Origin: Vicinamibacterales bacterium
Lineage (GTDB): Bacteria > Acidobacteriota > Vicinamibacteria > Vicinamibacterales > 2-12-FULL-66-21
NCBI GenBank assembly: GCA_035699745.1
Contig: DASSPH010000034.1
Location: 1 to 64,000, forward strand
Length of the DNA: 64,000 bases
Reading direction: 5' to 3'
Below are positions 1 through 64,000 of the stretch, in pieces; the stretch's first letter is position 1; the number at the start of each line of letters is the position of its first letter. The notes beneath the pieces are model-generated. The model saw only the letters and a program-made list of their open reading frames with translations. It had not been told where the DNA came from and ran no database searches. The position numbers and the translations under genes were made by a program.

Positions 1-1
1 T

Positions 2-111
2 ATCGACGCGCTCAAGCAAACGTGGCAGCAGAAGCCGACGCACGTGGTCGCGGTGTTCATTCACGAAATGCTGCACACACTGGGCCTTGGCGAGAACCCG
101 CCCCCGAGATG
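2..111 (+). pseudogene. 3' fragment of a zinc metallopeptidase gene
   Basis: The plus strand, read from base 2, encodes a peptide containing HEMLHTLGLGENPP. This is a classic HExxH zinc site followed by GLGENPP, so it looks like the C-terminal active-site segment of a secreted-type metallopeptidase. The recognisable protein stops at about base 111; after that the frame continues as unrelated residues antisense to the regulator gene on the other strand. The 5' part lies outside the window. The gene therefore seems to have lost its last residues at a junction that also damages the neighbouring regulator. Family assignment rests on the motif alone. Confidence 0.55.
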
Positions 112-2024
112 CCAGGTCGCTTCGACGCGGTCGTCGTCGCGAAGTACAGGTGCTTGCCGTCGGGGGATTCGAGTGCTTCACGAACTTTTCCCTGCTTCGT
201 CACCTGAACTGCTTCAGCGCCCGCCGTAGGGATTTTCCAGATTTGCAGATCGCCCGAACGTTGCGACGAGTAGTAGATCCATCGTCCGTCGTGCGACCAC
301 GACGGCCGAGCGTTGCTCCAGGAGTCGTTCGTGATCTGGCGTGGTGCGGTAGCGTCAGTGGCGACCACCCAGATGTTGAATGTGTCGATCGTCTCCGAGC
401 CGGATCGAGTTGAATCAAAGGCGACCCAATCGCCGTTGGCACTCCACTGCGGGCTTCCCACGATCGGACCCTCGAAGTGGGTCAGTTGGCGTGCCGAGGC
501 CGGGCTGTCGGTGTTCGACAGCCAGAGCTCGTGGTACCCCGATCGGGTAGAAACAAAGACCACCCTTCTTCCATCGGGCGAAATCTGGGGCTGCGTGTCG
601 AGCTTATTGGAGGCGATGAACTTTATTGCCCCCGTCCCCGATTCCGCGTCGTGATGTTGCTCTGGGCCGGGCATTCTCCAGATGTTCGTGTCGCTCGTCC
701 TGTTTTGATAAACGAGTCTTCCGTTGCGGTCGACAGACGGGCTCAATGCCCGTACGTTGGGGAACACCGGCAGTGGCGGGCCTCCCGCGACGGGTACTCG
801 CCAGAGGCCCTCCGGAGTATCGCCCACGGCTCCTCCGCCAATGTCATAGATGATGCTGCTGTTGTCGTGCGCCCAGGCGAAGCTGGAGACCAAACCGCGA
901 TGTGTGAGTTGCGTCGGTTCTCCTACAGGTCGAAGGATGTCGAGTTGCTGGATCATGACACTCGAGCGAACGATGAATGCCAGGTGCTTGCCATCGGGCG
1001 AGATGGCGGGAGCAGCATCCAGGACGAGAGTCGGTTCGTACGACGTCCACCGCGTCAGCTGTCGTCGTTCACCGCTCTCCAGCGAGTAGATGAAAACCGC
1101 GGACCTCGTCCCTGATGCGTCGCGACCGACAAAGAGTAGGAACTTGCCATCCGCCGTCCACGAGAGTCCGCTCATCAGACCAGTGATCCCGGTCAGCTCT
1201 TGCTCGGCTCCTCCAGAACTGGGCAGGACAATCGCCACCGCATTGCGGCCGGAGCGCCGCACGAACGCGATGCGGTTACCATTTGGCGACCAGGCGGGGG
1301 CTCTGTCCTCCGCAGCGTTCGTGGTGAGCCGCTGTTGCCCCGCACCGACGTCCAACCGCTTCACGTAGATATCGAAGTTGTCCTCCGATTCGCCATCCCA
1401 GGCGAACGCGACGGTATTCCCTTCCGGGGACAAGCTGGGATCGACCTCGGAACCCGGCAGGCTCGTGACGGGAATGCTCTTCAGCGCAGCGGCCGGGCGA
1501 TCGCCGCCTCGAGCCATGAAGTAGAGCCCGATCGCGACCGTCAGGACGATGAGAGCAATGCGGGCCAGTTGCCCGGTTGTCAGTCGGCCGATGTGAACGA
1601 GTGTTCGCTCAGGAGGCTCGACGCGTTGTTCGGCCGACGGCTGTTCGATCGAACCCGACGCTTGCAGCACCGCGACAGATGCCGGCACGCCCTCGATTGA
1701 GCCGATGAAGCGATACCCGCGACGCGGTAACGTCTCGATGTAGTGCGGCGAGTCCGCTGAATCGCCCAGCGCCTCACGCAGTCGTCTGATGGCGGCGTTC
1801 AGTCCGTGCTCAAAGTCGACGAATGTATTGGCGGGCCACAACCGTTCACGCAGTTGCTCGCGAGTGACCAGCTCGCCGGGGTGCTCGACCAGTGCTTTGA
1901 GAATCTCGATTGATTGATCGGGAACTCTGAGGCGGGTGGATCCCTTACGAAGCTCGCCGCTGCGGACACTCAGCTCGAACGGCCCGAAGGTCACGTGCTG
2001 CGGCCGCACAGAGGGATCGTGCAT
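57..2024 (-). CDS. Winged-helix (CadC/OmpR-like) regulator with PD40 beta-propeller, 3' end damaged
   Basis: The 655-residue protein starts with an OmpR/CadC-type winged helix (about residues 10-105; motifs LVTREQLRERLWP and LPRRGYRFIG). A single membrane segment follows near residues 155-172, then a series of TolB-like PD40 repeats (SPDGKHLAF and SWSHDGRWIYY types) to the end. This is a one-component membrane regulator layout, common in Acidobacteria: the cytoplasmic head would bind DNA and the outer propeller would sense a ligand or partner. The last roughly 20 residues after ASKRPGI do not resemble a PD40 strand and are antisense to the metallopeptidase fragment, so the natural C-terminus is probably lost. 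Target genes are unknown. Confidence 0.8.
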   Translation of the reverse strand: MHDPSVRPQHVTFGPFELSVRSGELRKGSTRLRVPDQSIEILKALVEHPGELVTREQLRERLWPANTFVDFEHGLNAAIRRLREALGDSADSPHYIETLPRRGYRFIGSIEGVPASVAVLQASGSIEQPSAEQRVEPPERTLVHIGRLTTGQLARIALIVLTVAIGLYFMARGGDRPAAALKSIPVTSLPGSEVDPSLSPEGNTVAFAWDGESEDNFDIYVKRLDVGAGQQRLTTNAAEDRAPAWSPNGNRIAFVRRSGRNAVAIVLPSSGGAEQELTGITGLMSGLSWTADGKFLLFVGRDASGTRSAVFIYSLESGERRQLTRWTSYEPTLVLDAAPAISPDGKHLAFIVRSSVMIQQLDILRPVGEPTQLTHRGLVSSFAWAHDNSSIIYDIGGGAVGDTPEGLWRVPVAGGPPLPVFPNVRALSPSVDRNGRLVYQNRTSDTNIWRMPGPEQHHDAESGTGAIKFIASNKLDTQPQISPDGRRVVFVSTRSGYHELWLSNTDSPASARQLTHFEGPIVGSPQWSANGDWVAFDSTRSGSETIDTFNIWVVATDATAPRQITNDSWSNARPSWSHDGRWIYYSSQRSGDLQIWKIPTAGAEAVQVTKQGKVREALESPDGKHLYFATTTASKRPGISGAGSRQGPVCAAFRE

Positions 2025-2512
2025 GGCGCCTGCGGTGGAGTTGGGGAAAGACTAGCACATGCTTTCGAGACTTCTCCGCTTCTCGTCGTCCACACGCACC
2101 CTCAGGGGTCCTTGCGCGTGAGGTCGTCTACATCGTCGCCGGGCATGGAGAAGCGGAAGCCTGCCGGTTCCTCCGCTCGATCCGAAGTGACCCCTTTGGC
2201 GGCGAAACTGCGTCGATCGCACGTCAAGCATGGACGTCAGCTGCAGGCCCATGAGCTCCGGGATCTGCTCGGCGGGCGGCGCTGCCTCCGAGGCGAAGAA
2301 CGCGCACGGAGCTGATGTCCCGTTCGAGGTAGACCGCGACGTCTTTCCAGGAGTCCAGGCGATCTTTGGCGCGGGGCAGGTCCGGCTGGCTCATGGGTCG
2401 GTGCGAAATGGCCGCATTAGGCCGCAACGAAGCGCGTGCGGCCTGTTGCCGCTTGCCAGATGCCCTGTACCGATCGAATGTTGACGGCGTTGCGGATTGG
2501 AAGGAGGCGACC
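2025..2512. other. 488-base gap with gene remnants
   Basis: This gap between the regulator and the PD40 gene has no intact gene. It contains the minus-strand HTH remnant at 2224-2394. Further left there are only short open stretches in several minus-strand frames, which read as decayed coding sequence. A good ribosome binding site (AAGGAGG, 2501-2507) serves the gene starting at 2513. No convincing terminator was seen. Confidence 0.5.
2224..2394 (-). pseudogene. Decayed HTH regulator start (paralogue of the gene at 3553-5307)
   Basis: Reading leftward from 2394, the peptide begins MSQPDLPRAKDRLDSWKDVA and continues VYLERDISSV. It closely matches the start of the intact regulator at 3553-5307 (LLDSWKDIAAYLKRDISTVQ). 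Directly after this the match ends: the next codons do not give the expected RWERREG recognition region, and no frame recovers the rest. This is the first HTH helix of a related regulator whose body has been deleted or scrambled. Transcription is unknown. Confidence 0.65.
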
Positions 2513-3556
2513 ATGAGGCGATCTCTGACTCTGCTGTGCGTGCTCGCGTGCTATACCGCCGGTCTCGATTCTGCGCGGCCGAGCGCGGAGACATTTGGGG
2601 AGTGGTCCGCGCCCGCCAATGTCGGACCGCCCGTGAACACCGAATACAACGACATGTACGCGATTCTCTCGCGGGACGAATTGACGATGTACTTCACGTC
2701 GGATCGTCCGGGAGGCCTTGGAGGCGACGATCAGTGGTTCACCACACGCGCTTCGCTCGATGATCCCTGGGGAGACCCCCAGAATATGTCCTCCCTCAAC
2801 AGCACGGCTGCCGATTCGCTCGCGGTGCTTTCCTCCGACGAACACGTGATGTTCTTCCACAGCACCCGTGCGGGCGGTTGCGGCGCGGGTGATCTCTGGA
2901 TGACCCGACGGCACGACAAACGGTCGCAGGAATGGGAGCCGCCAGCAAATCTGGGATGTGTGGTCAATACGGTCTACACGGAAATCGCACCTGCGTTCTT
3001 CGAGAGTCCTGAAACCGGACAAATCACGCTTTACTACGGCAGCAACCGCCCTGGCTCGCAAGACTTCGATGTTTATGCGAGCGCCCTGGGAGAAGACGGC
3101 TACTTCGCGCAGGGAGCGCTGGTCCCGGAGTTCAGCAGCCCCAAGCGTGACACGCGGATCTTCGTCAGGAAAGATGGCCTGGAGGCTTTCATTACATCAA
3201 ACCGTGATAACGGGCACGGGCTCATCGACATCTGGACCTCAACCAGGGAAACGCTCTCGGAACCGTGGCCGCCGACACCCGTCGACTTGCCCAGCCCGGT
3301 CAACAGCACCTGCGATGACGGCTCGCCGTGGCTTTCACGCGACGGGACGACGCTGTATTTCTTCTCGACGCGGACAGCCGCCCTCGAATGCGGAAAGAGA
3401 GACATCTGGTACGCAACCAGAGTCAAGATTGCCCAGGAGAACACCAGTGAGGCGATGGTCGCCAGTCTCTGGAATCGGATGCTTGCGCATCTGGTGGACA
3501 ACGTCCATCGTCCACCCCAGACGCAAGAGAAGGTGCGGGTCCCAGTACGGCGCTAA
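2513..3556 (+). CDS. Secreted PD40/TolB-like beta-propeller protein
   Basis: The 347-residue product starts at the ATG at 2513, chosen because an AAGGAGG site lies just upstream and a signal peptide follows (MRRSLTLLCVLACYTAGLDSA). The mature protein is a run of PD40-type strands, such as LSRDELTMYFTSDRPGG and LSRDGTTLYFFSTR, predicting an extracellular or periplasmic propeller. No catalytic motif is visible. Its stop codon overlaps the end of the convergent HTH/TPR regulator by four bases, so the two genes lie tail to tail. The function is unknown; similar proteins act in binding or sensing. Confidence 0.75.
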   Translation: MRRSLTLLCVLACYTAGLDSARPSAETFGEWSAPANVGPPVNTEYNDMYAILSRDELTMYFTSDRPGGLGGDDQWFTTRASLDDPWGDPQNMSSLNSTAADSLAVLSSDEHVMFFHSTRAGGCGAGDLWMTRRHDKRSQEWEPPANLGCVVNTVYTEIAPAFFESPETGQITLYYGSNRPGSQDFDVYASALGEDGYFAQGALVPEFSSPKRDTRIFVRKDGLEAFITSNRDNGHGLIDIWTSTRETLSEPWPPTPVDLPSPVNSTCDDGSPWLSRDGTTLYFFSTRTAALECGKRDIWYATRVKIAQENTSEAMVASLWNRMLAHLVDNVHRPPQTQEKVRVPVRR

Positions 3557-5307
3557 TCGGGAAAATTCAGGCGCCTTACCAGCTCGGCGAAACGCGGGTC
3601 GCCGCGCACGGGGTCGAAGAACGGATGTACTTTCAGAAACTGCAGGATACCGGAACGTTCCTGGTACGCGCGCTCGAGCCAGACAAACGTCTGATCGTGG
3701 TCGGCGAGTCCCAGGTACGCGTTCACGAACGCAGCAGGCGGAACGTAGCTCGCCAGCCGGCGCCGGTTCAGTTCGTCAACGATCCGCAACGCGTCGGTCC
3801 GGCGGCCGGCGCGTGCATAGGCTCTGGCCAGCACACCCAACACGGCCGGGTTGCGGTTCGAGATCGACGCAGTTCGTTCAAGAACCTTTACAGCCTCCTT
3901 GGGCTGACCCTGCTCGATCAGCGCGAAGCCGACGAACCACAAAGCCCTGCTGTCGTCCGGCCGTACGGCGAGTACGGTCTGCAGTTCGCGAATGGCTTCA
4001 CTGTAGCGGCGCGCGTGAAAGAGAATCCAGCCGATGTCCGTACCGTACAGCGCAAGCGGATCGAGTTCGCGAGCGCGCCGGGCCGAGACGAGCGCTTCGG
4101 CGACGCGTCCCTGGGCCAGCAGCCAGCGCGCACGCCCGGCGTGCGCGCTCGCTTCGTTCGGGTTCAAATCGATCGCGCGGGCGTAGCTCGCTTCAGCGTC
4201 GGTCCACTGCCACCGCCATAGCAGGGCCTCTGCAAGGACCACGTGGGCTTCGGCAAGTTGAGAATCCAGTTCCAGCGCCTGCTGCGCCGCGCGGGTAGCT
4301 TTCGCCTGGGCGTCAGGCGGAGGAGCACCGCCGAAGACAGAGCCGAGCCCGTTGTAGGCAGTCGCCAGGCCTGAGTAAGCAGGCGCGAAGGATGGATCCT
4401 TGGCGAGTGCCGCCTCGAAGTAGCGGACGCTCTCGTCGAAGCGCGGCGTCGGACCCTGGTTCAGCGCGAATCGGCCCCTGAGGTAATCCTCGTACGCGTC
4501 GGGCGACACTCGCGGCGCATCCCTCCTGCCAGACTCCTGACCGCCAATAGTGATCTGGATTTGGCGGGCGATGGCTTGCGCCACCTCATCTTGCAGGTTC
4601 AGCACGTCCCGAAGCTCGCGATCGTAGTTGCCGGACCAGAGGTGGTCATCGGTCGCCGCCCTGATTAGCTGTACGCTGATCCGCAATCGACTGCCGGAAC
4701 GCACGACCGACCCCTCGATGATGGCATCGACCTGCAGCGCCCGCGCAATCTCCGGAAGCGGTAAGCGCGTGCCTTTGAAATGCATGGCGGACGTTCGCGA
4801 GATGACGCGGATGTCCGGGATTCTCGAAAGGCGTCCGATCAGTGCGTCCGTCATTCCATCAACGAAGAATTCCTGAGCTGGATCGGCCGACAGGTTCTGC
4901 AGCGGGAGCACGGCAAGCGATCGCACGCTGACCGGGCGCGTCGGGGCGATGCGGTCCGGAAGCAGAAGGTACGTTGCTGCCGCCCCCAGAGCCATCATCG
5001 CGCCCGCCAGAAGCGAGTACCGTCCGATAGGCCTCCGGTGAAAGGCGGGCACAACAGACTCAGCTGTCTCAGCCGTCGGCTGATCCACCTCCTGTTCCAA
5101 ACGACGCCGGCGGGAGTCCAGCCAGACATCGAGCTCCGATCGGAACGCATACACCGATCCCCGTACATCGTGGACATGGCGGTGAACCGGCATGCCCTCG
5201 CGGCGTTCCCACCGCTGAACGGTGCTGATATCCCGTTTCAGGTACGCAGCGATGTCTTTCCAAGAGTCCAGGAGGTCTTCCGGCCGAATCGCGGACGACT
5301 CGTTCAT
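3553..5307 (-). CDS. HTH - membrane segment - TolB_N/FlgO-like - TPR regulator
   Basis: The 584-residue protein has an N-terminal excisionase/MerR-like HTH (about residues 10-65; DSWKDIAAYLKRDISTVQRW) and a membrane segment near 92-115. A TolB N-terminal-like domain follows (about 125-255; SLAVLPLQNLSADPAQEFFVDGMTDALI), then several TPR units to the C-terminus. This architecture is frequent in Acidobacteria and resembles adenylate-cyclase-associated or CadC-type regulators without a cyclase domain. It probably senses an envelope cue and acts on DNA from the membrane. A decayed relative lies 1.1 kb away at 2224-2394. Targets cannot be read from the sequence. Confidence 0.8.
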   Translation of the reverse strand: MNESSAIRPEDLLDSWKDIAAYLKRDISTVQRWERREGMPVHRHVHDVRGSVYAFRSELDVWLDSRRRRLEQEVDQPTAETAESVVPAFHRRPIGRYSLLAGAMMALGAAATYLLLPDRIAPTRPVSVRSLAVLPLQNLSADPAQEFFVDGMTDALIGRLSRIPDIRVISRTSAMHFKGTRLPLPEIARALQVDAIIEGSVVRSGSRLRISVQLIRAATDDHLWSGNYDRELRDVLNLQDEVAQAIARQIQITIGGQESGRRDAPRVSPDAYEDYLRGRFALNQGPTPRFDESVRYFEAALAKDPSFAPAYSGLATAYNGLGSVFGGAPPPDAQAKATRAAQQALELDSQLAEAHVVLAEALLWRWQWTDAEASYARAIDLNPNEASAHAGRARWLLAQGRVAEALVSARRARELDPLALYGTDIGWILFHARRYSEAIRELQTVLAVRPDDSRALWFVGFALIEQGQPKEAVKVLERTASISNRNPAVLGVLARAYARAGRRTDALRIVDELNRRRLASYVPPAAFVNAYLGLADHDQTFVWLERAYQERSGILQFLKVHPFFDPVRGDPRFAELVRRLNFPD

Positions 5308-5582
5308 GGCCGTGGGTTCGCTGCAGAGGTTTCGAAGTCTATTCGCGCCGGTGCAATGGTGCCACTCGCCGCGTTAGGTGGCAAACGGCACCGCCGCCTG
5401 CCGCTCGCCGCCGTCCGCGGACGCCCAGGCACGGAATCTGCTGCTCCCCAGGATATCGCCGACGGTGCCGGCACGCGCGCGTGGATTCGGCGCTGCGCTG
5501 CAGGAGCGTGCGGGAAATTCCAGGGTGCGCGGCAAATTTTCGGCAGCGCGCGTCCGGCTACCGTCGCGGAAAGGCAGCCGTC

Positions 5583-5927
5583 ATGCAAACCACTCTGACT
5601 CCTGCGAACGCACCCCTGGACCGCTGGCTGAACGACATCGGCTGGGGCCTGCTGCTGATGCTGACCGGCGCGGTCTGGCTGCTGCCAACGGAGGTCGTGC
5701 CGTCGGGCACGTGGCTCCTCGGCGTGGCCGTCATCCTGATCGGCATCAACGTCGTGAGATACGTCAAGCACATCGCCGTGAACGGCTTCTCGACGGCGAT
5801 CGGCGTCGCGGCGTTCGTGGCGGCGGTGAGCCAGTTGTGGCGCTCCGATCCGCCGCTGATCGCCATCTTCCTGCTCGTCATCGGCGCCAGCCTGGTGGCG
5901 AAGCCGTTCCTGACCAGGACCGCATGA
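5583..5927 (+). CDS. Small four-helix membrane protein
   Basis: The 114-residue protein begins at the ATG at 5583, with AAAGG upstream. It contains about four hydrophobic stretches (WGLLLMLTGAVWLLP, LLGVAVILIGINVV, AIGVAAFVAAVSQLW, LIAIFLLVIGASLVA), so it is an inner-membrane protein. Its stop overlaps the start of the C_GCAxxG protein by four bases (ATGA), which implies translational coupling and a shared role. No enzymatic motif was seen and I do not recognise the family. The 275 bases before it hold no gene. Confidence 0.7.
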   Translation: MQTTLTPANAPLDRWLNDIGWGLLLMLTGAVWLLPTEVVPSGTWLLGVAVILIGINVVRYVKHIAVNGFSTAIGVAAFVAAVSQLWRSDPPLIAIFLLVIGASLVAKPFLTRTA

Positions 5928-6967
5928 CGATCATTCCGCTCGTCGATGCCGCCGGGCCGGCGGCGCGTCTGCGCCGCCGCACTCTCGCGAACCTCGCGTG
6001 CATGGGACACTGCGCGCCGACGGTGATGCAGACGCTGTTGGACGCCTCCGGCGTCCAGGCCCCCTGGCTGGTCAAAGCGTCGGGGGGACTGCCGGGCGGC
6101 ATCGCGAACACCGGTGACGAGTGCGGCGGCGTCACCGCTCCGCTGATGCTGCTCGGACTGAGGCACGCGCACGATCCGCTCGATCGCGGCCTCCCCGTCG
6201 TTGTCTACAAGGGGCACGAGCTGCTGCGGCGGTTCGCCGCCAGTCACGGCACCGTCCTCTGCCGTGACATCCGCGGACGCGATCGGCTGCCACTGCGGTG
6301 CGTCGGCGTGATCCGTCACGCCCCTGAGACGTACGCGCAGAGCGCGTCGCAGGACGCGGCGTCCGTTCTTCCCGAGGACGCCCGGCGGGCATTTGCGCGC
6401 CTTCACGCGCACTTCGCCGAGCACGATTTTCACTGCGCTCGCGCAGTCACGGGCCTCGCCGACAGGTCGCTGGCGGACGCGCTGTCGGGGTTCGCCGGCG
6501 GCACGGTATTCTCCGGGGGCACCTGCGGCGCGCTGACCGCCGGCGTCGTGGCGTTGGGCGCTGCACGCGGCGCCATCGAACACAGCCGCCTTCGCGTCCT
6601 GCGCATGATCGGCGTGATGGCGATGGGCGGCGATGCGTTCGCGGACAAGTACAACGCATTCAACCGGACGATGAACCTCGGGCATCGCCTGGCGCGCTGG
6701 TTCACCGACGAATTCGGCAGTACGCAGTGCCGCGTGCTCACGCGGTGTGACTTTTCGACCGCTGCGGGAGTGACGAGGTACGTCGAATGCGGCACGGTGA
6801 ACAGGTGTCAGGGGCTTGCCCGACGGGTCGCGCTGAAGGTGCAGGCCTTGATCGAGCAGGACGCCGGACCGCCCTCGCTATCCAACGGAGTGATGATCGG
6901 GCCCGAATCCGAGATCCCGGCCCGTTCGGGAATGATGCCGGCGGCAGCGAGCGCGCGCGGCGGCTGA
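5924..6967 (+). CDS. Duplicated C_GCAxxG_C_C-type redox protein
   Basis: The 347-residue protein starts at the ATG overlapping the previous stop. It appears to hold two C_GCAxxG_C_C-like modules. The first has CMGHCAPTVMQTLL and ECGGVTAPLMLLG. The second has FHCARAVTGL, GGTCGALTAGVVALG and a cysteine-rich tail with three spaced cysteine pairs. Members of this family carry conserved cysteines and are thought to bind a cofactor or take part in electron transfer, but their roles are largely unproven. There is no signal peptide. It is coupled to a small membrane protein and convergent with the benzoyl-CoA operon six bases away, which makes a redox link possible but unproven. Confidence 0.7.
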   Translation: MTIIPLVDAAGPAARLRRRTLANLACMGHCAPTVMQTLLDASGVQAPWLVKASGGLPGGIANTGDECGGVTAPLMLLGLRHAHDPLDRGLPVVVYKGHELLRRFAASHGTVLCRDIRGRDRLPLRCVGVIRHAPETYAQSASQDAASVLPEDARRAFARLHAHFAEHDFHCARAVTGLADRSLADALSGFAGGTVFSGGTCGALTAGVVALGAARGAIEHSRLRVLRMIGVMAMGGDAFADKYNAFNRTMNLGHRLARWFTDEFGSTQCRVLTRCDFSTAAGVTRYVECGTVNRCQGLARRVALKVQALIEQDAGPPSLSNGVMIGPESEIPARSGMMPAAASARGG

Positions 6968-6972
6968 GGCGC

Positions 6973-7698
6973 TCAAGCCGTCTGCCCGCCGTCCACGACC
7001 AGGACCTGCCCGGTGATGAACGCGGCGAGATCGGAAGCGAGAAACACGATGGCCGACGCGATGTCGTCCGGCCGTGCCAGCCGTCCGAGCAGAATCTCGC
7101 GCCTCGCGCGCTCGACAATCTCCGGCGGCAGCGCTGCCGTCATGGGCGTTTCCGTGAAGCCCGGCGCCACCGCGTTGACCCGGACGCGGTCGCGCGCAAG
7201 GTCCGTGGCAACTGCGCGCGTGAAGGCGATGAGACCCCCCTTCGAGGCCGCATAGTTCGACTGGCCGAACTTTCCGCGAATGCCATTGATCGACGCCACG
7301 TTGACGATCGCGCCGCCGCGGCCCCGTGCGCGCATTCCCCGCGCCGCCGCCCGCACCATGCGGAACGCCCCGCTCAAGTTCACGTCGATGACATCGTCCC
7401 ATTCGCGATCGGCGAGTTTCCATACGACGCCGTCGCGGGTGATGCCGGCGGCGTTGACGAGGATGTCGGCACCGAGTTGTTCCCGATCCAGGCGGTCGAC
7501 GAGGGACTCGACCGCCGCGGCATCCCGCACGTCGAGAATACAGCTGCGTTCGACGGACGGGTCTGATGCGGGGTCGCGATCGAGCGCAACCACCCGCGCG
7601 CCGGCCGCGGCCAACTGCCGCGCGGTGGCGAGCCCGATGCCCGACGCCCCGCCGGTCACCCAGGCGATTCGTCCCGCGAGATCGACCGCGAGCGGCAC
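6973..7698 (-). CDS. Short-chain dehydrogenase (FabG-like), last gene of the benzoyl-CoA operon
   Basis: The 241-residue NAD(P)-dependent SDR has cofactor motif TGGASGIG (residues 15-22) and the tetrad N107, S136, Y149, K153 (SNYAASK). It ends with the usual VVDGGQTA. The start is a GTG sharing one base with the bcrD stop (TAGTG), so translation is coupled. Its place in the operon suggests an acyl-CoA substrate. The pathway needs an oxidation of 3-hydroxypimelyl-CoA after ring opening, and this enzyme is a fair candidate. A general 3-oxoacyl reductase is the alternative. SDR membership is certain; the substrate is inferred. Confidence 0.85.
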   Translation of the reverse strand: MPLAVDLAGRIAWVTGGASGIGLATARQLAAAGARVVALDRDPASDPSVERSCILDVRDAAAVESLVDRLDREQLGADILVNAAGITRDGVVWKLADREWDDVIDVNLSGAFRMVRAAARGMRARGRGGAIVNVASINGIRGKFGQSNYAASKGGLIAFTRAVATDLARDRVRVNAVAPGFTETPMTAALPPEIVERARREILLGRLARPDDIASAIVFLASDLAAFITGQVLVVDGGQTA

Positions 7699-8528
7699 TA
7701 TCCGCTCACCCGCGCGCTGTCCGCCAGCCGCTGTTCGGCGCGCGTGCTCAAGCGCCGCTGCCCGAGCACCGCCGCGCCGATGGCGCCGACGAACTGGACG
7801 TCGTCCGGCGGCGGAATGTTGACGGACGCGCCCAGGCGTTCGCGCATCAAGCGACCCATCGACCGGAAGCGCAGGATGCCGCCCGTCAGGGTGAACTCGG
7901 GCTGCATCTGCACGCGCTTCATCAACTGCACCGACCGGTCCACCAGCGACACGATCGCCCCCTGCATGATGTCGGACGGCGAGGTGCCCTGCGAGAGATG
8001 ATTGATCACCTCGGATTCGGCAAACACGGCGCAGACGCCCGAGATCGGCACGGCTTCGCGCGACATCTCGGCCAGCTGGCCGATCTGCTCCGTCGAGTAC
8101 CCCATGTAGCGGGCGGTCTTCTCGAGAAACGCGCCCGTCCCGGCCGCGCACTTGTCGTTCAGCCGGAACGACCGCACTTTGCACGCGTCGTCCAGGCGGC
8201 TGGCCTTCATCGTCTGGCCGCCGATGTCGAGCACGGTGCGCGTCCCCGGGAAGAACCAGGCGGCGCCGCGCGCGGCGGCGGTCAGGTCGGTCACCTGCAC
8301 GTCGCGAAACGGCACCAGGAAACGACCGAATCCAGTGGTGACGACATACTGCACCTGACCCTCGCCGACGCCCGCATCCGCGAGTGCTTCCTCGAAAATC
8401 CGTCTGGCGACCTCCGTCAGCCGGAAGCCGGAGCGGCCGATGGCCCGGCCGACGATCGCTCCGTCGCCGTCGAGGAGAACCCCCTTGGTGTACGTCGATC
8501 CGACGTCGATGCCCGCGGTGAGACTCAT
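7698..8528 (-). CDS. bcrD: Benzoyl-CoA reductase ATPase subunit D (BcrD/BzdQ-like)
   Basis: The 276-residue protein is an ASKHA-fold ATPase of the BcrA/BcrD/HgdC activase family. It shows the phosphate motif [11 protein letters not shown] and a second ATP motif [10 protein letters not shown]. It also has the two cysteine motifs ([10 protein letters not shown] and [11 protein letters not shown]) that place the [4Fe-4S] cluster at the dimer interface. It hydrolyses ATP to drive low-potential electrons into the BcrB/BcrC catalytic part. The ATG overlaps the bcrA stop by four bases, matching stoichiometric production. The paralogous bcrA lies directly upstream. Confidence 0.9.
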
Positions 8529-9343
8529 GGCCTCTCCTTCACCGGCCCTGCGGCGGACGCTGCCGCGGAGATTCGCTCCAGGGCGAAGAGCGCGGCGCCG
8601 AGCGCGCCCATGTAGGGGGAGTCGTCGCTGACATTCACCGGGTACCCGAGCGCCGTCTCGAGCGCCTTCACCATGCCGATGTTCCTGGTGACGCCGCCGG
8701 TGAAGGTCACTTCGCGTTCGATGCCGACGCGCCGCATCAACCCGAGCGAGCGCGACACGATCGACTGGTGGACGCCGAGCAGGATGTCCTCGATCTTCTT
8801 CCCCTTGGCCACCCACGACAGGACTTCCGACTCGGCAAACACGGTGCACGTGGTCGTGATCTTCACCGGCCGTTCGGCGCGCAGGGCCGTCGGTCCAAGC
8901 TCGTCGATCGGGATCTCGAGGGCGGCCGCCGCCGCACCGAGGAACCGTCCGGTCCCGGCCGCGCACTTGTCGTTCATGCAGAAGTCCGCGATCTCGCCGT
9001 TCGCCTTGACGCGGATCGCCTTGGTGTCCTGGCCGCCCATGTCGACCACCGTGCGCGTGCCCGGAAACAGGTAGACGGCGCCGCGCCCGTGACAGCTGAT
9101 CTCCGTGACCTGCGTGTCGCCGAAGGTGACCCGGTATCGCCCGTATCCGGTGCCGACGATGCAGCCGACTTCGCGTTCTTCCAGGCCGGCGTCGGCGAGG
9201 GCCTGCTCGTAGGCGTGCTCCGCGGCGCGGACGACGCTGGCACCCGTGTCGATGAGCGCACGCCCGACGAGACGCCCCCGCTCGCTGATGATGACGGCCT
9301 TGGTCTGCGTCGATCCGACGTCGACCCCCGCCGCGTACGCCAT
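8525..9343 (-). CDS. bcrA: Benzoyl-CoA reductase ATPase subunit A (BcrA/BzdP-like)
   Basis: The 272-residue activase-type ATPase has [13 protein letters not shown] at the N-terminus, [12 protein letters not shown] as the second ATP motif, and cluster cysteines in [12 protein letters not shown] and [11 protein letters not shown]. It is the likely partner of BcrD in the electron-activating module. It is short: in Thauera-type enzymes the A subunit is much larger (about 430-440 residues, as I recall), whereas Azoarcus Bzd-type enzymes have two short ATPase subunits. This one fits the latter. The start at 9343 is preceded by GAAAGGGGGA. It lies 14 bases after bcrB. Confidence 0.9.
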
Positions 9344-9357
9344 CTGATCCCCCTTTC

Positions 9358-10641
9358 CTACGCGGATGTCCTGGCGAGCTTGCGCGACGCAAGCCCTTCG
9401 AAGAACGCATCCACGCGGTTCTTCATCTGCGCCTCGGACACGACGCGCCGGTCCATCATGTCCGACTCGAGGAGCAGGCTCGGGATGTCGCGGCGCTCGC
9501 CGAGAACGCGCCGGGTATCCGACAGGCCCGTGGACGTCGTCCGGCAGCTCTTGATGCCGTGGAACACCACGCCGTCGACGCGATAGGGATCGATCAGGTC
9601 GATCAGCGCGCGATCCTGGAAGAACATGCAGTCCATCGCGTGCCTCACACCGATCAGCGCGCCTTCGGCGAGGCTCTCGATCGGACGCGAGAGGTCGTAC
9701 TGCCAGCCGAGCCCGGCGCCGCCGGACGCAAACCAGAGATACGTCGAGCTGACGAAGGCGCCGCCCCACTCGGAGAACAGCTCGTTGAAGCGGCGGAAGA
9801 TCGGGTAGCACGGCACGCCGACGAACACCAGCCGATGCTTCTCCTCGTTGATGGTGCCGAGCCCGTTCGCGGCCTTGTAAGACATCTCCTCGACCAGGTC
9901 GCGGAAGTACGCGGCGCCGGCGGCCGTGCCGCGAAAGCCGTTGGCCACGCCGAGGTAGACGGTACCCTCGGAAACCGCGTTGAAGACGGCCGGGGTGCTG
10001 CGATTCAACTCGATCAGCTGCTTGAACGAGCGCGACATCGCGTTGGCGTGTCCCATCGTCTCGCGCAGCCGATCGACGTCGAACTTCTTCTTCGCGACAC
10101 GCTCCAGCACGGCGATGAGCTCGCGTATCTGCCGTTCGACGTAGATCCGATCGCGCTCGAAGTCGGGATCGCCAGGCCATGTCTGACGCCCGGACGCGCG
10201 GGAGCCCGGGATGTCCACCGTGACGACCGGCGTCCCGTGCATGCGCTCCCAGATCTCTCCCCATTTCAAGTAGGTGTTGCACGCGTTCGTCAGGATGGCG
10301 ACATCCGGCTTCGGGATCACGCCCATGGGATGCCGCCCTTTGCGAAGCTGGAGGGCGACGTCGGCCTTGACGTAGCCGCAGATGTCCGGCGAGTAGCCGT
10401 AGTCTTCGGCCTCGTTGAGATACTCGTGAGCGACCCGGCGCACGGCCATCTGCAGCGAGTTGATCTCGGGGAACACCGGCGCCATGTCGAAGGCGAGAAG
10501 CAGCTCGTTGAAGCTGCCCATGACGAAGACGTACGCAGCGGGCCGGCCGCGCTGCGGCGCCTCGGTCAGCGACGCGAACCACTCCCGGAACATCCTGGCC
10601 CCTTCGGTGACTCCCCGTCCGACGATCGCGGGCGAATTCAT
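9358..10641 (-). CDS. bcrB: Benzoyl-CoA reductase catalytic subunit B (BcrB/BzdO-like)
   Basis: The 427-residue protein belongs to the 2-hydroxyacyl-CoA dehydratase/BcrB-BcrC superfamily. Visible marks are [20 protein letters not shown] near the start, [12 protein letters not shown] with a conserved cysteine, [15 protein letters not shown], and [12 protein letters not shown] near the end. With BcrC it forms the substrate-binding and iron-sulfur part that reduces benzoyl-CoA to cyclohexa-1,5-diene-1-carbonyl-CoA in the cytoplasm of anaerobes. It starts at the ATG at 10641, 25 bases after the bcrC stop. The length agrees with known BcrB/BzdO proteins. Confidence 0.9.
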
Positions 10642-10666
10642 GTGCGCTCCCGGACTGGCTGCATTC

Positions 10667-11830
10667 TCAAGTGAACAGCACGTTCTCGACGAAGGTCTCG
10701 AGCTGAATCTGGAAGTGATCGAAACTCGTCATCTTCTCTTCGAACTCGCCGACGAAATACGGGATGCCCGCGTCGTCGAGGGCGTGCACGTAGGCGACCT
10801 GCTCGTCGAGGCCCGGCTCGCACATCTTCGCCGCCGTGATGATCGCGGCGTCGGCGCGCGACGCGCGTATCCTCGCCAGCAGCATCTTCTCTTTCGGCTT
10901 TCGCAGGTCGTGCTGCACCGGGCTGTAGGTGGACCGTTCGAGGTATGCGGTCGCGAGGTTCAGCAGCGGGTCCCCGGACGCGTCCACGTCCTCCACGATC
11001 CAGCGGAGGCCGATGAGCAGATCGTCGTCCACGACGTAGCACGACTGGCCGATCGCGCGCAGCAGCTCGATGGGCGGCTGCTCGCAGAACCCGCCTTCGA
11101 ATACAACCCGGATCCGGTCCTGCGGCTTGACGACGCGCGCCGCGATCCGCGGCAGGACGCTCGCCAGCAGCGCGTTGTGCTCTTCGCGAGGGATCCTGCC
11201 GCCGACCGCCGTCAGCGCATAGGCGTCGTCGACGGGCAGCAACCACGGTGTCTCACGCCGGATCTCGTACAGCCGCCGCAGCAGTCGCCGGTTGTCATTG
11301 AACACGGCGATGGAGGCACGGAGGTCGTCGTCCCCTACCCGGCGTCCTGCCGTCTCTTCGATCAGTTCGAGGATCCGCGCGTACTCGTCGCGCAGGTAAC
11401 TCGCGGCGTAAGTCGAGTTGGCGTTCTGCGGCAGGTACAGGATCCGGCACGGGTACGGGACGCTGCGCTCCCAGATCGCCGCGAGGTTCCGGGCCACGTC
11501 GCAGATGGGATGGCTGACGAACAGGTCCAGCTCGAGCCGGTTCGAGAGCGCGAGCTCCAGCGAGCTCTTGACGATCGAGCAGAGATAGGAACCGAACCGC
11601 GCCTCCGCGTCGCGCCCCTCGACGGCCGCACCGTGCACCTTGACGGGCAGGAGCCCCGCCGCGTGGGCGAGTTCCTCGGGGAAGTACACCTGGAAGTGGC
11701 CGAGTACCTTGCCGCCTGCCTCGCGCCAGCGCGCGACGGTTGGAAAGTCCGGATCCTCCAGCACGTCCTTCGCCATCGCGATGACGTCGTCCACCGAACG
11801 CTCGCGCCAGTCGTCGAGTACGGCGGTCAT
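10667..11830 (-). CDS. bcrC: Benzoyl-CoA reductase catalytic subunit C (BcrC/BzdN-like)
   Basis: The 387-residue protein is a second 2-hydroxyacyl-CoA dehydratase-type subunit. It has LGHFQVYFPEELAHAAGLLP near the start, cysteines in GSYLCSIVKSSLE and SHPICDVARN, and a C-terminal AAKMCEPGLDEQ segment. In the class I enzyme such cysteines bind the [4Fe-4S] clusters that feed electrons to the ring, and BcrC pairs with BcrB. Its ATG overlaps the dch stop by four bases. The order C-B-A-D is that of characterised bcr operons (N-O-P-Q in bzd naming). Confidence 0.9.
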   Translation of the reverse strand: MTAVLDDWRERSVDDVIAMAKDVLEDPDFPTVARWREAGGKVLGHFQVYFPEELAHAAGLLPVKVHGAAVEGRDAEARFGSYLCSIVKSSLELALSNRLELDLFVSHPICDVARNLAAIWERSVPYPCRILYLPQNANSTYAASYLRDEYARILELIEETAGRRVGDDDLRASIAVFNDNRRLLRRLYEIRRETPWLLPVDDAYALTAVGGRIPREEHNALLASVLPRIAARVVKPQDRIRVVFEGGFCEQPPIELLRAIGQSCYVVDDDLLIGLRWIVEDVDASGDPLLNLATAYLERSTYSPVQHDLRKPKEKMLLARIRASRADAAIITAAKMCEPGLDEQVAYVHALDDAGIPYFVGEFEEKMTSFDHFQIQLETFVENVLFT

Positions 11831-12597
11831 GCGTCTTTCCAGTGCGGCTGCCGGCGCTCCATGAAGGCGGCGATGCCCTCGGAGGCGTCGTGCGTCCGCA
11901 TCAAGCGATCCAGGTACTGGGTCTCGAGACCGGCGAGAAGCTCAGGAAGCACGCGAAGCATGCCGGCCCGGCTCGCTTCGGCGGCGTGCGCGAGCGCGGC
12001 GGCGGACTTCGGCGCCAGTTGCTGCGCGAACCACCCGGCCGCTTCCGCGTCCAGGCGGTCTGACGGCGCCACGCGATCGACGAGTCCCGCCGCCTGCCAC
12101 CAGGCGGCCGAAAGCGATTCGCCGCCGAGCACCGCGCGCGCGGCCCGGGACGCGCCGACGCGCAGCGGCAGGAGCGCCGCGGCGGCCGGCGGGAACACTC
12201 CGAGCCCCACCTCCGGCACGCCGAGCACCGCGTCCTCGGAGGCAAACACCATGTCGCACGCGAGAACCAGCTCGAAGCCTCCGCCCAGACAGCGGCCCCG
12301 GACCACCGCGAGCGTTGGCGCCGGCGTCCGCAGCAGATCCAGCACCGCGCCGTTCAGCTCGGCCAGCACGCCCGCGATGCGTTCGGCGACGTGCTCTTCG
12401 ACGCTGGCGCCGTAGCTGAAATTCGGTCCGGCCGCCTCCAGCGTAACCAGCTTGATCCCCGTGCCGGGCGCCATGGACGCAAGCGCCGCGCGCAGTTCGC
12501 CGATCACGTCCATCGTGACGACATTGCCCTTCGGCCGATCGAGGATCAGACGAAGCAGAGCGCCGCCGTGCGCCGGCTCGACGCGGAGGCCGCTCAT
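11827..12597 (-). CDS. dch: Cyclohexa-1,5-diene-1-carbonyl-CoA hydratase
   Basis: The 256-residue crotonase-fold protein has the oxyanion-hole segments FSYGASVEEH and RGRCLGGGFELVLACDM, followed by EVGLGVFPPAAAALLP. It would add water to the diene made by benzoyl-CoA reductase to give 6-hydroxycyclohex-1-ene-1-carbonyl-CoA. The assignment as Dch rather than a generic enoyl-CoA hydratase rests on its place between oah and bcrC. The start and stop overlap both neighbours by four bases, so it sits inside a coupled operon. Confidence 0.87.
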   Translation of the reverse strand: MSGLRVEPAHGGALLRLILDRPKGNVVTMDVIGELRAALASMAPGTGIKLVTLEAAGPNFSYGASVEEHVAERIAGVLAELNGAVLDLLRTPAPTLAVVRGRCLGGGFELVLACDMVFASEDAVLGVPEVGLGVFPPAAAALLPLRVGASRAARAVLGGESLSAAWWQAAGLVDRVAPSDRLDAEAAGWFAQQLAPKSAAALAHAAEASRAGMLRVLPELLAGLETQYLDRLMRTHDASEGIAAFMERRQPHWKDA

Positions 12598-13700
12598 CGC
12601 GCTCGTCCTGCACCCGCGTGGACCGGGTGAATGGCGTTGAACAGCTCGTCATCCCACGTCGCGCCTTGCGCGAGCCGCCGCCGGAGCTCGATGAAATCGA
12701 CCTCGCGCCGGTCTTTCGGTCCCTCGTTGAACGCGCGGAATCCGGCCCTGGCCTCCGTCATCATGTTGAGCGCGAGCCAGGCGCGGTTGGTCTCGGCATT
12801 CCGCTGCCAGTGCTCGAGCTTTTTCTTCCGCACGCTCTCGATGGTCTTCGTCAGGCAGTCCGGCATCGTGTAGAGCAGCTTCGTCGCGAGCGCCTCGACG
12901 GCCGCGTCGAGCGGCGCCAGATCGATTTCCGATCGCAGCGTCAGTTGTTTTGCCGCCTCGAGCTCCTCGCCGGTCTTGAAGTCGCCGTACACCAGCGCGC
13001 CCGTGTCGTCGATCCAGCGATCGGTCACGACCCCGGGATTCGGAATGAACCGGCCGTCGCTCTTCAGCACCCGCACGACGCCGTTCAGCAGCCCGAGACG
13101 ATGAGCCTTGTACGCGGACCAGTGCTCGCAGAGCGTGCAGCTCTCCATCGCGTGAGCCATCCCCACGAACAGGTGCAGGAAGTCGGTGGATCCTCCGTCG
13201 GGTGCCGAGCCGTGGCGCGGGCCCGCCTGTCCGAAGCGCGCGAGGTCCGACGCGATCGAGAAATCGCAGGCCATGCCGATTTCCTGGCCGCCGCCGATTC
13301 TCAGCCCGTTGACGCGGTTGATCACCGGTTTGTCGCACGTCAGGATGCCGGTGACCATGTCGTTGAACAGCCGCATGTACTGGCGGTACTCCTGCGGACG
13401 GCCCGCGTAGTACTCGGCGTACTCGCGCGTGTTTCCGCCGGTGCAGAACGCGCGGTTGCCGGCGCCCGTGAACACCACCGCCACGACGCCGCGGTCCGTC
13501 GACGCTTCACGAAACGCCAGGATCACCTCCGCGACGGCGTCGGTGGTGTAGCTGTTCAGCTCTGCGGGGTTGTTCAGCGAGATCCACGCGTTGAACAGAT
13601 CCGGCACGGGACCGCCGTCGACGTCACGCACCGGGTGGCGTTCGTAAAGGATGTGGCGGTACTCGACCCGATCGACGAGGCGGTGCGATTTCAGCAGCAT
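12594..13700 (-). CDS. oah: 6-oxocyclohex-1-ene-1-carbonyl-CoA hydrolase (ring opening)
   Basis: The 368-residue protein is a long crotonase-superfamily member. It shows the pattern typical of Oah/BzdY: FNAWISLNNPAELNSYTT, AFCTGGNTREYAEYYAGRP, NRVNGLRIGGGQEIGMACDF, and a long C-terminal extension with an FNAIHPVHAG ending. Oah hydrates the double bond and cleaves the ring of 6-oxocyclohex-1-ene-1-carbonyl-CoA to form 3-hydroxypimelyl-CoA. The start at 13700 (MLLKSHRLVDR) lies 26 bases after had. This is one of the most diagnostic genes of the pathway. Confidence 0.92.
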   Translation of the reverse strand: MLLKSHRLVDRVEYRHILYERHPVRDVDGGPVPDLFNAWISLNNPAELNSYTTDAVAEVILAFREASTDRGVVAVVFTGAGNRAFCTGGNTREYAEYYAGRPQEYRQYMRLFNDMVTGILTCDKPVINRVNGLRIGGGQEIGMACDFSIASDLARFGQAGPRHGSAPDGGSTDFLHLFVGMAHAMESCTLCEHWSAYKAHRLGLLNGVVRVLKSDGRFIPNPGVVTDRWIDDTGALVYGDFKTGEELEAAKQLTLRSEIDLAPLDAAVEALATKLLYTMPDCLTKTIESVRKKKLEHWQRNAETNRAWLALNMMTEARAGFRAFNEGPKDRREVDFIELRRRLAQGATWDDELFNAIHPVHAGAGRAR

Positions 13701-13726
13701 GTGCCTGACTCCAGGTGTGCAGACGA

Positions 13727-14764
13727 TTACGGAACGAGCACGGGCCGCTTGCCGCGGTGCGGCTCGGCGAAGAGCGCCGGTCCATCTTTCAGTGCGTGCA
13801 GTTCGACGAAGGGCGCAACCTGCACCTGTCCGGACAGCACGAGGTCCGCGACGGCCGGGTAGTGCTGCGGCGCGCAGCCCCAGTTGCCGAACGCCGTGGC
13901 GTCGAGCGCCATCAGGTTCGACAGGCGAATCGATACCTTGTCCATCGTGAACCCGACGATTCCGAGCGTGCCGCCGGGAACCAACAGCGCCCAGGCGAGC
14001 TCCTGGCCGGCCGCGGTTCCGCTCATCTCGAGAATGCGCCACCGTGCGGTGCACACGCCGCTCTCGGCGAGCAGCGTTTTCTTGATGGCGCGTCCGTCCG
14101 TTTCGGCGGCGTTGAACGTCCAGCCGGCGCCGAGCGCCGAGGCGCGCGCCAGCTTCTCGCCGTCGACGTCGACCGCCGCGACGGCCGCGCCGCACGCCCG
14201 CGCGATCTGCACGCCGTACGTCCCGATCCCGCCGACGCCGATGACGACGACGAGGTCGCCGGTGTTCACGCACGCGCGCTGAATGGCCTGGTACGGAGTC
14301 GTCACCGCATCCGCGATGACGGATAACGACGCGAGCGAATGATCGCCAAGGTCATCGGGCAGCGGCACCAACCGGTTCGCCGGCACGACGACGTGCGTCG
14401 CGAACCCGCCGGGCATGTCGTTGCCCGGCATGAGCTGACGTTGACAGGCGAGCGGGCGCCCCGCCCGGCAGACGTCGCACGCGCCGCACGGCATCACCGC
14501 GGGAACGAGGACCTGGCGGCCGATCAGCTCCTTCGGCCCACCGGCGACGTCGTCGACGACGCCGGCGATCTCGTGTCCGAGCACGAGCGGCAGATCATGC
14601 TTGGTGCGGACGGCTCCCGAATAGAAGCCGATGTCGGTATGACAGAGGCCGCAGCCGGCGACGCGCACGCGGGCTTCCCCGGTCTCGAGCGGCGGCAGGG
14701 GCAGGTCGCGCAGTTCGAGCGTCCGCGGGCCCGTGAGGAAGAGACCGTACGAGGCCGAACTCAT
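13727..14764 (-). CDS. had: 6-hydroxycyclohex-1-ene-1-carbonyl-CoA dehydrogenase
   Basis: The 345-residue zinc-dependent MDR alcohol dehydrogenase has catalytic zinc ligands in GCGLCHTD (C41) and LGHEIAG (H64, E65). It has a four-cysteine structural zinc lobe (MPCGACDVCRAGRPLAC) and Rossmann motif GVGGIGTYG. It oxidises 6-hydroxycyclohex-1-ene-1-carbonyl-CoA with NAD+. The start at 14764 was chosen over an upstream ATG at 14821 because GGGAGG lies just before it and the N-terminus then matches the family. It is the first gene of the operon, so the promoter should lie in 14765-15057. Confidence 0.9.
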   Translation of the reverse strand: MSSASYGLFLTGPRTLELRDLPLPPLETGEARVRVAGCGLCHTDIGFYSGAVRTKHDLPLVLGHEIAGVVDDVAGGPKELIGRQVLVPAVMPCGACDVCRAGRPLACQRQLMPGNDMPGGFATHVVVPANRLVPLPDDLGDHSLASLSVIADAVTTPYQAIQRACVNTGDLVVVIGVGGIGTYGVQIARACGAAVAAVDVDGEKLARASALGAGWTFNAAETDGRAIKKTLLAESGVCTARWRILEMSGTAAGQELAWALLVPGGTLGIVGFTMDKVSIRLSNLMALDATAFGNWGCAPQHYPAVADLVLSGQVQVAPFVELHALKDGPALFAEPHRGKRPVLVP

Positions 14765-15057
14765 GGTGCCTCCCGCTGACTTATGCCCCAAGTCGGCGGG
14801 GGCGCATATGACGAAGCGCATACGCCGCTGCGTCCCGGCGATGCCGGCTCCGGGCGGTCGCGTCCGTGCGGCCGCTTCCTCGACGACCGTAAGCGCCTAT
14901 AAGACAGTCGCTTAGCTGGCGTTCAACGGCCGCGGCCCATCCAGCAGCCGCGCATGGCGGTGGGGCGAGATGGGAAAAGTTTCGTTGGCGATGACCTCAG
15001 GCGACCCACTCCTGCGCGATCCAGAAGAGACATCTCTCCTCTGAAAGGATCAGGAAA
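14765..15057. promoter_or_regulatory. Divergent upstream region of the benzoyl-CoA operon, with an inverted repeat
   Basis: The 293 bases between had and the SMP-30-like gene contain no gene. At 14890-14914 there is an inverted repeat TAAGCG-N13-CGCTTA in a locally AT-richer stretch (CTATAAGACAG). The heptamer GCGCATA also occurs twice near 14810-14830. These are plausible operators or promoter elements for the anaerobic aromatic operon. No regulator gene of the BadR, BadM or BzdR type lies nearby. The call is based only on position and symmetry. Confidence 0.4.
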
Positions 15058-16266
15058 ATGACGATGGGCCGCCTGTCTGCTCTATTCGTGGTCGTCCTGG
15101 GCTCAACGCTGCCGGCATCCAGTCCGCAAGGTGCTCCCGCGACGGTTGGCGCGCCAACGACGCTTGTCACCCTCCCGCTCGACTCGGAGGGACTCACGGT
15201 GGATCCGGAGACAGGACTCCTGTACACCGCGGAAGCGGCCGATCTTTCCGGCGAATGCTTCGTGCGCCGCATCACCGCGGCCGGTGCGGTGTCGGTCGTT
15301 GGCGTCGTGCCGAGGCCCTCAGGCGCCTGCTTACCAAGGGGACTGGAGTTCCGCCACGGACTTCTCTACATCTCCGATCAAGGGACGGGCTCCAGCGGCT
15401 GGGTCTTCGAAATGGATCCGGCGACGGGGCAGGCGACGACGTACGCGTCCGATGTTCCGGGCGCGAACGGAATCGCCTTCGACTCCCACGGCAATCTCTG
15501 GATTACCGACGGACTGCGCGGATTCGGCCGCGTCTACAAGCGCAGCGCCGCCACCGGCACCGTCCAGGAAATGTTCCGCGTCCCTCCGGTCTACAACGGA
15601 ACCACGCTCGGCGGGAAGCTCACGGTGCCCACTGCCTCCGGCATCGGACGGCAGATCATCAACGTGCCTGCAGGACCTCAGGGCGAAGTGCGCGCGGTCG
15701 CAAACGGGATCGCCGCGGTCGCACGCTACAACGCGGCGGTACACGAGGTCGGGCTGGGAACTCCTCCCTCGACGACGTTGTACATCGCCGACACGGCGCG
15801 AGGCGCAATCTGGGCCGTGTCGCTCGATGAACGCGGCGACCTGGAGGCGGGACAGACCGGCTGCGATCCGACGCTCCAGGAGGACACGCTGTGCGACGGC
15901 CTGCTGTTCGTCGCGCATCCCAGGCTCGAAGGGGCCGACGGCCTGTGGGCGCACACGGACGGATCGCTCCTCGTTGCCGCGAATTCCAGGCAGGCGCTGG
16001 TAAGGGTCGGGCTGCGCGGCGAGGTGACGGAACTGTTTCGCAATCCCGTCAACTCGCTGCTGCTGCGGAGCAGCGCCGACACGGTCGAAGGCAACAGCCA
16101 CATCTTCGAGTACCCGACGAATCCGGTGATCGTGCCGGCCGACGGGCGGCAGCCGTCGAGGGTCTGTGTGGCCAACACGGATCGGCCGGGGCGCGACAAC
16201 TGGCCCGGCGTGGTCGGCGAGATCGGCGGACCAGGCCAGAGCAAGGGCAAGATCTCGTGCTTCTGA
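15058..16266 (+). CDS. Secreted SMP-30/gluconolactonase-like beta-propeller
   Basis: The 402-residue product has a short signal peptide (MTMGRLSALFVVVLGSTLPASS) and a propeller made of strands such as LTVDPETGLLYTAEA, GIAFDSHGNLWITDG and TTLYIADTARGAIWAV. The pattern is that of SMP-30/gluconolactonase/NHL-type proteins. A calcium site and lactonase activity cannot be confirmed. A purine-rich GAAAGGATCAGGA precedes the ATG. It is transcribed away from the benzoyl-CoA operon. The substrate is unknown and a non-enzymatic role is possible. Confidence 0.7.
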   Translation: MTMGRLSALFVVVLGSTLPASSPQGAPATVGAPTTLVTLPLDSEGLTVDPETGLLYTAEAADLSGECFVRRITAAGAVSVVGVVPRPSGACLPRGLEFRHGLLYISDQGTGSSGWVFEMDPATGQATTYASDVPGANGIAFDSHGNLWITDGLRGFGRVYKRSAATGTVQEMFRVPPVYNGTTLGGKLTVPTASGIGRQIINVPAGPQGEVRAVANGIAAVARYNAAVHEVGLGTPPSTTLYIADTARGAIWAVSLDERGDLEAGQTGCDPTLQEDTLCDGLLFVAHPRLEGADGLWAHTDGSLLVAANSRQALVRVGLRGEVTELFRNPVNSLLLRSSADTVEGNSHIFEYPTNPVIVPADGRQPSRVCVANTDRPGRDNWPGVVGEIGGPGQSKGKISCF

Positions 16267-16425
16267 GAGCTGCGCGGCGCCCACATGCCATTCTCAGCAC
16301 CCCCGGCTCGATGTTCGGTCCGGCCGGCCGCTTCGTTATTACAGCATCGGCCATCGCCGCCGGCATCCGTCACCCCTCCTCCCGACGGTGACGGCGCGCG
16401 GTGGCCGAGCGCGGACTGCCCGCTT

Positions 16426-17244
16426 CTACTTCTTCGTGGCGCTCCAGGCGGCGGACCCTGCGGTCCCCTTGATCGTGTTGCCGTTCACCTGACCCACGTA
16501 TTTCGTGTTCCCGGCGGTAAACGTCAGTTCCGTGCCTCGCAGCCGGCCGTTGCTGATCGCGTTCGATCCGAGCGTCCCGGTCACCATCTGGAAGTTCTGC
16601 TTCAGTGTCAGATTGCCGTTCGGCGAGGTCCACGTCCCGTCGACCTTGGCGGGCACGATCCACAGGTACGCGGTGCACCAGCTGGTGCATTCGGTTTCCA
16701 CGCGCGCCGTATCGTCCGGCTCCCAGTCCTCCATGTTGAAGCTGTTCGACACCACCCGCGTGCCGGGCTTCATGTCGAGGATCGTCGGGCGGAGCTTCAG
16801 ATTGAGCTGCGGCAGCAGGAACAGGGTCAGCACCGTCGCCTTGGAGTAGTCGGACTCGAAGATGTCCGCCTTGACGAAGGTCGCCTTGCCGGCGACGCCG
16901 GCGGCGGCGGCGTTCTTCTTCGACAGCTCGACCATGTCGGGGTTGTACTCGATGCCCATCGCCGTCGCGCCGCGCTTCGCCGCGGCGATGACGGTGCGGC
17001 CGTCGCCCGATCCGAGATCGATGAGATAGTCCTGCGGCGTCAGCTTGGCCATGTCGAGCATCTTGGCCACGAGCACGTCCGCGGTCGGCACCCAGACGAC
17101 ATCCTTGCCGGCCTGGCCGACGGAGGGCTCGAAGGGCTTCTGCTGCGCAGGGGCCGGCGCAGGCGCCTGCGCGGAGACCGCCACGGTGATCATCGCGGCG
17201 AGCGCCGCGACCAGTCCACGATTGAGGAGAGCTGTGATAGTCAT
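16426..17244 (-). CDS. Class I SAM methyltransferase with a signal peptide
   Basis: The 272-residue protein has an apparent Sec signal (NRGLVAALAAMITVAVSAQA) and an Ala/Pro linker. A methyltransferase domain follows (about residues 50-190) with motif I LIDLGSGDGRTVIAA and a post-I acidic residue in GIEYNPDM. The C-terminal 80 residues form a beta-rich tail. SAM is cytosolic, so an exported methyltransferase is odd, yet such signal-bearing proteins recur in proteobacterial and acidobacterial genomes. Either the N-terminus is a membrane anchor or the fold has been repurposed. The substrate is unknown. It lies 50 bases downstream of the dus gene on the same strand. Confidence 0.75.
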   Translation of the reverse strand: MTITALLNRGLVAALAAMITVAVSAQAPAPAPAQQKPFEPSVGQAGKDVVWVPTADVLVAKMLDMAKLTPQDYLIDLGSGDGRTVIAAAKRGATAMGIEYNPDMVELSKKNAAAAGVAGKATFVKADIFESDYSKATVLTLFLLPQLNLKLRPTILDMKPGTRVVSNSFNMEDWEPDDTARVETECTSWCTAYLWIVPAKVDGTWTSPNGNLTLKQNFQMVTGTLGSNAISNGRLRGTELTFTAGNTKYVGQVNGNTIKGTAGSAAWSATKK

Positions 17245-17294
17245 GCAACCGTGACGATAGCCCGGATGCCGACCGCGAGGCAAAGGCGGAGGGT

Positions 17295-18386
17295 TCAACC
17301 GGCCTCGGCCTTGTCGTCGTCGATCTCCTGTGGGACGGACGGCTCCGGAGCGGCCGCCGGTGCGATCGCCTCGTCCGCGATCAGCCGGTCGGCGAGGAAC
17401 GCGTGCGCCGCGGCGTCGGCGCGGGCGAGAAGCGCCTCGAGCGGCGACCGCGGCGTCCACGACTCGCGCCGCTGCATCGCCGGGTAGCTGCCGTCCGCGC
17501 GGCGCGGCGCATAGCGGCACCAGAACCCGAGATGCCACAGCAGGAACTCGCGGACCCGGGCGAGGCCGTGATCGTCGGCGCCCCAGTGCGCCTTCGCGAG
17601 CGTCACGTAGCGGCGATAGAGAGCGACGCGATCCTCGGCGGAAGGGTCGAGATCGCCTTCCGTCGCTTCCCGGAACAACCAGGGTTTGATCAGCGCGCCG
17701 CGCGCCGACATCACCGCGGTGCAGCCGGTGGCGAGCCCGGCATCGATCTCGTGCCGGAACAGGAGGTCGCCGTTGCCGATGACCGGCACCGGCAGCGCCG
17801 CGGCGATTTCGCCAATCGCGGTCCAGTCCGCCGAACTGGTGTAGCGCGCGGCGCGCGTACGGCCGTGCACGGACACGGCGTCGGCGCCGCCCTCGACGGC
17901 CGCGCGCGCGACCTCGAGATAATTGCGATGCTCGTCGTTCCAGCCGAGACGAATCTTCACCGTGACCGGCGCGTGCGCCACCGCCCGCTTCATCGCCTCG
18001 ACGATGCGCCGGACGCGCCGCGGCTCGCGCGCGAGCGCGGCGCCGAGCCCCTTGCTGGTGAAGTAGTCGATCGGGCAGCCGAGGTTCACGTCGATCAGAT
18101 CCGCGCCGCGGGATTCGGCGAGCGCGGCGGCCCAGGCCATCTCGTCGGGATTGTTGCCGGCGAGCTGGACGCCGAAGAACCGCTCGGCCGGAGCGCGGCG
18201 GATCAGCGCGAACTCGCTGCGGCGCTTCTGCCGCAGCCGGCGCGCGACCGCCATCTCGCTCATCGTGACGCGCGCGCCGAGTTCCTGGCACAACTGCCGG
18301 TAAGGCAGGTTGGATCCCTTGGTCATCGGCGCCATGACGAGCGCCCCCTGCAGCGTCTCGCGCAGCCCGAGGTCCGAGGCCGTCAT
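17295..18386 (-). CDS. tRNA-dihydrouridine synthase family protein
   Basis: The 363-residue FMN-dependent TIM-barrel enzyme has ALVMAPMTKGSNLPYRQLC at the N-terminus, the Dus signature DVNLGCPIDYFTSKGLGAAL with likely catalytic C104, and VKIRLGW plus VSVHGRTRAARYT later. It would reduce a uridine in tRNA to dihydrouridine. GCPIDYFTSKG is closer to Dus3-like sequences than to DusA/B/C, so the target position is unclear. A charged C-terminal tail ends in DDDKAEAG. The start overlaps the acylase stop by four bases, so the two genes are co-transcribed. Confidence 0.87.
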   Translation of the reverse strand: MTASDLGLRETLQGALVMAPMTKGSNLPYRQLCQELGARVTMSEMAVARRLRQKRRSEFALIRRAPAERFFGVQLAGNNPDEMAWAAALAESRGADLIDVNLGCPIDYFTSKGLGAALAREPRRVRRIVEAMKRAVAHAPVTVKIRLGWNDEHRNYLEVARAAVEGGADAVSVHGRTRAARYTSSADWTAIGEIAAALPVPVIGNGDLLFRHEIDAGLATGCTAVMSARGALIKPWLFREATEGDLDPSAEDRVALYRRYVTLAKAHWGADDHGLARVREFLLWHLGFWCRYAPRRADGSYPAMQRRESWTPRSPLEALLARADAAAHAFLADRLIADEAIAPAAAPEPSVPQEIDDDKAEAG

Positions 18387-20536
18387 TCCGGGGTCCGTCC
18401 GGGACGATAGCGCGCGACCGCGCCCGCGTCCACGGCGCGACGGGTGAAGGCCACCCGCTTCATCTCGCCGCGCGCGAACATCGCCGCCTGATCCGCGTGC
18501 CACGGCGACGCGGGGTCCGGGCTCTGGCCGTAGGCGAGCACCGAATACGCCCGCGGCACGTCGGCGAACTCCACGGCGAGGACCCAGCCGTCCCCGCTGT
18601 TGGCGGAGAGCTTGCCGTCGGGATCGCGCGCGAACGTGAGGACGCGGAAGCAGCCCATCACGCCTGAGCAGCCGCCGACCGGCACGTCCACCGGGCCGCG
18701 ACGGACGCGATGCACCTCTCCCCACGCGACGTCCCACCGGCCGTGCCGCCGCGCGGTCTCCTCGACCGCCCAGCTGAACGCCTCGGCGGCGCGCGCCGCG
18801 TCCGCCAGTCCGCGCGGCGTGCGCAGCGGATCGGACTCCGTCCAGGGCTGCGCGAAGATCTCCTGCGGCGGCCGCCCTTGCGCGTAGCGCAGGAACCAGA
18901 TCTCGAACAGCGTCGCGCCGCGGCTCGCCGGCGCGGCGGTGTTGTTCCAGCGGCGCAGCAGCGCGATCGCGGACGCGACGTCGCCGGACGGCCTGGTGGC
19001 GCGCACCGCCGCGATCAGATCGCGCTTGACGCGATCGGCGAGCAGCATGCGGTAGCTGTGCTTCGCGCGGACCACGTCCTCGAGGCTGAACTTGCGGGTG
19101 CCGCCGACGAGTTGAATCGCGTGCTGACTCCGGAGCCGGAGCGACGGCGGCTCCATGTTCGGATACGCGTTCACCAGGTTCAGCCGCCGGTGCACGTTGG
19201 CGAAATGCGGCGAATCGTTCTCGTTGTGCACGTACCCGCGCGGCGGGTTGCGCACCTGCGGCAGCGCGGCGAACGGAATGTAGCGGGTCCACATGTCGCG
19301 CATCTCGCGCACCGCCGTCGCCGCGTCGTTCCCCGGCGGATGCGGCAGCAGCGGCAGCGCCGCGTTCCATAGATTGAAGATGTTGCCGGCACGGTCCGCA
19401 TAGGTGTAGTTCTGCGTCACCAGCGCCCGCAGGGTCATGGCGTCCTTCCACTGCGCGAACGACGCGGCGCGCATCATGCGCAGGAACTGCTCGCCGGCGC
19501 GGAACTCGCCGTCCCCGGCGGTGCGGGCGAGGAAGATCGTCCGCGGCGCGAGATGGACGACGCGGCCGAAGGGGGTCGACCACAGCTCCCGCGTCTCGGC
19601 CCGCAGCGTCTCGCCGTCTTTGTACTGAACCGTGTACGACTCACGCCGCAGCGGCAGCGACGCGCCGTCGAGCAGATAGCGATCCGCCGCATCGGGATCG
19701 CGATCGAGGGCGTAGAACTCGGTGAGATCGCCGCTGTTGCTGTTGGTCGTCGCCCAGCCGAGATGACGGTTGAACCCGCCGATCACGATCAGCGGCCCCC
19801 CGATCCGGAAGTCGCCGTAGAAATCGACCACCCCGGGCACGGTCACGTGCGCTTCGTAGTAGCCGGCGGTCCACGCCAGGTGCGGGTTGCGCAGCAGCAT
19901 CGCCTTCCCCGATTTCGTCCGGCTCGGCGCGAGCGCCCACGCGTTCGATCCGTCTTCGCTGCGCGCCGCATCTTCCTCGACGGCATCCGTTTCGGCGGCC
20001 GTCGCCGTCGGGAGCACGTTCATCGCCGCGAGGAATCTGCGCACGCGCGCGGGCGGCGGACCGTCGCCGATGTGCAGCGTGGCGACGTCGTAGCCGGAGA
20101 AGTCGGCGGGCATGCCGCCCGGGAACTGCGCCGGGTGCAGCGCGACGTAGCGGTTCACGCCGGCGGCGAAGCCGTCGTAGATGTCACGCGTCTCCTGATC
20201 GAGCAGGTGATAGGTCTCGATCGCGCGGGCCCGCGCCTGCAGGTTCTCGACGTCGCCGTCGAGCCGCGCCCGCCCTTCGAAGCGGGACAGCTCGCCGCGG
20301 GCGCCGAGCAGGCGCAGCCCCGTGCGCGATCCGTAGTCCTCCGACATCACCCACGCGAGCGCGTACCCGGCGGCGCGCAGGTTCTCGGCGCGGATGTGGG
20401 GCACGCCGTGCGCGGTGCGGATCACTTCGACCTGACGCCACAGCTCCGCCACCGGCGGCGGCGCGGCCGACGGGGCGACGGCGGCTAGGCTGCACGTCAG
20501 CGCAAAGGCCGCCAGCGCGAGCCGCGGGGGTGACAT
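18383..20536 (-). CDS. Penicillin-acylase-family N-terminal-nucleophile hydrolase
   Basis: The 717-residue precursor has a signal peptide (LALAAFALTCSLAAVAPSAA), an alpha region (about 30-190) and the autocleavage site DGSNAW with Ser197 as the new N-terminal nucleophile. The beta chain has RNPHLAW, FNRHLGWATTNSNSGD and YVHNENDSP. This fits the periplasmic penicillin amidase / acyl-homoserine-lactone acylase family. The natural substrate cannot be told: AHL, N-acyl amino acid or another amide. It begins at the ATG at 20536, next to a 10-base palindrome shared with a divergent small gene. Confidence 0.87.
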   Translation of the reverse strand: MSPPRLALAAFALTCSLAAVAPSAAPPPVAELWRQVEVIRTAHGVPHIRAENLRAAGYALAWVMSEDYGSRTGLRLLGARGELSRFEGRARLDGDVENLQARARAIETYHLLDQETRDIYDGFAAGVNRYVALHPAQFPGGMPADFSGYDVATLHIGDGPPPARVRRFLAAMNVLPTATAAETDAVEEDAARSEDGSNAWALAPSRTKSGKAMLLRNPHLAWTAGYYEAHVTVPGVVDFYGDFRIGGPLIVIGGFNRHLGWATTNSNSGDLTEFYALDRDPDAADRYLLDGASLPLRRESYTVQYKDGETLRAETRELWSTPFGRVVHLAPRTIFLARTAGDGEFRAGEQFLRMMRAASFAQWKDAMTLRALVTQNYTYADRAGNIFNLWNAALPLLPHPPGNDAATAVREMRDMWTRYIPFAALPQVRNPPRGYVHNENDSPHFANVHRRLNLVNAYPNMEPPSLRLRSQHAIQLVGGTRKFSLEDVVRAKHSYRMLLADRVKRDLIAAVRATRPSGDVASAIALLRRWNNTAAPASRGATLFEIWFLRYAQGRPPQEIFAQPWTESDPLRTPRGLADAARAAEAFSWAVEETARRHGRWDVAWGEVHRVRRGPVDVPVGGCSGVMGCFRVLTFARDPDGKLSANSGDGWVLAVEFADVPRAYSVLAYGQSPDPASPWHADQAAMFARGEMKRVAFTRRAVDAGAVARYRPGRTPE

Positions 20537-20542
20537 GCGCGG

Positions 20543-20552
20543 GAGTATACTC
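20543..20552. promoter_or_regulatory. Perfect palindrome GAGTATACTC in a divergent promoter gap
   Basis: The 63 bases between the acylase start and the divergent microprotein contain the perfect palindrome GAGTATACTC. It reads TATACT on both strands, close to the sigma-70 -10 consensus. It may be a shared bidirectional -10 element or an operator. No clear -35 boxes at 17-base spacing were found. Confidence 0.4.
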
Positions 20553-20599
20553 GCGCATCTTGCGGCGGCCCCCGATCCACCCGCAGGGAAGGAGGAGTC

Positions 20600-20743
20600 A
20601 TGAGCGAGCGTCAAGTGCTGGCGAATCAGGCGCGGATTCTGCGCAACCAGGCGGCGATCCTCCGCAACCAGCGGAAGCTCGATGAGGTGCTGCGCAATCA
20701 GAAGCGGATCGAGGCGAAGCTGGCGAAGCTGCTGGCCCGCTGA
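20600..20743 (+). CDS. 47-residue heptad-repeat (coiled-coil) microprotein
   Basis: This short gene encodes 47 residues built of near-perfect seven-residue units around NQ pairs (LANQARI, LRNQAAI, LRNQRKL, LRNQKRI), ending in a Lys/Leu-rich helix. A very strong ribosome binding site (GGAAGGAGGA, 20588-20597) precedes its ATG. The pattern predicts a parallel coiled coil with buried Asn. It lies 16 bases before the ABC permease, so it is probably the first gene of that operon. I recall similar short 'NQ' proteins in acidobacterial genomes, but no function is known to me. Confidence 0.7.
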   Translation: MSERQVLANQARILRNQAAILRNQRKLDEVLRNQKRIEAKLAKLLAR

Positions 20744-20759
20744 CCCGCGCGACACAGCC

Positions 20760-21530
20760 ATGGCTCCGCCCGCGCCACGGACAACGCTGCTGTGGCCTGT
20801 CGTCGCGCCGCTCGCGCTCGTCGTCGTGTGGGCCGGCGTGGCGTGGGCGCAGGTCTTTCCCCCGTCCCTCTTTCCGCACCCCTGGGACGTGGCGCGCGGC
20901 GTGTGGTTCGAGCTGTCGAGCGGGCGGCTGGTGATCGATGCGGTGGCGTCGCTGTTCCGCGTCTCGGCCGGGTTCATGCTCGCCGTGCTGCTCGGCGTGC
21001 CCGCGGGCCTCCTGCTCGGGCACTCGGCGCGCGCGCGTGCCGCGTTTCTCCCGCTGGTCAACTTCTTCAGAAGCCTGTCGCCCCTGGCGTGGATTCCGTT
21101 CGCGATTCTCTGGCTCGGTATCGGCGATGCGCCGGCGATCTTCCTGATCTTCATGGCGGCGTTCTTTCCGATCGTGCTGTCGACGGCGGCGGCGGTCGCG
21201 AACATTCCCAGCGTCTTCTTCCGCGTCGCGCGCGATCTCGGCATCGACGGGCCGGCGCTGCTCACCGGCGTGACGCTGCCGGCAATCGCGCCACAGGTCA
21301 TCACGGCCCTGCGCGTCGCCGCCGGCCTGTCGTGGCTCGTGGTGGTCGCGGCTGAGATGATCGCCGGACGCGACGGTCTGGGCTTCGCGGTGTGGGACGC
21401 GCGGAACGGCCTGCGCATCGATCTGCTGGCCGCGGCGATGCTGGCGATCGGCGTCATCGGCGCCGCGCTGGACCGCCTGCTCATGCAGTTGACGCGCATT
21501 CCGAGCGTTCGATGGGGGTACGAACGATGA
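20760..21530 (+). CDS. ABC transporter permease, NitT/TauT type
   Basis: The 256-residue inner-membrane protein has about six hydrophobic segments. It carries the BPD_transp_1 EAA-like loop in the form ARDLGIDGPALLTGVTLPAIAP, a TauC/SsuC-like pattern. FRSLSPLAWIPFAILWLGIG is also typical of that group. It pairs with the ATPase that follows (ATGA overlap) and with the binding protein after that. The substrate is undetermined: the family moves taurine, sulfonates, nitrate, pyrimidine precursors and others. The start ATG at 20760 lies 16 bases after the microprotein stop. Confidence 0.88.
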   Translation: MAPPAPRTTLLWPVVAPLALVVVWAGVAWAQVFPPSLFPHPWDVARGVWFELSSGRLVIDAVASLFRVSAGFMLAVLLGVPAGLLLGHSARARAAFLPLVNFFRSLSPLAWIPFAILWLGIGDAPAIFLIFMAAFFPIVLSTAAAVANIPSVFFRVARDLGIDGPALLTGVTLPAIAPQVITALRVAAGLSWLVVVAAEMIAGRDGLGFAVWDARNGLRIDLLAAAMLAIGVIGAALDRLLMQLTRIPSVRWGYER

Positions 21531-22276
21531 CGTCCGGGCCCCTCCTCCGCCTGGAACAGGTGACGGTGAACTTCGGCGCCGTGGAGGTCCTCGCCGGGAT
21601 CGATCTCGAGGTACGGGAAGGGGAATTCGTCGCCCTGGTCGGTCCGTCCGGTTGCGGAAAGACCACGCTGTTGAACGTGTGCTCGGGCTGGCTGTCGCCG
21701 GGCAGCGGGCGCGTGCACCGGCCCGCCCGCCTCCGCATGGTGTTCCAGCACGACGGCCTGTTCCCGTGGCTGACCGTGGAGGAGAACATCCGGCTCGGAC
21801 TCCGCCAGGTGCCGGATCGGATCGAGCAGGACCGTCGCACGCGCGCGTTGCTCGACTTGATCGGGCTTCCCGTATTCGACCGGACGTATCCGCATCAGCT
21901 GTCGGGCGGCATGCGGCAACGGGTTGAGCTGGCGCGCGCGCTGGGCGGGGAAACGCCGCTGCTGCTGATGGACGAGCCGTTCTCGTCGCTCGACTACCTG
22001 ACGCGCCTCAGAATGCGCCGTGAGCTGGCGCGGATCCTGCGCGAGCAGCCGCGGACGGTGGTGCTGGTGACGCACGATATCGAAGAGGCCGCCCAGCTCG
22101 CGGACCGCGTGCTGGTCCTGTCGGAACGCCCGGCGCGCGTGCGCGACGAAGTCCGGCTTGCCGTGGCGCGGCCGCGGGATCCGACGAGCCTCGAGGTCGT
22201 GCGGGCGGTGCATCGGATCCTGACCCGGCTGGGCCTCGAATCGGACGTCGATTCCGGACAAGGGAGAAGAGCATGA
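21527..22276 (+). CDS. ABC transporter ATP-binding protein, NitT/TauT type
   Basis: The 249-residue ATPase has Walker A GPSGCGKTTLL, Q-loop FQHDGLFPWLTVEEN, signature LSGGMRQRVELARAL, Walker B LLLMDEPFSSLD and H-loop VTHDIEEA. It powers the importer formed with the upstream permease and downstream binding protein. Its start overlaps the permease stop by four bases and its stop overlaps the start of the binding protein by four bases, so the three genes are made together. Confidence 0.92.
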   Translation: MTSGPLLRLEQVTVNFGAVEVLAGIDLEVREGEFVALVGPSGCGKTTLLNVCSGWLSPGSGRVHRPARLRMVFQHDGLFPWLTVEENIRLGLRQVPDRIEQDRRTRALLDLIGLPVFDRTYPHQLSGGMRQRVELARALGGETPLLLMDEPFSSLDYLTRLRMRRELARILREQPRTVVLVTHDIEEAAQLADRVLVLSERPARVRDEVRLAVARPRDPTSLEVVRAVHRILTRLGLESDVDSGQGRRA

Positions 22277-23319
22277 CCCGAATGGGTTCACCGTTCGTGC
22301 GCTGGACCGCGGGGGCCGTGGTCTTCGTCGCGGTCCTCGCCGTGCTGCGGCTGCAACCGTGGCAGCGCTCCCCGATCACGCCGCCCCCGGGATCCGGCGA
22401 CGGGGCGCGCGAGACACTGACCGTCGGATTCCTGCCCGTCACCTGTCACCTCACCTGCCCGGTCACCGACTTCGCCTCGAAGACGAGCCGGTCCACGCGT
22501 TTTGACTCGCAGCGGTTCACCGACTTTCCGACCGTCGTCGAGACGCTCAAGGGTGGACGGATCGACGCGACGTTCATGATCGCGCCGCTCGCGATGAAAC
22601 TGCGTGAGCAGGGTGTCAACGTAAGGATCGCCTATCTCGGACACCGCGACGGATCCACCGTCATCGTCCGCAAGGACCTGCCGGCCCGGACGCTGAAAGA
22701 CCTCGCGGGCCGGACCGTCGCGATCCCCAGCAAGTACAGCAACCAGTACCTGGTGATTCGCAAGCTGATGAAGGACGAAGGGGTCGACCCGGCGACGATC
22801 CGGTTCGTGGAACTGCCGCCGCCCGACATGCCGGGCGCACTCGCCAGCAAGGCGATCGACGCGTACTTCGTCGGCGAGCCGCACCCGGCGCGCGCCGAGC
22901 TCGACGGCTCGGGACGGGTGCTCTATCACGCCAAGGACATTTGGCCCAACTTCATCTCGTGCGTGCTCGTGGTGACCGATCGCCTCGTCGCCCGGCGGCC
23001 GGCCGTCGTCCGCGACCTGGTTCGCGGCATCGCCGAGAGCGGCGAGTGGGCCGACACGCATCGCCTCGACGCGGCGCGCCTGGTCGCGCCGTACTTCCGG
23101 CAGGACGAGTCCCTCCTTCGTTACGTGCTGACGCAGCCTCCGGATCGAGTCAGCTATCGGATGCTCACGCCGGGGGACCGGGAAATGCAGGCGATCGCCG
23201 ACATGGCGCTCGAGGCCGGTATCCTCGAGCGGCGGCTCGACGTCAGGCGCCTGGTCGACCGACAGTTCATCCCGGCCCAGATCGCTCCGGCCCGGATCGA
23301 CATGCCCGCTCCGCGCTGA
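22273..23319 (+). CDS. Membrane-anchored ABC substrate-binding protein with a C-x3-C motif
   Basis: The 348-residue protein has an N-terminal membrane anchor (about 11-28) instead of a lipobox. A periplasmic SsuA/NrtA-like domain follows. It opens with VGFLPVTCHLTCPVTDF, placing Cys58 and Cys62 at the first strand where ligand-contact residues normally lie. Later segments DLAGRTVAIPSKYSNQY and AIDAYFVGEPHPA match the NMT1/THI5-type family. The cysteine pair suggests metal binding, a thiol-sensitive ligand or a disulfide. The ligand is unknown. Confidence 0.8.
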   Translation: MTRMGSPFVRWTAGAVVFVAVLAVLRLQPWQRSPITPPPGSGDGARETLTVGFLPVTCHLTCPVTDFASKTSRSTRFDSQRFTDFPTVVETLKGGRIDATFMIAPLAMKLREQGVNVRIAYLGHRDGSTVIVRKDLPARTLKDLAGRTVAIPSKYSNQYLVIRKLMKDEGVDPATIRFVELPPPDMPGALASKAIDAYFVGEPHPARAELDGSGRVLYHAKDIWPNFISCVLVVTDRLVARRPAVVRDLVRGIAESGEWADTHRLDAARLVAPYFRQDESLLRYVLTQPPDRVSYRMLTPGDREMQAIADMALEAGILERRLDVRRLVDRQFIPAQIAPARIDMPAPR

Positions 23320-23522
23320 ATTCGACGCACATTCTCAGACACGAGCGGCACGCGGGTCTCGAGCGCCTCGCGCCGCCATCGCTCCTCTCGATCAGAGCCC
23401 ACCGACTGGCTGCGTCCTCAGAACAGGACATACGCGGCGATGAGGTGATTCGCCGGCGGTCTGCGCGTTAGTCAGTGAGGCGAAACCACCGCGCGTGTGG
23501 CGCAGATTTCCGGAGGCTCCTG

Positions 23523-24428
23523 ATGAGAGGTCACGTTCGACAAGTCGTCGTCGCAGCGCTGTTTGCGAGCGCGTGCATTTACAGTTCCGTCGGCTCCACG
23601 ACCACCGCCGCCGAACGGTCCTACTCCTATGTGTCGATCGACTACCCCGAGGCGACCGGAACGTCGCTTTCCGGAATCAACGCGCGAGGGGACATCGTCG
23701 GGAGCTACGTCGACAAGTCCGGCACGTCGCACGGGCTCGTTCTGCGCGACGGCGAGTTCACGTCGATCGACGTGCCGGGCGCGGCGGGAACCGATGCGCG
23801 CGGGATCAACCCGGCAGGCGACATCGTCGGCGGCTATTGGCTGCCGGGCGAGCCTGCGGCAAACATCCATGGTTACCTGCTCCGCCGCGACGGCAGGCTG
23901 GAGTACATCGATTTTCCAGGGCAGATCAACACGATCCCGCAGCGGCTCCTGCCGGACGGAACCATCCTGGGCTGCTATCACGGGACCGACATGATGATGT
24001 CCATGTACGGGATGTGGATGCGCGGCACGGCGTCGGGCGCGATCGAGCAGGACGCCTCGATGAACAACGGTGCGACACCCGACCTGCGCATCATCGCGGG
24101 ACTCTTTACCGACATGACCGAGCCCGCTCCGCGGGCGGCGTGGGGCTATGTCATCGAAAACGGTGTGTTCACGAAGTTCAGGGTGCCCGGCAGCAATCTG
24201 ACCGCGGTCTGGGACGTGGCGCCCGATGGAGCGCTCGTCGGGGTGTACCGCAATGCCGCCGGGACGCACGGCTTCCGGCTGCAGGACGGGGAGTACACCT
24301 CCATCGACTACCCGGCCGCCACCCTCACGCGGGCGTTCGGCACCAACGCCGCCGGCGACATCGTCGGCAACTACGTCAGCGCGGGCGTCGTCCATGGCTA
24401 TCTCGCGAGACGCACCGGCCGGCCGTAG
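23523..24428 (+). CDS. Secreted HAF-repeat-like protein
   Basis: The 301-residue protein starts at the ATG at 23523 (GGAGG nearby) with a signal peptide ending near STTTAAE. The mature part repeats a unit with GINARGDIVGSYVDKSGTSHG, then an FTSIDVPGA-type strand: GINPAGDIVGGYW, VAPDGALVGVYRN, TNAAGDIVGNYVS. This resembles extracellular HAF repeats, which form propeller-like beta structures. No catalytic residues are evident. It lies upstream of the FGE gene on the same strand with a 60-base gap, so co-transcription is possible. The 203-base gap upstream of it has no gene. Confidence 0.7.
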   Translation: MRGHVRQVVVAALFASACIYSSVGSTTTAAERSYSYVSIDYPEATGTSLSGINARGDIVGSYVDKSGTSHGLVLRDGEFTSIDVPGAAGTDARGINPAGDIVGGYWLPGEPAANIHGYLLRRDGRLEYIDFPGQINTIPQRLLPDGTILGCYHGTDMMMSMYGMWMRGTASGAIEQDASMNNGATPDLRIIAGLFTDMTEPAPRAAWGYVIENGVFTKFRVPGSNLTAVWDVAPDGALVGVYRNAAGTHGFRLQDGEYTSIDYPAATLTRAFGTNAAGDIVGNYVSAGVVHGYLARRTGRP

Positions 24429-24488
24429 CGGTGACTGCTGGCCACGAATTTGACCGGGGAGCAGCGTGGACATATCGTGTCGCGCAGG

Positions 24489-25634
24489 ATGACGCCACAC
24501 CACCCCGCGTGCACACGAACGGCAAAGCGGGCGCGGGGGGAACGCATCAGACGCGGACCGGCCGTCACGGCGTTCGCCCTGCTCATGACACTGCCGGGCG
24601 TGATCGGTGCCTGCCGCGGGAAGCCGGATCCGCACGCCGGACACGGCGCGCCCGCGGCCGGCAATCCCGCACAGACCGCGGCAGTCCGCGTCAACGCCAC
24701 CGCGGCCCCAGGCCCCGCGCCGGAAGGCATGGTCTGGGTTCCCGGCGGCACCTTCTATATGGGATGCGAAGGGTGCGGCATGCCCGACGCGCTGCCGGTG
24801 CATCTCGTGTCGGTCGAGGGGTTCTGGATGGACCGCGCGCCCGTGACCAACCTCCAGTTCGCGCGCTTCGTCAACGAAACCGGCTACGTCACGATCGCAG
24901 AGCGGCCGCTCGATCCGCGTGATTTCCCCGGCGTGCCCCAGGCCCAGCTCGTTCCAGGCTCCGCGGTGTTCCGCGCCACGGGCTCGGCCGTACCGCTCGA
25001 CAATCCTCTCCAGTGGTGGCGATACACGCCGGGCGCAAGCTGGAAGCATCCCGAAGGTCCCGGCAGCAGCGTGAAAGATCGCAGCAGCCATCCCGTCGTC
25101 CACGTCGCCTTCGAAGACGTGCTCGCGTATGCGAAGTGGGCCGGCAAGCGGCTCCCGACGGAAGCGGAATTCGAGTTCGCCGCCCGAGGCGGACTCGATC
25201 GGCAGAAGTACCCATGGGGCAACGAGCTGCATCCGGGCGGCAAGTCGGTCGCGAACATCTGGCACGGACGTTTTCCCGAGCGCGATCGCGGCGACGACGG
25301 GTTCGCGGGAACGTCGCCGGTGACGGCATTTCCGCCGAACGGATTCGGGTTGTACGACATGGGCGGCAACGTGTGGCAATGGTGTTCCGACTGGTACCGT
25401 CCCGACACGTATGCGTCCCGCCCGCAGAACGGCGCGCCCGCGACGGACCCGCAGGGCCCGGCCGACAGCTACGATCCGAACGAGCCCGGCGCGGCGAAGC
25501 GCGTGGTCCGCGGCGGATCGTACCTGTGCACCGATCAGTACTGTGCGCGGTATCTCGTCGGCAGCCGCGGCAAGGCGGAGATCAGCAGCGGCACGTCGAA
25601 CCTGGGGTTCCGTCTCGTGCGCGCGGGCCGCTGA
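24489..25634 (+). CDS. Formylglycine-generating enzyme (sulfatase-modifying factor), predicted lipoprotein
   Basis: The 381-residue FGE-sulfatase-domain protein has MVWVPGGTFYMGC at the start of the domain and FGLYDMGGNVWQWCSDW later. The C-terminal core is GGSYLCTDQYC, where Cys347 and Cys352 match the two catalytic cysteines of genuine FGE, followed by SSGTSNLGFR. FGE converts the Cys of CxPSR in sulfatases to formylglycine. The N-terminus has an Arg-rich stretch, a hydrophobic run and the lipobox-like VIGAC, so it may be a lipoprotein. It lies beside four sulfatase domains. The start is uncertain: a TTG at 24450 is also in frame. Confidence 0.85.
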   Translation: MTPHHPACTRTAKRARGERIRRGPAVTAFALLMTLPGVIGACRGKPDPHAGHGAPAAGNPAQTAAVRVNATAAPGPAPEGMVWVPGGTFYMGCEGCGMPDALPVHLVSVEGFWMDRAPVTNLQFARFVNETGYVTIAERPLDPRDFPGVPQAQLVPGSAVFRATGSAVPLDNPLQWWRYTPGASWKHPEGPGSSVKDRSSHPVVHVAFEDVLAYAKWAGKRLPTEAEFEFAARGGLDRQKYPWGNELHPGGKSVANIWHGRFPERDRGDDGFAGTSPVTAFPPNGFGLYDMGGNVWQWCSDWYRPDTYASRPQNGAPATDPQGPADSYDPNEPGAAKRVVRGGSYLCTDQYCARYLVGSRGKAEISSGTSNLGFRLVRAGR

Positions 25635-25692
25635 GACGCGCCAACAGCTGCCAGCTTCACCGAGACGCGCCGACGGCAGCCGGCACGAGGGT

Positions 25693-25750
25693 CACCAAAT
25701 CACCAAGACAAAACCAAACGTCTTCGTGGCCGCTGCGGTCTTCGTGGCCG
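25693..25750. repeat. Degenerate CACCAAG / CTTCGTGG intergenic repeat
   Basis: The 138-base gap between the FGE gene and the convergent double sulfatase contains CACCAAAT-CACCAAGAC units. These are followed by two copies of TCTTCGTGGCCG, 18 bases apart. The two halves are imperfectly complementary (CACCAAG against CTTCGTGG), so the transcript could form a weak hairpin. It resembles dispersed short tandem repeats seen between genes in related genomes. A terminator role is possible but there is no U-tract. Confidence 0.45.
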
Positions 25751-25772
25751 CCGCCGTGGCGCGTTTCAGCGT

Positions 25773-28637
25773 CTATTTCACCGGCTGCCCGTAGTACGGC
25801 ATTCGATCCCACCGGTCGTCGTCCTCGCGGGCGCGCGGATCGCCGGTCTCGCGCAGCCAGCGATCGAGTCGATCGCGCAGCCGCCGCTGCTCCGCGCGAT
25901 GAGAAGGCGTTCCGGCAAGGTTGGTGATCTGGTCCGGATCGCGGCGCAGGTCGTACAGCTCCTCCGCTGGACGCTTCGCCGTCGCGAGGCTGAAGAAGCG
26001 CGCGATCGCGGGATCGCTCCGCGCGTCCAGGAGCAGCGTCTTGGCCGGGCCGCCGTCGATGTCGCCGAACGGTCCCACGGCGAAATAGAGCTCGGGGTCT
26101 CCGGCGGGCCACCGGTCGGGACGAAAGTTGCGGATGTAAAGATAGTCTTTCGTCCTGATCGCGCGCACCGGATAGCTCAGATCGCCGCGGCGTACGTTTG
26201 CGTGCCGCTCCCGCTCGATGAACACCTGCTCGCGACCGCCCTGGGGATCCCCCCGGAGCAGAGGCAGAAGAGTCCGGCCGGTCATCGCCGCGACCGGCTT
26301 CAGCCCGGCGGCTTCAAGGAGCGTCGGCGCGAGATCGGTGAGGCTGACGAGCGCGTCGACGACGGTCCCGCGGGCCGCAACCGCCGGCCAGCGAATGGCC
26401 AGCGGCACGCGCGCGCCGCCGTCGTAGACGTTGGCCTTCGCTCGCGGGAACGGCATGCCGTTGTCCGAGGTGACGATGACGATCGTGTTCTCCAGCTCGC
26501 CGGCGCGCTCGAGCGTCTCGAGCATGCGCGCCACGTCGCGATCGAACCGCTGCACTTCGAGGTAGTAGTCGAGCAGATCGCCGCGGACGATCGGCGTGTC
26601 GGGCAGGTAGCCGGGAACCGAGACGCGATCGATCGCGAGTCCGGCGCGCGCGCCGCTGCCCTCCTCGTACGGGCGGTGTGGATCGCTGCTGCCGAACCAG
26701 AAGCTGAAGGGACGATCTCCGGGACGCGCCGCCATGAAGTCGTCGAACGACTTGAACTGCGGACCGGCGGGGTTGCGCGCGCGGCCGCCGGGCTCGAAGC
26801 GCCCCGGTCCCCAGCCCTTGCCGCTGAAGCCGACGACGTAGCCGGCCTCTTCCAGCAGATCGGGAAGCACCGGAATGGCTTTCGGCAGGAACCCGTGAAG
26901 ATTGGCCCCTTCCTGCAGGCGGTGGACGGCCTGGCCCGCGAGCAGCGCGGCACGCGATGGAGTGCACGAGGGGGACGCGACGAACGCATGCGTGAACCGC
27001 GCCCCTTCCCGCGCGATGCGGTCGAACGCCGGCGTGCGCACGGTGCGATCGCCATCACTGCTGGTGTGGGGGTACGACCAGTCGTCGGCGATCGCGATGA
27101 CGATGTTCGGACGCCGCGCGGCGGCCGGCTGCTGCCGCCGCCGCAGCCGGTCGAGCGTCGCCGCCATGGCGCGCACTCGTTCAGGCTGCGCCGCGGCGAG
27201 GTTATTCCGCTCGCCGGGATCGCCGGTCAAGTCGTAGAGTTGCGGCTCGGGATCGTTGCCCAGCTCGGTGTTGGTGTTCGCCTGGATCCGCGGCCCCTGG
27301 CTGGGCGGGATGTACTTCCACGCACCCTCCCGCAAGGCAACCCGCGCGCCCGACTGCTCCACCAGTGCCGCGCGTCCGGCCTGCGACTGTCCCAGCAGCG
27401 CCGGCAGCACGTTCTCGCTGTCAGACGGCGAGATCCCGGTCACGGGCTGTCCGAGCAGGGCCGCGAACGAGGCGAGGAAGTCGACTTGCGAGACGAGCGC
27501 GTTCGAGATGCCCGGCTTGACGCGGGCGGGCCAGCGCACGATCAGCGGCACCCGCGTGCCTCCCTCGAAGGTGCTGTACTTGCCGCCGCGAAACGGCCCC
27601 GCGGGTCTGTGATCGCCCAGCAGCTCGACGGCGCGATCGCGGTAGCCGTCGTCCACCACCGGACCGTTGTCGCTCGTGAACAGGACGAGCGTATTCCGCG
27701 TCAGGCCGAGGCGATCGAGCGTGGACAGCAGTTCGCCGATCGACGAGTCGAGCTGCGCGATCGCGTCGCCCCGCGGCCCCATCGACGTGGCGCCGGCGAA
27801 GCGCGGGTGCGGCACGCGGGGGACGTGCGGCTCGTGCAGGGCGAAGTAGAGGAAGAACGGCTTCGCGCGATGCTGCTCGATGAAGGCGATCGCACGGCGC
27901 GTGAAGACGTCGCCCATCTCCTCGTCCTTCCACAGCGCCGTCTTGCCGCCGGTCATGTAGCCGATGCGGCTGATGCCGTTGACGATCGTCTGGTCGTGGC
28001 CGTGGCTCGGGTGAAGCTTCAGCAGCTGCGGGCTGCCGCGTCCGGTCGGCCAGTCGCCGACCGGCTCTCCGTAGTTCACGCGGATCGGATCGGCGGGATC
28101 GAGATTCGCGACCCGCCGGTTCTCGACATACACGGTCGGCACACGATCGCCGGTCGCCGCCATGATGAATGCCGAGTCGAACCCGATCTCGAGCGGCCCC
28201 GGACGGATCTCGCCGTTCCAGTCGGGCCCTCCGGCGGGGCCGAGCCCGAGGTGCCACTTGCCCACCACGCCGGTCGCATAGCCCGCCTTCTGAAACACGG
28301 TCGCCAGCGACGTCCGTCCCGGCTCGATGACCAGCGCCGCGTCGCCGGGAAGCACCCCGGTGCCCGGCTTGCGGAAGGCATACTCGCCCGTCAGCATGGC
28401 GTAGCGCGATGGCGTGCACGTCGCCGCGGGTGAATGGCCGTCGGTGAACCGGAGACCTTCGCGGGCCAGACGATCGACGTGCGGCGTCTTCATCCGCCCC
28501 GGCGGACCGTAGGCCGACACGTCCCCGTAACCGAGATCGTCGGCATAGACGACGATGACGTTGGGGCGGTCCTGCGCCGAGGCGCCGGAGGGTGCCAACG
28601 CAAGGACGAGCGCGGATACGGCAAGCGCGGATTTCAT
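25773..28637 (-). CDS. Tandem double sulfatase (two CxPSR sulfatase domains in one chain)
   Basis: The 954-residue secreted protein has a signal peptide (residues 1-21). The first sulfatase domain (about 25-490) has PNVIVVYADDLGYGD and C74-TPSR. After a short QQPAAARR linker, a second domain (about 508-954) has PNIVIAIADD and C558-TPSR. In each, the Cys would become formylglycine. Each half also has the usual metal and substrate motifs (GKWHLG and SGKGWG; TSDNGP and TSDNGM). Single sulfatases are about 450-550 residues, so this is a true fusion with no frame break. The start at 28637 is backed by GGAGGGG. The substrate is unknown. Confidence 0.87.
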   Translation of the reverse strand: MKSALAVSALVLALAPSGASAQDRPNVIVVYADDLGYGDVSAYGPPGRMKTPHVDRLAREGLRFTDGHSPAATCTPSRYAMLTGEYAFRKPGTGVLPGDAALVIEPGRTSLATVFQKAGYATGVVGKWHLGLGPAGGPDWNGEIRPGPLEIGFDSAFIMAATGDRVPTVYVENRRVANLDPADPIRVNYGEPVGDWPTGRGSPQLLKLHPSHGHDQTIVNGISRIGYMTGGKTALWKDEEMGDVFTRRAIAFIEQHRAKPFFLYFALHEPHVPRVPHPRFAGATSMGPRGDAIAQLDSSIGELLSTLDRLGLTRNTLVLFTSDNGPVVDDGYRDRAVELLGDHRPAGPFRGGKYSTFEGGTRVPLIVRWPARVKPGISNALVSQVDFLASFAALLGQPVTGISPSDSENVLPALLGQSQAGRAALVEQSGARVALREGAWKYIPPSQGPRIQANTNTELGNDPEPQLYDLTGDPGERNNLAAAQPERVRAMAATLDRLRRRQQPAAARRPNIVIAIADDWSYPHTSSDGDRTVRTPAFDRIAREGARFTHAFVASPSCTPSRAALLAGQAVHRLQEGANLHGFLPKAIPVLPDLLEEAGYVVGFSGKGWGPGRFEPGGRARNPAGPQFKSFDDFMAARPGDRPFSFWFGSSDPHRPYEEGSGARAGLAIDRVSVPGYLPDTPIVRGDLLDYYLEVQRFDRDVARMLETLERAGELENTIVIVTSDNGMPFPRAKANVYDGGARVPLAIRWPAVAARGTVVDALVSLTDLAPTLLEAAGLKPVAAMTGRTLLPLLRGDPQGGREQVFIERERHANVRRGDLSYPVRAIRTKDYLYIRNFRPDRWPAGDPELYFAVGPFGDIDGGPAKTLLLDARSDPAIARFFSLATAKRPAEELYDLRRDPDQITNLAGTPSHRAEQRRLRDRLDRWLRETGDPRAREDDDRWDRMPYYGQPVK

Positions 28638-28665
28638 ATTGCTCCCCTCCTGCGGCCGTGCGAGT

Positions 28666-30084
28666 ATGCCACGCATGCGCCACGGCAGCGTCCGGGTCCT
28701 GTGGGCGGCGGCGTGGGCGATCCTGTGGATCGCGGGGACCGCATCCGCGCAGACCGCGCGCCGGCCCAACGTCCTCCTCATCATGGCGGACGATCTCAAC
28801 GATCACCTGGGGACGTACGGGCACCCCCTCGTCAAGACGCCGCATCTCGACCGGCTGGCGGCAAGAGGCGTTCGATTCGATCGGGCCTACACGCAGTTTC
28901 CGCTCTGCAGTCCGAGCCGGGTGTCGCTGTTGACCGGGCTGCGTCCCGACACGACGCGGGTTCACGATCTGGTCACGGACTTCCGCAGGAACATCCCGGA
29001 TGCCGTCACGCTGCCGCAGATGTTCAAGCGCAACGGCTACGTGGCGGCGCGGGTCGGCAAGATCTATCACTACGGGAATCCCGGACAGATCGGCACCAGC
29101 GGCCTCGACGATCCGGCGTCGTGGGACGAGGTCGTCAATCCGCGCGGCATCGACAAGGACGAAGAAGGCAGCCTGATCAACTTCACGCCGGGGCGCGGCA
29201 TCGGCAGCACGCTTGCCTACTACGCCTCCCCCGCCGCGGACGACGCCCACACGGACGGCAAGGTGGCGCTCGAGACGATCGCGCTGCTCGAGAAGCACAA
29301 GGATCGCCCGTTCTTCATCGGCGCCGGCTTCTACCGGCCGCACTGCCCGTTCATCGCGCCGGCGAAGTATTTCGATCTCTACCCGCTGGATCGCATCGCC
29401 GCGCCGCCGGCCGCGATCTCGCCGGCCGTGCCGGCGGCGGCCTGGTTCACCACGCCGCCGCACTGGGGCATCAGCGAGCAGGCGCAGCGGGAAACCATCC
29501 GCGCCTACTACGCGTCGATCAGTTTTCTCGACGCCAACATCGGCCGCGTGCTCGAGGCGCTCGATCGCCTCGGCCTGGCGAAGAACACGATCGTCGTGTT
29601 CATCAGCGATCACGGCTATCACCTCGGCGAGCAGGGTCAGTGGATGAAGCAGACGCTCTTCGAGCGGTCGGCGCGCGCGCCGCTGATTATCGCCGGCCCC
29701 GGCGTGGCGGCCGCCGGACGCGCGACCTCGCGCGTCGTCGAGTTCCTCGACGTGTATCCGACCCTGGCGTCGCTGGCCGGTGTGCGTCCGCCGGACGGCC
29801 TCCACGGGCGTTCGCTGGCGCCGCTGCTGAAGAATCCATCGGCGACGTGGGACCGGCCTGCAATTACGCAGGTGCGCCGCGGACCGGCCGCGGCGCCGTT
29901 CTTCGGCTACAGCGTTCGCACCGAGAAGTGGCGGTACACGGAATGGGACGGCGGCAAACGCGGCGTCGAGCTGTATGACGAGATCGCCGATCCGCACGAG
30001 ATGACCAACCTGGCGGACGATCCGAAGCACGAGAAGACCAGGCGCGGCCTGCAGCGGCTGCTGCCGCGCCCGCAGACCAGATGA
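28666..30084 (+). CDS. Sulfatase, iduronate-2-sulfatase-like
   Basis: The 472-residue protein has a signal peptide and then PNVLLIMADDLNDHLGTYG. The formylglycine site is C81-SPSR, with HCPFIAPAKYFDLY and FISDHGYHLGEQGQW later. NDHLGTYG and the HLGEQGQW loop are typical of the iduronate-2-sulfatase-like group. It likely acts on a sulfated glycan outside the cytoplasm. The start may be 28666 or 28675. Only 28 bases separate it from the divergent double sulfatase. Its stop overlaps the next sulfatase start by four bases. Confidence 0.88.
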   Translation: MPRMRHGSVRVLWAAAWAILWIAGTASAQTARRPNVLLIMADDLNDHLGTYGHPLVKTPHLDRLAARGVRFDRAYTQFPLCSPSRVSLLTGLRPDTTRVHDLVTDFRRNIPDAVTLPQMFKRNGYVAARVGKIYHYGNPGQIGTSGLDDPASWDEVVNPRGIDKDEEGSLINFTPGRGIGSTLAYYASPAADDAHTDGKVALETIALLEKHKDRPFFIGAGFYRPHCPFIAPAKYFDLYPLDRIAAPPAAISPAVPAAAWFTTPPHWGISEQAQRETIRAYYASISFLDANIGRVLEALDRLGLAKNTIVVFISDHGYHLGEQGQWMKQTLFERSARAPLIIAGPGVAAAGRATSRVVEFLDVYPTLASLAGVRPPDGLHGRSLAPLLKNPSATWDRPAITQVRRGPAAAPFFGYSVRTEKWRYTEWDGGKRGVELYDEIADPHEMTNLADDPKHEKTRRGLQRLLPRPQTR

Positions 30085-31769
30085 TCCGCGGCGCCGCGCT
30101 GACGGCAGTGGTGATGCTGACGGCGGCGGCCGCAGTGCAGCCGCCCGCCCCGCCGCGCACGCGGCCCAACATCGTCTGGATCTCGAACGAGGACATGAGC
30201 CCGCGGCTCGGCGCGTACGGCGACGCCGTCGCGCGGACGCCGGTGCTCGATCGGCTGGCGAAGGAATCGGTTCGCTTCACCAACGCCTACACGACGGCGC
30301 CGGTCTGCGCGCCGAGCCGCGCCGCGATCATCACGGGCATGTACCAGACGACGATTGGCGCGCAGCACATGCGCACCACCGAGGATCGCGTGCCCGAGCT
30401 GCCCGGTCCGTATCTGGCCGTGCCGCCGTTCTACGTGAAGGCGTTCCCCGAGTATCTGCGCGCCGCCGGCTATTACACGACCAATCGGAGCAAGACCGAC
30501 TATCAGTTCGGCGTGCCGTTCACCATCTGGGACGAGACCAGCCGCACGGCGCACTGGCGCAACCGCGCGGACAAGAACCAGCCGTTCTTCTCGGTGTTCA
30601 ACCTCGAGGTGACGCACGAGAGCCAGATCTTTCCCTCGAGCCCGGCGCGCGCCGGCAAGCCGCTGATCACCAATCCCGAGACGCTCGAGGTGCCGCCGTA
30701 CTATCCGGACACGCCGCCGGTGCGCCAGGAACTGGCGCGGATGTACGACAACATCGCCGACATGGACGCGCAGGTCGGCGCGATCCTCAGGCAGCTCGAC
30801 GAGGACGGGCTGGCCGACAACACCATCGTCTTCTACTGGAGCGATCACGGCGACGGCGTACCGCGCGCCAAACGATCGCTCTACGATTCGGGGCTGCGCG
30901 CGCCGTTGATGATCCGCTGGCCGAAGCGGCTCGGGCCGCCGTCGGCCCCGGGCTCCGTCAGGGACGACCTGGTCAGCTTCGTCGATCTCGCCCCGACCGT
31001 GCTGGCGCTGGCCGGCGTGGAGATCCCGGCGCACCTGCAGGGACGCGCGCTCGCCGGCCCGGGCGCCGCGGCGCCACCCGCATACGTGTTCGCGGCGCGC
31101 GATCGCATGGACATCGAGTACGACATGATGCGCTCGGCGCGCGACGCCCGCTTTCTGTACATCCGCAACTTTGCGCCGGAACTGCCGTACGCCGGCCACA
31201 TCATCTACCGGAACCAGAGCGCGATCATGCAGGAGTGGTTCAGGCTCCAGGCGGCGCGCGCCCTCACCGGGCCGGCGGCGCTGTGGATGCGGACCAGCCG
31301 GCCGGCGGAGGAGCTGTACGACACGAAGGCGGATCCGCACCAGATCCGCAACCTCTCGGCCGACCCGGCACACCGCGGCACTCTCGAGCGGATGCGGAAG
31401 GCGGTGACCGACTGGATGGCGCGCACCAACGATCAGGGGCTCATCAACGAGGCCGAGATGATCCAGCGCATGTGGCCCGGCGGCGTGCAGCCCGAGACGG
31501 CGCAGCCCTACATCGTGCCGCGCCGCTCGACCGACGCCCCGTCGCGTCCGCCGTCGATCGCGATCGATGATCCGACCGAGTTCGTGATCTACGTGCCGAC
31601 GCAGGGGGCCTCGATCGGCTACACGACGGAGGACGGCGCAACGGCGAAGTGGCGGCTGTACTCGGGTCCGATTCTGGTGACGGCGCCGATGACGCTCCGC
31701 GCCAAGGCGATCCGCTACGGCTACAAGGAGAGCGCCGAAACCCGCGTGACCTTTACCAGCCGCCGGTGA
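30081..31769 (+). CDS. Sulfatase with a C-terminal chitobiase-like beta domain
   Basis: The 562-residue protein has a signal peptide, then PNIVWISNEDMSPRLGAYG and the formylglycine site C76-APSR. YWSDHGDGVPRAKRS is typical of sulfamidase/heparan-N-sulfatase-like members. After the sulfatase domain (to about 480), residues 495-562 form a beta-rich tail (FVIYVPTQGASIGYTTEDG, WRLYSGPI, LRAKAIRYGYKES). This resembles the chitobiase/beta-hexosaminidase C-terminal domain and could bind carbohydrate. It is translationally coupled to the previous sulfatase. Confidence 0.88.
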   Translation: MIRGAALTAVVMLTAAAAVQPPAPPRTRPNIVWISNEDMSPRLGAYGDAVARTPVLDRLAKESVRFTNAYTTAPVCAPSRAAIITGMYQTTIGAQHMRTTEDRVPELPGPYLAVPPFYVKAFPEYLRAAGYYTTNRSKTDYQFGVPFTIWDETSRTAHWRNRADKNQPFFSVFNLEVTHESQIFPSSPARAGKPLITNPETLEVPPYYPDTPPVRQELARMYDNIADMDAQVGAILRQLDEDGLADNTIVFYWSDHGDGVPRAKRSLYDSGLRAPLMIRWPKRLGPPSAPGSVRDDLVSFVDLAPTVLALAGVEIPAHLQGRALAGPGAAAPPAYVFAARDRMDIEYDMMRSARDARFLYIRNFAPELPYAGHIIYRNQSAIMQEWFRLQAARALTGPAALWMRTSRPAEELYDTKADPHQIRNLSADPAHRGTLERMRKAVTDWMARTNDQGLINEAEMIQRMWPGGVQPETAQPYIVPRRSTDAPSRPPSIAIDDPTEFVIYVPTQGASIGYTTEDGATAKWRLYSGPILVTAPMTLRAKAIRYGYKESAETRVTFTSRR

Positions 31770-31770
31770 T

Positions 31771-33399
<1,629 letters not shown>

Positions 33400-34629
33400 T
33401 CAGTTCACTCCCGAGGCGGAGACGTCCTGTGCCTCACGCTGCCGCCGGCGTCCGGCGGTCCTGGCGAACGGAAAGTACACCAGCATCGCGATCCCGATCG
33501 ACGCCGCACCCCACACCGCCGCCCGCCAGTCGCCGCCCGACACGAGATAGTGGCCGATGATCGGCGGCGTGGTCCATGGGACGTTGACCACGGGACGCTG
33601 GATGACATGCCAGTGCATCAGCAGGTAACTGCCGGCGGTCAATACCAGCGCGTTGAGAACGTAGGGCACCATGAACACCGGGTTCAGGACGATCGGCAGC
33701 CCGAAGAAGATGGGTTCGTTGATCTGGAAGATCTGCGTCGGCAGCGAAAGCCGGCTGACCTTGCGGAAGCCGGCGTCACGCGACCGCCACAGCACGAGCG
33801 CCAGCGCAATCGTCGCGCCGGTCCCGCCGACGTTGACGAACGTCGTGAAGAATCCGTACGCGGTCACGTATGGCACCGGCTCGCCGGCGGTCACCGCCGC
33901 GACGTTCGCGGCGAGGTACTGCAGAAAGACCGGCGCCACGATCGCATCGAGCGTGTTGTCGCCGTTGATGCCGACCGACCAGAGCAGCGTGACCAGCAGC
34001 GCGTAAACGAGGATTCCGGGCAGCGTGTTCAGCGCGAACACCATCGGGGCGAACACCGCCTGGACCGCGGCATTCACGTCGAACCCGAGGACGAAGCGCA
34101 GCAGCCAGAACGACACCATGAGGAAGAGGAGCGGCGTCAGAGACAGAAACGATTCGTAGACCGCGGCCGGCACGCTCTCGGGAAGGCGGATCACCAGGCG
34201 CCGCTCGGTGAAGAACTTCTGTACGCGCACCGCCACGAGCGCCGTCAGGATCGCCGTGAACAGCCCGTTCGAGCCGAGCGCTTCCATCCTGAGCGTCCCG
34301 GACGCCGGGTCCACCTGCAGCAGCAGGAAGGCGGCGGTGGCGGTGGTCGCGCTGACGATCGCCTCCAGGCCGAGGCGCCGGCCGAGATCGTAGGCGACGG
34401 CGACGCAGGCGAACAGCCCGAGCAGGCCGAAGGTCGCGGTCACCGGGATCTGCAGGAGCGGCGCATACGCCGCGATGCGGCTCTCCCAGCCGAAGGGCGG
34501 GTGCGCCGCGATCAGAAAGACGCCGCCGACGATCGTCAGCGGCACGATCGCCACCATGCCGGCACGAATCGCGGCGAGATACGTGTTCTCGCCGAACGCC
34601 GCCAGCAGCCGCGTCGCCGATGCCGTCAA
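33400..34629 (-). CDS. PTS EIIC transporter, cellobiose/lichenan-like, without EIIA/EIIB
   Basis: The 409-residue polytopic protein has about ten hydrophobic segments and CelB-type EIIC motifs (LWSVGINGDNTLDAIVAPVF; LPTQIFQINEPIFFGLPIVLNP). In a PTS the EIIC domain carries the sugar across the membrane while EIIA and EIIB phosphorylate it. Neither EIIA nor EIIB, HPr nor EI is present in this window. The gene sits between an aminotransferase (ATGA overlap) and a secreted unknown protein. It may work as an uncoupled transporter, or use subunits encoded elsewhere. Confidence 0.85.
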   Translation of the reverse strand: MTASATRLLAAFGENTYLAAIRAGMVAIVPLTIVGGVFLIAAHPPFGWESRIAAYAPLLQIPVTATFGLLGLFACVAVAYDLGRRLGLEAIVSATTATAAFLLLQVDPASGTLRMEALGSNGLFTAILTALVAVRVQKFFTERRLVIRLPESVPAAVYESFLSLTPLLFLMVSFWLLRFVLGFDVNAAVQAVFAPMVFALNTLPGILVYALLVTLLWSVGINGDNTLDAIVAPVFLQYLAANVAAVTAGEPVPYVTAYGFFTTFVNVGGTGATIALALVLWRSRDAGFRKVSRLSLPTQIFQINEPIFFGLPIVLNPVFMVPYVLNALVLTAGSYLLMHWHVIQRPVVNVPWTTPPIIGHYLVSGGDWRAAVWGAASIGIAMLVYFPFARTAGRRRQREAQDVSASGVN

Positions 34630-35859
34630 GCGAGAGCGCTCAACTCGTGACGATGAGCGTGCACCTTCGCGAACGCCGTCACGATGTCGTCCACGTCATC
34701 ATCCGGACCGAGCAGCAGGTTCTGCCCGAGCCACAACGCCTGTTCACGACAGAGCACGTCGCTGTTGGGGCAGCGCGCCGAAGCGTAATCGAGCCGATCC
34801 CGGGCGCCGGGCACGTACGGCCCGAACGCCCGGCTGCGAAACAGCGGCTGATCCGGAAGCGGGTAGCCGTAGCCCGCCGAACACGGGATCCCTTCTGCCT
34901 CGAGCGCGTCGCGCACCGCCGCGCGCGGCGCGCCGAATGCCGCCGGATCGATTCTCACCACGAACAGGTGGTACGCATGACGCGTGCAGGCCTCGGATCG
35001 GGACTGCACGTGCACACCCGGGACGCGCGACAGCTCGCGCGCGAGCCGCCGGCCGTTGCGCTCGCGCGTCTGCGCCTGAGCTTCCAGCCGGTCAAGTTGA
35101 CAACCGAGCAGCGCGCCTTGAAATTCGCCGAGGCGGTAGTTGCCCGACACGACGTGATGCTCGTACCAGACGCCTTCCGGCACGCGGCCGCAGTTGTGGA
35201 TGGAGCGGCACGCCCGCGCGAGGTCATCGTCATTCGTCGTGATGATGCCGCCTTCGCCGGCGGTCAGGTTCTTGCTCGACTGGAACGAAAAGGTGGCGAG
35301 ATCGCCGAGCGATCCGGCGGGGCGTCCGCGGTAGGCCGCCCCGTGGGCGTGCGCGGCGTCTTCGATCACGGCGATGCCGCGCGCGCGGGCCAACGCGGCG
35401 ATCGCATCCATCTCGGCCGGCTGCCCGGCGAAGTGAACGGGGATCACGGCTTTCGTGCGCGCCGTCAGCGCAGCTGCGACCGCCTGGGGATCGAGGTTGA
35501 AGGTCGCGAGGTCGACGTCGGCAAACACCGGAATCGCGTTGGCCTCCAGCACCGCGGTCGCCGTCGCGACGAACGTATAGGGGGGGACGATGACCTCGTC
35601 CTCGGCGGCGATGCCGGCGGCGAGGAGCGCGATTTTCAGCGCGACGGTGCCGTTGACCACCGCGATGCCATGACGGCAGCCGTGCATGGCGGCGAACCGC
35701 TCTTCGAACGACGCGACTTCATCGCCGTCGAGGCGTCCCCAACGGCCGCTGCGAAGCACGCGCAGCAGCCGCTCTTCTTCCGCCGCGCCGAAGACGGGCC
35801 ACGCGGGAAACGGGCGGGTTCGGACGGGCGGTCCTCCGTTCAGCGCGAGTGGCGACACG

Positions 35860-36480
<621 letters not shown>

Positions 36481-36530
36481 GGTGCCCTTCTCTCCGGTGT
36501 GCATTCGCGTATAGTCAACAGCAGACGCCG

Positions 36531-37292
36531 ATGACGCGCCGCTGGTTCGTCCGTCTCGCGGTTCTGGCGCTGCTCGCGCTCGCAGTGGCGCTGCCGGCAC
36601 TCGCCCAGCGCGGCCGCCGTTTCGGCTTCTTCATGCCCGCGTCCGCCGCGCCGATCAAATACGACGGCCGCTTCGTCATCGTCCGGCTCTGGTACCAAGC
36701 CTATCCGGGCTGGTCGTTCGATTACCCCGACATGGAGCAGAACCTGACGGCGATCATGAACGAGATCACGTCGCTGCGCGTCAACCCGGACGGCAGCAAC
36801 ATCTTCCGCATGGACGATCCGGAGCTGCTCAAGTTTCCGATCGCGTACCTCTCGGAACCCGGCTACTGGTATCCGACCGACAGTGAAGCGGCCGGTCTGC
36901 GCAACTACATCGCCAAGGGCGGCTTCGTCATCATCGACGACTTCCACTTTCCGGAAGAGTGGCGCGTGTTCGAGGACGCGATGCGCAAGGTCCTTCCCGA
37001 CGGCCGCATCGTCCGGCTCGATCGCTCGCACCCGGTGTTCAACAGCTTCTTCTCGATCAAGTCGCTGGACGTGCCGTATCCCGGCCGGCTCGGCGAGCAG
37101 GGGCTGACCGGGGAGTTCTACGGCATCCACGAGGGCAACGATCCGGCGAAGCGGCTGCTCGTCGTCATCAACTACAACATGGACATCGGCGATTACATGG
37201 AGCACTCCGGCCAGGGGCTCTATGCCGTCGATCCGACCAACGAAGCCTACAAGTTCGGCGTCAACTACTTCATTTACGGTCTGACGCACTGA
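36531..37292 (+). CDS. Secreted DUF4159-domain protein
   Basis: The 253-residue protein has a signal peptide (VRLAVLALLALAVALPALAQ). A DUF4159-type domain follows with FVIVRLWYQ, LRNYIAKGGFVIIDDFHF and LLVVINYNMDIGDYMEH. The fold resembles class I glutamine amidotransferase-like or ThuA-type domains, and the function is unknown. DUF4159 genes often accompany MoxR/BatA-type clusters, but none lies here. It is divergent from the GNAT gene with a gap of 50 bases and convergent with mscL. Confidence 0.75.
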   Translation: MTRRWFVRLAVLALLALAVALPALAQRGRRFGFFMPASAAPIKYDGRFVIVRLWYQAYPGWSFDYPDMEQNLTAIMNEITSLRVNPDGSNIFRMDDPELLKFPIAYLSEPGYWYPTDSEAAGLRNYIAKGGFVIIDDFHFPEEWRVFEDAMRKVLPDGRIVRLDRSHPVFNSFFSIKSLDVPYPGRLGEQGLTGEFYGIHEGNDPAKRLLVVINYNMDIGDYMEHSGQGLYAVDPTNEAYKFGVNYFIYGLTH

Positions 37293-37322
37293 CGGGCGCG
37301 GCGGCGAAAGACAGCGGATCGT

Positions 37323-37757
37323 TCACGACAGTGTCGACGTGCAGAACGGGCATCGCTTGGCAGCGACCGGGATCTGCGAGGCGCAGAGCGGACAGGTCTT
37401 CGTCGGCTCTGGCGGAGCGGGTGCCGGACGTGGCGCGAGCCGGTTGACCCACCGCACGATCATGAAGATCGCGAACGCCACGATGACGAACTCCAGCAGG
37501 GTGTTGAGGAACATGCCGTAATTGATCGTCGGCGCGCCGGCTTTCTGCGCGTCGGCGAGCGACGCGTAGGACTCGCCATTGAGCGAGACGAACAGGTTCT
37601 TGAAGTCGACGCGCCCGATCAGCAGTCCGATCGGCGGCATGATGATGTCGCTGACCAGCGACGACACGATTTTCCCGAACGCCGCGCCGATGATCACGCC
37701 GACGGCAAGGTCGATGACGTTCCCCCGTGCCGCGAACTCTTTGAACTCCTTCCACAT
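37323..37757 (-). CDS. mscL: Large-conductance mechanosensitive channel with a C-terminal zinc ribbon
   Basis: The 144-residue channel subunit has the MscL start [20 protein letters not shown] and first membrane helix [20 protein letters not shown]. The second helix is [21 protein letters not shown]. It opens under membrane tension to release solutes on osmotic downshock. After a Pro-rich linker it ends in a four-cysteine ribbon (CPLC-N12-CPFC) in place of the usual charged C-terminal helix bundle. Such MscL-ribbon fusions exist in several phyla. The role of the ribbon is not known to me. Confidence 0.92.
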
Positions 37758-37790
37758 ACCCGGCCTCCGGCGACATCCTACGTCAGCCGT

Positions 37791-37828
37791 TTGCTAAATT
37801 TCCTGCATGGTGCTATTTTCTCAGCACC
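37791..37828 (+). promoter_or_regulatory. Promoter and BlaI-type operator of the blaI-M56 operon
   Basis: A -35-like TTGCTA (37791-37796) is followed after 17 bases by a -10-like TATTTT (37814-37819). The -10 is covered by an inverted repeat GGTGCT-N8-AGCACC (37809-37828), just upstream of the BlaI-family gene at 37860. A similar palindrome, AGTGCT-N8-AGCAGG, lies at 40428-40447 before the HEAT genes. Position over the -10 suggests autorepression. The match to known BlaI sites is by shape, not by exact sequence. Confidence 0.6.
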
Positions 37829-37859
37829 TTTTCGCCGGCTCCTCCGTCTAAGCCTTCGT

Positions 37860-38249
37860 ATGAACAGCAGCCATCATCGGGATTTGAGCCGCCGGGAGCG
37901 GCAGATCCTCGACATCCTTTATCAGCGCGGCCAGGCCACCGCGGCCGAGGTCCAGACCGCCCTTCCCGAGCCGCCGAGCTACTCGGCCGTGCGGGCGCTC
38001 CTGCGCATTCTCGAGGAAAAAGGGCACGTCCGGCACGAACAGGACGGCCCGCGCTACGTCTATCTCCCCACGGTGCCGCGCGACAACGCCCAGAAGTCGG
38101 CGATGCGCCATCTGCTGCGGACCTTTTTCGACGGATCCGCGGAACAGGCGATTTCGGCGCTCCTCGACGATTCCTCCGCCAAGCTGTCGGCGGCAGAGCT
38201 GGATCGCCTGGCGCGCATGATCGACACGGCGCGGAAGAGCGGAGTCTGA
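37860..38249 (+). CDS. BlaI/MecI/CopY-family transcriptional repressor
   Basis: The 129-residue protein has a winged-helix domain (LSRRERQILDILYQRGQATAAEVQ; YSAVRALLRILEEKGHVRHEQ) and a C-terminal helical dimer region (MRHLLRTFFDGSAEQAISALLDD). BlaI-type repressors are released from DNA when a partner M56 peptidase such as BlaR1 triggers their cleavage. Here the next gene, four bases away, is an M56 peptidase. The likely operator lies in the promoter at 37809-37828. A second copy suggests it also controls the HEAT genes. Confidence 0.87.
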   Translation: MNSSHHRDLSRRERQILDILYQRGQATAAEVQTALPEPPSYSAVRALLRILEEKGHVRHEQDGPRYVYLPTVPRDNAQKSAMRHLLRTFFDGSAEQAISALLDDSSAKLSAAELDRLARMIDTARKSGV

Positions 38250-38252
38250 GTC

Positions 38253-40370
38253 ATGACGAACGTTTCACTGCCCCTCGTGATCGACGCCGTCGCCAAGGCG
38301 TCGCTCGTTCTGGCGGTCGCCGCGCTCGCCGCTGCGGCGCTGCGCCGCGCCTCCGCATCGGCCCGCCATTTCGTCTGGACGCTCGGGCTGCTCAGCGCGC
38401 TTGCCGCGCCGGCGCTCTCGATCGCGCTTCCACGCTGGGAGCTGCCGATCGTCGTGGTCGCGGCACCCGAACCGGCGACGACCGGGACGCCGGCGCCTGT
38501 GTCGCGTCCGGCGCCGTCGCTGCGGCGCGCCGGCGCCGTCACGGCTTCGCCGGCCGCTCCCTCCCCCTCGGCGTCGATCAACAGCGCCACCCGGCCGGCG
38601 CTGCCGTCGTGGCCGGTGCTCGCGCTGCTCGTCTGGGGAATTGGCGCGTCCATCATCCTGGCGCGGCTGGCGATCGGACTCATCGCGGTGCAATGGATGT
38701 CGCGGCGGATGCCGGTCGTCGCCGACGCGCCGTGGCTCGCGCAGGCGCAGTCTCTCGCCTCGGCGCTCGGGCTCACCCGCGTCCGCTTCCTCCGCGGCGC
38801 CGCGGGGACGATGCCGATGGCGTGGGGGATCGTGCGTCAGTCGGTCGTGGTGCCGGCGGATGCGGACGCCTGGCCCGCGCATCGCGTGCGCGTCGTCCTT
38901 CTGCACGAGCTGGCGCACGTGAAGCGGCGGGACTGCCTGACGCACCTGGTGGCGCAGCTCGCGTGCGCCGCGTACTGGTTCAACCCGCTCGTCTGGATGG
39001 CGGCGCGGCGGCTGCGCGCCGAACGCGAGCGGGCGTGTGACGATCTGGTGCTCGCCTCCGGCACGCGCGGCTCCGACTACGCCGATCAGCTGCTCGACAT
39101 CGCCCGTGTGATGCAGGCCGGCCGGTTCCCTGCCGTGTTCGCCGGCGCCAGCCTGGCGATGGCGCAGCGGTCGCAGCTCGAAGGACGGCTCATGGCGATC
39201 CTCGATCCGAGCGTGCCGCGCCGCGGTCTGTCCCGTGCACGCGCGGCGGCCGGCGCCGCGGTCTTCACTGCTGTCATGGTGGCGATCGCCTCCGTCCAGC
39301 CGTGGGCCGAGGAGCGCAGCGAGGCGGCGATCGACGCGTCCCTCGCGGACGCGGCGGCGGCAAACCCGCCTGCCGCGCAGGCGCCAGGCAAGGCGGCCGC
39401 TGAAGCACCGCAGGCGCCGGGCGACAAGCGGATCGGCGGCGTCCAGGGTGGCGTCAGCGGCGGCATTGCCGGCGGCGTCGCGAGCAGCGTCAGCGCGGCG
39501 GTGGCGGGCGCGGTGGCCTCCGGCGTCGTCAGCGGCGTGGCCGGCGGCGTCCCGGGTGGCATCACCGGCGGAATCGCCGATGGTGTCGTGGGCGGCGTCA
39601 TCTCGGCGATCGGCGACGGCGTGGCGAGCGGGATCTCCGAGGCCATGACGCAGGCCGCGCGGGAGATCGAGCGCGAGCAGGAGCGCGAACAGGGGAAGGA
39701 TGCCCGGGGCCGCCGCGATCCGCGCACCGTGAACGCGCTGATGGAGGCACTGAAGGACACCGACAAGGACGTGCGGGAGACGGCGATGCACGCGCTCGTC
39801 CAGATGCGCGACGGCCGCATCTTCGATCCGCTCGTGATGGCGCTGAAGGACGCGAGCGCTGACGTGCGCGAGCAGGCGGCCTTCGGTCTCGGCCAGCTGC
39901 GCGACGCGCGGGCGATCACTCCCCTCGCGGCGGCGCTCAAGGACATCGACGCCGACGTCCGCGAGCAGGTGGTGTTCGCGCTCGGGCAGCTGCGCGCCGC
40001 CGGCGTGGCGGATGCGATCGCGCAGGCGCTGCGCGACAGCTCGCCTTCGGTTCGCGAGCAGGCGGCGTTCGCGCTCGGCCAGATCCGCGACAAGAAGGCG
40101 ATCGAGCCGCTGGTCTCGGCGCTCAAGGACGAGAACGCCAGCGTCCGCGAGCAGGCCGCGTTCGCGCTCGGGCAGATGCGCGCCGGCGCGGCGATCGAAG
40201 CGCTGGTGGTCGCGCTGAAGGACTCGAACCCGAGCGTGCGCGAGCAGGCGGCGTTCGCGCTCGGGCAGATTGGCGATCCCCGCGCCATCGACGGATTGAT
40301 GGCGGCCCTCAAGGATACGAACGCGTCGGTGCGCCAGCAGGCGGCGTTCGCGCTCGGCCAGATCCGGTAA
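38253..40370 (+). CDS. M56 (BlaR1-like) membrane peptidase fused to HEAT repeats
   Basis: The 705-residue protein has N-terminal membrane helices and an M56 zinc peptidase domain with HELAH (218-222) and a downstream ERACDD. A further membrane segment lies near 330-347, and a Gly/Val/Ser-rich stretch (about 423-475) follows. From about residue 490 there are seven HEAT units of 31 residues. It lacks the penicillin-binding sensor domain of BlaR1, so the HEAT array may be the sensor or a partner-binding platform. It probably inactivates the upstream BlaI-like repressor. Confidence 0.87.
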   Translation: MTNVSLPLVIDAVAKASLVLAVAALAAAALRRASASARHFVWTLGLLSALAAPALSIALPRWELPIVVVAAPEPATTGTPAPVSRPAPSLRRAGAVTASPAAPSPSASINSATRPALPSWPVLALLVWGIGASIILARLAIGLIAVQWMSRRMPVVADAPWLAQAQSLASALGLTRVRFLRGAAGTMPMAWGIVRQSVVVPADADAWPAHRVRVVLLHELAHVKRRDCLTHLVAQLACAAYWFNPLVWMAARRLRAERERACDDLVLASGTRGSDYADQLLDIARVMQAGRFPAVFAGASLAMAQRSQLEGRLMAILDPSVPRRGLSRARAAAGAAVFTAVMVAIASVQPWAEERSEAAIDASLADAAAANPPAAQAPGKAAAEAPQAPGDKRIGGVQGGVSGGIAGGVASSVSAAVAGAVASGVVSGVAGGVPGGITGGIADGVVGGVISAIGDGVASGISEAMTQAAREIEREQEREQGKDARGRRDPRTVNALMEALKDTDKDVRETAMHALVQMRDGRIFDPLVMALKDASADVREQAAFGLGQLRDARAITPLAAALKDIDADVREQVVFALGQLRAAGVADAIAQALRDSSPSVREQAAFALGQIRDKKAIEPLVSALKDENASVREQAAFALGQMRAGAAIEALVVALKDSNPSVREQAAFALGQIGDPRAIDGLMAALKDTNASVRQQAAFALGQIR
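39778..40367 (+). repeat. 93-base tandem repeats encoding HEAT units
   Basis: The core encoding REQAAFALGQ recurs at exact 93-base steps: AGCAG occurs at 39871, 39964, 40057, 40150, 40243 and 40336, with a divergent copy at 39778. The last three to four units are nearly identical in DNA as well as in protein. This points to recent duplication or gene conversion. Confidence 0.85.
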
Positions 40371-40454
40371 CAGCTTTTCCCCCGGCCGGCGGCCCGTGCG
40401 GGCCGCGCGGCCCGGGGCGCATCACGAAGTGCTGTTTTTCTAGCAGGAGACGTC
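40371..40454 (+). promoter_or_regulatory. Hairpin and second BlaI-type palindrome upstream of the HEAT genes
   Basis: The 84-base gap holds a GC-rich stem CGGCCCG-TG-CGGGCCG (40390-40405), with no U-tract after it. Then comes AGTGCT-N8-AGCAGG (40428-40447), which shares GTGCT-N8-AGCA and a T-rich spacer with the site before blaI. The palindrome overlaps the ribosome binding site (AGCAGGAGA) of the next gene at 40455. The site may be a second operator, making the HEAT-ADOP genes part of the BlaI regulon. Confidence 0.55.
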
Positions 40455-41159
40455 ATGAGCCCACTCGCCGTATTCGTTCGCACGCTGCTGAAGTCGAGCG
40501 CGATCTTCATCGGCGTCACCGCGATCTTCCTGCACCCGCAGCTCGAATGGCGCGCCGCGTCGCAGCAGAATGCGGTCGGCGCGCGCCAGGGCGGACGCGA
40601 AGGGACGATCGACGCGCTGATCGAAGCGTTGAAGGATCCCGACGCCGGCGTCCGCCGCACGGTCATCCGCACGCTCGCGTCGATGAACAGCACCCGCGCG
40701 GTGCCGGCGCTCATCGGCGCGATGAAGGAAACCGACGCGGACACCCGCGCCGTGGTCGTCAGCGCCCTCGGCGAGTTGAGCGACGCGCGGGCGCTGCCGG
40801 CGCTCCGCGACGCCCTGAAGGACGAGAACGTCAACGTCCGCCTGCGCGCCGCCTCGGCGCTCGGCGAGCTCGGCGACCGCAGCGCGGTCGACGCGTTGAT
40901 CGGCGCGGCCAAAGACACGAGTCCCGACGTGCGCCGCCGCGCGATCTCCGCGCTCGGCGAGCTCGGCGACGAGCGCGCGCTCGACACGCTGATGCAGGCG
41001 CTCAAGGATCAGGACGCCGCCGTGCGGCGCAGCGCGGCGGCGGCGATCGCCGAGATCTCGGGCGGCAACCCGGCGCGTCCGCATCCGCGGCCGCGGCCGC
41101 GGCCCCGGCCGAACCCGAATCCGAATCCCAATCCGAATCCTCGTCCGGTGGTGCGGTGA
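40455..41159 (+). CDS. HEAT-repeat protein with an N-terminal membrane anchor
   Basis: The 234-residue protein has a hydrophobic N-terminus (FVRTLLKSSAIFIGVTAIFL), then about five HEAT units with consensus RxxAxxALGELGD. It ends in a dipeptide tail of PR and PN repeats (about 24 residues) followed by PVVR. It is probably an envelope-exposed scaffold. The repeats differ from those of the M56 fusion (ALGELGD against FALGQIRD). Its stop shares one base with the next start (TGATG), so translation is coupled. Confidence 0.75.
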   Translation: MSPLAVFVRTLLKSSAIFIGVTAIFLHPQLEWRAASQQNAVGARQGGREGTIDALIEALKDPDAGVRRTVIRTLASMNSTRAVPALIGAMKETDADTRAVVVSALGELSDARALPALRDALKDENVNVRLRAASALGELGDRSAVDALIGAAKDTSPDVRRRAISALGELGDERALDTLMQALKDQDAAVRRSAAAAIAEISGGNPARPHPRPRPRPRPNPNPNPNPNPRPVVR

Positions 41160-41929
41160 TGAGGCCCTGGCTGATCGTCGCGGCGCTGCTCGCCATCGCG
41201 CCGCAGAAGGACGCCGCGGCGGCCGCGGCCGGACTCGCCTCCGCGGATCCGGCGACGCGCGCCCGCGCCGCCTGTGAACTGCGTGCGCTCGGCGGGCAAG
41301 CGGCATCGGCGCTGCCGCGCCTGGTCGCCATGCTCGAGGACGGCTCGCCGGTCGACGCCGCCGTCTGCGGCGAACGCACCTGGGGGCACGGGCGGTTCCG
41401 CGCCGCACAGGAGATGACTTCCCCGGGCGAGCAGGCCGCCTCGGCCCTGGTGGCCATCGGGACGCCCGCATTCGATCCGCTGGCGAAGGCGCTCACCGCG
41501 CCGGTGTGGATCGCGCGCACGCATGCCGCGTGGGCGCTCGGCGCGCTGGGCAACCGCCGCGCCGTGCCGGTGCTGTCGCGCAGCCTCGCCGACACGGAGC
41601 CGAACGTGCGCAAGCGCAGCGCCTGGGCGCTCGGCGCGCTCGATGCGTCGGAAGCGGTGCCGGCGCTGGTCGAGGCGTTGAAGGACGCCGACGCCGGCGT
41701 CCGCGAGCAGGCCGCCTGGGCGCTCGGCGCGATCGGCGACCGTCGTGCCGTCGACGGTCTCATCGGCGCGCTCGCCGACTCCGTCGCGTCGGTCCGCAAA
41801 CAGGCGGCCTGGGCCCTCGGGGCGCTCGGCGACAGCCGCGCCGTGCAGGGCCTCATGAAAGCGCTGAAGGACAGCGACGCCGGCGTGCGCAAACAGGCGG
41901 CCTGGGCCCTCGGCGCGATCGGCAGTTAG
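41159..41929 (+). CDS. Secreted HEAT-repeat protein
   Basis: The 256-residue protein has a short hydrophobic leader ([16 protein letters not shown]). An irregular region (20-105) includes two cysteines, C41 and C66. About five HEAT units follow with the consensus [14 protein letters not shown]. They resemble the repeats of the two upstream genes but carry a distinct signature, so each gene has homogenised its own repeats. Start at the ATG overlapping the previous stop. The ADOP permease starts 20 bases later. It is probably a periplasmic or surface scaffold. Confidence 0.75.
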
Positions 41930-41948
41930 GGACCTCGGAGCGACCCTG

Positions 41949-44363
<2,415 letters not shown>

Positions 44364-44458
44364 GGCCGAGCAGCCGCGGGCGGGCGCTGCGAAAGGGCGT
44401 GTAGGGGGGATCCGAGGGGCAAGGCCGGTCGGAGCGGGATCGAGTACGATCGGGCGGC

Positions 44459-45772
44459 ATGTTGGTGCCGGCGGGAGTCATCCTGCTGCTGGTTCTACTC
44501 ACCGCGCTCTATGTCGCGGCCGAATTCGCGGCGGTAGGCGCGCGGCGGAGCCGGATCCGGCGAATGGCGGAGGATGGCCACCCGCTCGCCGTTCGCGCAC
44601 TTCCGGTGGTGGAGGATCCGCGCGAGCTCGACCGCTACATCGCCGCCTCGCAGGTCGGAATCACGCTGTCGAGCCTGATTGCCGGCGCCTACGCCCAGGC
44701 GGTTCTCGCGCCGCCGGCCGCCCCTCTGTTCGTTGCGTGGTTCGGGCTCCAACCCGACGCCGCCGTGCAGGTGGCCGCCGTCGTCATCCTGGCGATCCTG
44801 ACGTTCCTGTCGGTGATCCTCGGCGAGCTCGTGCCGAAAGCCGTCGCCCTGGCGCACCCGACCCAGACGCTCATCTACACCGTCGTCCCGATGCAGTGGT
44901 CGCTGCACGCGTACGCGTGGCTGATCGCGGTGTTCAACGGCAGCGGGAATCTCGTCCTGCGCGCGTTCGGGCTCGCGAGCACGGGCCATCGCCACGTCCA
45001 TTCACCGGAGGAGATCGCGCTGCTGATCGCGGAGAGCCGCGACGGCGGCCTGCTGGAGCCGCAGGAACAGGTCCGGCTGCACCGCGCGCTGCGTCTCGGC
45101 CTGCGCAACGCCAGACAGTTGATGGTGCCGCGCGACCGTCTGGCGGCGGTCGAGTGGCGGACGCCGTGGCGCGACGTGCTGCGGATCGCCGCGACCAGTC
45201 CGTACAGCCGGCTGCCGGTATTCCGCGGCACGCTCGACGACATCGCCGGCATCCTCCACACGAAAGACGTCGTCACGCACTTTCTCGAGAGGCGCGAGGC
45301 GGGAACGTTGAGCGGTCTGGTCCGCCCGGTGCAGCGCGTGCCCGACACCATGAACGCGGACCGGCTGCTCGCGTTCCTGCGCGAGCGCCGCAGTCACCAG
45401 GCGCTCGTGGTCGACGAGACCAATCGCATCGTCGGACTGATTACGCTCGAGGACGTCCTCGGCGAGCTGCTGGGCAGCGTCGCGGACGAGTTCAAGACGC
45501 CGCGGCTGCTGCCGCTGCGGCTGTCGGACGGACGTGTCCGCCTGCCGGGTGAGCTTCCGCTCGAGCGCGCGCGGGTGTGGGTCGGGGGGGCGTGGCCGAC
45601 GGAGGGGATGACGGTCGAAGAGTTCATCCTCCGCGAAGCCGGCCGCCTTCCCGAACCGTCGGAGCGCCTGACGATCTGCGGTCTGGCGGTCGAGATCGAG
45701 AGCGCGGACGAGCAGCACATCGGATCCGCGATCGTCACGCCGCCGGATCACGACCAGGAGCAGACGGCGTGA
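44459..45772 (+). CDS. CNNM/CorC-type membrane protein (DUF21-CBS-CorC_HlyC)
   Basis: The 437-residue protein has a DUF21 membrane domain (LLLVLLTALYVAAEFAAVGARR; VILGELVPKAVAL). It is followed by a CBS pair (VPRDRLAAVEW; VVDETNRIVGLITLEDVLGELLG) and a C-terminal CorC_HlyC domain. Homologues act in magnesium or cobalt efflux or homeostasis. The start at 44459 gives the typical N-terminus. Its stop overlaps the GTG start of a second CNNM gene by four bases. The 95-base gap before it holds no feature. Confidence 0.88.
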   Translation: MLVPAGVILLLVLLTALYVAAEFAAVGARRSRIRRMAEDGHPLAVRALPVVEDPRELDRYIAASQVGITLSSLIAGAYAQAVLAPPAAPLFVAWFGLQPDAAVQVAAVVILAILTFLSVILGELVPKAVALAHPTQTLIYTVVPMQWSLHAYAWLIAVFNGSGNLVLRAFGLASTGHRHVHSPEEIALLIAESRDGGLLEPQEQVRLHRALRLGLRNARQLMVPRDRLAAVEWRTPWRDVLRIAATSPYSRLPVFRGTLDDIAGILHTKDVVTHFLERREAGTLSGLVRPVQRVPDTMNADRLLAFLRERRSHQALVVDETNRIVGLITLEDVLGELLGSVADEFKTPRLLPLRLSDGRVRLPGELPLERARVWVGGAWPTEGMTVEEFILREAGRLPEPSERLTICGLAVEIESADEQHIGSAIVTPPDHDQEQTA

Positions 45773-47079
45773 TCCCGCTGATCATCATCGTCCTGCTGCT
45801 GTTGCTGAACGCGCTGTTCGTCGCCGCGGAGTTCGCCATCGTCGGCGCGCCGCGCGCCGCGATCGACAACCGCGCGGCAAAGCGGCAGCCCCTGGCCCGT
45901 CTGGTGCAGAGCGTGCTTCGAGACGCCAGACGGCAGGACCGCTACATCGCCACGGCGCAGATCGGGATCACGGTGGCGAGCCTCGGGCTGGGCATGTACG
46001 GCGAGCATGTCGTCGCCGACTGGCTGCGCGAACGGTTCGGTCACGGCGGCGTCGCGACATGGCTGGTGGCGCACGGATTCGCGAGCGTGCTGGCGGTGGG
46101 CATCCTGACCTACTTCCACGTCGTCGTCGGCGAGATGATCCCGAAGTCGCTGGCGCTGCAGTCGGCGGAGCGCATGGCGCTGGTGATCACGCCGGTGATG
46201 CTCTGGATTCAGACGCTGCTGCTGCCGGTGGTCGTGATGCTGAACGGCCTCGGCAACCTGGTGCTGCGCTTCTTCGGCATCAACCGGACGGCGAACGGCG
46301 TCGAGCAGTACTACACGCCGGAGGAGCTGCAGCTCATCGTCGAGGAATCCGAGGAGCAGGGCGCGCTGCGATCCGAGTCCGGCCAGGTGCTGCAGGAGCT
46401 GTTCGAGTTCGGCGAGCTGACCGCCGCCGAGGTGATGGTCCCGCGCGTCCGCATCACCGGCATTCCGGTCGGGGCGGGGCCGGAGCAGCTGCGGCGCATC
46501 ATCGGCGATCATCCGCGCACCCGCTACCCGGTGTTCGAGGGGGATCTCGATCACATCGTCGGCACGTATCACATCAAGGACCTGCTCCGGCTGCTGCTGA
46601 ACAACACCCCGGTGACGGCGGAGGGGGCGCGCTCCGCGCCGGTGGTGCCCGAAACAGCTTTGCTCGATGCGGTGCTCGCCGTCATGCGGCGCGACCGGGC
46701 GCAGTTCGCGATCGTCATCGACGAACACGGCGGGACGTCGGGCGTGGTGACGCTGGAGGATCTCTTCGAGGAAGTCGTCGGCGAGATCGGCGAGAGTCCG
46801 AATCAGCGTTCGGGGCCGCGGCTCGACGCGTCGGGCCGGCTGCGCGTCTCAGGGACGATGCGGCTCGACGAGCTGGGACAGGCCTTCGATCTCGACCTGG
46901 CGCACGAGGAGGTCGACAGTGTCAGCGGTTTGATCCTGACGCTGCTCGGGCGACTGCCGCGGGTCGGCGACCGCGTCGAGTACGGACGGCTCGAGCTCGA
47001 AGTGACGGCGACGCAGGGGCGCGGCGTGGACGAGGCCGCCGTCACCCTACGTGAATCCGCGGACGCCGCAGAGGATTAG
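45769..47079 (+). CDS. CNNM/CorC-type membrane protein, second copy
   Basis: The 436-residue paralogue has the same order: DUF21 ([36 protein letters not shown]), CBS pair ([34 protein letters not shown]) and CorC_HlyC. The GTG start at 45769 lies in GTGA with the previous stop; the longer open frame upstream is overlap with the first gene. The two proteins are clearly diverged, so they may form a heterodimer. The last 38 bases overlap the convergent APC permease gene. Confidence 0.88.
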
Positions 47080-48937
47080 GCTCGCTCTGGCGCAGCACTT
47101 CGCGGGCGACGGGCGCGGTGTCGCCCTCGCCGAAGGCAAGGAATTTCAAGAGGTACGCGATCGGATTCCCTTCCGTCCACCCGAAGTAGGCGTGCGGAAT
47201 CTTGCCGGTCTGGTCGCGGATGTGCAGCAGCAGAGCGGCGATCGCGTTGGGGATGGCGGGGCTCGAGCAGCGGAGCACCAGGTGGCCGTCCACGTTCACT
47301 CCCTTTACACGCAGGCGCTCGCTGAACGCTGAGACGTCGCTCGGACGCACCTCGACGAACAGCGGGCGTTCCTCCGGCGGCAGGTGGTGCGACTCGCGGG
47401 CTTCCTTGAGCTTGTGTTCGTACTCGGCGGCATCCCCGCGATCGGGCCGGTTCGCGATGATGCGCACCGTGCCCCTGGCCGCTTCCCTGATGAAGGCCTC
47501 GGCCTCGGGATCCGGATCGATGCCCTGCACGCGAAGCTCCGTCGAGCGCATCACCCGCGAGATCAGCGACGAGATCACGATCCCGGCGATGAAGATCGAA
47601 GCGATCTTGAGGCCTTCCGGACGCTCGCCGATGTTGACGACGGTCGTGTAGGCGAAGACCAGCGTCAGGATCACGTACCCGAAGTACGGCCGGCCCTGTT
47701 TGCGCGCGGCCAGGGTGACGGCGAGCGCCGCGGAGCCCATCAGAACCAGAACACCCGTGGCATAGGCGCCGCCCTGTGCGATGACGTCCGCCTTGAAGAG
47801 GATGGTGACGATGAACGTCACCGTGGTGAAGATGACCACGAGCGGACGGTTTGCCTTCGCCCATTCGGGCGCCATCCCGTAGCGCGGCAGATACCGCGGA
47901 ACGAGGTTGATGAGGCCGACCATCGCGGAGGCGCCGGCAAACCAGAGAATCGCGACGGTGCTCAAGTCGTAGATCGTGCCGAAGGTCTCGCCCATGTGCT
48001 CGTGCGCGAGGTACGCCAGCGCGCGGCCGTAGGCCTCGCCGCCGAGCGCGAACGCCTCGGGCGGCACGAGACGGGTCGTGACGATGCTGCTGCCGACCAG
48101 GAGCACGCTCATGATCAGCGCAGCGGCGGTCAGGAGCTTCTTGGTGTTGCGGATGCGGCCGCGCGGCTGGCGCTCGGTGTCGTCGGGGTCGCCGCGCACC
48201 AGCGGCATGACGGCCACGCCGGTCTCGAAGCCCGAGAGCCCCAGCGCCAGCTTGGGGAACAACAGCAGCGCAACCAGCGTCATCCTGCCCACGCCGCCAT
48301 GCTGCGTGCGGGCGGCGTCGAACCAGCCTTCGAACGGATTCGGCTGCTCCCACACGAGCGTGAGCTCGTGGGCGATCAGGATGACGTTCAAGACAAGGTA
48401 GATCCCGACGATCGGCACGGCGAGGCCGACCGCTTCACGGAACCCTTTCAGGAAGATGGCGCCAAGCGCCGACAGCAGCACGAGCGTCACGAGCACCGGG
48501 TGGTTCATCCAGCGCGGCGCCATCGGGTTCTCGATGATGTGCGCCGACGCGTCGGCGGCCGACAGGGTGATGGTGATGATGAAGCCGGTGGCGGCGAAGC
48601 CGAGCAGGCACAGCACCATGGCCTTGCCGCGCCAGCGCGGCAGCAGTTCTTCGAGGATCTGGATGCTGCCCTGCCCGTGCGGGCTCAGCTCGGCGACGCG
48701 GCGATACATCGGCAGCGCCCCCGCCAGGGTCAGGAGCACCAGCACCATCGTCGCCATCGGCGACAGGATGCCGGCCGCGAGGAAGGCGATTCCCGGCTGA
48801 TAGCCGAGCGTCGAGAAATAGTCGACGCCGGTGAGACACATGACGTTCCACCACGACGACTGGTGCGTCGCGACAACCCCGGTTTCGCGCGCCCCTTCGA
48901 AGAACCAGTGGTAGAACCTGCCGCGATTGCGGTGCAC
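47042..48937 (-). CDS. APC-superfamily amino-acid/cation permease
   Basis: The 631-residue protein has about twelve membrane helices and an APC-type start ([21 protein letters not shown]). A hydrophilic C-terminal domain of about 170 residues follows ([40 protein letters not shown]). Similar long proteins are annotated as amino-acid or KUP-like permeases with a soluble regulatory tail. The cargo cannot be assigned. It lies three bases downstream of the DctA-like gene, so both are on one transcript. Confidence 0.8.
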
Positions 48938-48940
48938 CGT

Positions 48941-50221
48941 CTAGATTTCCCCGCGTTCAGCCGCCAGCGCGAGCTCCTCGTCGCTCGCCTCGGTGAACTC
49001 TCCTTCCCATTTCGCAATCACGACCGTTGCCAGACAGTTGCCAATCACGTTGGTCATCGTCCGCGCCATGTCCATCAGCTCATCCACGCCGAGAATGATC
49101 GTGATCCCTTCGAGAGGCAGGCCGTACATGGCCAGCGTGCCGGCCAGGATCACGAGCGAGGCGCGCGGCACGCCCGCCACGCCCTTGCTCGTCAGCATCA
49201 GCGTCAGCAGCATCGTGATCTGCTGCCCGATCGTCAGCTCCACGCCGGCCGCCTGGGCCACGAACACGGCCGCCAGCGAGAGGTACAAGGTCGTCCCGTC
49301 CAGGTTGAAGCTGTAGCCGAGCGGCAGCACGAACGAGACGATCCGTCTCGGCACGCCCAGGCGCTCGAGCACTTCCATCGCCCGCGGCAGAGCCGCCTCG
49401 CTGGACGTGGTCGAGAAGGCGATGATCGCCGGCTCTTTGACGGCGCGGACGAACTTGCGGATCGGGATCTTGAACATGAGCGCGACCGGCAGCATGACCG
49501 CGAGAATCAGCACCGCGAGCGCCGCGTACAGCGTCAACACCAGCTTGGCGAGGTTGATCAGGATCCCCAGGCCGCCGTGGCCGACGGTATAGGCGATCGC
49601 CGCGCCGACGCCTATCGGCGCATAGTGCATGACGATGTTGGTGAACTTGAACATCGTCTCGGCGACGGCTTCGCACCATGCGAGCACCGGCTTGCCCTTC
49701 TCGCCGATCATCCCGAGCGCGATGCCGAAGAAGATGCTGAAGACGACGATCTGCAGCACGTCTCCCTTCGCCATCGCATCGATCACCGACTCGGGGACGA
49801 CGTGGAGAAGAATCTGATCCCAGGTCTGGGGCTTGGCGGTGATCCCGGACTCCTGGCCTATCGGCAGATTGACGCCGTCGCCGGGGCGGGTGATGTTGAC
49901 GGCGACCAGTCCGATGATCAGTGCGAGGGTAGTGACGACTTCGAAGTAGATGATCGCGCGGAGGCCCATGCGGCCGACCACCTTGAAATGGCCGGCGCCG
50001 GCGATCCCCGCCACGAGCGTGGCGAAGATCAGCGGCGCGATGATCATCTTGATCAGGCGCAGGAACAACTGACTGAACGGCCGGAAGTAGGCGCTCCAGG
50101 CCGGATCGACCTGCTGGATGATCGCGCCCACCACGATGCCGAGGGCAAGTCCGATGAAAATCTGCTGCGTGAGAGTGATGCCCTTCCGAGTACGGGCAAG
50201 TGGCGGTGCGGCTGAAGACAT
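48941..50221 (-). CDS. Dicarboxylate/amino acid:cation symporter (DctA/GltP type)
   Basis: The 426-residue DAACS-family protein has IFIGLALGIVVGAII near the start, LFLRLIKMIIAPLIFATLV and the Ser-rich re-entrant loop AFSTTSSEAALPRAM. LPLGYSFNLDGTTLYLSLAAVF, the cation-binding NLDGT motif, follows, then MLTSKGVAGVPRASLVIL. It imports C4-dicarboxylates or acidic amino acids with H+ or Na+. It starts at the ATG at 50221 and is followed by the APC permease after three bases. The 109-base gap upstream may hold the promoter. Confidence 0.9.
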   Translation of the reverse strand: MSSAAPPLARTRKGITLTQQIFIGLALGIVVGAIIQQVDPAWSAYFRPFSQLFLRLIKMIIAPLIFATLVAGIAGAGHFKVVGRMGLRAIIYFEVVTTLALIIGLVAVNITRPGDGVNLPIGQESGITAKPQTWDQILLHVVPESVIDAMAKGDVLQIVVFSIFFGIALGMIGEKGKPVLAWCEAVAETMFKFTNIVMHYAPIGVGAAIAYTVGHGGLGILINLAKLVLTLYAALAVLILAVMLPVALMFKIPIRKFVRAVKEPAIIAFSTTSSEAALPRAMEVLERLGVPRRIVSFVLPLGYSFNLDGTTLYLSLAAVFVAQAAGVELTIGQQITMLLTLMLTSKGVAGVPRASLVILAGTLAMYGLPLEGITIILGVDELMDMARTMTNVIGNCLATVVIAKWEGEFTEASDEELALAAERGEI

Positions 50222-50330
50222 CGGGGGATTCTACCCCGAGCCCTGCAGCGATCCGGGGCGGCCGGACAGGGAATATCCGGCGCGTTGGCGAGGTTGTACT
50301 ACGCCCCTGGCCGGTCCCGGCGGCGCGTGC

Positions 50331-51077
50331 CTACGCTCTGTAGATCGTGCGCGCGGTCAGCTCGCGCGGATCGAGTCCGGCGCTGCGCGCGATCTGCGCG
50401 ATGGCGGGCGGCAGGTTCGCGGAGAACCGCCATTCGTCGGCGCGCGCACCCGCACCTGCGAGCCGGTCCGTCCATTCGGGCCACCACGCCTTGTCGCGGC
50501 GGGCGATCGACTCGACGATCAGGAAGGACCGGCGCGCACGCGCGTCGGCGAGCCTCTCGAGCAGCGCCGTGCGCTGTCGATCCGGCAGCTCGTTCACCGC
50601 ATATGCGAGCAGGATCGGCGGCGCCGGCGCCTTCGCGGACGCGGCGTCCTCGAGAACGTCGCCGATCGCGGCGCGGCCGCGGAGGCCGAGCTGGTTGTAG
50701 GTCCAGTTTGCCTCGGCGACGGCCCAGGCGTTGCGATCGATGCCTCGTATCCGCGGCGGCCGATGGCAGGCCAGCGCCCAGGCCGCGCCGCCGACACCGG
50801 TGCCGCATCCCAGATCGAGGATGGCCTCCGGTGAGGAGGCGTTGGCGCCGAGCGCCCGGGCGACCGCGTCGATCGTGAGGAAGTGCATCGGTCCGTAGAA
50901 CAGGGCGAAGGCGGCGCGTTTGCCGGCGCTGTCGAGTGCGGCGCCGCCCGGCAGTTTCTCGCGGCGTTCGACGTAGACCGACGACAGCGCGCGGAGCGCG
51001 CGCGTCAGCTCGGAGCGCGTGAGGTTGGCGAGATGGCGCTGCTCGAGTGCGGCGAGCCAGGCCTGTATGTCGACCAT
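50331..51077 (-). CDS. Class I SAM-dependent methyltransferase
   Basis: The 248-residue protein has motif I AILDLGCGTGVGGAAWALA, a post-I acid in IRGIDRNAWAVAEANWTY, and motif IV LLAYAVNELPD. The N-terminal region (RALSSVYVERREKLPGGAAL) resembles the mitochondrial Rsm22-like group, which is linked to the small ribosomal subunit, but this similarity is weak by eye. It starts nine bases downstream of the tRNA-Ser 3' end on the same strand, which could mean co-transcription. The substrate is unknown. Confidence 0.8.
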   Translation of the reverse strand: MVDIQAWLAALEQRHLANLTRSELTRALRALSSVYVERREKLPGGAALDSAGKRAAFALFYGPMHFLTIDAVARALGANASSPEAILDLGCGTGVGGAAWALACHRPPRIRGIDRNAWAVAEANWTYNQLGLRGRAAIGDVLEDAASAKAPAPPILLAYAVNELPDRQRTALLERLADARARRSFLIVESIARRDKAWWPEWTDRLAGAGARADEWRFSANLPPAIAQIARSAGLDPRELTARTIYRA

Positions 51078-51085
51078 GTGGAAGC

Positions 51086-51175
<90 letters not shown>

Positions 51176-51253
51176 GCGCAGGTAATTTTCTCACACCTGT
51201 CCGGTGCCATGCGTGCCGCTGGCCGCCTGCCGCCAACCGCTCGCCGCTCAGTG

Positions 51254-51358
51254 CGCACTCCGCACTGCCCACTCCGCACTCCGCACTGCGCACTCCGCAC
51301 CGCGCACCGCGCACCGCGCACTCCGCACCGCGCACCGCGCACTGCGCACTGCGCACTG
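51254..51358. repeat. 7-base tandem repeat, 15 units (CGCACTC / CGCACTG / CGCACCG)
   Basis: Fifteen head-to-tail seven-base units run from 51254 to 51358, almost all being CGCACTC, CGCACTG or CGCACCG (one CCCACTC). They lie in the 201-base gap between tRNA-Ser and the spermidine-synthase-like gene, ending 18 bases before its start. The tract is open in some frames but is not coding. Length variation between strains is likely, and it could alter expression of the next gene. Confidence 0.9.
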
Positions 51359-51376
51359 CTGCAGCTATACTGCCCT

Positions 51377-53899
51377 GTGCCCTCCCCCGTTCCCGCCCGG
51401 ACGCTGGCGGGCGTCGCCCTCCTCGCCGGCGCGCTGCTGATGATCGAGTTGTCGCTCACGCGGATCTTCTCGGTCACCATGTATTACCACTTCGCGTTCA
51501 TGGCGATCTCGATCGCGCTGTTCGGCTTGAGCGCCGCGGGGGTCTACGTGTTCCTCCGCCAGGAACGCTGGCGCGAGACGCCGACGGACCTGCTGCTCGA
51601 GCGACATGCCGTCGCCTTCGCCGTGGCGACGCTGCTGTCGCTCGCGCTGCTGGTGAAGCTGCGCGTCGGTTTGTCGTACACGCCGGCCAACATCGCGCTG
51701 ATGTGCGTGATGTACGTGCTGTCGGCGCTGCCGTTCTTCACCGGCGGCACCGCCATCTCCGTCGCGATCTCGCGCGCGGCGGCGCAGGTGAACGGCGTGT
51801 ACGCCGCCGACCTGCTCGGCGCCGCGGCCGCGTGTCTGCTGCTCATGCCGGCGCTGAACCTGATCGGCGCGCCGGGAGCGATCGTGGCCTCGGCGGTCCT
51901 CGGCATCGCCGCCGCGGCGTGTTTCGCCACCCCGGCGCGGCGGCCTCGCTTTGCCGCCACCGCCGCCGCCTTCGCGGTCGTCACCATCGCCGGATCGCTG
52001 GCCGGCGTGTTCAGCGTCTCGACCACCAAAGGGCACGAGCACGACCGCGTGCTGTTCAGCAAGTGGAATTCCTTCTCGCGGATCGGCGTCTACGACGTCG
52101 CCGCGGGAGGATCGTGGTCGTTGAGCGACCGCTACAAGGGGCCGCTGCCCGACTTCAGGCTGATGGACATCGACTCGGCGGCCGCCACACAGATCCTGAA
52201 GGTGGGCAGCGATCGCGATGCCGGGTTCCTGCAGTACGAGCTGACGGCGATCGGGTACCGGCTGTTCGGGACGCCGCTGGCGCCTCCCGCCACGCCGTTC
52301 CATGCACTGGTCATCGGCACCGGCGGCGGGCGCGACCTGCACACGGCGCTCGTCTTCGGCGCCACCGCCGTGGACGGCGTCGAAATCAACCCGATCATCG
52401 TCGACGACGTGATGCGCGGCCGCTTCCGCGAGTATTCCGGCGCCGTGTACGACCGGCCGAACGTCACCATCGCGATCGAAGACGGCCGCAGCTTCGTCAG
52501 ACGGTCGCCGAAGCAGTACGACATCATTCAGGCATCGCTCGTCGATACCTGGGCCGCGACGGCGGCGGGGGCGTACGCCCTGAGCGAGAACTCGCTCTAC
52601 ACCGTCGAGGCGTTCGACGACTATTTGAATCACCTGACCGATCGCGGGGTGTTGAGCATCTCGCGCTGGGTGTTCGACGGGCTGCGGCTGGTCTCGCTGG
52701 CCCAGGAAGCGGGCGCCCGCCGAGGCTGGAACCCGGCGGATCGCCTCGCCATCGTCCAGCAGGACAAGGTGGCGACCTTCCTGTTGAAGAAGACGCCATT
52801 CACCGCGCAGGAGACGCGCCTGCTCAAGGACACGGCGGACGCGCTCGGTTTCACCGTGATGTACCTGCCGGGGCACCCGGTACCAACCCTCGGCGACAGC
52901 CGGGACCAGTACGCGAAGCTGCTGCTCGCGCCGGATCGCCGCGCCGTCTACGACACCTTTCCGCTCGAGATCGCGCCGACGACCGACGACCGTCCGTTCT
53001 TCTTCCACACCACGCGGCTGCGCAACCACTGGGCGGTGGCGCCGGTGCTGCGGCTCGCCGGGCAGCAGGTCGAGCGTCCCGACAACCCCGGTTCCTGGGG
53101 CACGGGCGGGCTGACGGCGCTGCTGATCCTCGTCGCGGTGTCGTCGTTCCTGATCGTGATCTTCGTCGTGGGTCCGCTGGCGGTCAGCTCGCGCGCGTCG
53201 CTCGGCGCGAACTGGATGAGCCCGCTCGCCTACTTCGCGTGTCTCGGCGGCGCGTTCATGCTGATCGAAGTGGCGCTGCTGCAGCGCTTCGTGCTGCTGC
53301 TCGGGCATCCGGTGTATTCGCTGACCGTGACGCTGCTCTCGATCCTGCTCGGCACCGGGCTGGGGAGCGCGCTGAGCCGGCGCATCCCGGACGCGTCGCT
53401 GCGCCGAAGCGCCGCCCTGGCGTGCGGCGTCGTCGTCGCGATCGCGCTCCTCTGGACGACCGTGCTGCCGGCGATTCTGCGGGCGGGGATCGGATGGCCG
53501 CTGAGCGCGCGCATGGCGCTGGCGGTGGCGCTGATGATGCCCGCCGGCATGGTGATGGGCGTGCCGCTGCCGGCGGGAATCCGGATGCTGGCGGCCGCCC
53601 GACCGCAGCTCGTTCCCTGGGCCTGGGCGATGAACGGCGCGCTCTCGGTGCTCGGCGCCATTCTGGCGGTGTTCATCGCGATGATCTGGGGCTTCTCGAC
53701 CACCCTCCTGGCCGGCGGAGCCGTCTACGCGGGTGCAGCCGCGCTCGTCTCGGTCCGATACCCGGGACGGGAGGTGTCGAGTGCGCGGCCGGCTGCTGAT
53801 TCCTGGGGCGATCCTGCTCGCGATGACGGGGGTGGAAGCGCAGCGCGCGCCGGCGCAGGCGGGACCGGATCTGCCCGTCAGGCGGGTCATCCTCTATAA
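51377..53899 (+). CDS. Membrane protein with a central spermidine-synthase-like domain
   Basis: The 840-residue protein has about six N-terminal membrane helices (LLMIELSLTRIFSVTMYYHF; LLGAAAACLLLMPALNL). A central SAM-binding spermidine-synthase-like domain follows (about 320-560; VIGTGGGRDLHTALVFGA, VDGVEINPIIVDD), then a further set of helices. Such fusions are annotated as polyamine-synthase-like or MFS-linked; the substrate is unknown. Start uncertain: GTG at 51377 was chosen because upstream codons run through the seven-base repeat; an ATG at 51440 is another option. The C-terminal 40 residues overlap the next gene. Confidence 0.75.
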   Translation: MPSPVPARTLAGVALLAGALLMIELSLTRIFSVTMYYHFAFMAISIALFGLSAAGVYVFLRQERWRETPTDLLLERHAVAFAVATLLSLALLVKLRVGLSYTPANIALMCVMYVLSALPFFTGGTAISVAISRAAAQVNGVYAADLLGAAAACLLLMPALNLIGAPGAIVASAVLGIAAAACFATPARRPRFAATAAAFAVVTIAGSLAGVFSVSTTKGHEHDRVLFSKWNSFSRIGVYDVAAGGSWSLSDRYKGPLPDFRLMDIDSAAATQILKVGSDRDAGFLQYELTAIGYRLFGTPLAPPATPFHALVIGTGGGRDLHTALVFGATAVDGVEINPIIVDDVMRGRFREYSGAVYDRPNVTIAIEDGRSFVRRSPKQYDIIQASLVDTWAATAAGAYALSENSLYTVEAFDDYLNHLTDRGVLSISRWVFDGLRLVSLAQEAGARRGWNPADRLAIVQQDKVATFLLKKTPFTAQETRLLKDTADALGFTVMYLPGHPVPTLGDSRDQYAKLLLAPDRRAVYDTFPLEIAPTTDDRPFFFHTTRLRNHWAVAPVLRLAGQQVERPDNPGSWGTGGLTALLILVAVSSFLIVIFVVGPLAVSSRASLGANWMSPLAYFACLGGAFMLIEVALLQRFVLLLGHPVYSLTVTLLSILLGTGLGSALSRRIPDASLRRSAALACGVVVAIALLWTTVLPAILRAGIGWPLSARMALAVALMMPAGMVMGVPLPAGIRMLAAARPQLVPWAWAMNGALSVLGAILAVFIAMIWGFSTTLLAGGAVYAGAAALVSVRYPGREVSSARPAADSWGDPARDDGGGSAARAGAGGTGSARQAGHPL

Positions 53900-56126
53900 G
53901 AGCGGCGTCGGATTCTTCGAGCACTTCGGTTCCGTGACCGGCAACACGCCGGTGACCATTCAGTTCACGTCGGCCCAGTTGAACGACGTCCTGCAGTCGT
54001 TGACCGCCCTCGATCTGGACGGCGGCTCGATCGCCAGCATCAGCTACAACTCCGTCGCGCCGATCGAGCAGCGTCTGGCGACCTTGCGCACCCGCATCGG
54101 CGGCGAGGCCGACCGTCTGGAGCTGCTGCAGGCATTACGCGGCGCCCGGGTGATCGTCCGGTCGGGCGCCGCCGAGACGGCGGGGCGCATCTTCAGCGCG
54201 GAACAGCGAACGCGCGCGCGCAACGGCGTTCTCGAACCGGTCACGGATCTGACGCTGATCGGCGACGAAGGGGCGATCCGCACCGTCGAACTGACGCCCG
54301 CGTCCACGGTGCAACTGGCGGAGCGCGACGTCCGCGAAGACATCTCGGCGTATCTGGGCATCACGGCGTCCACTCGCGGGGAAGACGCCAGACGCATGGT
54401 CATGAGCGCAACCGGAACGGGCACGCGGCGGATCGCGATCAGCTACATCAGCGAGGTTCCGATCTGGAAGTCGACGTACCGGCTGGTCCTTCCCGAGGCC
54501 GGCGCCAGGCCGATGCTGCAGGGCTGGGCCATCGTCGACAACACGCTCGCCCAGGACTGGACGGGGGTGGAGCTGTCGCTCGTCGCCGGCGCGCCGCAGT
54601 CGTTCGTGCAGCAGATCTCGCAGCCCTACTACGTGCAGCGGCCGATGGTGCCGCTGCCGCCCGCCGTGCTGCTCCAGCCGCAGACTCATGCCGGGACGCT
54701 GGTCGGCGGCGAGGGCCGCGTCGCCGGAACGCTGCGGGATCCTGGTCGAGGTGTGCTCCCCGGGGCCCGCGTCGAACTGCTCGATGCGTCCGGCAGCGCC
54801 GTCGCCAGCGCGGTGACAGACGCGAGCGGCGGGTTCGATCTCGGCGCCGCCCCGGGCGTCTACACGTTGACCGCGCAATTGGCGGGATTTCAGCCGGCGA
54901 GACGGACGGTGACGCTGACCGCCGGCGGCCGGCAGCGGACTGACGTCACCATGGGCGTCGGCGGGGTCAGCGAGAGTGTCACCATCTCGTCAGCCACGCC
55001 GCTGGCTCGCAGTGCCGGCGGGCGCGGGGGCGCTGCCGGCGGGGTGGCCGGCGGTCTGCCGGCGCGGTCGGCCGACATGCCGGTTCCGGCGCCGCCTCCT
55101 CCGGCGATCGACTACATGGCGGCCGCGGCACCCGCAGCCCAGGGGCAGGAACTCGGCGAACTGTTCGAATACCGGCTGCAGCAGCCGGTCACGATCCGGC
55201 GCAACGAGTCCGCGCTCGTCCCGATTCTGCAGGCGGAAGTGGACGCCGAGCGGGTCTCGATGTGGACGAAAGGCGCGGGTTCCGGCCGTCCGCTGCGCGG
55301 CGTGTGGCTCACCAACTCCAGCACCCTGACACTCGACGGCGGATCGTTCAGCGTGATCGACGCCAATGCATTTGCCGGCGAGGGGCTGATCGAGTCGCTG
55401 AAGCCCGGAGAACGGCGGCTGATTTCCTATGGTGCCGACCTCGCGGTGCTCGTCAAGGCCGAGCCGCAGCCTGGAACCGGGCGCGTGCTGAAAATCGTGG
55501 CGCAGAACGGACTTCTGGTCGCGTCACAGGAGCAGCGCGTCACCTGGAAGTACACCGCTCGAAACGAGGACGCGTCGGCGCGAACGCTGATCATCGAACA
55601 CCCGGTGCGTCCGGGGTGGGCGATGGCCGGTGAACCCGCCCCCGCGGAGCTGTCGCCGAACGCGGCGCGGTATCGCCTGGCGCTCCCGCCGAAGCAGGAA
55701 GCGGCGCTGACGCTCACCGAACGGCAGGGGGGCGACACGACGTATCGTCTCAGCGAGGTCGACGATCGCACGATCGCGATTCTGGCGGGATCCGGCGCGA
55801 ACGACGCGGCGCTGCGCCGTGCCCTGCAGCCGCTGATCGACAAGCGGGCGGAGATGGCGGCGGTCGACCGGCGGATCTCGACCATCAACGCGCAGCTTGC
55901 CGAGATCGAGCGCGATCAGCAGCGCGTGCGCGAGAACATGAAGGCGCTGCGCGGCAGCAGTGAGGAAAAGGCGCTGATCCAGCGCTACACCAAGCAGCTC
56001 GCCGATCAGGAGGACCGGCTCAGCGCGTTGCGGGGCGATCTTGCGAAGGCGACCGCCGAGCGCGAGGCGCGGCTGCGCGAGCTGTCCGAGCTCGCCGGCA
56101 AACTGCAGTTCGAGCTGCCGGGCTAG
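53781..56126 (+). CDS. Secreted DUF4139 protein with inserted carboxypeptidase-regulatory-like domain
   Basis: The 781-residue protein begins at the GTG at 53781 (GGGAGG upstream). It has a signal peptide ending near MTGVEAQ, then VRRVILYKSGVGFFEHFG and a DUF4139-type body (IAISYISEVPIWKSTYRLVL, GWAIVDNTLAQDW). An Ig-like carboxypeptidase-regulatory domain is inserted near 310-400 (GTLRDPGRGVLPGARVELLDASG). A Gly-rich linker follows, then the second half and a coiled coil (about 690-775). DUF4139 proteins have no settled function. The start lies inside the upstream gene (119-base overlap). Confidence 0.8.
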   Translation: MRGRLLIPGAILLAMTGVEAQRAPAQAGPDLPVRRVILYKSGVGFFEHFGSVTGNTPVTIQFTSAQLNDVLQSLTALDLDGGSIASISYNSVAPIEQRLATLRTRIGGEADRLELLQALRGARVIVRSGAAETAGRIFSAEQRTRARNGVLEPVTDLTLIGDEGAIRTVELTPASTVQLAERDVREDISAYLGITASTRGEDARRMVMSATGTGTRRIAISYISEVPIWKSTYRLVLPEAGARPMLQGWAIVDNTLAQDWTGVELSLVAGAPQSFVQQISQPYYVQRPMVPLPPAVLLQPQTHAGTLVGGEGRVAGTLRDPGRGVLPGARVELLDASGSAVASAVTDASGGFDLGAAPGVYTLTAQLAGFQPARRTVTLTAGGRQRTDVTMGVGGVSESVTISSATPLARSAGGRGGAAGGVAGGLPARSADMPVPAPPPPAIDYMAAAAPAAQGQELGELFEYRLQQPVTIRRNESALVPILQAEVDAERVSMWTKGAGSGRPLRGVWLTNSSTLTLDGGSFSVIDANAFAGEGLIESLKPGERRLISYGADLAVLVKAEPQPGTGRVLKIVAQNGLLVASQEQRVTWKYTARNEDASARTLIIEHPVRPGWAMAGEPAPAELSPNAARYRLALPPKQEAALTLTERQGGDTTYRLSEVDDRTIAILAGSGANDAALRRALQPLIDKRAEMAAVDRRISTINAQLAEIERDQQRVRENMKALRGSSEEKALIQRYTKQLADQEDRLSALRGDLAKATAEREARLRELSELAGKLQFELPG

Positions 56127-56139
56127 GCGCAGACGCGGA

Positions 56140-57420
56140 TCAGCTGATCCGCTCGAGGCCGCCCATGAACGGGCGCAGCGCGGCGGGAATCGTCACCGAT
56201 CCGTCGCGCTCCTGATAGTTCTCGAGAATGGCGATCAACGTACGCCCGACCGCGAGACCTGAGCCGTTCAGCGTATGGACGTACTCGACCTTGCCGGTCC
56301 CCTGCGGCCGGAACTTGATGTTCGCGCGGCGCGCCTGGAAGGCCATCGTGTTGCTGCACGATGAGATTTCGCGGTACGTGCGCTGGCTCGGCAGCCACAC
56401 CTCGATGTCGTAGGTCTTCGCCGAGGCGAATCCCATATCCCCCGTCGACAGCACGATCGTCCGGTAGGGCAGCTCGAGACGTTTGAGCACCTCTTCGGCG
56501 TTGGCGGTCAGCGACTCGAGCTCGTCGAACGACTGTTCGGGGGTGGTGAACTTCACCAGCTCCACCTTGTCGAACTGGTGCTGGCGGATCAATCCGCGAA
56601 CGTCGGCGCCGTACGATCCCGCTTCGCTGCGGAAGCACGGCGTGTAGGCGGTGTACCGCAAGGGGAGATCCCGGCCGTCCAGGATCTCGCCGCGATAGAG
56701 GTTGGTCAGCGGCACCTCCGCGGTCGGAATCAGGAACAGATCCCAGTCACCCGCGATCTTGAAGAGATCCTGCTCGAACTTGGGCAGGTTGCCGGTGCCG
56801 CGCAGCGCGTCCGCGTTGACCAGGAACGGCGGCACGACTTCGGTGTAGCCGTGCTCGCGCGTATGCAGGTCCAGCATGAAGTTGATCAGCGCGCGTTCGA
56901 GGCGCGCGCCGCCGCGCATCAGCACCGAGAAGCGCGCGCCCGACATCCGGGTCGCGCGCTCGAAATCGAGGATGCCGAGCGCGGGACCCAGATCCCAGTG
57001 CGGCTTCGGCTCGAAGTCGAACTCGCGCGGGCGGCCGTGGCGCCGCACTTCGACGTTGTCATCGGCGCTCCTGCCCACCGGAACCGTCGGGTGGGGCAGG
57101 TTGGGAACGATCATCAGCAGATCCTGGCGCTGCTGTTCGACGCCGTCCAGCTCCGCCTCGAGCAGCTTGATCTGCTGGCCGCGCGCCTTGTTGGCCGCGA
57201 AAATCGCCGACGGATCGAGTCCCTGCTTCTTCGCCCGCGCCACTTCCTCGCCCGCGGCGTTCTGCTCGCGCTTCAGTCCTTCGACCACCGGAATCAGCTC
57301 GCGCCGTTTCGCGTCGAGCGCGGCGAACGGCGCCAGAATCGAATCCGGGTCGAGGCCGCGGTTCTGCAGGCCGGCACGCACCTCGTCCGTGTGGTCGCGG
57401 ACGAACGCAGGATCGAGCAT
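56140..57420 (-). CDS. serS: Serine--tRNA ligase
   Basis: The 426-residue class II synthetase charges tRNA-Ser with serine. It has the long N-terminal antiparallel coiled-coil arm (about 25-100; [18 protein letters not shown]). Motif 2 is [21 protein letters not shown]. The motif 3 region is [28 protein letters not shown] is also present. The length matches bacterial SerRS. It is convergent with the DUF4139 gene (13 bases) and divergent from galU (39 bases). A cognate tRNA-Ser(UGA) lies about 5 kb away. Confidence 0.97.
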
Positions 57421-57459
57421 GGGTTAAATCCTATACCGGGGCGGCGGGCGTGAGGTACG

Positions 57460-58377
57460 ATGCCCAGGGTGACCATGACGAAGACGCAGGTTCGGAAGGC
57501 CGTCTTTCCCGCCGCCGGCCTCGGCACGCGGTTCCTGCCCGCCACGAAGGCGCAGCCGAAAGAGATGCTGCCCCTCGTCGACAAACCGATCATCCAGTAC
57601 GGGGTCGAGGAAGCCCTCGCCTCCGGCGTGCACAACATCATCCTCGTGACCGGCCGCGGCAAGAACGCGATCGAGGATCATTTCGACGTCTCGGTGGAGC
57701 TGGAAACCTTCCTCGAGGCGCGCGGCAAGCGGGAACTGCTCGACGAGATCCGCAACATCTCGAACCTGATGAACGTCTCGTACGTCCGCCAGGGGGAGCC
57801 GCTCGGCCTCGGCCACGCCGTGCTCGTGACCAAGGACCTCATCGGCGACGAGCCATTCGCCGTGATCCTCGGCGACGACGTGATCGATGCGCGGCCGCCG
57901 GCGCTGCGCCAGATGATCGACGTGTTCCACGAGGTGGGCGGCCCGGTGCTGGCGATCGAAGAAGTGCCGGAGGAGAACGTCAGCGCCTACGGCGTCATCG
58001 ACGCCGAAGAAGTGCGGCCCGGGGTCTATCGGATCCGCGACCTGGTCGAGAAGCCGCCGCGCGACGAGGCCCCGTCGAATCTCGCCATCATCGGCCGCTA
58101 CGTGCTGACGCCCGACGTGTTTCCCGCGCTGGAAGAAACCGCCCGCGAGAAAGATCGCACCGGCGAGATTCAGCTGACCAACGGTCTGCGGCGTCTGCTG
58201 AAGACGCGGCCGATCTACGGGTGCAAGATCGACGGCGTCCGCCACGACACCGGCAACAAGCTGGGCTTCCTGAAGGCGGTGGTCTATTTCGCGCTGCGGC
58301 GCGACGACCTCGCCGAGCCGTTCCGCGCATACCTGCGCGAGCTGGGCCTCGACGTCCCGGCCGGCTCCCGCCGCTAG
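57460..58377 (+). CDS. galU: UTP--glucose-1-phosphate uridylyltransferase
   Basis: The 305-residue nucleotidyltransferase has VFPAAGLGTRFLPATKAQPK, the nucleotide-binding and catalytic loop. KPIIQYGVEEALASG, QGEPLGLGHAVL and VILGDDVID (metal-binding Asp) follow, then GRYVLTPDVF and IDGVRHDTGNKLGFLKA. It makes UDP-glucose from UTP and glucose-1-phosphate for envelope polysaccharides and trehalose. The start could be 57460 or an in-frame ATG at 57475. A short 9-base repeat follows directly after the stop. Confidence 0.95.
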   Translation: MPRVTMTKTQVRKAVFPAAGLGTRFLPATKAQPKEMLPLVDKPIIQYGVEEALASGVHNIILVTGRGKNAIEDHFDVSVELETFLEARGKRELLDEIRNISNLMNVSYVRQGEPLGLGHAVLVTKDLIGDEPFAVILGDDVIDARPPALRQMIDVFHEVGGPVLAIEEVPEENVSAYGVIDAEEVRPGVYRIRDLVEKPPRDEAPSNLAIIGRYVLTPDVFPALEETAREKDRTGEIQLTNGLRRLLKTRPIYGCKIDGVRHDTGNKLGFLKAVVYFALRRDDLAEPFRAYLRELGLDVPAGSRR

Positions 58378-58381
58378 CCGC

Positions 58382-58408
58382 GACGGATCTCACGGATAAG
58401 ACGGATAA
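58382..58408. repeat. Three 9-base tandem units (GACGGATCT, CACGGATAA, GACGGATAA)
   Basis: Immediately after galU, three nine-base units of the form (G/C)ACGGAT(A/C)(A/T) lie in the 61-base gap to the convergent FmdB-like gene. The unit is of a type often dispersed between genes in acidobacterial and related genomes. No terminator-like U-tract was seen here. Confidence 0.6.
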
Positions 58409-58438
58409 CTCCCATCCCTGATTTGCGCGAGGGCGGCG

Positions 58439-58747
58439 CTATTTTTCCGGTTTGCTGGTGGAATCCGTGGTCTTCGACTCGGGTTTGCTGTCGCTCGTCT
58501 TCGCCTCGGACGTCGACGACTCGCTGCTGCCGCTCGAGGACTTGCTCCCGGCTTCGGACGTGGACTTCTTCGCGTAATCGGTGATGTAGAACCCGGATCC
58601 CTTGAACTGGATGGCCGGCGACGACAGCAGCTTGCGCACCGGTCCGCGGCCGCAGTTCGGACAGACGTCGACCTGCGGATCCGAGAACTTCTGAATCCGC
58701 TCGAATCGCTTCTGGCAGGCCTCGCACTCGTACTCGTATAAAGGCAT
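58439..58747 (-). CDS. FmdB-family zinc-ribbon protein
   Basis: The 102-residue protein has the N-terminal FmdB/CxxC_CXXC_SSSS pattern MPLYEYECEACQKRFERIQ followed by VCPNCGRGPVRKLLSSP, giving a four-cysteine zinc ribbon. FKGSGFYITDY follows. The tail is a 40-residue low-complexity stretch of Ser, Lys, Thr and Glu. FmdB-type proteins are regulatory candidates of unclear function. The start at 58747 leaves the DUF885 stop five bases upstream, so the two genes are probably co-transcribed. Confidence 0.88.
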   Translation of the reverse strand: MPLYEYECEACQKRFERIQKFSDPQVDVCPNCGRGPVRKLLSSPAIQFKGSGFYITDYAKKSTSEAGSKSSSGSSESSTSEAKTSDSKPESKTTDSTSKPEK

Positions 58748-58752
58748 CGTCT

Positions 58753-60411
58753 CTATTCCAGCATAGCCCCGTTGTTCTCGCCGAGCAGCAGGTTCCGGTG
58801 CAGCCACAGCGGAACGGTGCCGTTCGCCAGTACCGTGTCGTGAAAGCCGCGCAGCGTGAAACCGTCCGGGTTGGCGTGCTGGTAGTCCTCGCGCAGCTTC
58901 AACACCATGAGCTTCCCCAGCGCGTAGAGCACGTACGACGGATCGAACGTGCCGCGCTCCGCCTCGCGGCGCGCCGCAGCGTCCTCGAGGTATGCCTCGT
59001 CGCGGAAGAACCGCACCCCCTGCTCGACCGAGAGGTCCTCGCCGTGCAGCCGCAGCCCGACGACCAGCCGGCACAGCCGGATCAACGACTCCGCCAGCTG
59101 CCCCAGCCGCACCGACGGATCCTGGCGGCGGAAGCCCGCCTCCACCATCATCTGCTCCGCGTAGTGCGCCCACCCCTCGACCATGGCCGTCGACGAGAAC
59201 AGGATCGACTTGCGGAACGTGGCCGCGACCTGCCGCAGGTGCTGGTAGTGCAGGAAGTGGCCCGGATAGACCTCGTGAATCGAGATCGCCCAGAGCGCTC
59301 CGTAGTTGAAATCGCGCAGGTGCTCCTCCTGGCGGTCGGCCGGCCACGAAGGATCGACGTCGGTGATGTAGTAGTAGGCGCGCAGCGGCCGCGTCTCGAA
59401 CGGCCCGGGGGTCCACATGCTGGCGAACGTCCAGCGATAGAACCGCGGCGTCGGCGCGACGTGCACCTGCTCGGACCCGGGAAGCGAGATCAGGTCCTGG
59501 CGCTGAATGAACGTCTTCAGCTCGTCGAGCTGCTCCAGCGCCGTGGCGACGACGCGGCCCGGTTCGGGGTGCTGGAGTTTGGCGCGCGCCCAGGCGGCGG
59601 CGGGATCCGCCCCGTCGAGCTTCGACGCCGCGCGCCGGAACTCCTCCTGCGTGGCGTGCAGCTCGCGCGTGGCGATGCTCAGCAGCCGATCGTAGTCGAG
59701 GCCGATGCCTTCATCGACCCGCAGCTTCTCCTGCAGCCGCTCGCGCCCGAGGCGAAAGGAGCCCCGCGCGCGCGGAGCGACCTCACTTTCCAGGTACTGC
59801 ACGTAGGCGCCGATCGCGCGCGACGCTTCCGTCGACGCGTCCGCGAGATCGCCGAGCACGTGCAGGTCGTCGAGCGCCGACAACGCCCGCGGCAGGTCGT
59901 CCTCGATGAACCGCAGCGTGCCGCGCAGGCTTTCGAGACCGACTTTGACGAAGATCCCGGGGGGATCCTTGATGTTGTCCCGCGCTGCCTGCATCAGCCG
60001 CGGCACCTGCCGCAGCTTCGACAGGACGCGCCGGGCGCGCTCGGGCAACGGCGCGTAATCGAAGAGGATCTGTCCGGCCAGGCTGGTCGAGAGCAGATCG
60101 CCGTAGTACTGCGGATTGCGCTCCCAGGTGCGGACCGATTCGAGCTCGAAGAGACGCGAGCGGATGCTGGCTTCGAGCGCCGGGCGCTCCAGGCGCTCGA
60201 CGGCGGTCAGCCGCGCGGGATCGATGGCGGCGAGGCGCCGGGCAAAGCCTCCGAGCGTGCGGATCTGGGCGTCGATGCCGCTGCGGCTCAAATCCTCCAG
60301 CAAATCGTCGTGCAGGTGAACGCCGTCGAACGTCGCGTTGGTCGGATGGATTTCGTGCAGCCACGCGAGGTACTCGTCGACGAAATGCGGTAAGGGTTCG
60401 GCGGAATACAT
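58753..60411 (-). CDS. DUF885-family protein, putative metallopeptidase
   Basis: The 552-residue helix-rich protein has the DUF885 signature: the HExxxGH motif ISIHEVYPGHFLHYQH, VEGWAHYAEQMMVEAG, and RPLRAYYYITDVDPSWP. The HE/H residues could bind zinc, so a peptidase role is often proposed. No signal peptide is visible from the start chosen (60411), so it is probably cytoplasmic. It is divergent from rsmI with 24 bases between the starts. Confidence 0.85.
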   Translation of the reverse strand: MYSAEPLPHFVDEYLAWLHEIHPTNATFDGVHLHDDLLEDLSRSGIDAQIRTLGGFARRLAAIDPARLTAVERLERPALEASIRSRLFELESVRTWERNPQYYGDLLSTSLAGQILFDYAPLPERARRVLSKLRQVPRLMQAARDNIKDPPGIFVKVGLESLRGTLRFIEDDLPRALSALDDLHVLGDLADASTEASRAIGAYVQYLESEVAPRARGSFRLGRERLQEKLRVDEGIGLDYDRLLSIATRELHATQEEFRRAASKLDGADPAAAWARAKLQHPEPGRVVATALEQLDELKTFIQRQDLISLPGSEQVHVAPTPRFYRWTFASMWTPGPFETRPLRAYYYITDVDPSWPADRQEEHLRDFNYGALWAISIHEVYPGHFLHYQHLRQVAATFRKSILFSSTAMVEGWAHYAEQMMVEAGFRRQDPSVRLGQLAESLIRLCRLVVGLRLHGEDLSVEQGVRFFRDEAYLEDAAARREAERGTFDPSYVLYALGKLMVLKLREDYQHANPDGFTLRGFHDTVLANGTVPLWLHRNLLLGENNGAMLE

Positions 60412-60435
60412 TCTGATAAGATCGGCGCCCCGCGC

Positions 60436-61269
60436 ATGGCCGGCACCCTGTATGTGGTCGCCACTCCCATCGGCAACCTCGAAGATGTCACGTTGCGCGC
60501 CCTCAGGATCCTTCGCGACGTCCCGCTGATTGCAGCCGAGGACACTCGCCGGACAGCGCGGCTTCTCCAACACTACTCGATCTCGACGCGGACGACGAGC
60601 CTGCACGCCCACAACGAGCACGAGAAGGCGCCCGTTCTGATCGATCGGTTGAAAGCGGGCGATTCCATTGCGCTCGTGACGGATGCGGGCACGCCGCTGA
60701 TCTCGGATCCGGGGCAGGGCCTGGTCCGGCAGGCGCGTGCCGCGGGGATTCGGGTCGAAGCGATCCCGGGACCGAGTGCGGTCATGGCCGCCCTGTCCGC
60801 CTCCGGCTGGGGCGGCGAAGGGTTTACCTTCCTGGGTTTCCCACCACATAGGTCGTCTGACCGCGAGCGATGGCTGGCCAGGCTGGTGGATATAGGCCAA
60901 TTGACCGTTGTTTTCGAGGCGCCGCATCGGATTGCGCGCACTCTCGACGAGCTGGGAGAGCTGTTCGGTAAGGACCACGAGATCGCCGTCGCCCGCGAGT
61001 TGACCAAGGCCCACGAGGAATTGGTCATTGGACCGATATCGGCGGCGCGCACGCGATTTCACGAGGCCCGCGGCGAGTTCACGCTCCTCATTCCCCCCAA
61101 GAACGCCTCGTCGTCTGCGCCGGTTTCAGTCCCCGACGTGAACCACCTGCGCGAGGAACTTGGTCGATTGGCCAAAGACAGGGCGATCGGCCGGCGTGAC
61201 GCACTCAAGCAGCTGGCGGCGCGGTACGGCCTTTCCGTGAACCAGCTGTACAGATTGCTGGAGTCTTGA
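60436..61269 (+). CDS. rsmI: 16S rRNA (cytidine(1402)-2'-O)-methyltransferase
   Basis: The 277-residue tetrapyrrole-methylase-fold enzyme has GTLYVVATPIGNLEDVTLRALRIL at the N-terminus, AEDTRRTARLLQHY, LVTDAGTPLISDPG and IPGPSAVMAALSASG. These are the standard RsmI motifs. It methylates the 2'-hydroxyl of C1402 in the ribosomal decoding centre using SAM. The C-terminal helical part (GRRDALKQLAARYGLSVNQLYRLL) matches family length. The ATG at 60436 sits in a short gap shared with the divergent DUF885 gene. Confidence 0.95.
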   Translation: MAGTLYVVATPIGNLEDVTLRALRILRDVPLIAAEDTRRTARLLQHYSISTRTTSLHAHNEHEKAPVLIDRLKAGDSIALVTDAGTPLISDPGQGLVRQARAAGIRVEAIPGPSAVMAALSASGWGGEGFTFLGFPPHRSSDRERWLARLVDIGQLTVVFEAPHRIARTLDELGELFGKDHEIAVARELTKAHEELVIGPISAARTRFHEARGEFTLLIPPKNASSSAPVSVPDVNHLREELGRLAKDRAIGRRDALKQLAARYGLSVNQLYRLLES

Positions 61270-61329
61270 CCCAAACCAACGGGATTTGTTACTGTGCCAG
61301 CCGGGTTCCGCTGCCGGGTAAGACCGCAG

Positions 61330-62142
61330 ATGCCGATGGCCAAATCGCGCCGGGTGACCAAATCCCGGACTTCCGCTCGTAAACCCGCCCGCGTTGCCAG
61401 CAAACGTGGCGCAGCCGACCGGAAACGGTCTTCGCGGCCCGGCAAGGGCGCTTCGGTTCGGAATGCCGCCCGAAAGCCGTCGGCCAAACGGCCTGCACCG
61501 AAACCCGCGTCCCAGGCTGCGGCGAAAGCCGTGAAGGCGGCGCCGGTGCCGGCACCGCCCGCGCCTCCCGCGCCGCCGCCGCGCAAGCCGACGTATCACG
61601 AGGCGGTCGCGATGTACGAGCGGGGCCTCCAGGCCTTGCAGCGGCGCGATTTCGCGGCGTCCGCCGCGGCGCTCCGCACCGTCATCGAGCGCTACCCGGA
61701 CGAGCGCGAACTGCTCGAGCGCGCCCGCCTCTATCTCAAGGTGTGCGAGCGCGAACTCGAGCCGAAGGAACCGACGCCGAAAACCGCCGACGAGTGGGTC
61801 TACGCCGCGACCGTCGCGCAGAATTCGGGCGATGAACCTACCGCGTTGAGACATCTGCAGCGGGCACTGAACGAGGACCCGCGCCACGATCACGCACACT
61901 ACCTGATGGCGGTCGCCATGGCCCAGCGCGGCGATCCGGGCACGGCGCTGGATCATCTGCGCCGCGCCATTGCGCTGAACCCGGAGAACCGCTCGCGCGC
62001 CCGCCAGGACCAGGACCTCGACATCATTCGCGAGGAACCCGGGTTCAAGGTCGCGCTCGACACGGCGCCGGCAGAGGGTCCCACCACCGTCGCCGCGTCA
62101 GCCCCGGCCGCAGCCGTCCGTTCGCGAAAGCCCCGTCGCTGA
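61330..62142 (+). CDS. TPR protein with a basic Lys/Arg/Ala/Pro N-terminus
   Basis: The 270-residue protein has an N-terminal 90 residues rich in Lys, Arg, Ala and Pro (AKAVKAAPVPAPPAPPAPPP), resembling histone-H1-like tails. TPR-type helices follow (YHEAVAMYERGLQALQRRDF; ALRHLQRALNEDPRHDHAHY; ALDHLRRAIALNPENRSRAR). The basic tail may bind nucleic acid. The ATG at 61330 or 61336 is probable; a longer in-frame start at 61294 lacks support. glmU follows 40 bases later. The function is unknown. Confidence 0.78.
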   Translation: MPMAKSRRVTKSRTSARKPARVASKRGAADRKRSSRPGKGASVRNAARKPSAKRPAPKPASQAAAKAVKAAPVPAPPAPPAPPPRKPTYHEAVAMYERGLQALQRRDFAASAAALRTVIERYPDERELLERARLYLKVCERELEPKEPTPKTADEWVYAATVAQNSGDEPTALRHLQRALNEDPRHDHAHYLMAVAMAQRGDPGTALDHLRRAIALNPENRSRARQDQDLDIIREEPGFKVALDTAPAEGPTTVAASAPAAAVRSRKPRR

Positions 62143-62182
62143 TTCACCTCGTCAGTTCCATTTCTGGGTAGGCCCCCGGCCT

Positions 62183-63580
62183 ATGTCGAACATCCACGTC
62201 GTCATACTCGCGGCCGGCAAGGGTACCCGCATGAAGTCGGCAGAGCCGAAAGTCCTGCATCCGGCTGGCGGGCTGCCGCTGATCGAACACGTGCTCAGGA
62301 CCGCGGATTCGCTGCATCCCGCCACGACCGTGGTGGTCGTTGGCCACCAGGCAGAACGCGTCACGGCCGGGCTCGCAAAACGGCTGGGCCTCCGCTTTGC
62401 ATTGCAGCAGCCGCAGCTCGGCACGGGGCACGCCGTGCTGCAGGCGGAACCGCACCTGGCGGGCGCGACCGGCACGCTGGTGCTGCTCTCGGGGGACGTG
62501 CCGCTGCTGCGGCCGGCGACGTTGAAGTCGCTCGTCGACGTCCACGCCGCGACCGGTGCCGCCGCAACGGTGCTGACGGCCCGCGTGACCGGGCCGCACG
62601 AGTACGGGCGGATCGTGCGCGGGGAAGACGGCCGCATCACGGCGATCGTCGAGCACAAGGACGCGACCCCGGCCGAGCGTCAGATTGACGAGATCAACAG
62701 CGGCATCTATGCCTTCGCGCTCGAGCCGCTGTTCGACGCGCTGCGATCGATCGGATCGGGGAACGCGCAGGGGGAGTACTACCTGCCGGACCTCGTCGGG
62801 ATTTACCGCTCGCAGGGGCGGACGGTGGAAACGGTGCGGCTGGACGACTCGCGGGAAATCCTCGGAGTCAACAGCCGGAGGGAGCTTGCGGACGTGACCG
62901 CCATTCTGAAGACGACGCGCAACGAGGAGCTGATGGCCGGGGGCGTATCGATCGTCGATCCGGCGACGGCCTGGATCGGCCCCGACGTGACGATCGGTCC
63001 CGACACCGTGATCCACCCCAACGTGTATCTCGAGGGGCGCACGCGGATTGGATCCAGCTGCGTGATCCACGCCGGCGTGCGGATCGTCGACTCGACCCTC
63101 GACGACGGCGTGGTGGTCAACAACTATTGCGTGATCAGCGAATCGCACGTCGCCGCCGGAGCGCGCATCGGCCCGTTCGCGCACCTCCGTCCGCAGTCGG
63201 ACATCGGCGAAGGGGCGCACGTCGGCAACTTCACCGAACTCAAGAAGACGGTGCTCGGCAAGGGGTCGAAGGCCAACCACCTCTCGTACCTGGGCGACGC
63301 GGTGATCGGCGAGAACGTGAACATCGGCGCCGGCACGATCACGTGCAACTACGACGGCACGCACAAGCATCGGACCGTCATCGAGGATGGTGCCTTCGTC
63401 GGCAGCGACACGCAGCTCATCGCGCCGGTGACGGTTCGCAAAGGGGCCTACATCGGCACCGGCACGACGGTCCGCGAGGACGTGCCGGCCGGATCGCTCG
63501 CGGTCAGCGCCGGCAGGCAGCGCAACATCGAGGGGTGGGTCGAGAAGAAGCGGAACCGAGGCCCTAAGTCGGAGGGCTAA
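62183..63580 (+). CDS. glmU: Bifunctional GlmU (glucosamine-1-P acetyltransferase / UDP-GlcNAc pyrophosphorylase)
   Basis: The 465-residue enzyme has an N-terminal pyrophosphorylase domain (VVILAAGKGTRMKS; LGTGHAVLQAE; LLSGDVPLLRP; GEYYLPDLV). A left-handed beta-helix acetyltransferase domain follows, starting near residue 250 (hexapeptide repeats such as IGPDVTIGPDTVIHPNVYL, and AGTITCNYDGTHKHRT). It makes UDP-GlcNAc for peptidoglycan and lipopolysaccharide. Its stop codon is part of the first unit of a 7-base repeat. glmS follows at 63642. Confidence 0.97.
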   Translation: MSNIHVVILAAGKGTRMKSAEPKVLHPAGGLPLIEHVLRTADSLHPATTVVVVGHQAERVTAGLAKRLGLRFALQQPQLGTGHAVLQAEPHLAGATGTLVLLSGDVPLLRPATLKSLVDVHAATGAAATVLTARVTGPHEYGRIVRGEDGRITAIVEHKDATPAERQIDEINSGIYAFALEPLFDALRSIGSGNAQGEYYLPDLVGIYRSQGRTVETVRLDDSREILGVNSRRELADVTAILKTTRNEELMAGGVSIVDPATAWIGPDVTIGPDTVIHPNVYLEGRTRIGSSCVIHAGVRIVDSTLDDGVVVNNYCVISESHVAAGARIGPFAHLRPQSDIGEGAHVGNFTELKKTVLGKGSKANHLSYLGDAVIGENVNIGAGTITCNYDGTHKHRTVIEDGAFVGSDTQLIAPVTVRKGAYIGTGTTVREDVPAGSLAVSAGRQRNIEGWVEKKRNRGPKSEG

Positions 63581-63608
63581 GGGCTAAGGGCTAAGGGCTG
63601 AGGGCAGA
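63574..63608. repeat. 7-base tandem repeat (GGGCTAA) containing the glmU stop codon
   Basis: Five seven-base units, three GGGCTAA then GGGCTGA and GGGCAGA, start inside the last codons of glmU. The first unit's TAA is the glmU stop. The array fills most of the gap before the glmS ribosome binding site. Confidence 0.85.
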
Positions 63609-63641
63609 GGCCCGGACGTCGGAGCTCGAAAGGGATTCACC

Positions 63642-64000
63642 ATGTGCGGCATCATCGGCTACATCGGCGAGAAGCAGGTCCTGCCGATTCTGATCGACGG
63701 CCTGCGGCGGCTCGAGTATCGCGGCTATGACTCCGCCGGGGTCGCCGTGGTGCGCGACGGATCGATCGAGCTGCGGCGCAGCGCCGGCAAGCTGGCGCGG
63801 CTCGAGGAGGCGATCGTCGCCAGCCCGCTGGACGGCGAGTACGGCATCGGGCACACGCGCTGGGCCACCCACGGCCGGCCGACGGAAGAGAACGCCCATC
63901 CGCATCGCGACTGCACCGGCCGCATCGTCGTCGTCCACAACGGCATCATCGAGAACTACCTCGATCTGAAGCGCCAGCTCGAGTCCGAAGGGCACGCCTT
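63642..64000 (+). CDS. glmS: Glutamine--fructose-6-phosphate aminotransferase, 5' part
   Basis: The first 119 residues are present and the gene runs past the window end. The N-terminal nucleophile Cys2 (MCGIIGYIG) and motifs [35 protein letters not shown] and [10 protein letters not shown] identify the glutamine amidotransferase domain of GlmS. GlmS makes glucosamine-6-phosphate, the first step leading to the GlmU product. A GAAAGGGA site precedes the ATG. The gap between glmU and glmS is too short for a glmS ribozyme of known size. Confidence 0.97.

What the first reader, a model, noticed from the sequence alone, without database searches (positions are those of the whole stretch)
6973..14764. 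Complete benzoyl-CoA ring-reduction and ring-opening operon in a probable acidobacterium
Had, Oah, Dch, all four class I benzoyl-CoA reductase subunits and an SDR lie in one minus-strand run with several four-base overlaps. ATP-dependent benzoyl-CoA reductases are best known from Proteobacteria. No benzoate-CoA ligase, ferredoxin or 2-oxoacid:ferredoxin oxidoreductase is in the window, so entry and electron supply must come from elsewhere.
Basis: partly seen in the sequence, partly recalled or inferred. Interest (0 to 1): 0.72.

Follow-up and report, generated by a model that had tools for sequence, protein, structure and literature searches.

The report
Methylbenzoyl-type ring-reduction operon in acidobacterium
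This acidobacterium carries one eight-gene operon that should use ATP to reduce and then open the benzene ring of a CoA-bound aromatic acid without oxygen, and its key enzyme belongs to a little-studied branch that also occurs in many uncultured bacteria of other phyla.

Summary
[quoted passage not shown] The genome is an acidobacterium: two same-order genomes are the named records NP133 and UBA2161. The reductase is neither the Thauera Bcr nor the Azoarcus Bzd type (their curated models stay below cut-off); all four subunits are closest to the solved 3-methylbenzoyl-CoA reductase (MBR; 53% identity for the catalytic subunit), with the catalytic cysteines kept. The 80 best of 377 scan hits span ten phylum-level groups. 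In Acidobacteriota a similar Had-Oah chassis also carries true Bcr-type reductases (8 of 9 tested non-MBR regions, one from the window's own family), and an AU test on Oah says the modules were re-paired at least once. Elsewhere in the genome are a KorA-type oxidoreductase, a ferredoxin, a cbb3 oxidase and a clade II N2O reductase, but no benzoate-CoA ligase over cut-off and no Nar/Nap. Substrate and entry step stay open. A 2026 paper already mentions bcrABCD, dch, had and oah in two Acidobacteriota MAGs.

The parts
13727..14764 (-). [quoted passage not shown]
   Evidence: NCBIfam TIGR03201 397.7 bits over cut-off 338.65; ADH_N and ADH_zinc_N
12594..13700 (-). [quoted passage not shown]
   Evidence: NCBIfam TIGR03200 550.9 bits over cut-off 464.45; groups with Oah of four other MBR-linked acidobacterial operons, support 100/99
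11827..12597 (-). Dch: cyclohexa-1,5-diene-1-carbonyl-CoA hydratase, 256 aa, divergent
   Evidence: best model TIGR03189, 212.4 bits, below its cut-off of 292.5; same place between oah and the reductase in L037, L052, L058, L059
10667..11830 (-). MbdN-like gamma subunit (BcrC homologue), electron-transfer FeS subunit, 387 aa
   Evidence: PDB 9g87 MbdN 508 bits against BzdN 90 and HadC-type 123; C84, C110, C249, C337 conserved in 79 of 79 MBR-like and 9 of 9 other rows
9358..10641 (-). MbdO-like beta subunit (BcrB homologue), catalytic subunit, 427 aa
   Evidence: PDB 9g87 MbdO 503 bits against BzdO 76 and HadB-type 102; E59, C88, C121, C366 conserved in 85 of 85 MBR-like and 9 of 9 other rows
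8525..9343 (-). MbdQ-like alpha subunit (BcrA homologue), ATPase, 272 aa, as short as MbdQ (269 aa) where the BcrA model has 432 positions
   Evidence: PDB 9gai MbdQ 415 bits; PF01869 225 bits; TIGR02259 206.8 of 578
7698..8528 (-). MbdP-like delta subunit (BcrD homologue), ATPase, 276 aa
   Evidence: PDB 9gai MbdP 289 bits against MbdQ 201; PF01869 179 bits
6973..7698 (-). SDR-family dehydrogenase, 241 aa; probable 3-hydroxypimeloyl-CoA dehydrogenase (inferred from place only)
   Evidence: FabG-like SDR, best TIGR01830 241 bits, below its cut-off of 297.75; downstream of MbdP also in L034, L035, L037, L058 at 58-65% identity

Best explanation
One operon for anaerobic breakdown of an aromatic CoA thioester, most likely benzoyl-CoA. 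MbdQ and MbdP hydrolyse ATP to push single electrons from reduced ferredoxin through a shared [4Fe-4S] cluster to the FeS cluster of MbdN and on to the [4Fe-4S]-water site of MbdO, which adds two hydrogens to the ring (cyclohexa-1,5-diene-1-carbonyl-CoA). Dch adds water, Had oxidises the alcohol to the ketone, Oah adds water and cuts the ring to 3-hydroxypimeloyl-CoA, and the SDR probably oxidises that product for beta-oxidation. Shown here: gene content, order, taxon, MBR-type affiliation, conserved cysteines. Inferred from the solved homologues and the known pathway: the chemistry, the electron path, the substrate. The host is probably a facultative anaerobe: it encodes cbb3 and CtaD-type oxidases and a clade II N2O reductase, and a KorA-type 2-oxoacid:ferredoxin oxidoreductase that could reduce the ferredoxin.
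For: Had and Oah pass curated cut-offs. All four reductase subunits have the solved MBR as best PDB match. The cluster ligands of BzdO (Cys95/128/380; PMC11971306, passages and Discussion read) align to C88/C121/C366, which never vary in 85 MBR-like rows. The same order recurs in L037 and L058 (Had-Oah-Dch-N-O-Q-P-SDR) and in L052, L059 without a detected SDR. Reductase and Oah also co-occur unlinked: 3 of 4 and 13 of 50 genomes have Oah over cut-off. Host: KorA-type TIGR03710 563.7 over 482.75, ferredoxin L227, NosZ TIGR04246 781.8 over 625, CcoNO 1225 over 1080. The operon is not foreign in composition: GC 0.682 against 0.683 for the rest, tetranucleotide r with the rest 0.817 against 0.805-0.846 for five other chunks.
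Against: No benzoate-CoA ligase over cut-off in a genome rated 100% complete. Dch is below its cut-off. No Nar/Nap model over cut-off among the six PF00384 matches. In 37 of the 50 genomes no Oah reached cut-off, and 8 of 14 Acidobacteriota genomes with an MBR-type MbdO have no Oah at E<=1e-80 (three of the 8 are only 76-81% complete), so the reductase branch as a whole is not tied to canonical Oah. The sigma-70 scan found no promoter-like site. No expression or activity data.
Confidence: 0.8

Rival explanations
1. Same pathway, but the physiological substrate is a substituted benzoyl-CoA (methyl-, halo-, hydroxy- or methoxy-), as for the characterised MBR, with Dch, Had and Oah processing the substituted ring.
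For: All four reductase subunits are nearest to the 3-methylbenzoyl-CoA reductase; the divergent Dch fails the model for the unsubstituted substrate; no canonical benzoate-CoA ligase; other Acidobacteriota, one in the same family, use the true Bcr type with Had and Oah.
Against: Had and Oah pass the curated models for the unsubstituted intermediates. MBR is recalled to be substrate-tolerant, so affiliation does not fix the substrate. At 53-57% identity substrate range is not readable from sequence.
Confidence: 0.3
2. The 'reductase' is a 2-hydroxyacyl-CoA dehydratase or a double-cubane reductase and the operon serves a fermentation.
For: Same PF06050/PF01869 families; HadB/HadC-type models do match (123.4 and 140.9 bits).
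Against: HadB/HadC-type and double-cubane scores are far under their cut-offs and under the MBR match (503/508 against 102/123 bits); two different ATPase subunits, matching MbdQ and MbdP; linked Had and Oah.
Confidence: 0.02
3. The contig is a contaminant of the bin, from a proteobacterium or another phylum.
For: Bin contamination is estimated at 1.47%; relatives of MbdO lie in many phyla.
Against: Tetranucleotide make-up of the contig agrees with five other own contigs (r 0.86-0.91), though some other acidobacteria reach 0.84-0.87, so this speaks against another phylum more than against a relative. MbdO groups with seven Acidobacteriota rows (SH-aLRT 86, not starred) and Oah with four (100/99).
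Confidence: 0.03
4. The reductase branch has another main role in most of its hosts (for example aromatic-CoA salvage under microoxic conditions) and the window's clade is a special case that is coupled to Had-Oah-Dch.
For: Oah over cut-off is missing in 37 of 50 genomes, and Oah at E<=1e-80 in 8 of 14 Acidobacteriota MBR genomes; a small orphan protein accompanies MbdP in 61 of 72 loci but not in the window's clade.
Against: 26 of the 37 carry a lower-scoring Oah-like match, some perhaps divergent hydrolases and at least one, by its score over 141 positions (L156), perhaps a cut canonical Oah; bins are incomplete; the 50 were chosen after leaving out nine loci with linked Oah.
Confidence: 0.15

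Closest known systems
[quoted passage not shown] CIB
   Same: Four homologous subunits, each the best PDB match; short ATPase alpha subunit; conserved cysteines; reductase genes together with ring-opening genes
   Different: 53% (O) and 57% (N) identity only; gene order Had-Oah-Dch-N-O-Q-P instead of an operon that begins with mbdO (PMC4424350, passages read); no CoA ligase on the contig by TIGR02262, whereas the mbd cluster has MbdA and a transporter; transporter and regulator were not looked for systematically here
BCR type: BcrCBAD of Thauera / BadDEFG of Rhodopseudomonas (gene names recalled)
   Same: Class I, same pathway; in Acidobacteriota the order Had-Oah-Dch-C-B-A-D occurs with this type in L203, L204, L205 and L216, and without a detected Dch in L206, L215 and L218
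   Different: Window subunits fall below TIGR02259/02260/02261/02263 cut-offs, while acidobacterial Bcr-type B subunits score 631-716 over 486.55
BZD type: BzdNOPQ of Aromatoleum sp. CIB (PDB 8s02)
   Same: Three Cys ligands of the catalytic cluster of BzdO
   Different: BzdN/O/Q models not met; by eye on the alignment three of the six BzdN double-cubane cysteines (36, 263, 293) have no Cys partner in the window protein
Acidobacteriota MAGs of hadal sediment with bcrABCD, dch, had, oah (PMC13170169, passages read)
   Same: Same phylum and pathway by annotation
   Different: Named in one sentence of the passages seen; no reductase subtype, operon or phylogeny there

Membership tests
[quoted passage not shown]
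[quoted passage not shown]
   C88, C121, C366 align with them and are invariant in 85 of 85 MBR-like and 9 of 9 other rows; ligands from PMC11971306
[quoted passage not shown]
   E59 is invariant in 85 of 85 and 9 of 9 rows and lies near the expected place, but the BzdO alignment starts after it
[quoted passage not shown]
   needs protein
MBR type | All four subunits nearest to MbdO, MbdN, MbdQ, MbdP among solved proteins | tested here: met
MBR type | One clade with the characterised MBR, apart from BCR and BZD types | tested here: inconclusive
   9g87 and 86 MBR-like rows lie opposite 9 other acidobacterial rows (99, starred), but 9g87 is a long branch outside all 86, BZD is not in the tree, and the tree holds only the best 80 of 377 scan hits and one characterised MBR
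MBR type | Permanent heterotetramer; turnover of 3-methylbenzoyl-CoA | not testable with these tools
   needs protein
BCR type (Thauera) | Curated subunit models TIGR02259, 02260, 02261, 02263 over cut-off | tested here: not met
   best scores 206.8 of 578, 198.5 of 486.55, 146.4 of 312.85, 264 of 421.15
BZD type (Azoarcus) | Curated models TIGR03190, 03191, 03192 over cut-off | tested here: not met
   best scores 94.9 of 453.8, 83.2 of 448.6, 182 of 380.2
Benzoyl-CoA ring-opening set Had/Oah/Dch | Had (TIGR03201) and Oah (TIGR03200) over cut-off | tested here: met
Benzoyl-CoA ring-opening set Had/Oah/Dch | Dch (TIGR03189) over cut-off | tested here: not met
   212.4 of 292.5, best-scoring model all the same
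2-hydroxyacyl-CoA dehydratase | HadB/HadC-type models NF052455, NF052456 over cut-off | tested here: not met
   123.4 of 750 and 140.9 of 700

The most novel reading that the evidence does not exclude
The MbdO branch seen here is a separate, uncharacterised subclass of ATP-dependent aryl-CoA reductases, sister to MBR and spread over about ten mostly uncultured phyla, that travels as a four-gene cassette (N-O-Q-P) and is paired with different downstream modules: canonical Had-Oah-Dch in the window's clade, divergent Oah-like hydrolases or none elsewhere, usually with an orphan CxxC protein. In the window it lets an oxygen- and N2O-respiring acidobacterium dearomatise substituted, plant-derived aromatic acids when oxygen runs out.
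Probability: 0.3. Interest if true: 0.75.

Novelty: new member of a known kind. Interest (0 to 1): 0.48.

Why it matters
Ring reduction without oxygen is one of the most demanding reactions in biology, and the best-studied ATP-dependent enzymes come from denitrifying proteobacteria. If the MBR branch works as inferred, Acidobacteriota and members of about nine other phylum-level groups have this power, the curated Bcr and Bzd subunit models miss it (each is under its cut-off here), and the pathway is modular: ring-reducing and ring-opening parts have been exchanged between lineages.

Tried and rejected
Bcr type and Bzd type: rejected, every one of their curated subunit models is below cut-off. 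Dehydratase reading: rejected. Recent cassette swap in the window itself: not supported, because window Oah groups with Oah of four other MBR-linked acidobacterial operons; an exchange is supported instead for L209/L210, whose MBR-linked Oah lies among BCR-linked ones (AU p 3.5e-5 against one clade; the group was named after a first tree had been seen, and one row of that first tree, L211, contained a stop). Foreign island: not supported. Third PF01869 gene of the genome (C97, L003): by eye a sugar-kinase-like protein next to a NagB-like gene, not a reductase part. Best ligase candidate (C55, L114): fatty-acid ligase type, 252.5 of 375.25 bits on TIGR02262, and by eye in an unrelated neighbourhood. 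Plasmid search for proteobacterial MBR references: 15 records, all at 21-26% identity, no MBR. Orphan protein f3: no Pfam match at E<=0.01 for 2 members, no NCBIfam match at E<=1e-30 for 1 member, no PDB sequence match better than E 0.011, none in the window genome at E<=10 (without a positive control), model mean pLDDT 68.6, no PDB fold match at E<=0.001. Promoter and terminator scan: no more than chance.

Literature: ten searches, all in the held PMC library only. '3-methylbenzoyl-CoA reductase' and 'MBR-type' with 'benzoyl-CoA' gave 0 papers, although PMC11971306 does name MBR-types in other words; subscription papers on MBR are mostly not held, so absence there shows little.
Full report
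What is there. The minus-strand run 14764 to 6973 holds eight genes at the coordinates given, with three 4-base overlaps, one 1-base overlap and three gaps of 14-26 bases, so one transcription unit is likely. Had and Oah pass their curated models; Dch is best matched by the right model but below its cut-off; the four reductase subunits match the broad families and fail every Bcr and Bzd subunit model.

Which reductase. Against the solved proteins, each subunit has the 3-methylbenzoyl-CoA reductase as best match: MbdO 503 bits (BzdO 76, HadB-type 102), MbdN 508 (BzdN 90, HadC-type 123), MbdQ 415, MbdP 289. Identity to 9g87 is 52.9% for O and 57.3% for N. The three cysteines that hold the catalytic cluster in BzdO (95, 128, 380; PMC11971306, passages read) align with C88, C121 and C366, invariant in 85 of 85 MBR-like rows and 9 of 9 other acidobacterial rows. 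E59 is as invariant and is probably the counterpart of Glu65, but the printed BzdO alignment starts after it. In N, C84, C110, C249 and C337 are invariant in 79 of 79; C128 and C264 vary (70 and 67 of 79).

Whose genome. The window is bases 1-64000 of contig C34 (65,495 bases) of a 6.3 Mb genome, 100% complete, 1.47% contaminated. Its same-order genomes G041 and G253 have MbdO contigs of 31,061 and 28,027 bases, equal to PCAK01000015.1 'Acidobacteria bacterium NP133' and DCWN01000009.1 'Acidobacteria bacterium UBA2161'; G229 equals JADGOC010000135.1 (same order) and G383 PMSM01000014.1 (same phylum), also titled as acidobacterial. Contig and operon agree in composition with five other own contigs, though some other acidobacteria come close. 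No marker-gene tree was made. The order is probably Vicinamibacterales; that is recall, from no call.

How widespread. In 396 Acidobacteriota genomes, 95 have some match to MbdO at E<=0.001, but only 14 (one of them by a partial match) have one of at least 65% identity (the count of 14 is mine from its table). A scan of the genome-contig collection with the alignment of 13 such proteins gave 377 hits that encode a relative, of which only the best 80 (66-74%) were kept and seen: 78 fall in ten phylum-level groups (Chloroflexota 21, Planctomycetota 16, Gemmatimonadota 16, Acidobacteriota 13, Pseudomonadota 6, Actinomycetota 2, and one each of Eisenbacteria, Elusimicrobia, Rokubacteria and Tectomicrobia) and 2 are titled only 'uncultured bacterium'. 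In a tree of 96 rows the window lies with seven other Acidobacteriota (SH-aLRT 86, not starred) and 9g87 lies outside all 86 MBR-like rows on a long branch. Because 297 hits and all other characterised MBRs are missing from that tree, 'sister to MBR' is a lead, not a result.

Operon context in relatives. Had-Oah-Dch-N-O-Q-P-SDR recurs in L037 and L058, and without a detected SDR in L052 and L059; L034 and L035 have Had-N-O-Q-P-SDR with Oah on another contig. Nine of the 80 named loci have a linked Oah of at least 50% identity. Elsewhere, Oah over cut-off was found in 3 of 4 and 13 of 50 genomes; another 26 of the 50 have only a weaker Oah-like match and 11 none at E<=1e-40. Among the 14 Acidobacteriota genomes with MBR-type MbdO, 6 have an Oah at E<=1e-80 and 8 do not, three of which are 76-81% complete (my cross-count). 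So the reductase branch is broader than the canonical pathway.

Two reductases, similar chassis. Of 396 Acidobacteriota genomes 36 have Oah at E<=1e-80 and 33 of these 36 also have some MbdO-family match (my cross-count). I fetched one region each from 17 chosen genomes. Eight have Had and Oah near a reductase whose B subunit is 32-34% like the window's, one (L207) a similar arrangement with a B subunit of the same distance, five have MBR-type reductases (L209, L210, L212-L214) and three show none. Of the nine non-MBR B subunits eight are true Bcr type: L203-L205, L208, L215, L216, L218 at 631-709 bits, and L206 through its own hit L030 at 716, cut-off 486.55; L207 fails with 320. L203 is from the window's own family. 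In one search, 3 of 10 distant acidobacterial B subunits pass that model and 7 (299-364 bits) do not. In the Oah tree the window groups with the four other MBR-linked acidobacterial Oahs of its kind (100/99), whereas the MBR-linked L209 and L210 lie among BCR-linked ones; one clade for all seven is rejected (p-AU 3.5e-5; 2.2e-6 with two Gemmatimonadota added). Ring-reducing and ring-opening modules were therefore re-paired at least once, but not demonstrably in the window.

Rest of the genome. Ligase: 19 matched stretches, none over the TIGR02262 cut-off; the best three proteins are a fatty-acid-type and two acetate-CoA ligases. Electrons: a KorA-type protein over cut-off (563.7 of 482.75) that by eye follows sdh and sucCD genes, a PFOR-length frame on C30, and a short two-cluster ferredoxin frame L227 (38 bits, PF12838 cut-off 27). 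Acceptors: four COX1-family genes over cut-off, two CtaD over cut-off, one CtaD-like read only in part, one fused CcoNO; clade II NosZ 781.8 of 625; six PF00384 matches, two of them NuoG-like, none over a Nar or Nap cut-off. Nitrite and nitric-oxide reductases, hydrogenases and the aerobic box pathway were not searched. A facultative host fits the view that class I enzymes need a good ATP yield (PMC11971306, Discussion read), but that is an inference, and class I genes are also reported in presumed strict anaerobes (PMC6472368, PMC5736913).

What is known. Class I enzymes in uncultured Chloroflexi, Aminicenantes, Krumholzibacteriota and archaea are in print (PMC5736913, PMC6472368, PMC10936416; passages read). 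PMC13170169 (2026) says in one sentence that two Acidobacteriota MAGs carry bcrABCD, dch, had and oah, so the bare finding is not new. I found no paper on MBR-type reductases in Acidobacteriota in the ten searches named under Tried and rejected; that library lacks most subscription journals.

Verdict. Real operon, confident pathway, corrected subtype, open substrate and entry step. As a single operon it is a new member of a known kind; the surprising part is the breadth and modularity of the MBR-like branch.

Noticed in passing
L067 12921-13193 and 60 further loci; not in the window: A small orphan protein (about 90-110 aa; GWxRR, CxxC and YTR motifs) lies within 1.8 kb of MbdP in 61 of 72 testable MBR-like loci; the 11 without it include all six testable loci of the window's clade (L034, L035, L037, L052, L058, L059), and the window's genome has none. 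No family or fold match.
   Followed up: partly
L207 6664-13740 (G257): Had-Oah-Dch beside a reductase of a third type: B subunit 320 bits on TIGR02260 (cut-off 486.55), 36% like the window's MbdO.
   Followed up: partly
L039, L050, L067, L075 (Planctomycetota): MBR-like cluster preceded by a FadB-like gene, a thiolase, an 1100-aa AMP-ligase fusion and a second HgdB/HgdC-like pair (families tested on L067 and L068 only); a possible different downstream pathway.
   Followed up: no
L067 and L068 (JASMMN010000024.1): Two identical MBR-like clusters in opposite orientation on one 63-kb contig; a real inverted duplication or an assembly artefact.
   Followed up: no
window 5924-6967 +: C_GCAxxG_C_C putative redox protein (PF09719, 105 bits) convergent with the SDR, 5 bases apart.
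   Followed up: no
G000:C69:214013-215287 (L129): Formate-dehydrogenase-like gene with one in-frame TGA, a possible selenocysteine codon.
   Followed up: no
G000:C72:14478-16316 (L255): Clade II (Sec-dependent) nitrous-oxide reductase, 781.8 bits over cut-off 625.
   Followed up: partly
L041 5463-6545, L163 1501-2412: Oah-like hydrolases of about 200-212 bits on TIGR03200 (cut-off 464.45) in genomes with MBR-like clusters, linked in L041: possible separate Oah subfamilies.
   Followed up: partly
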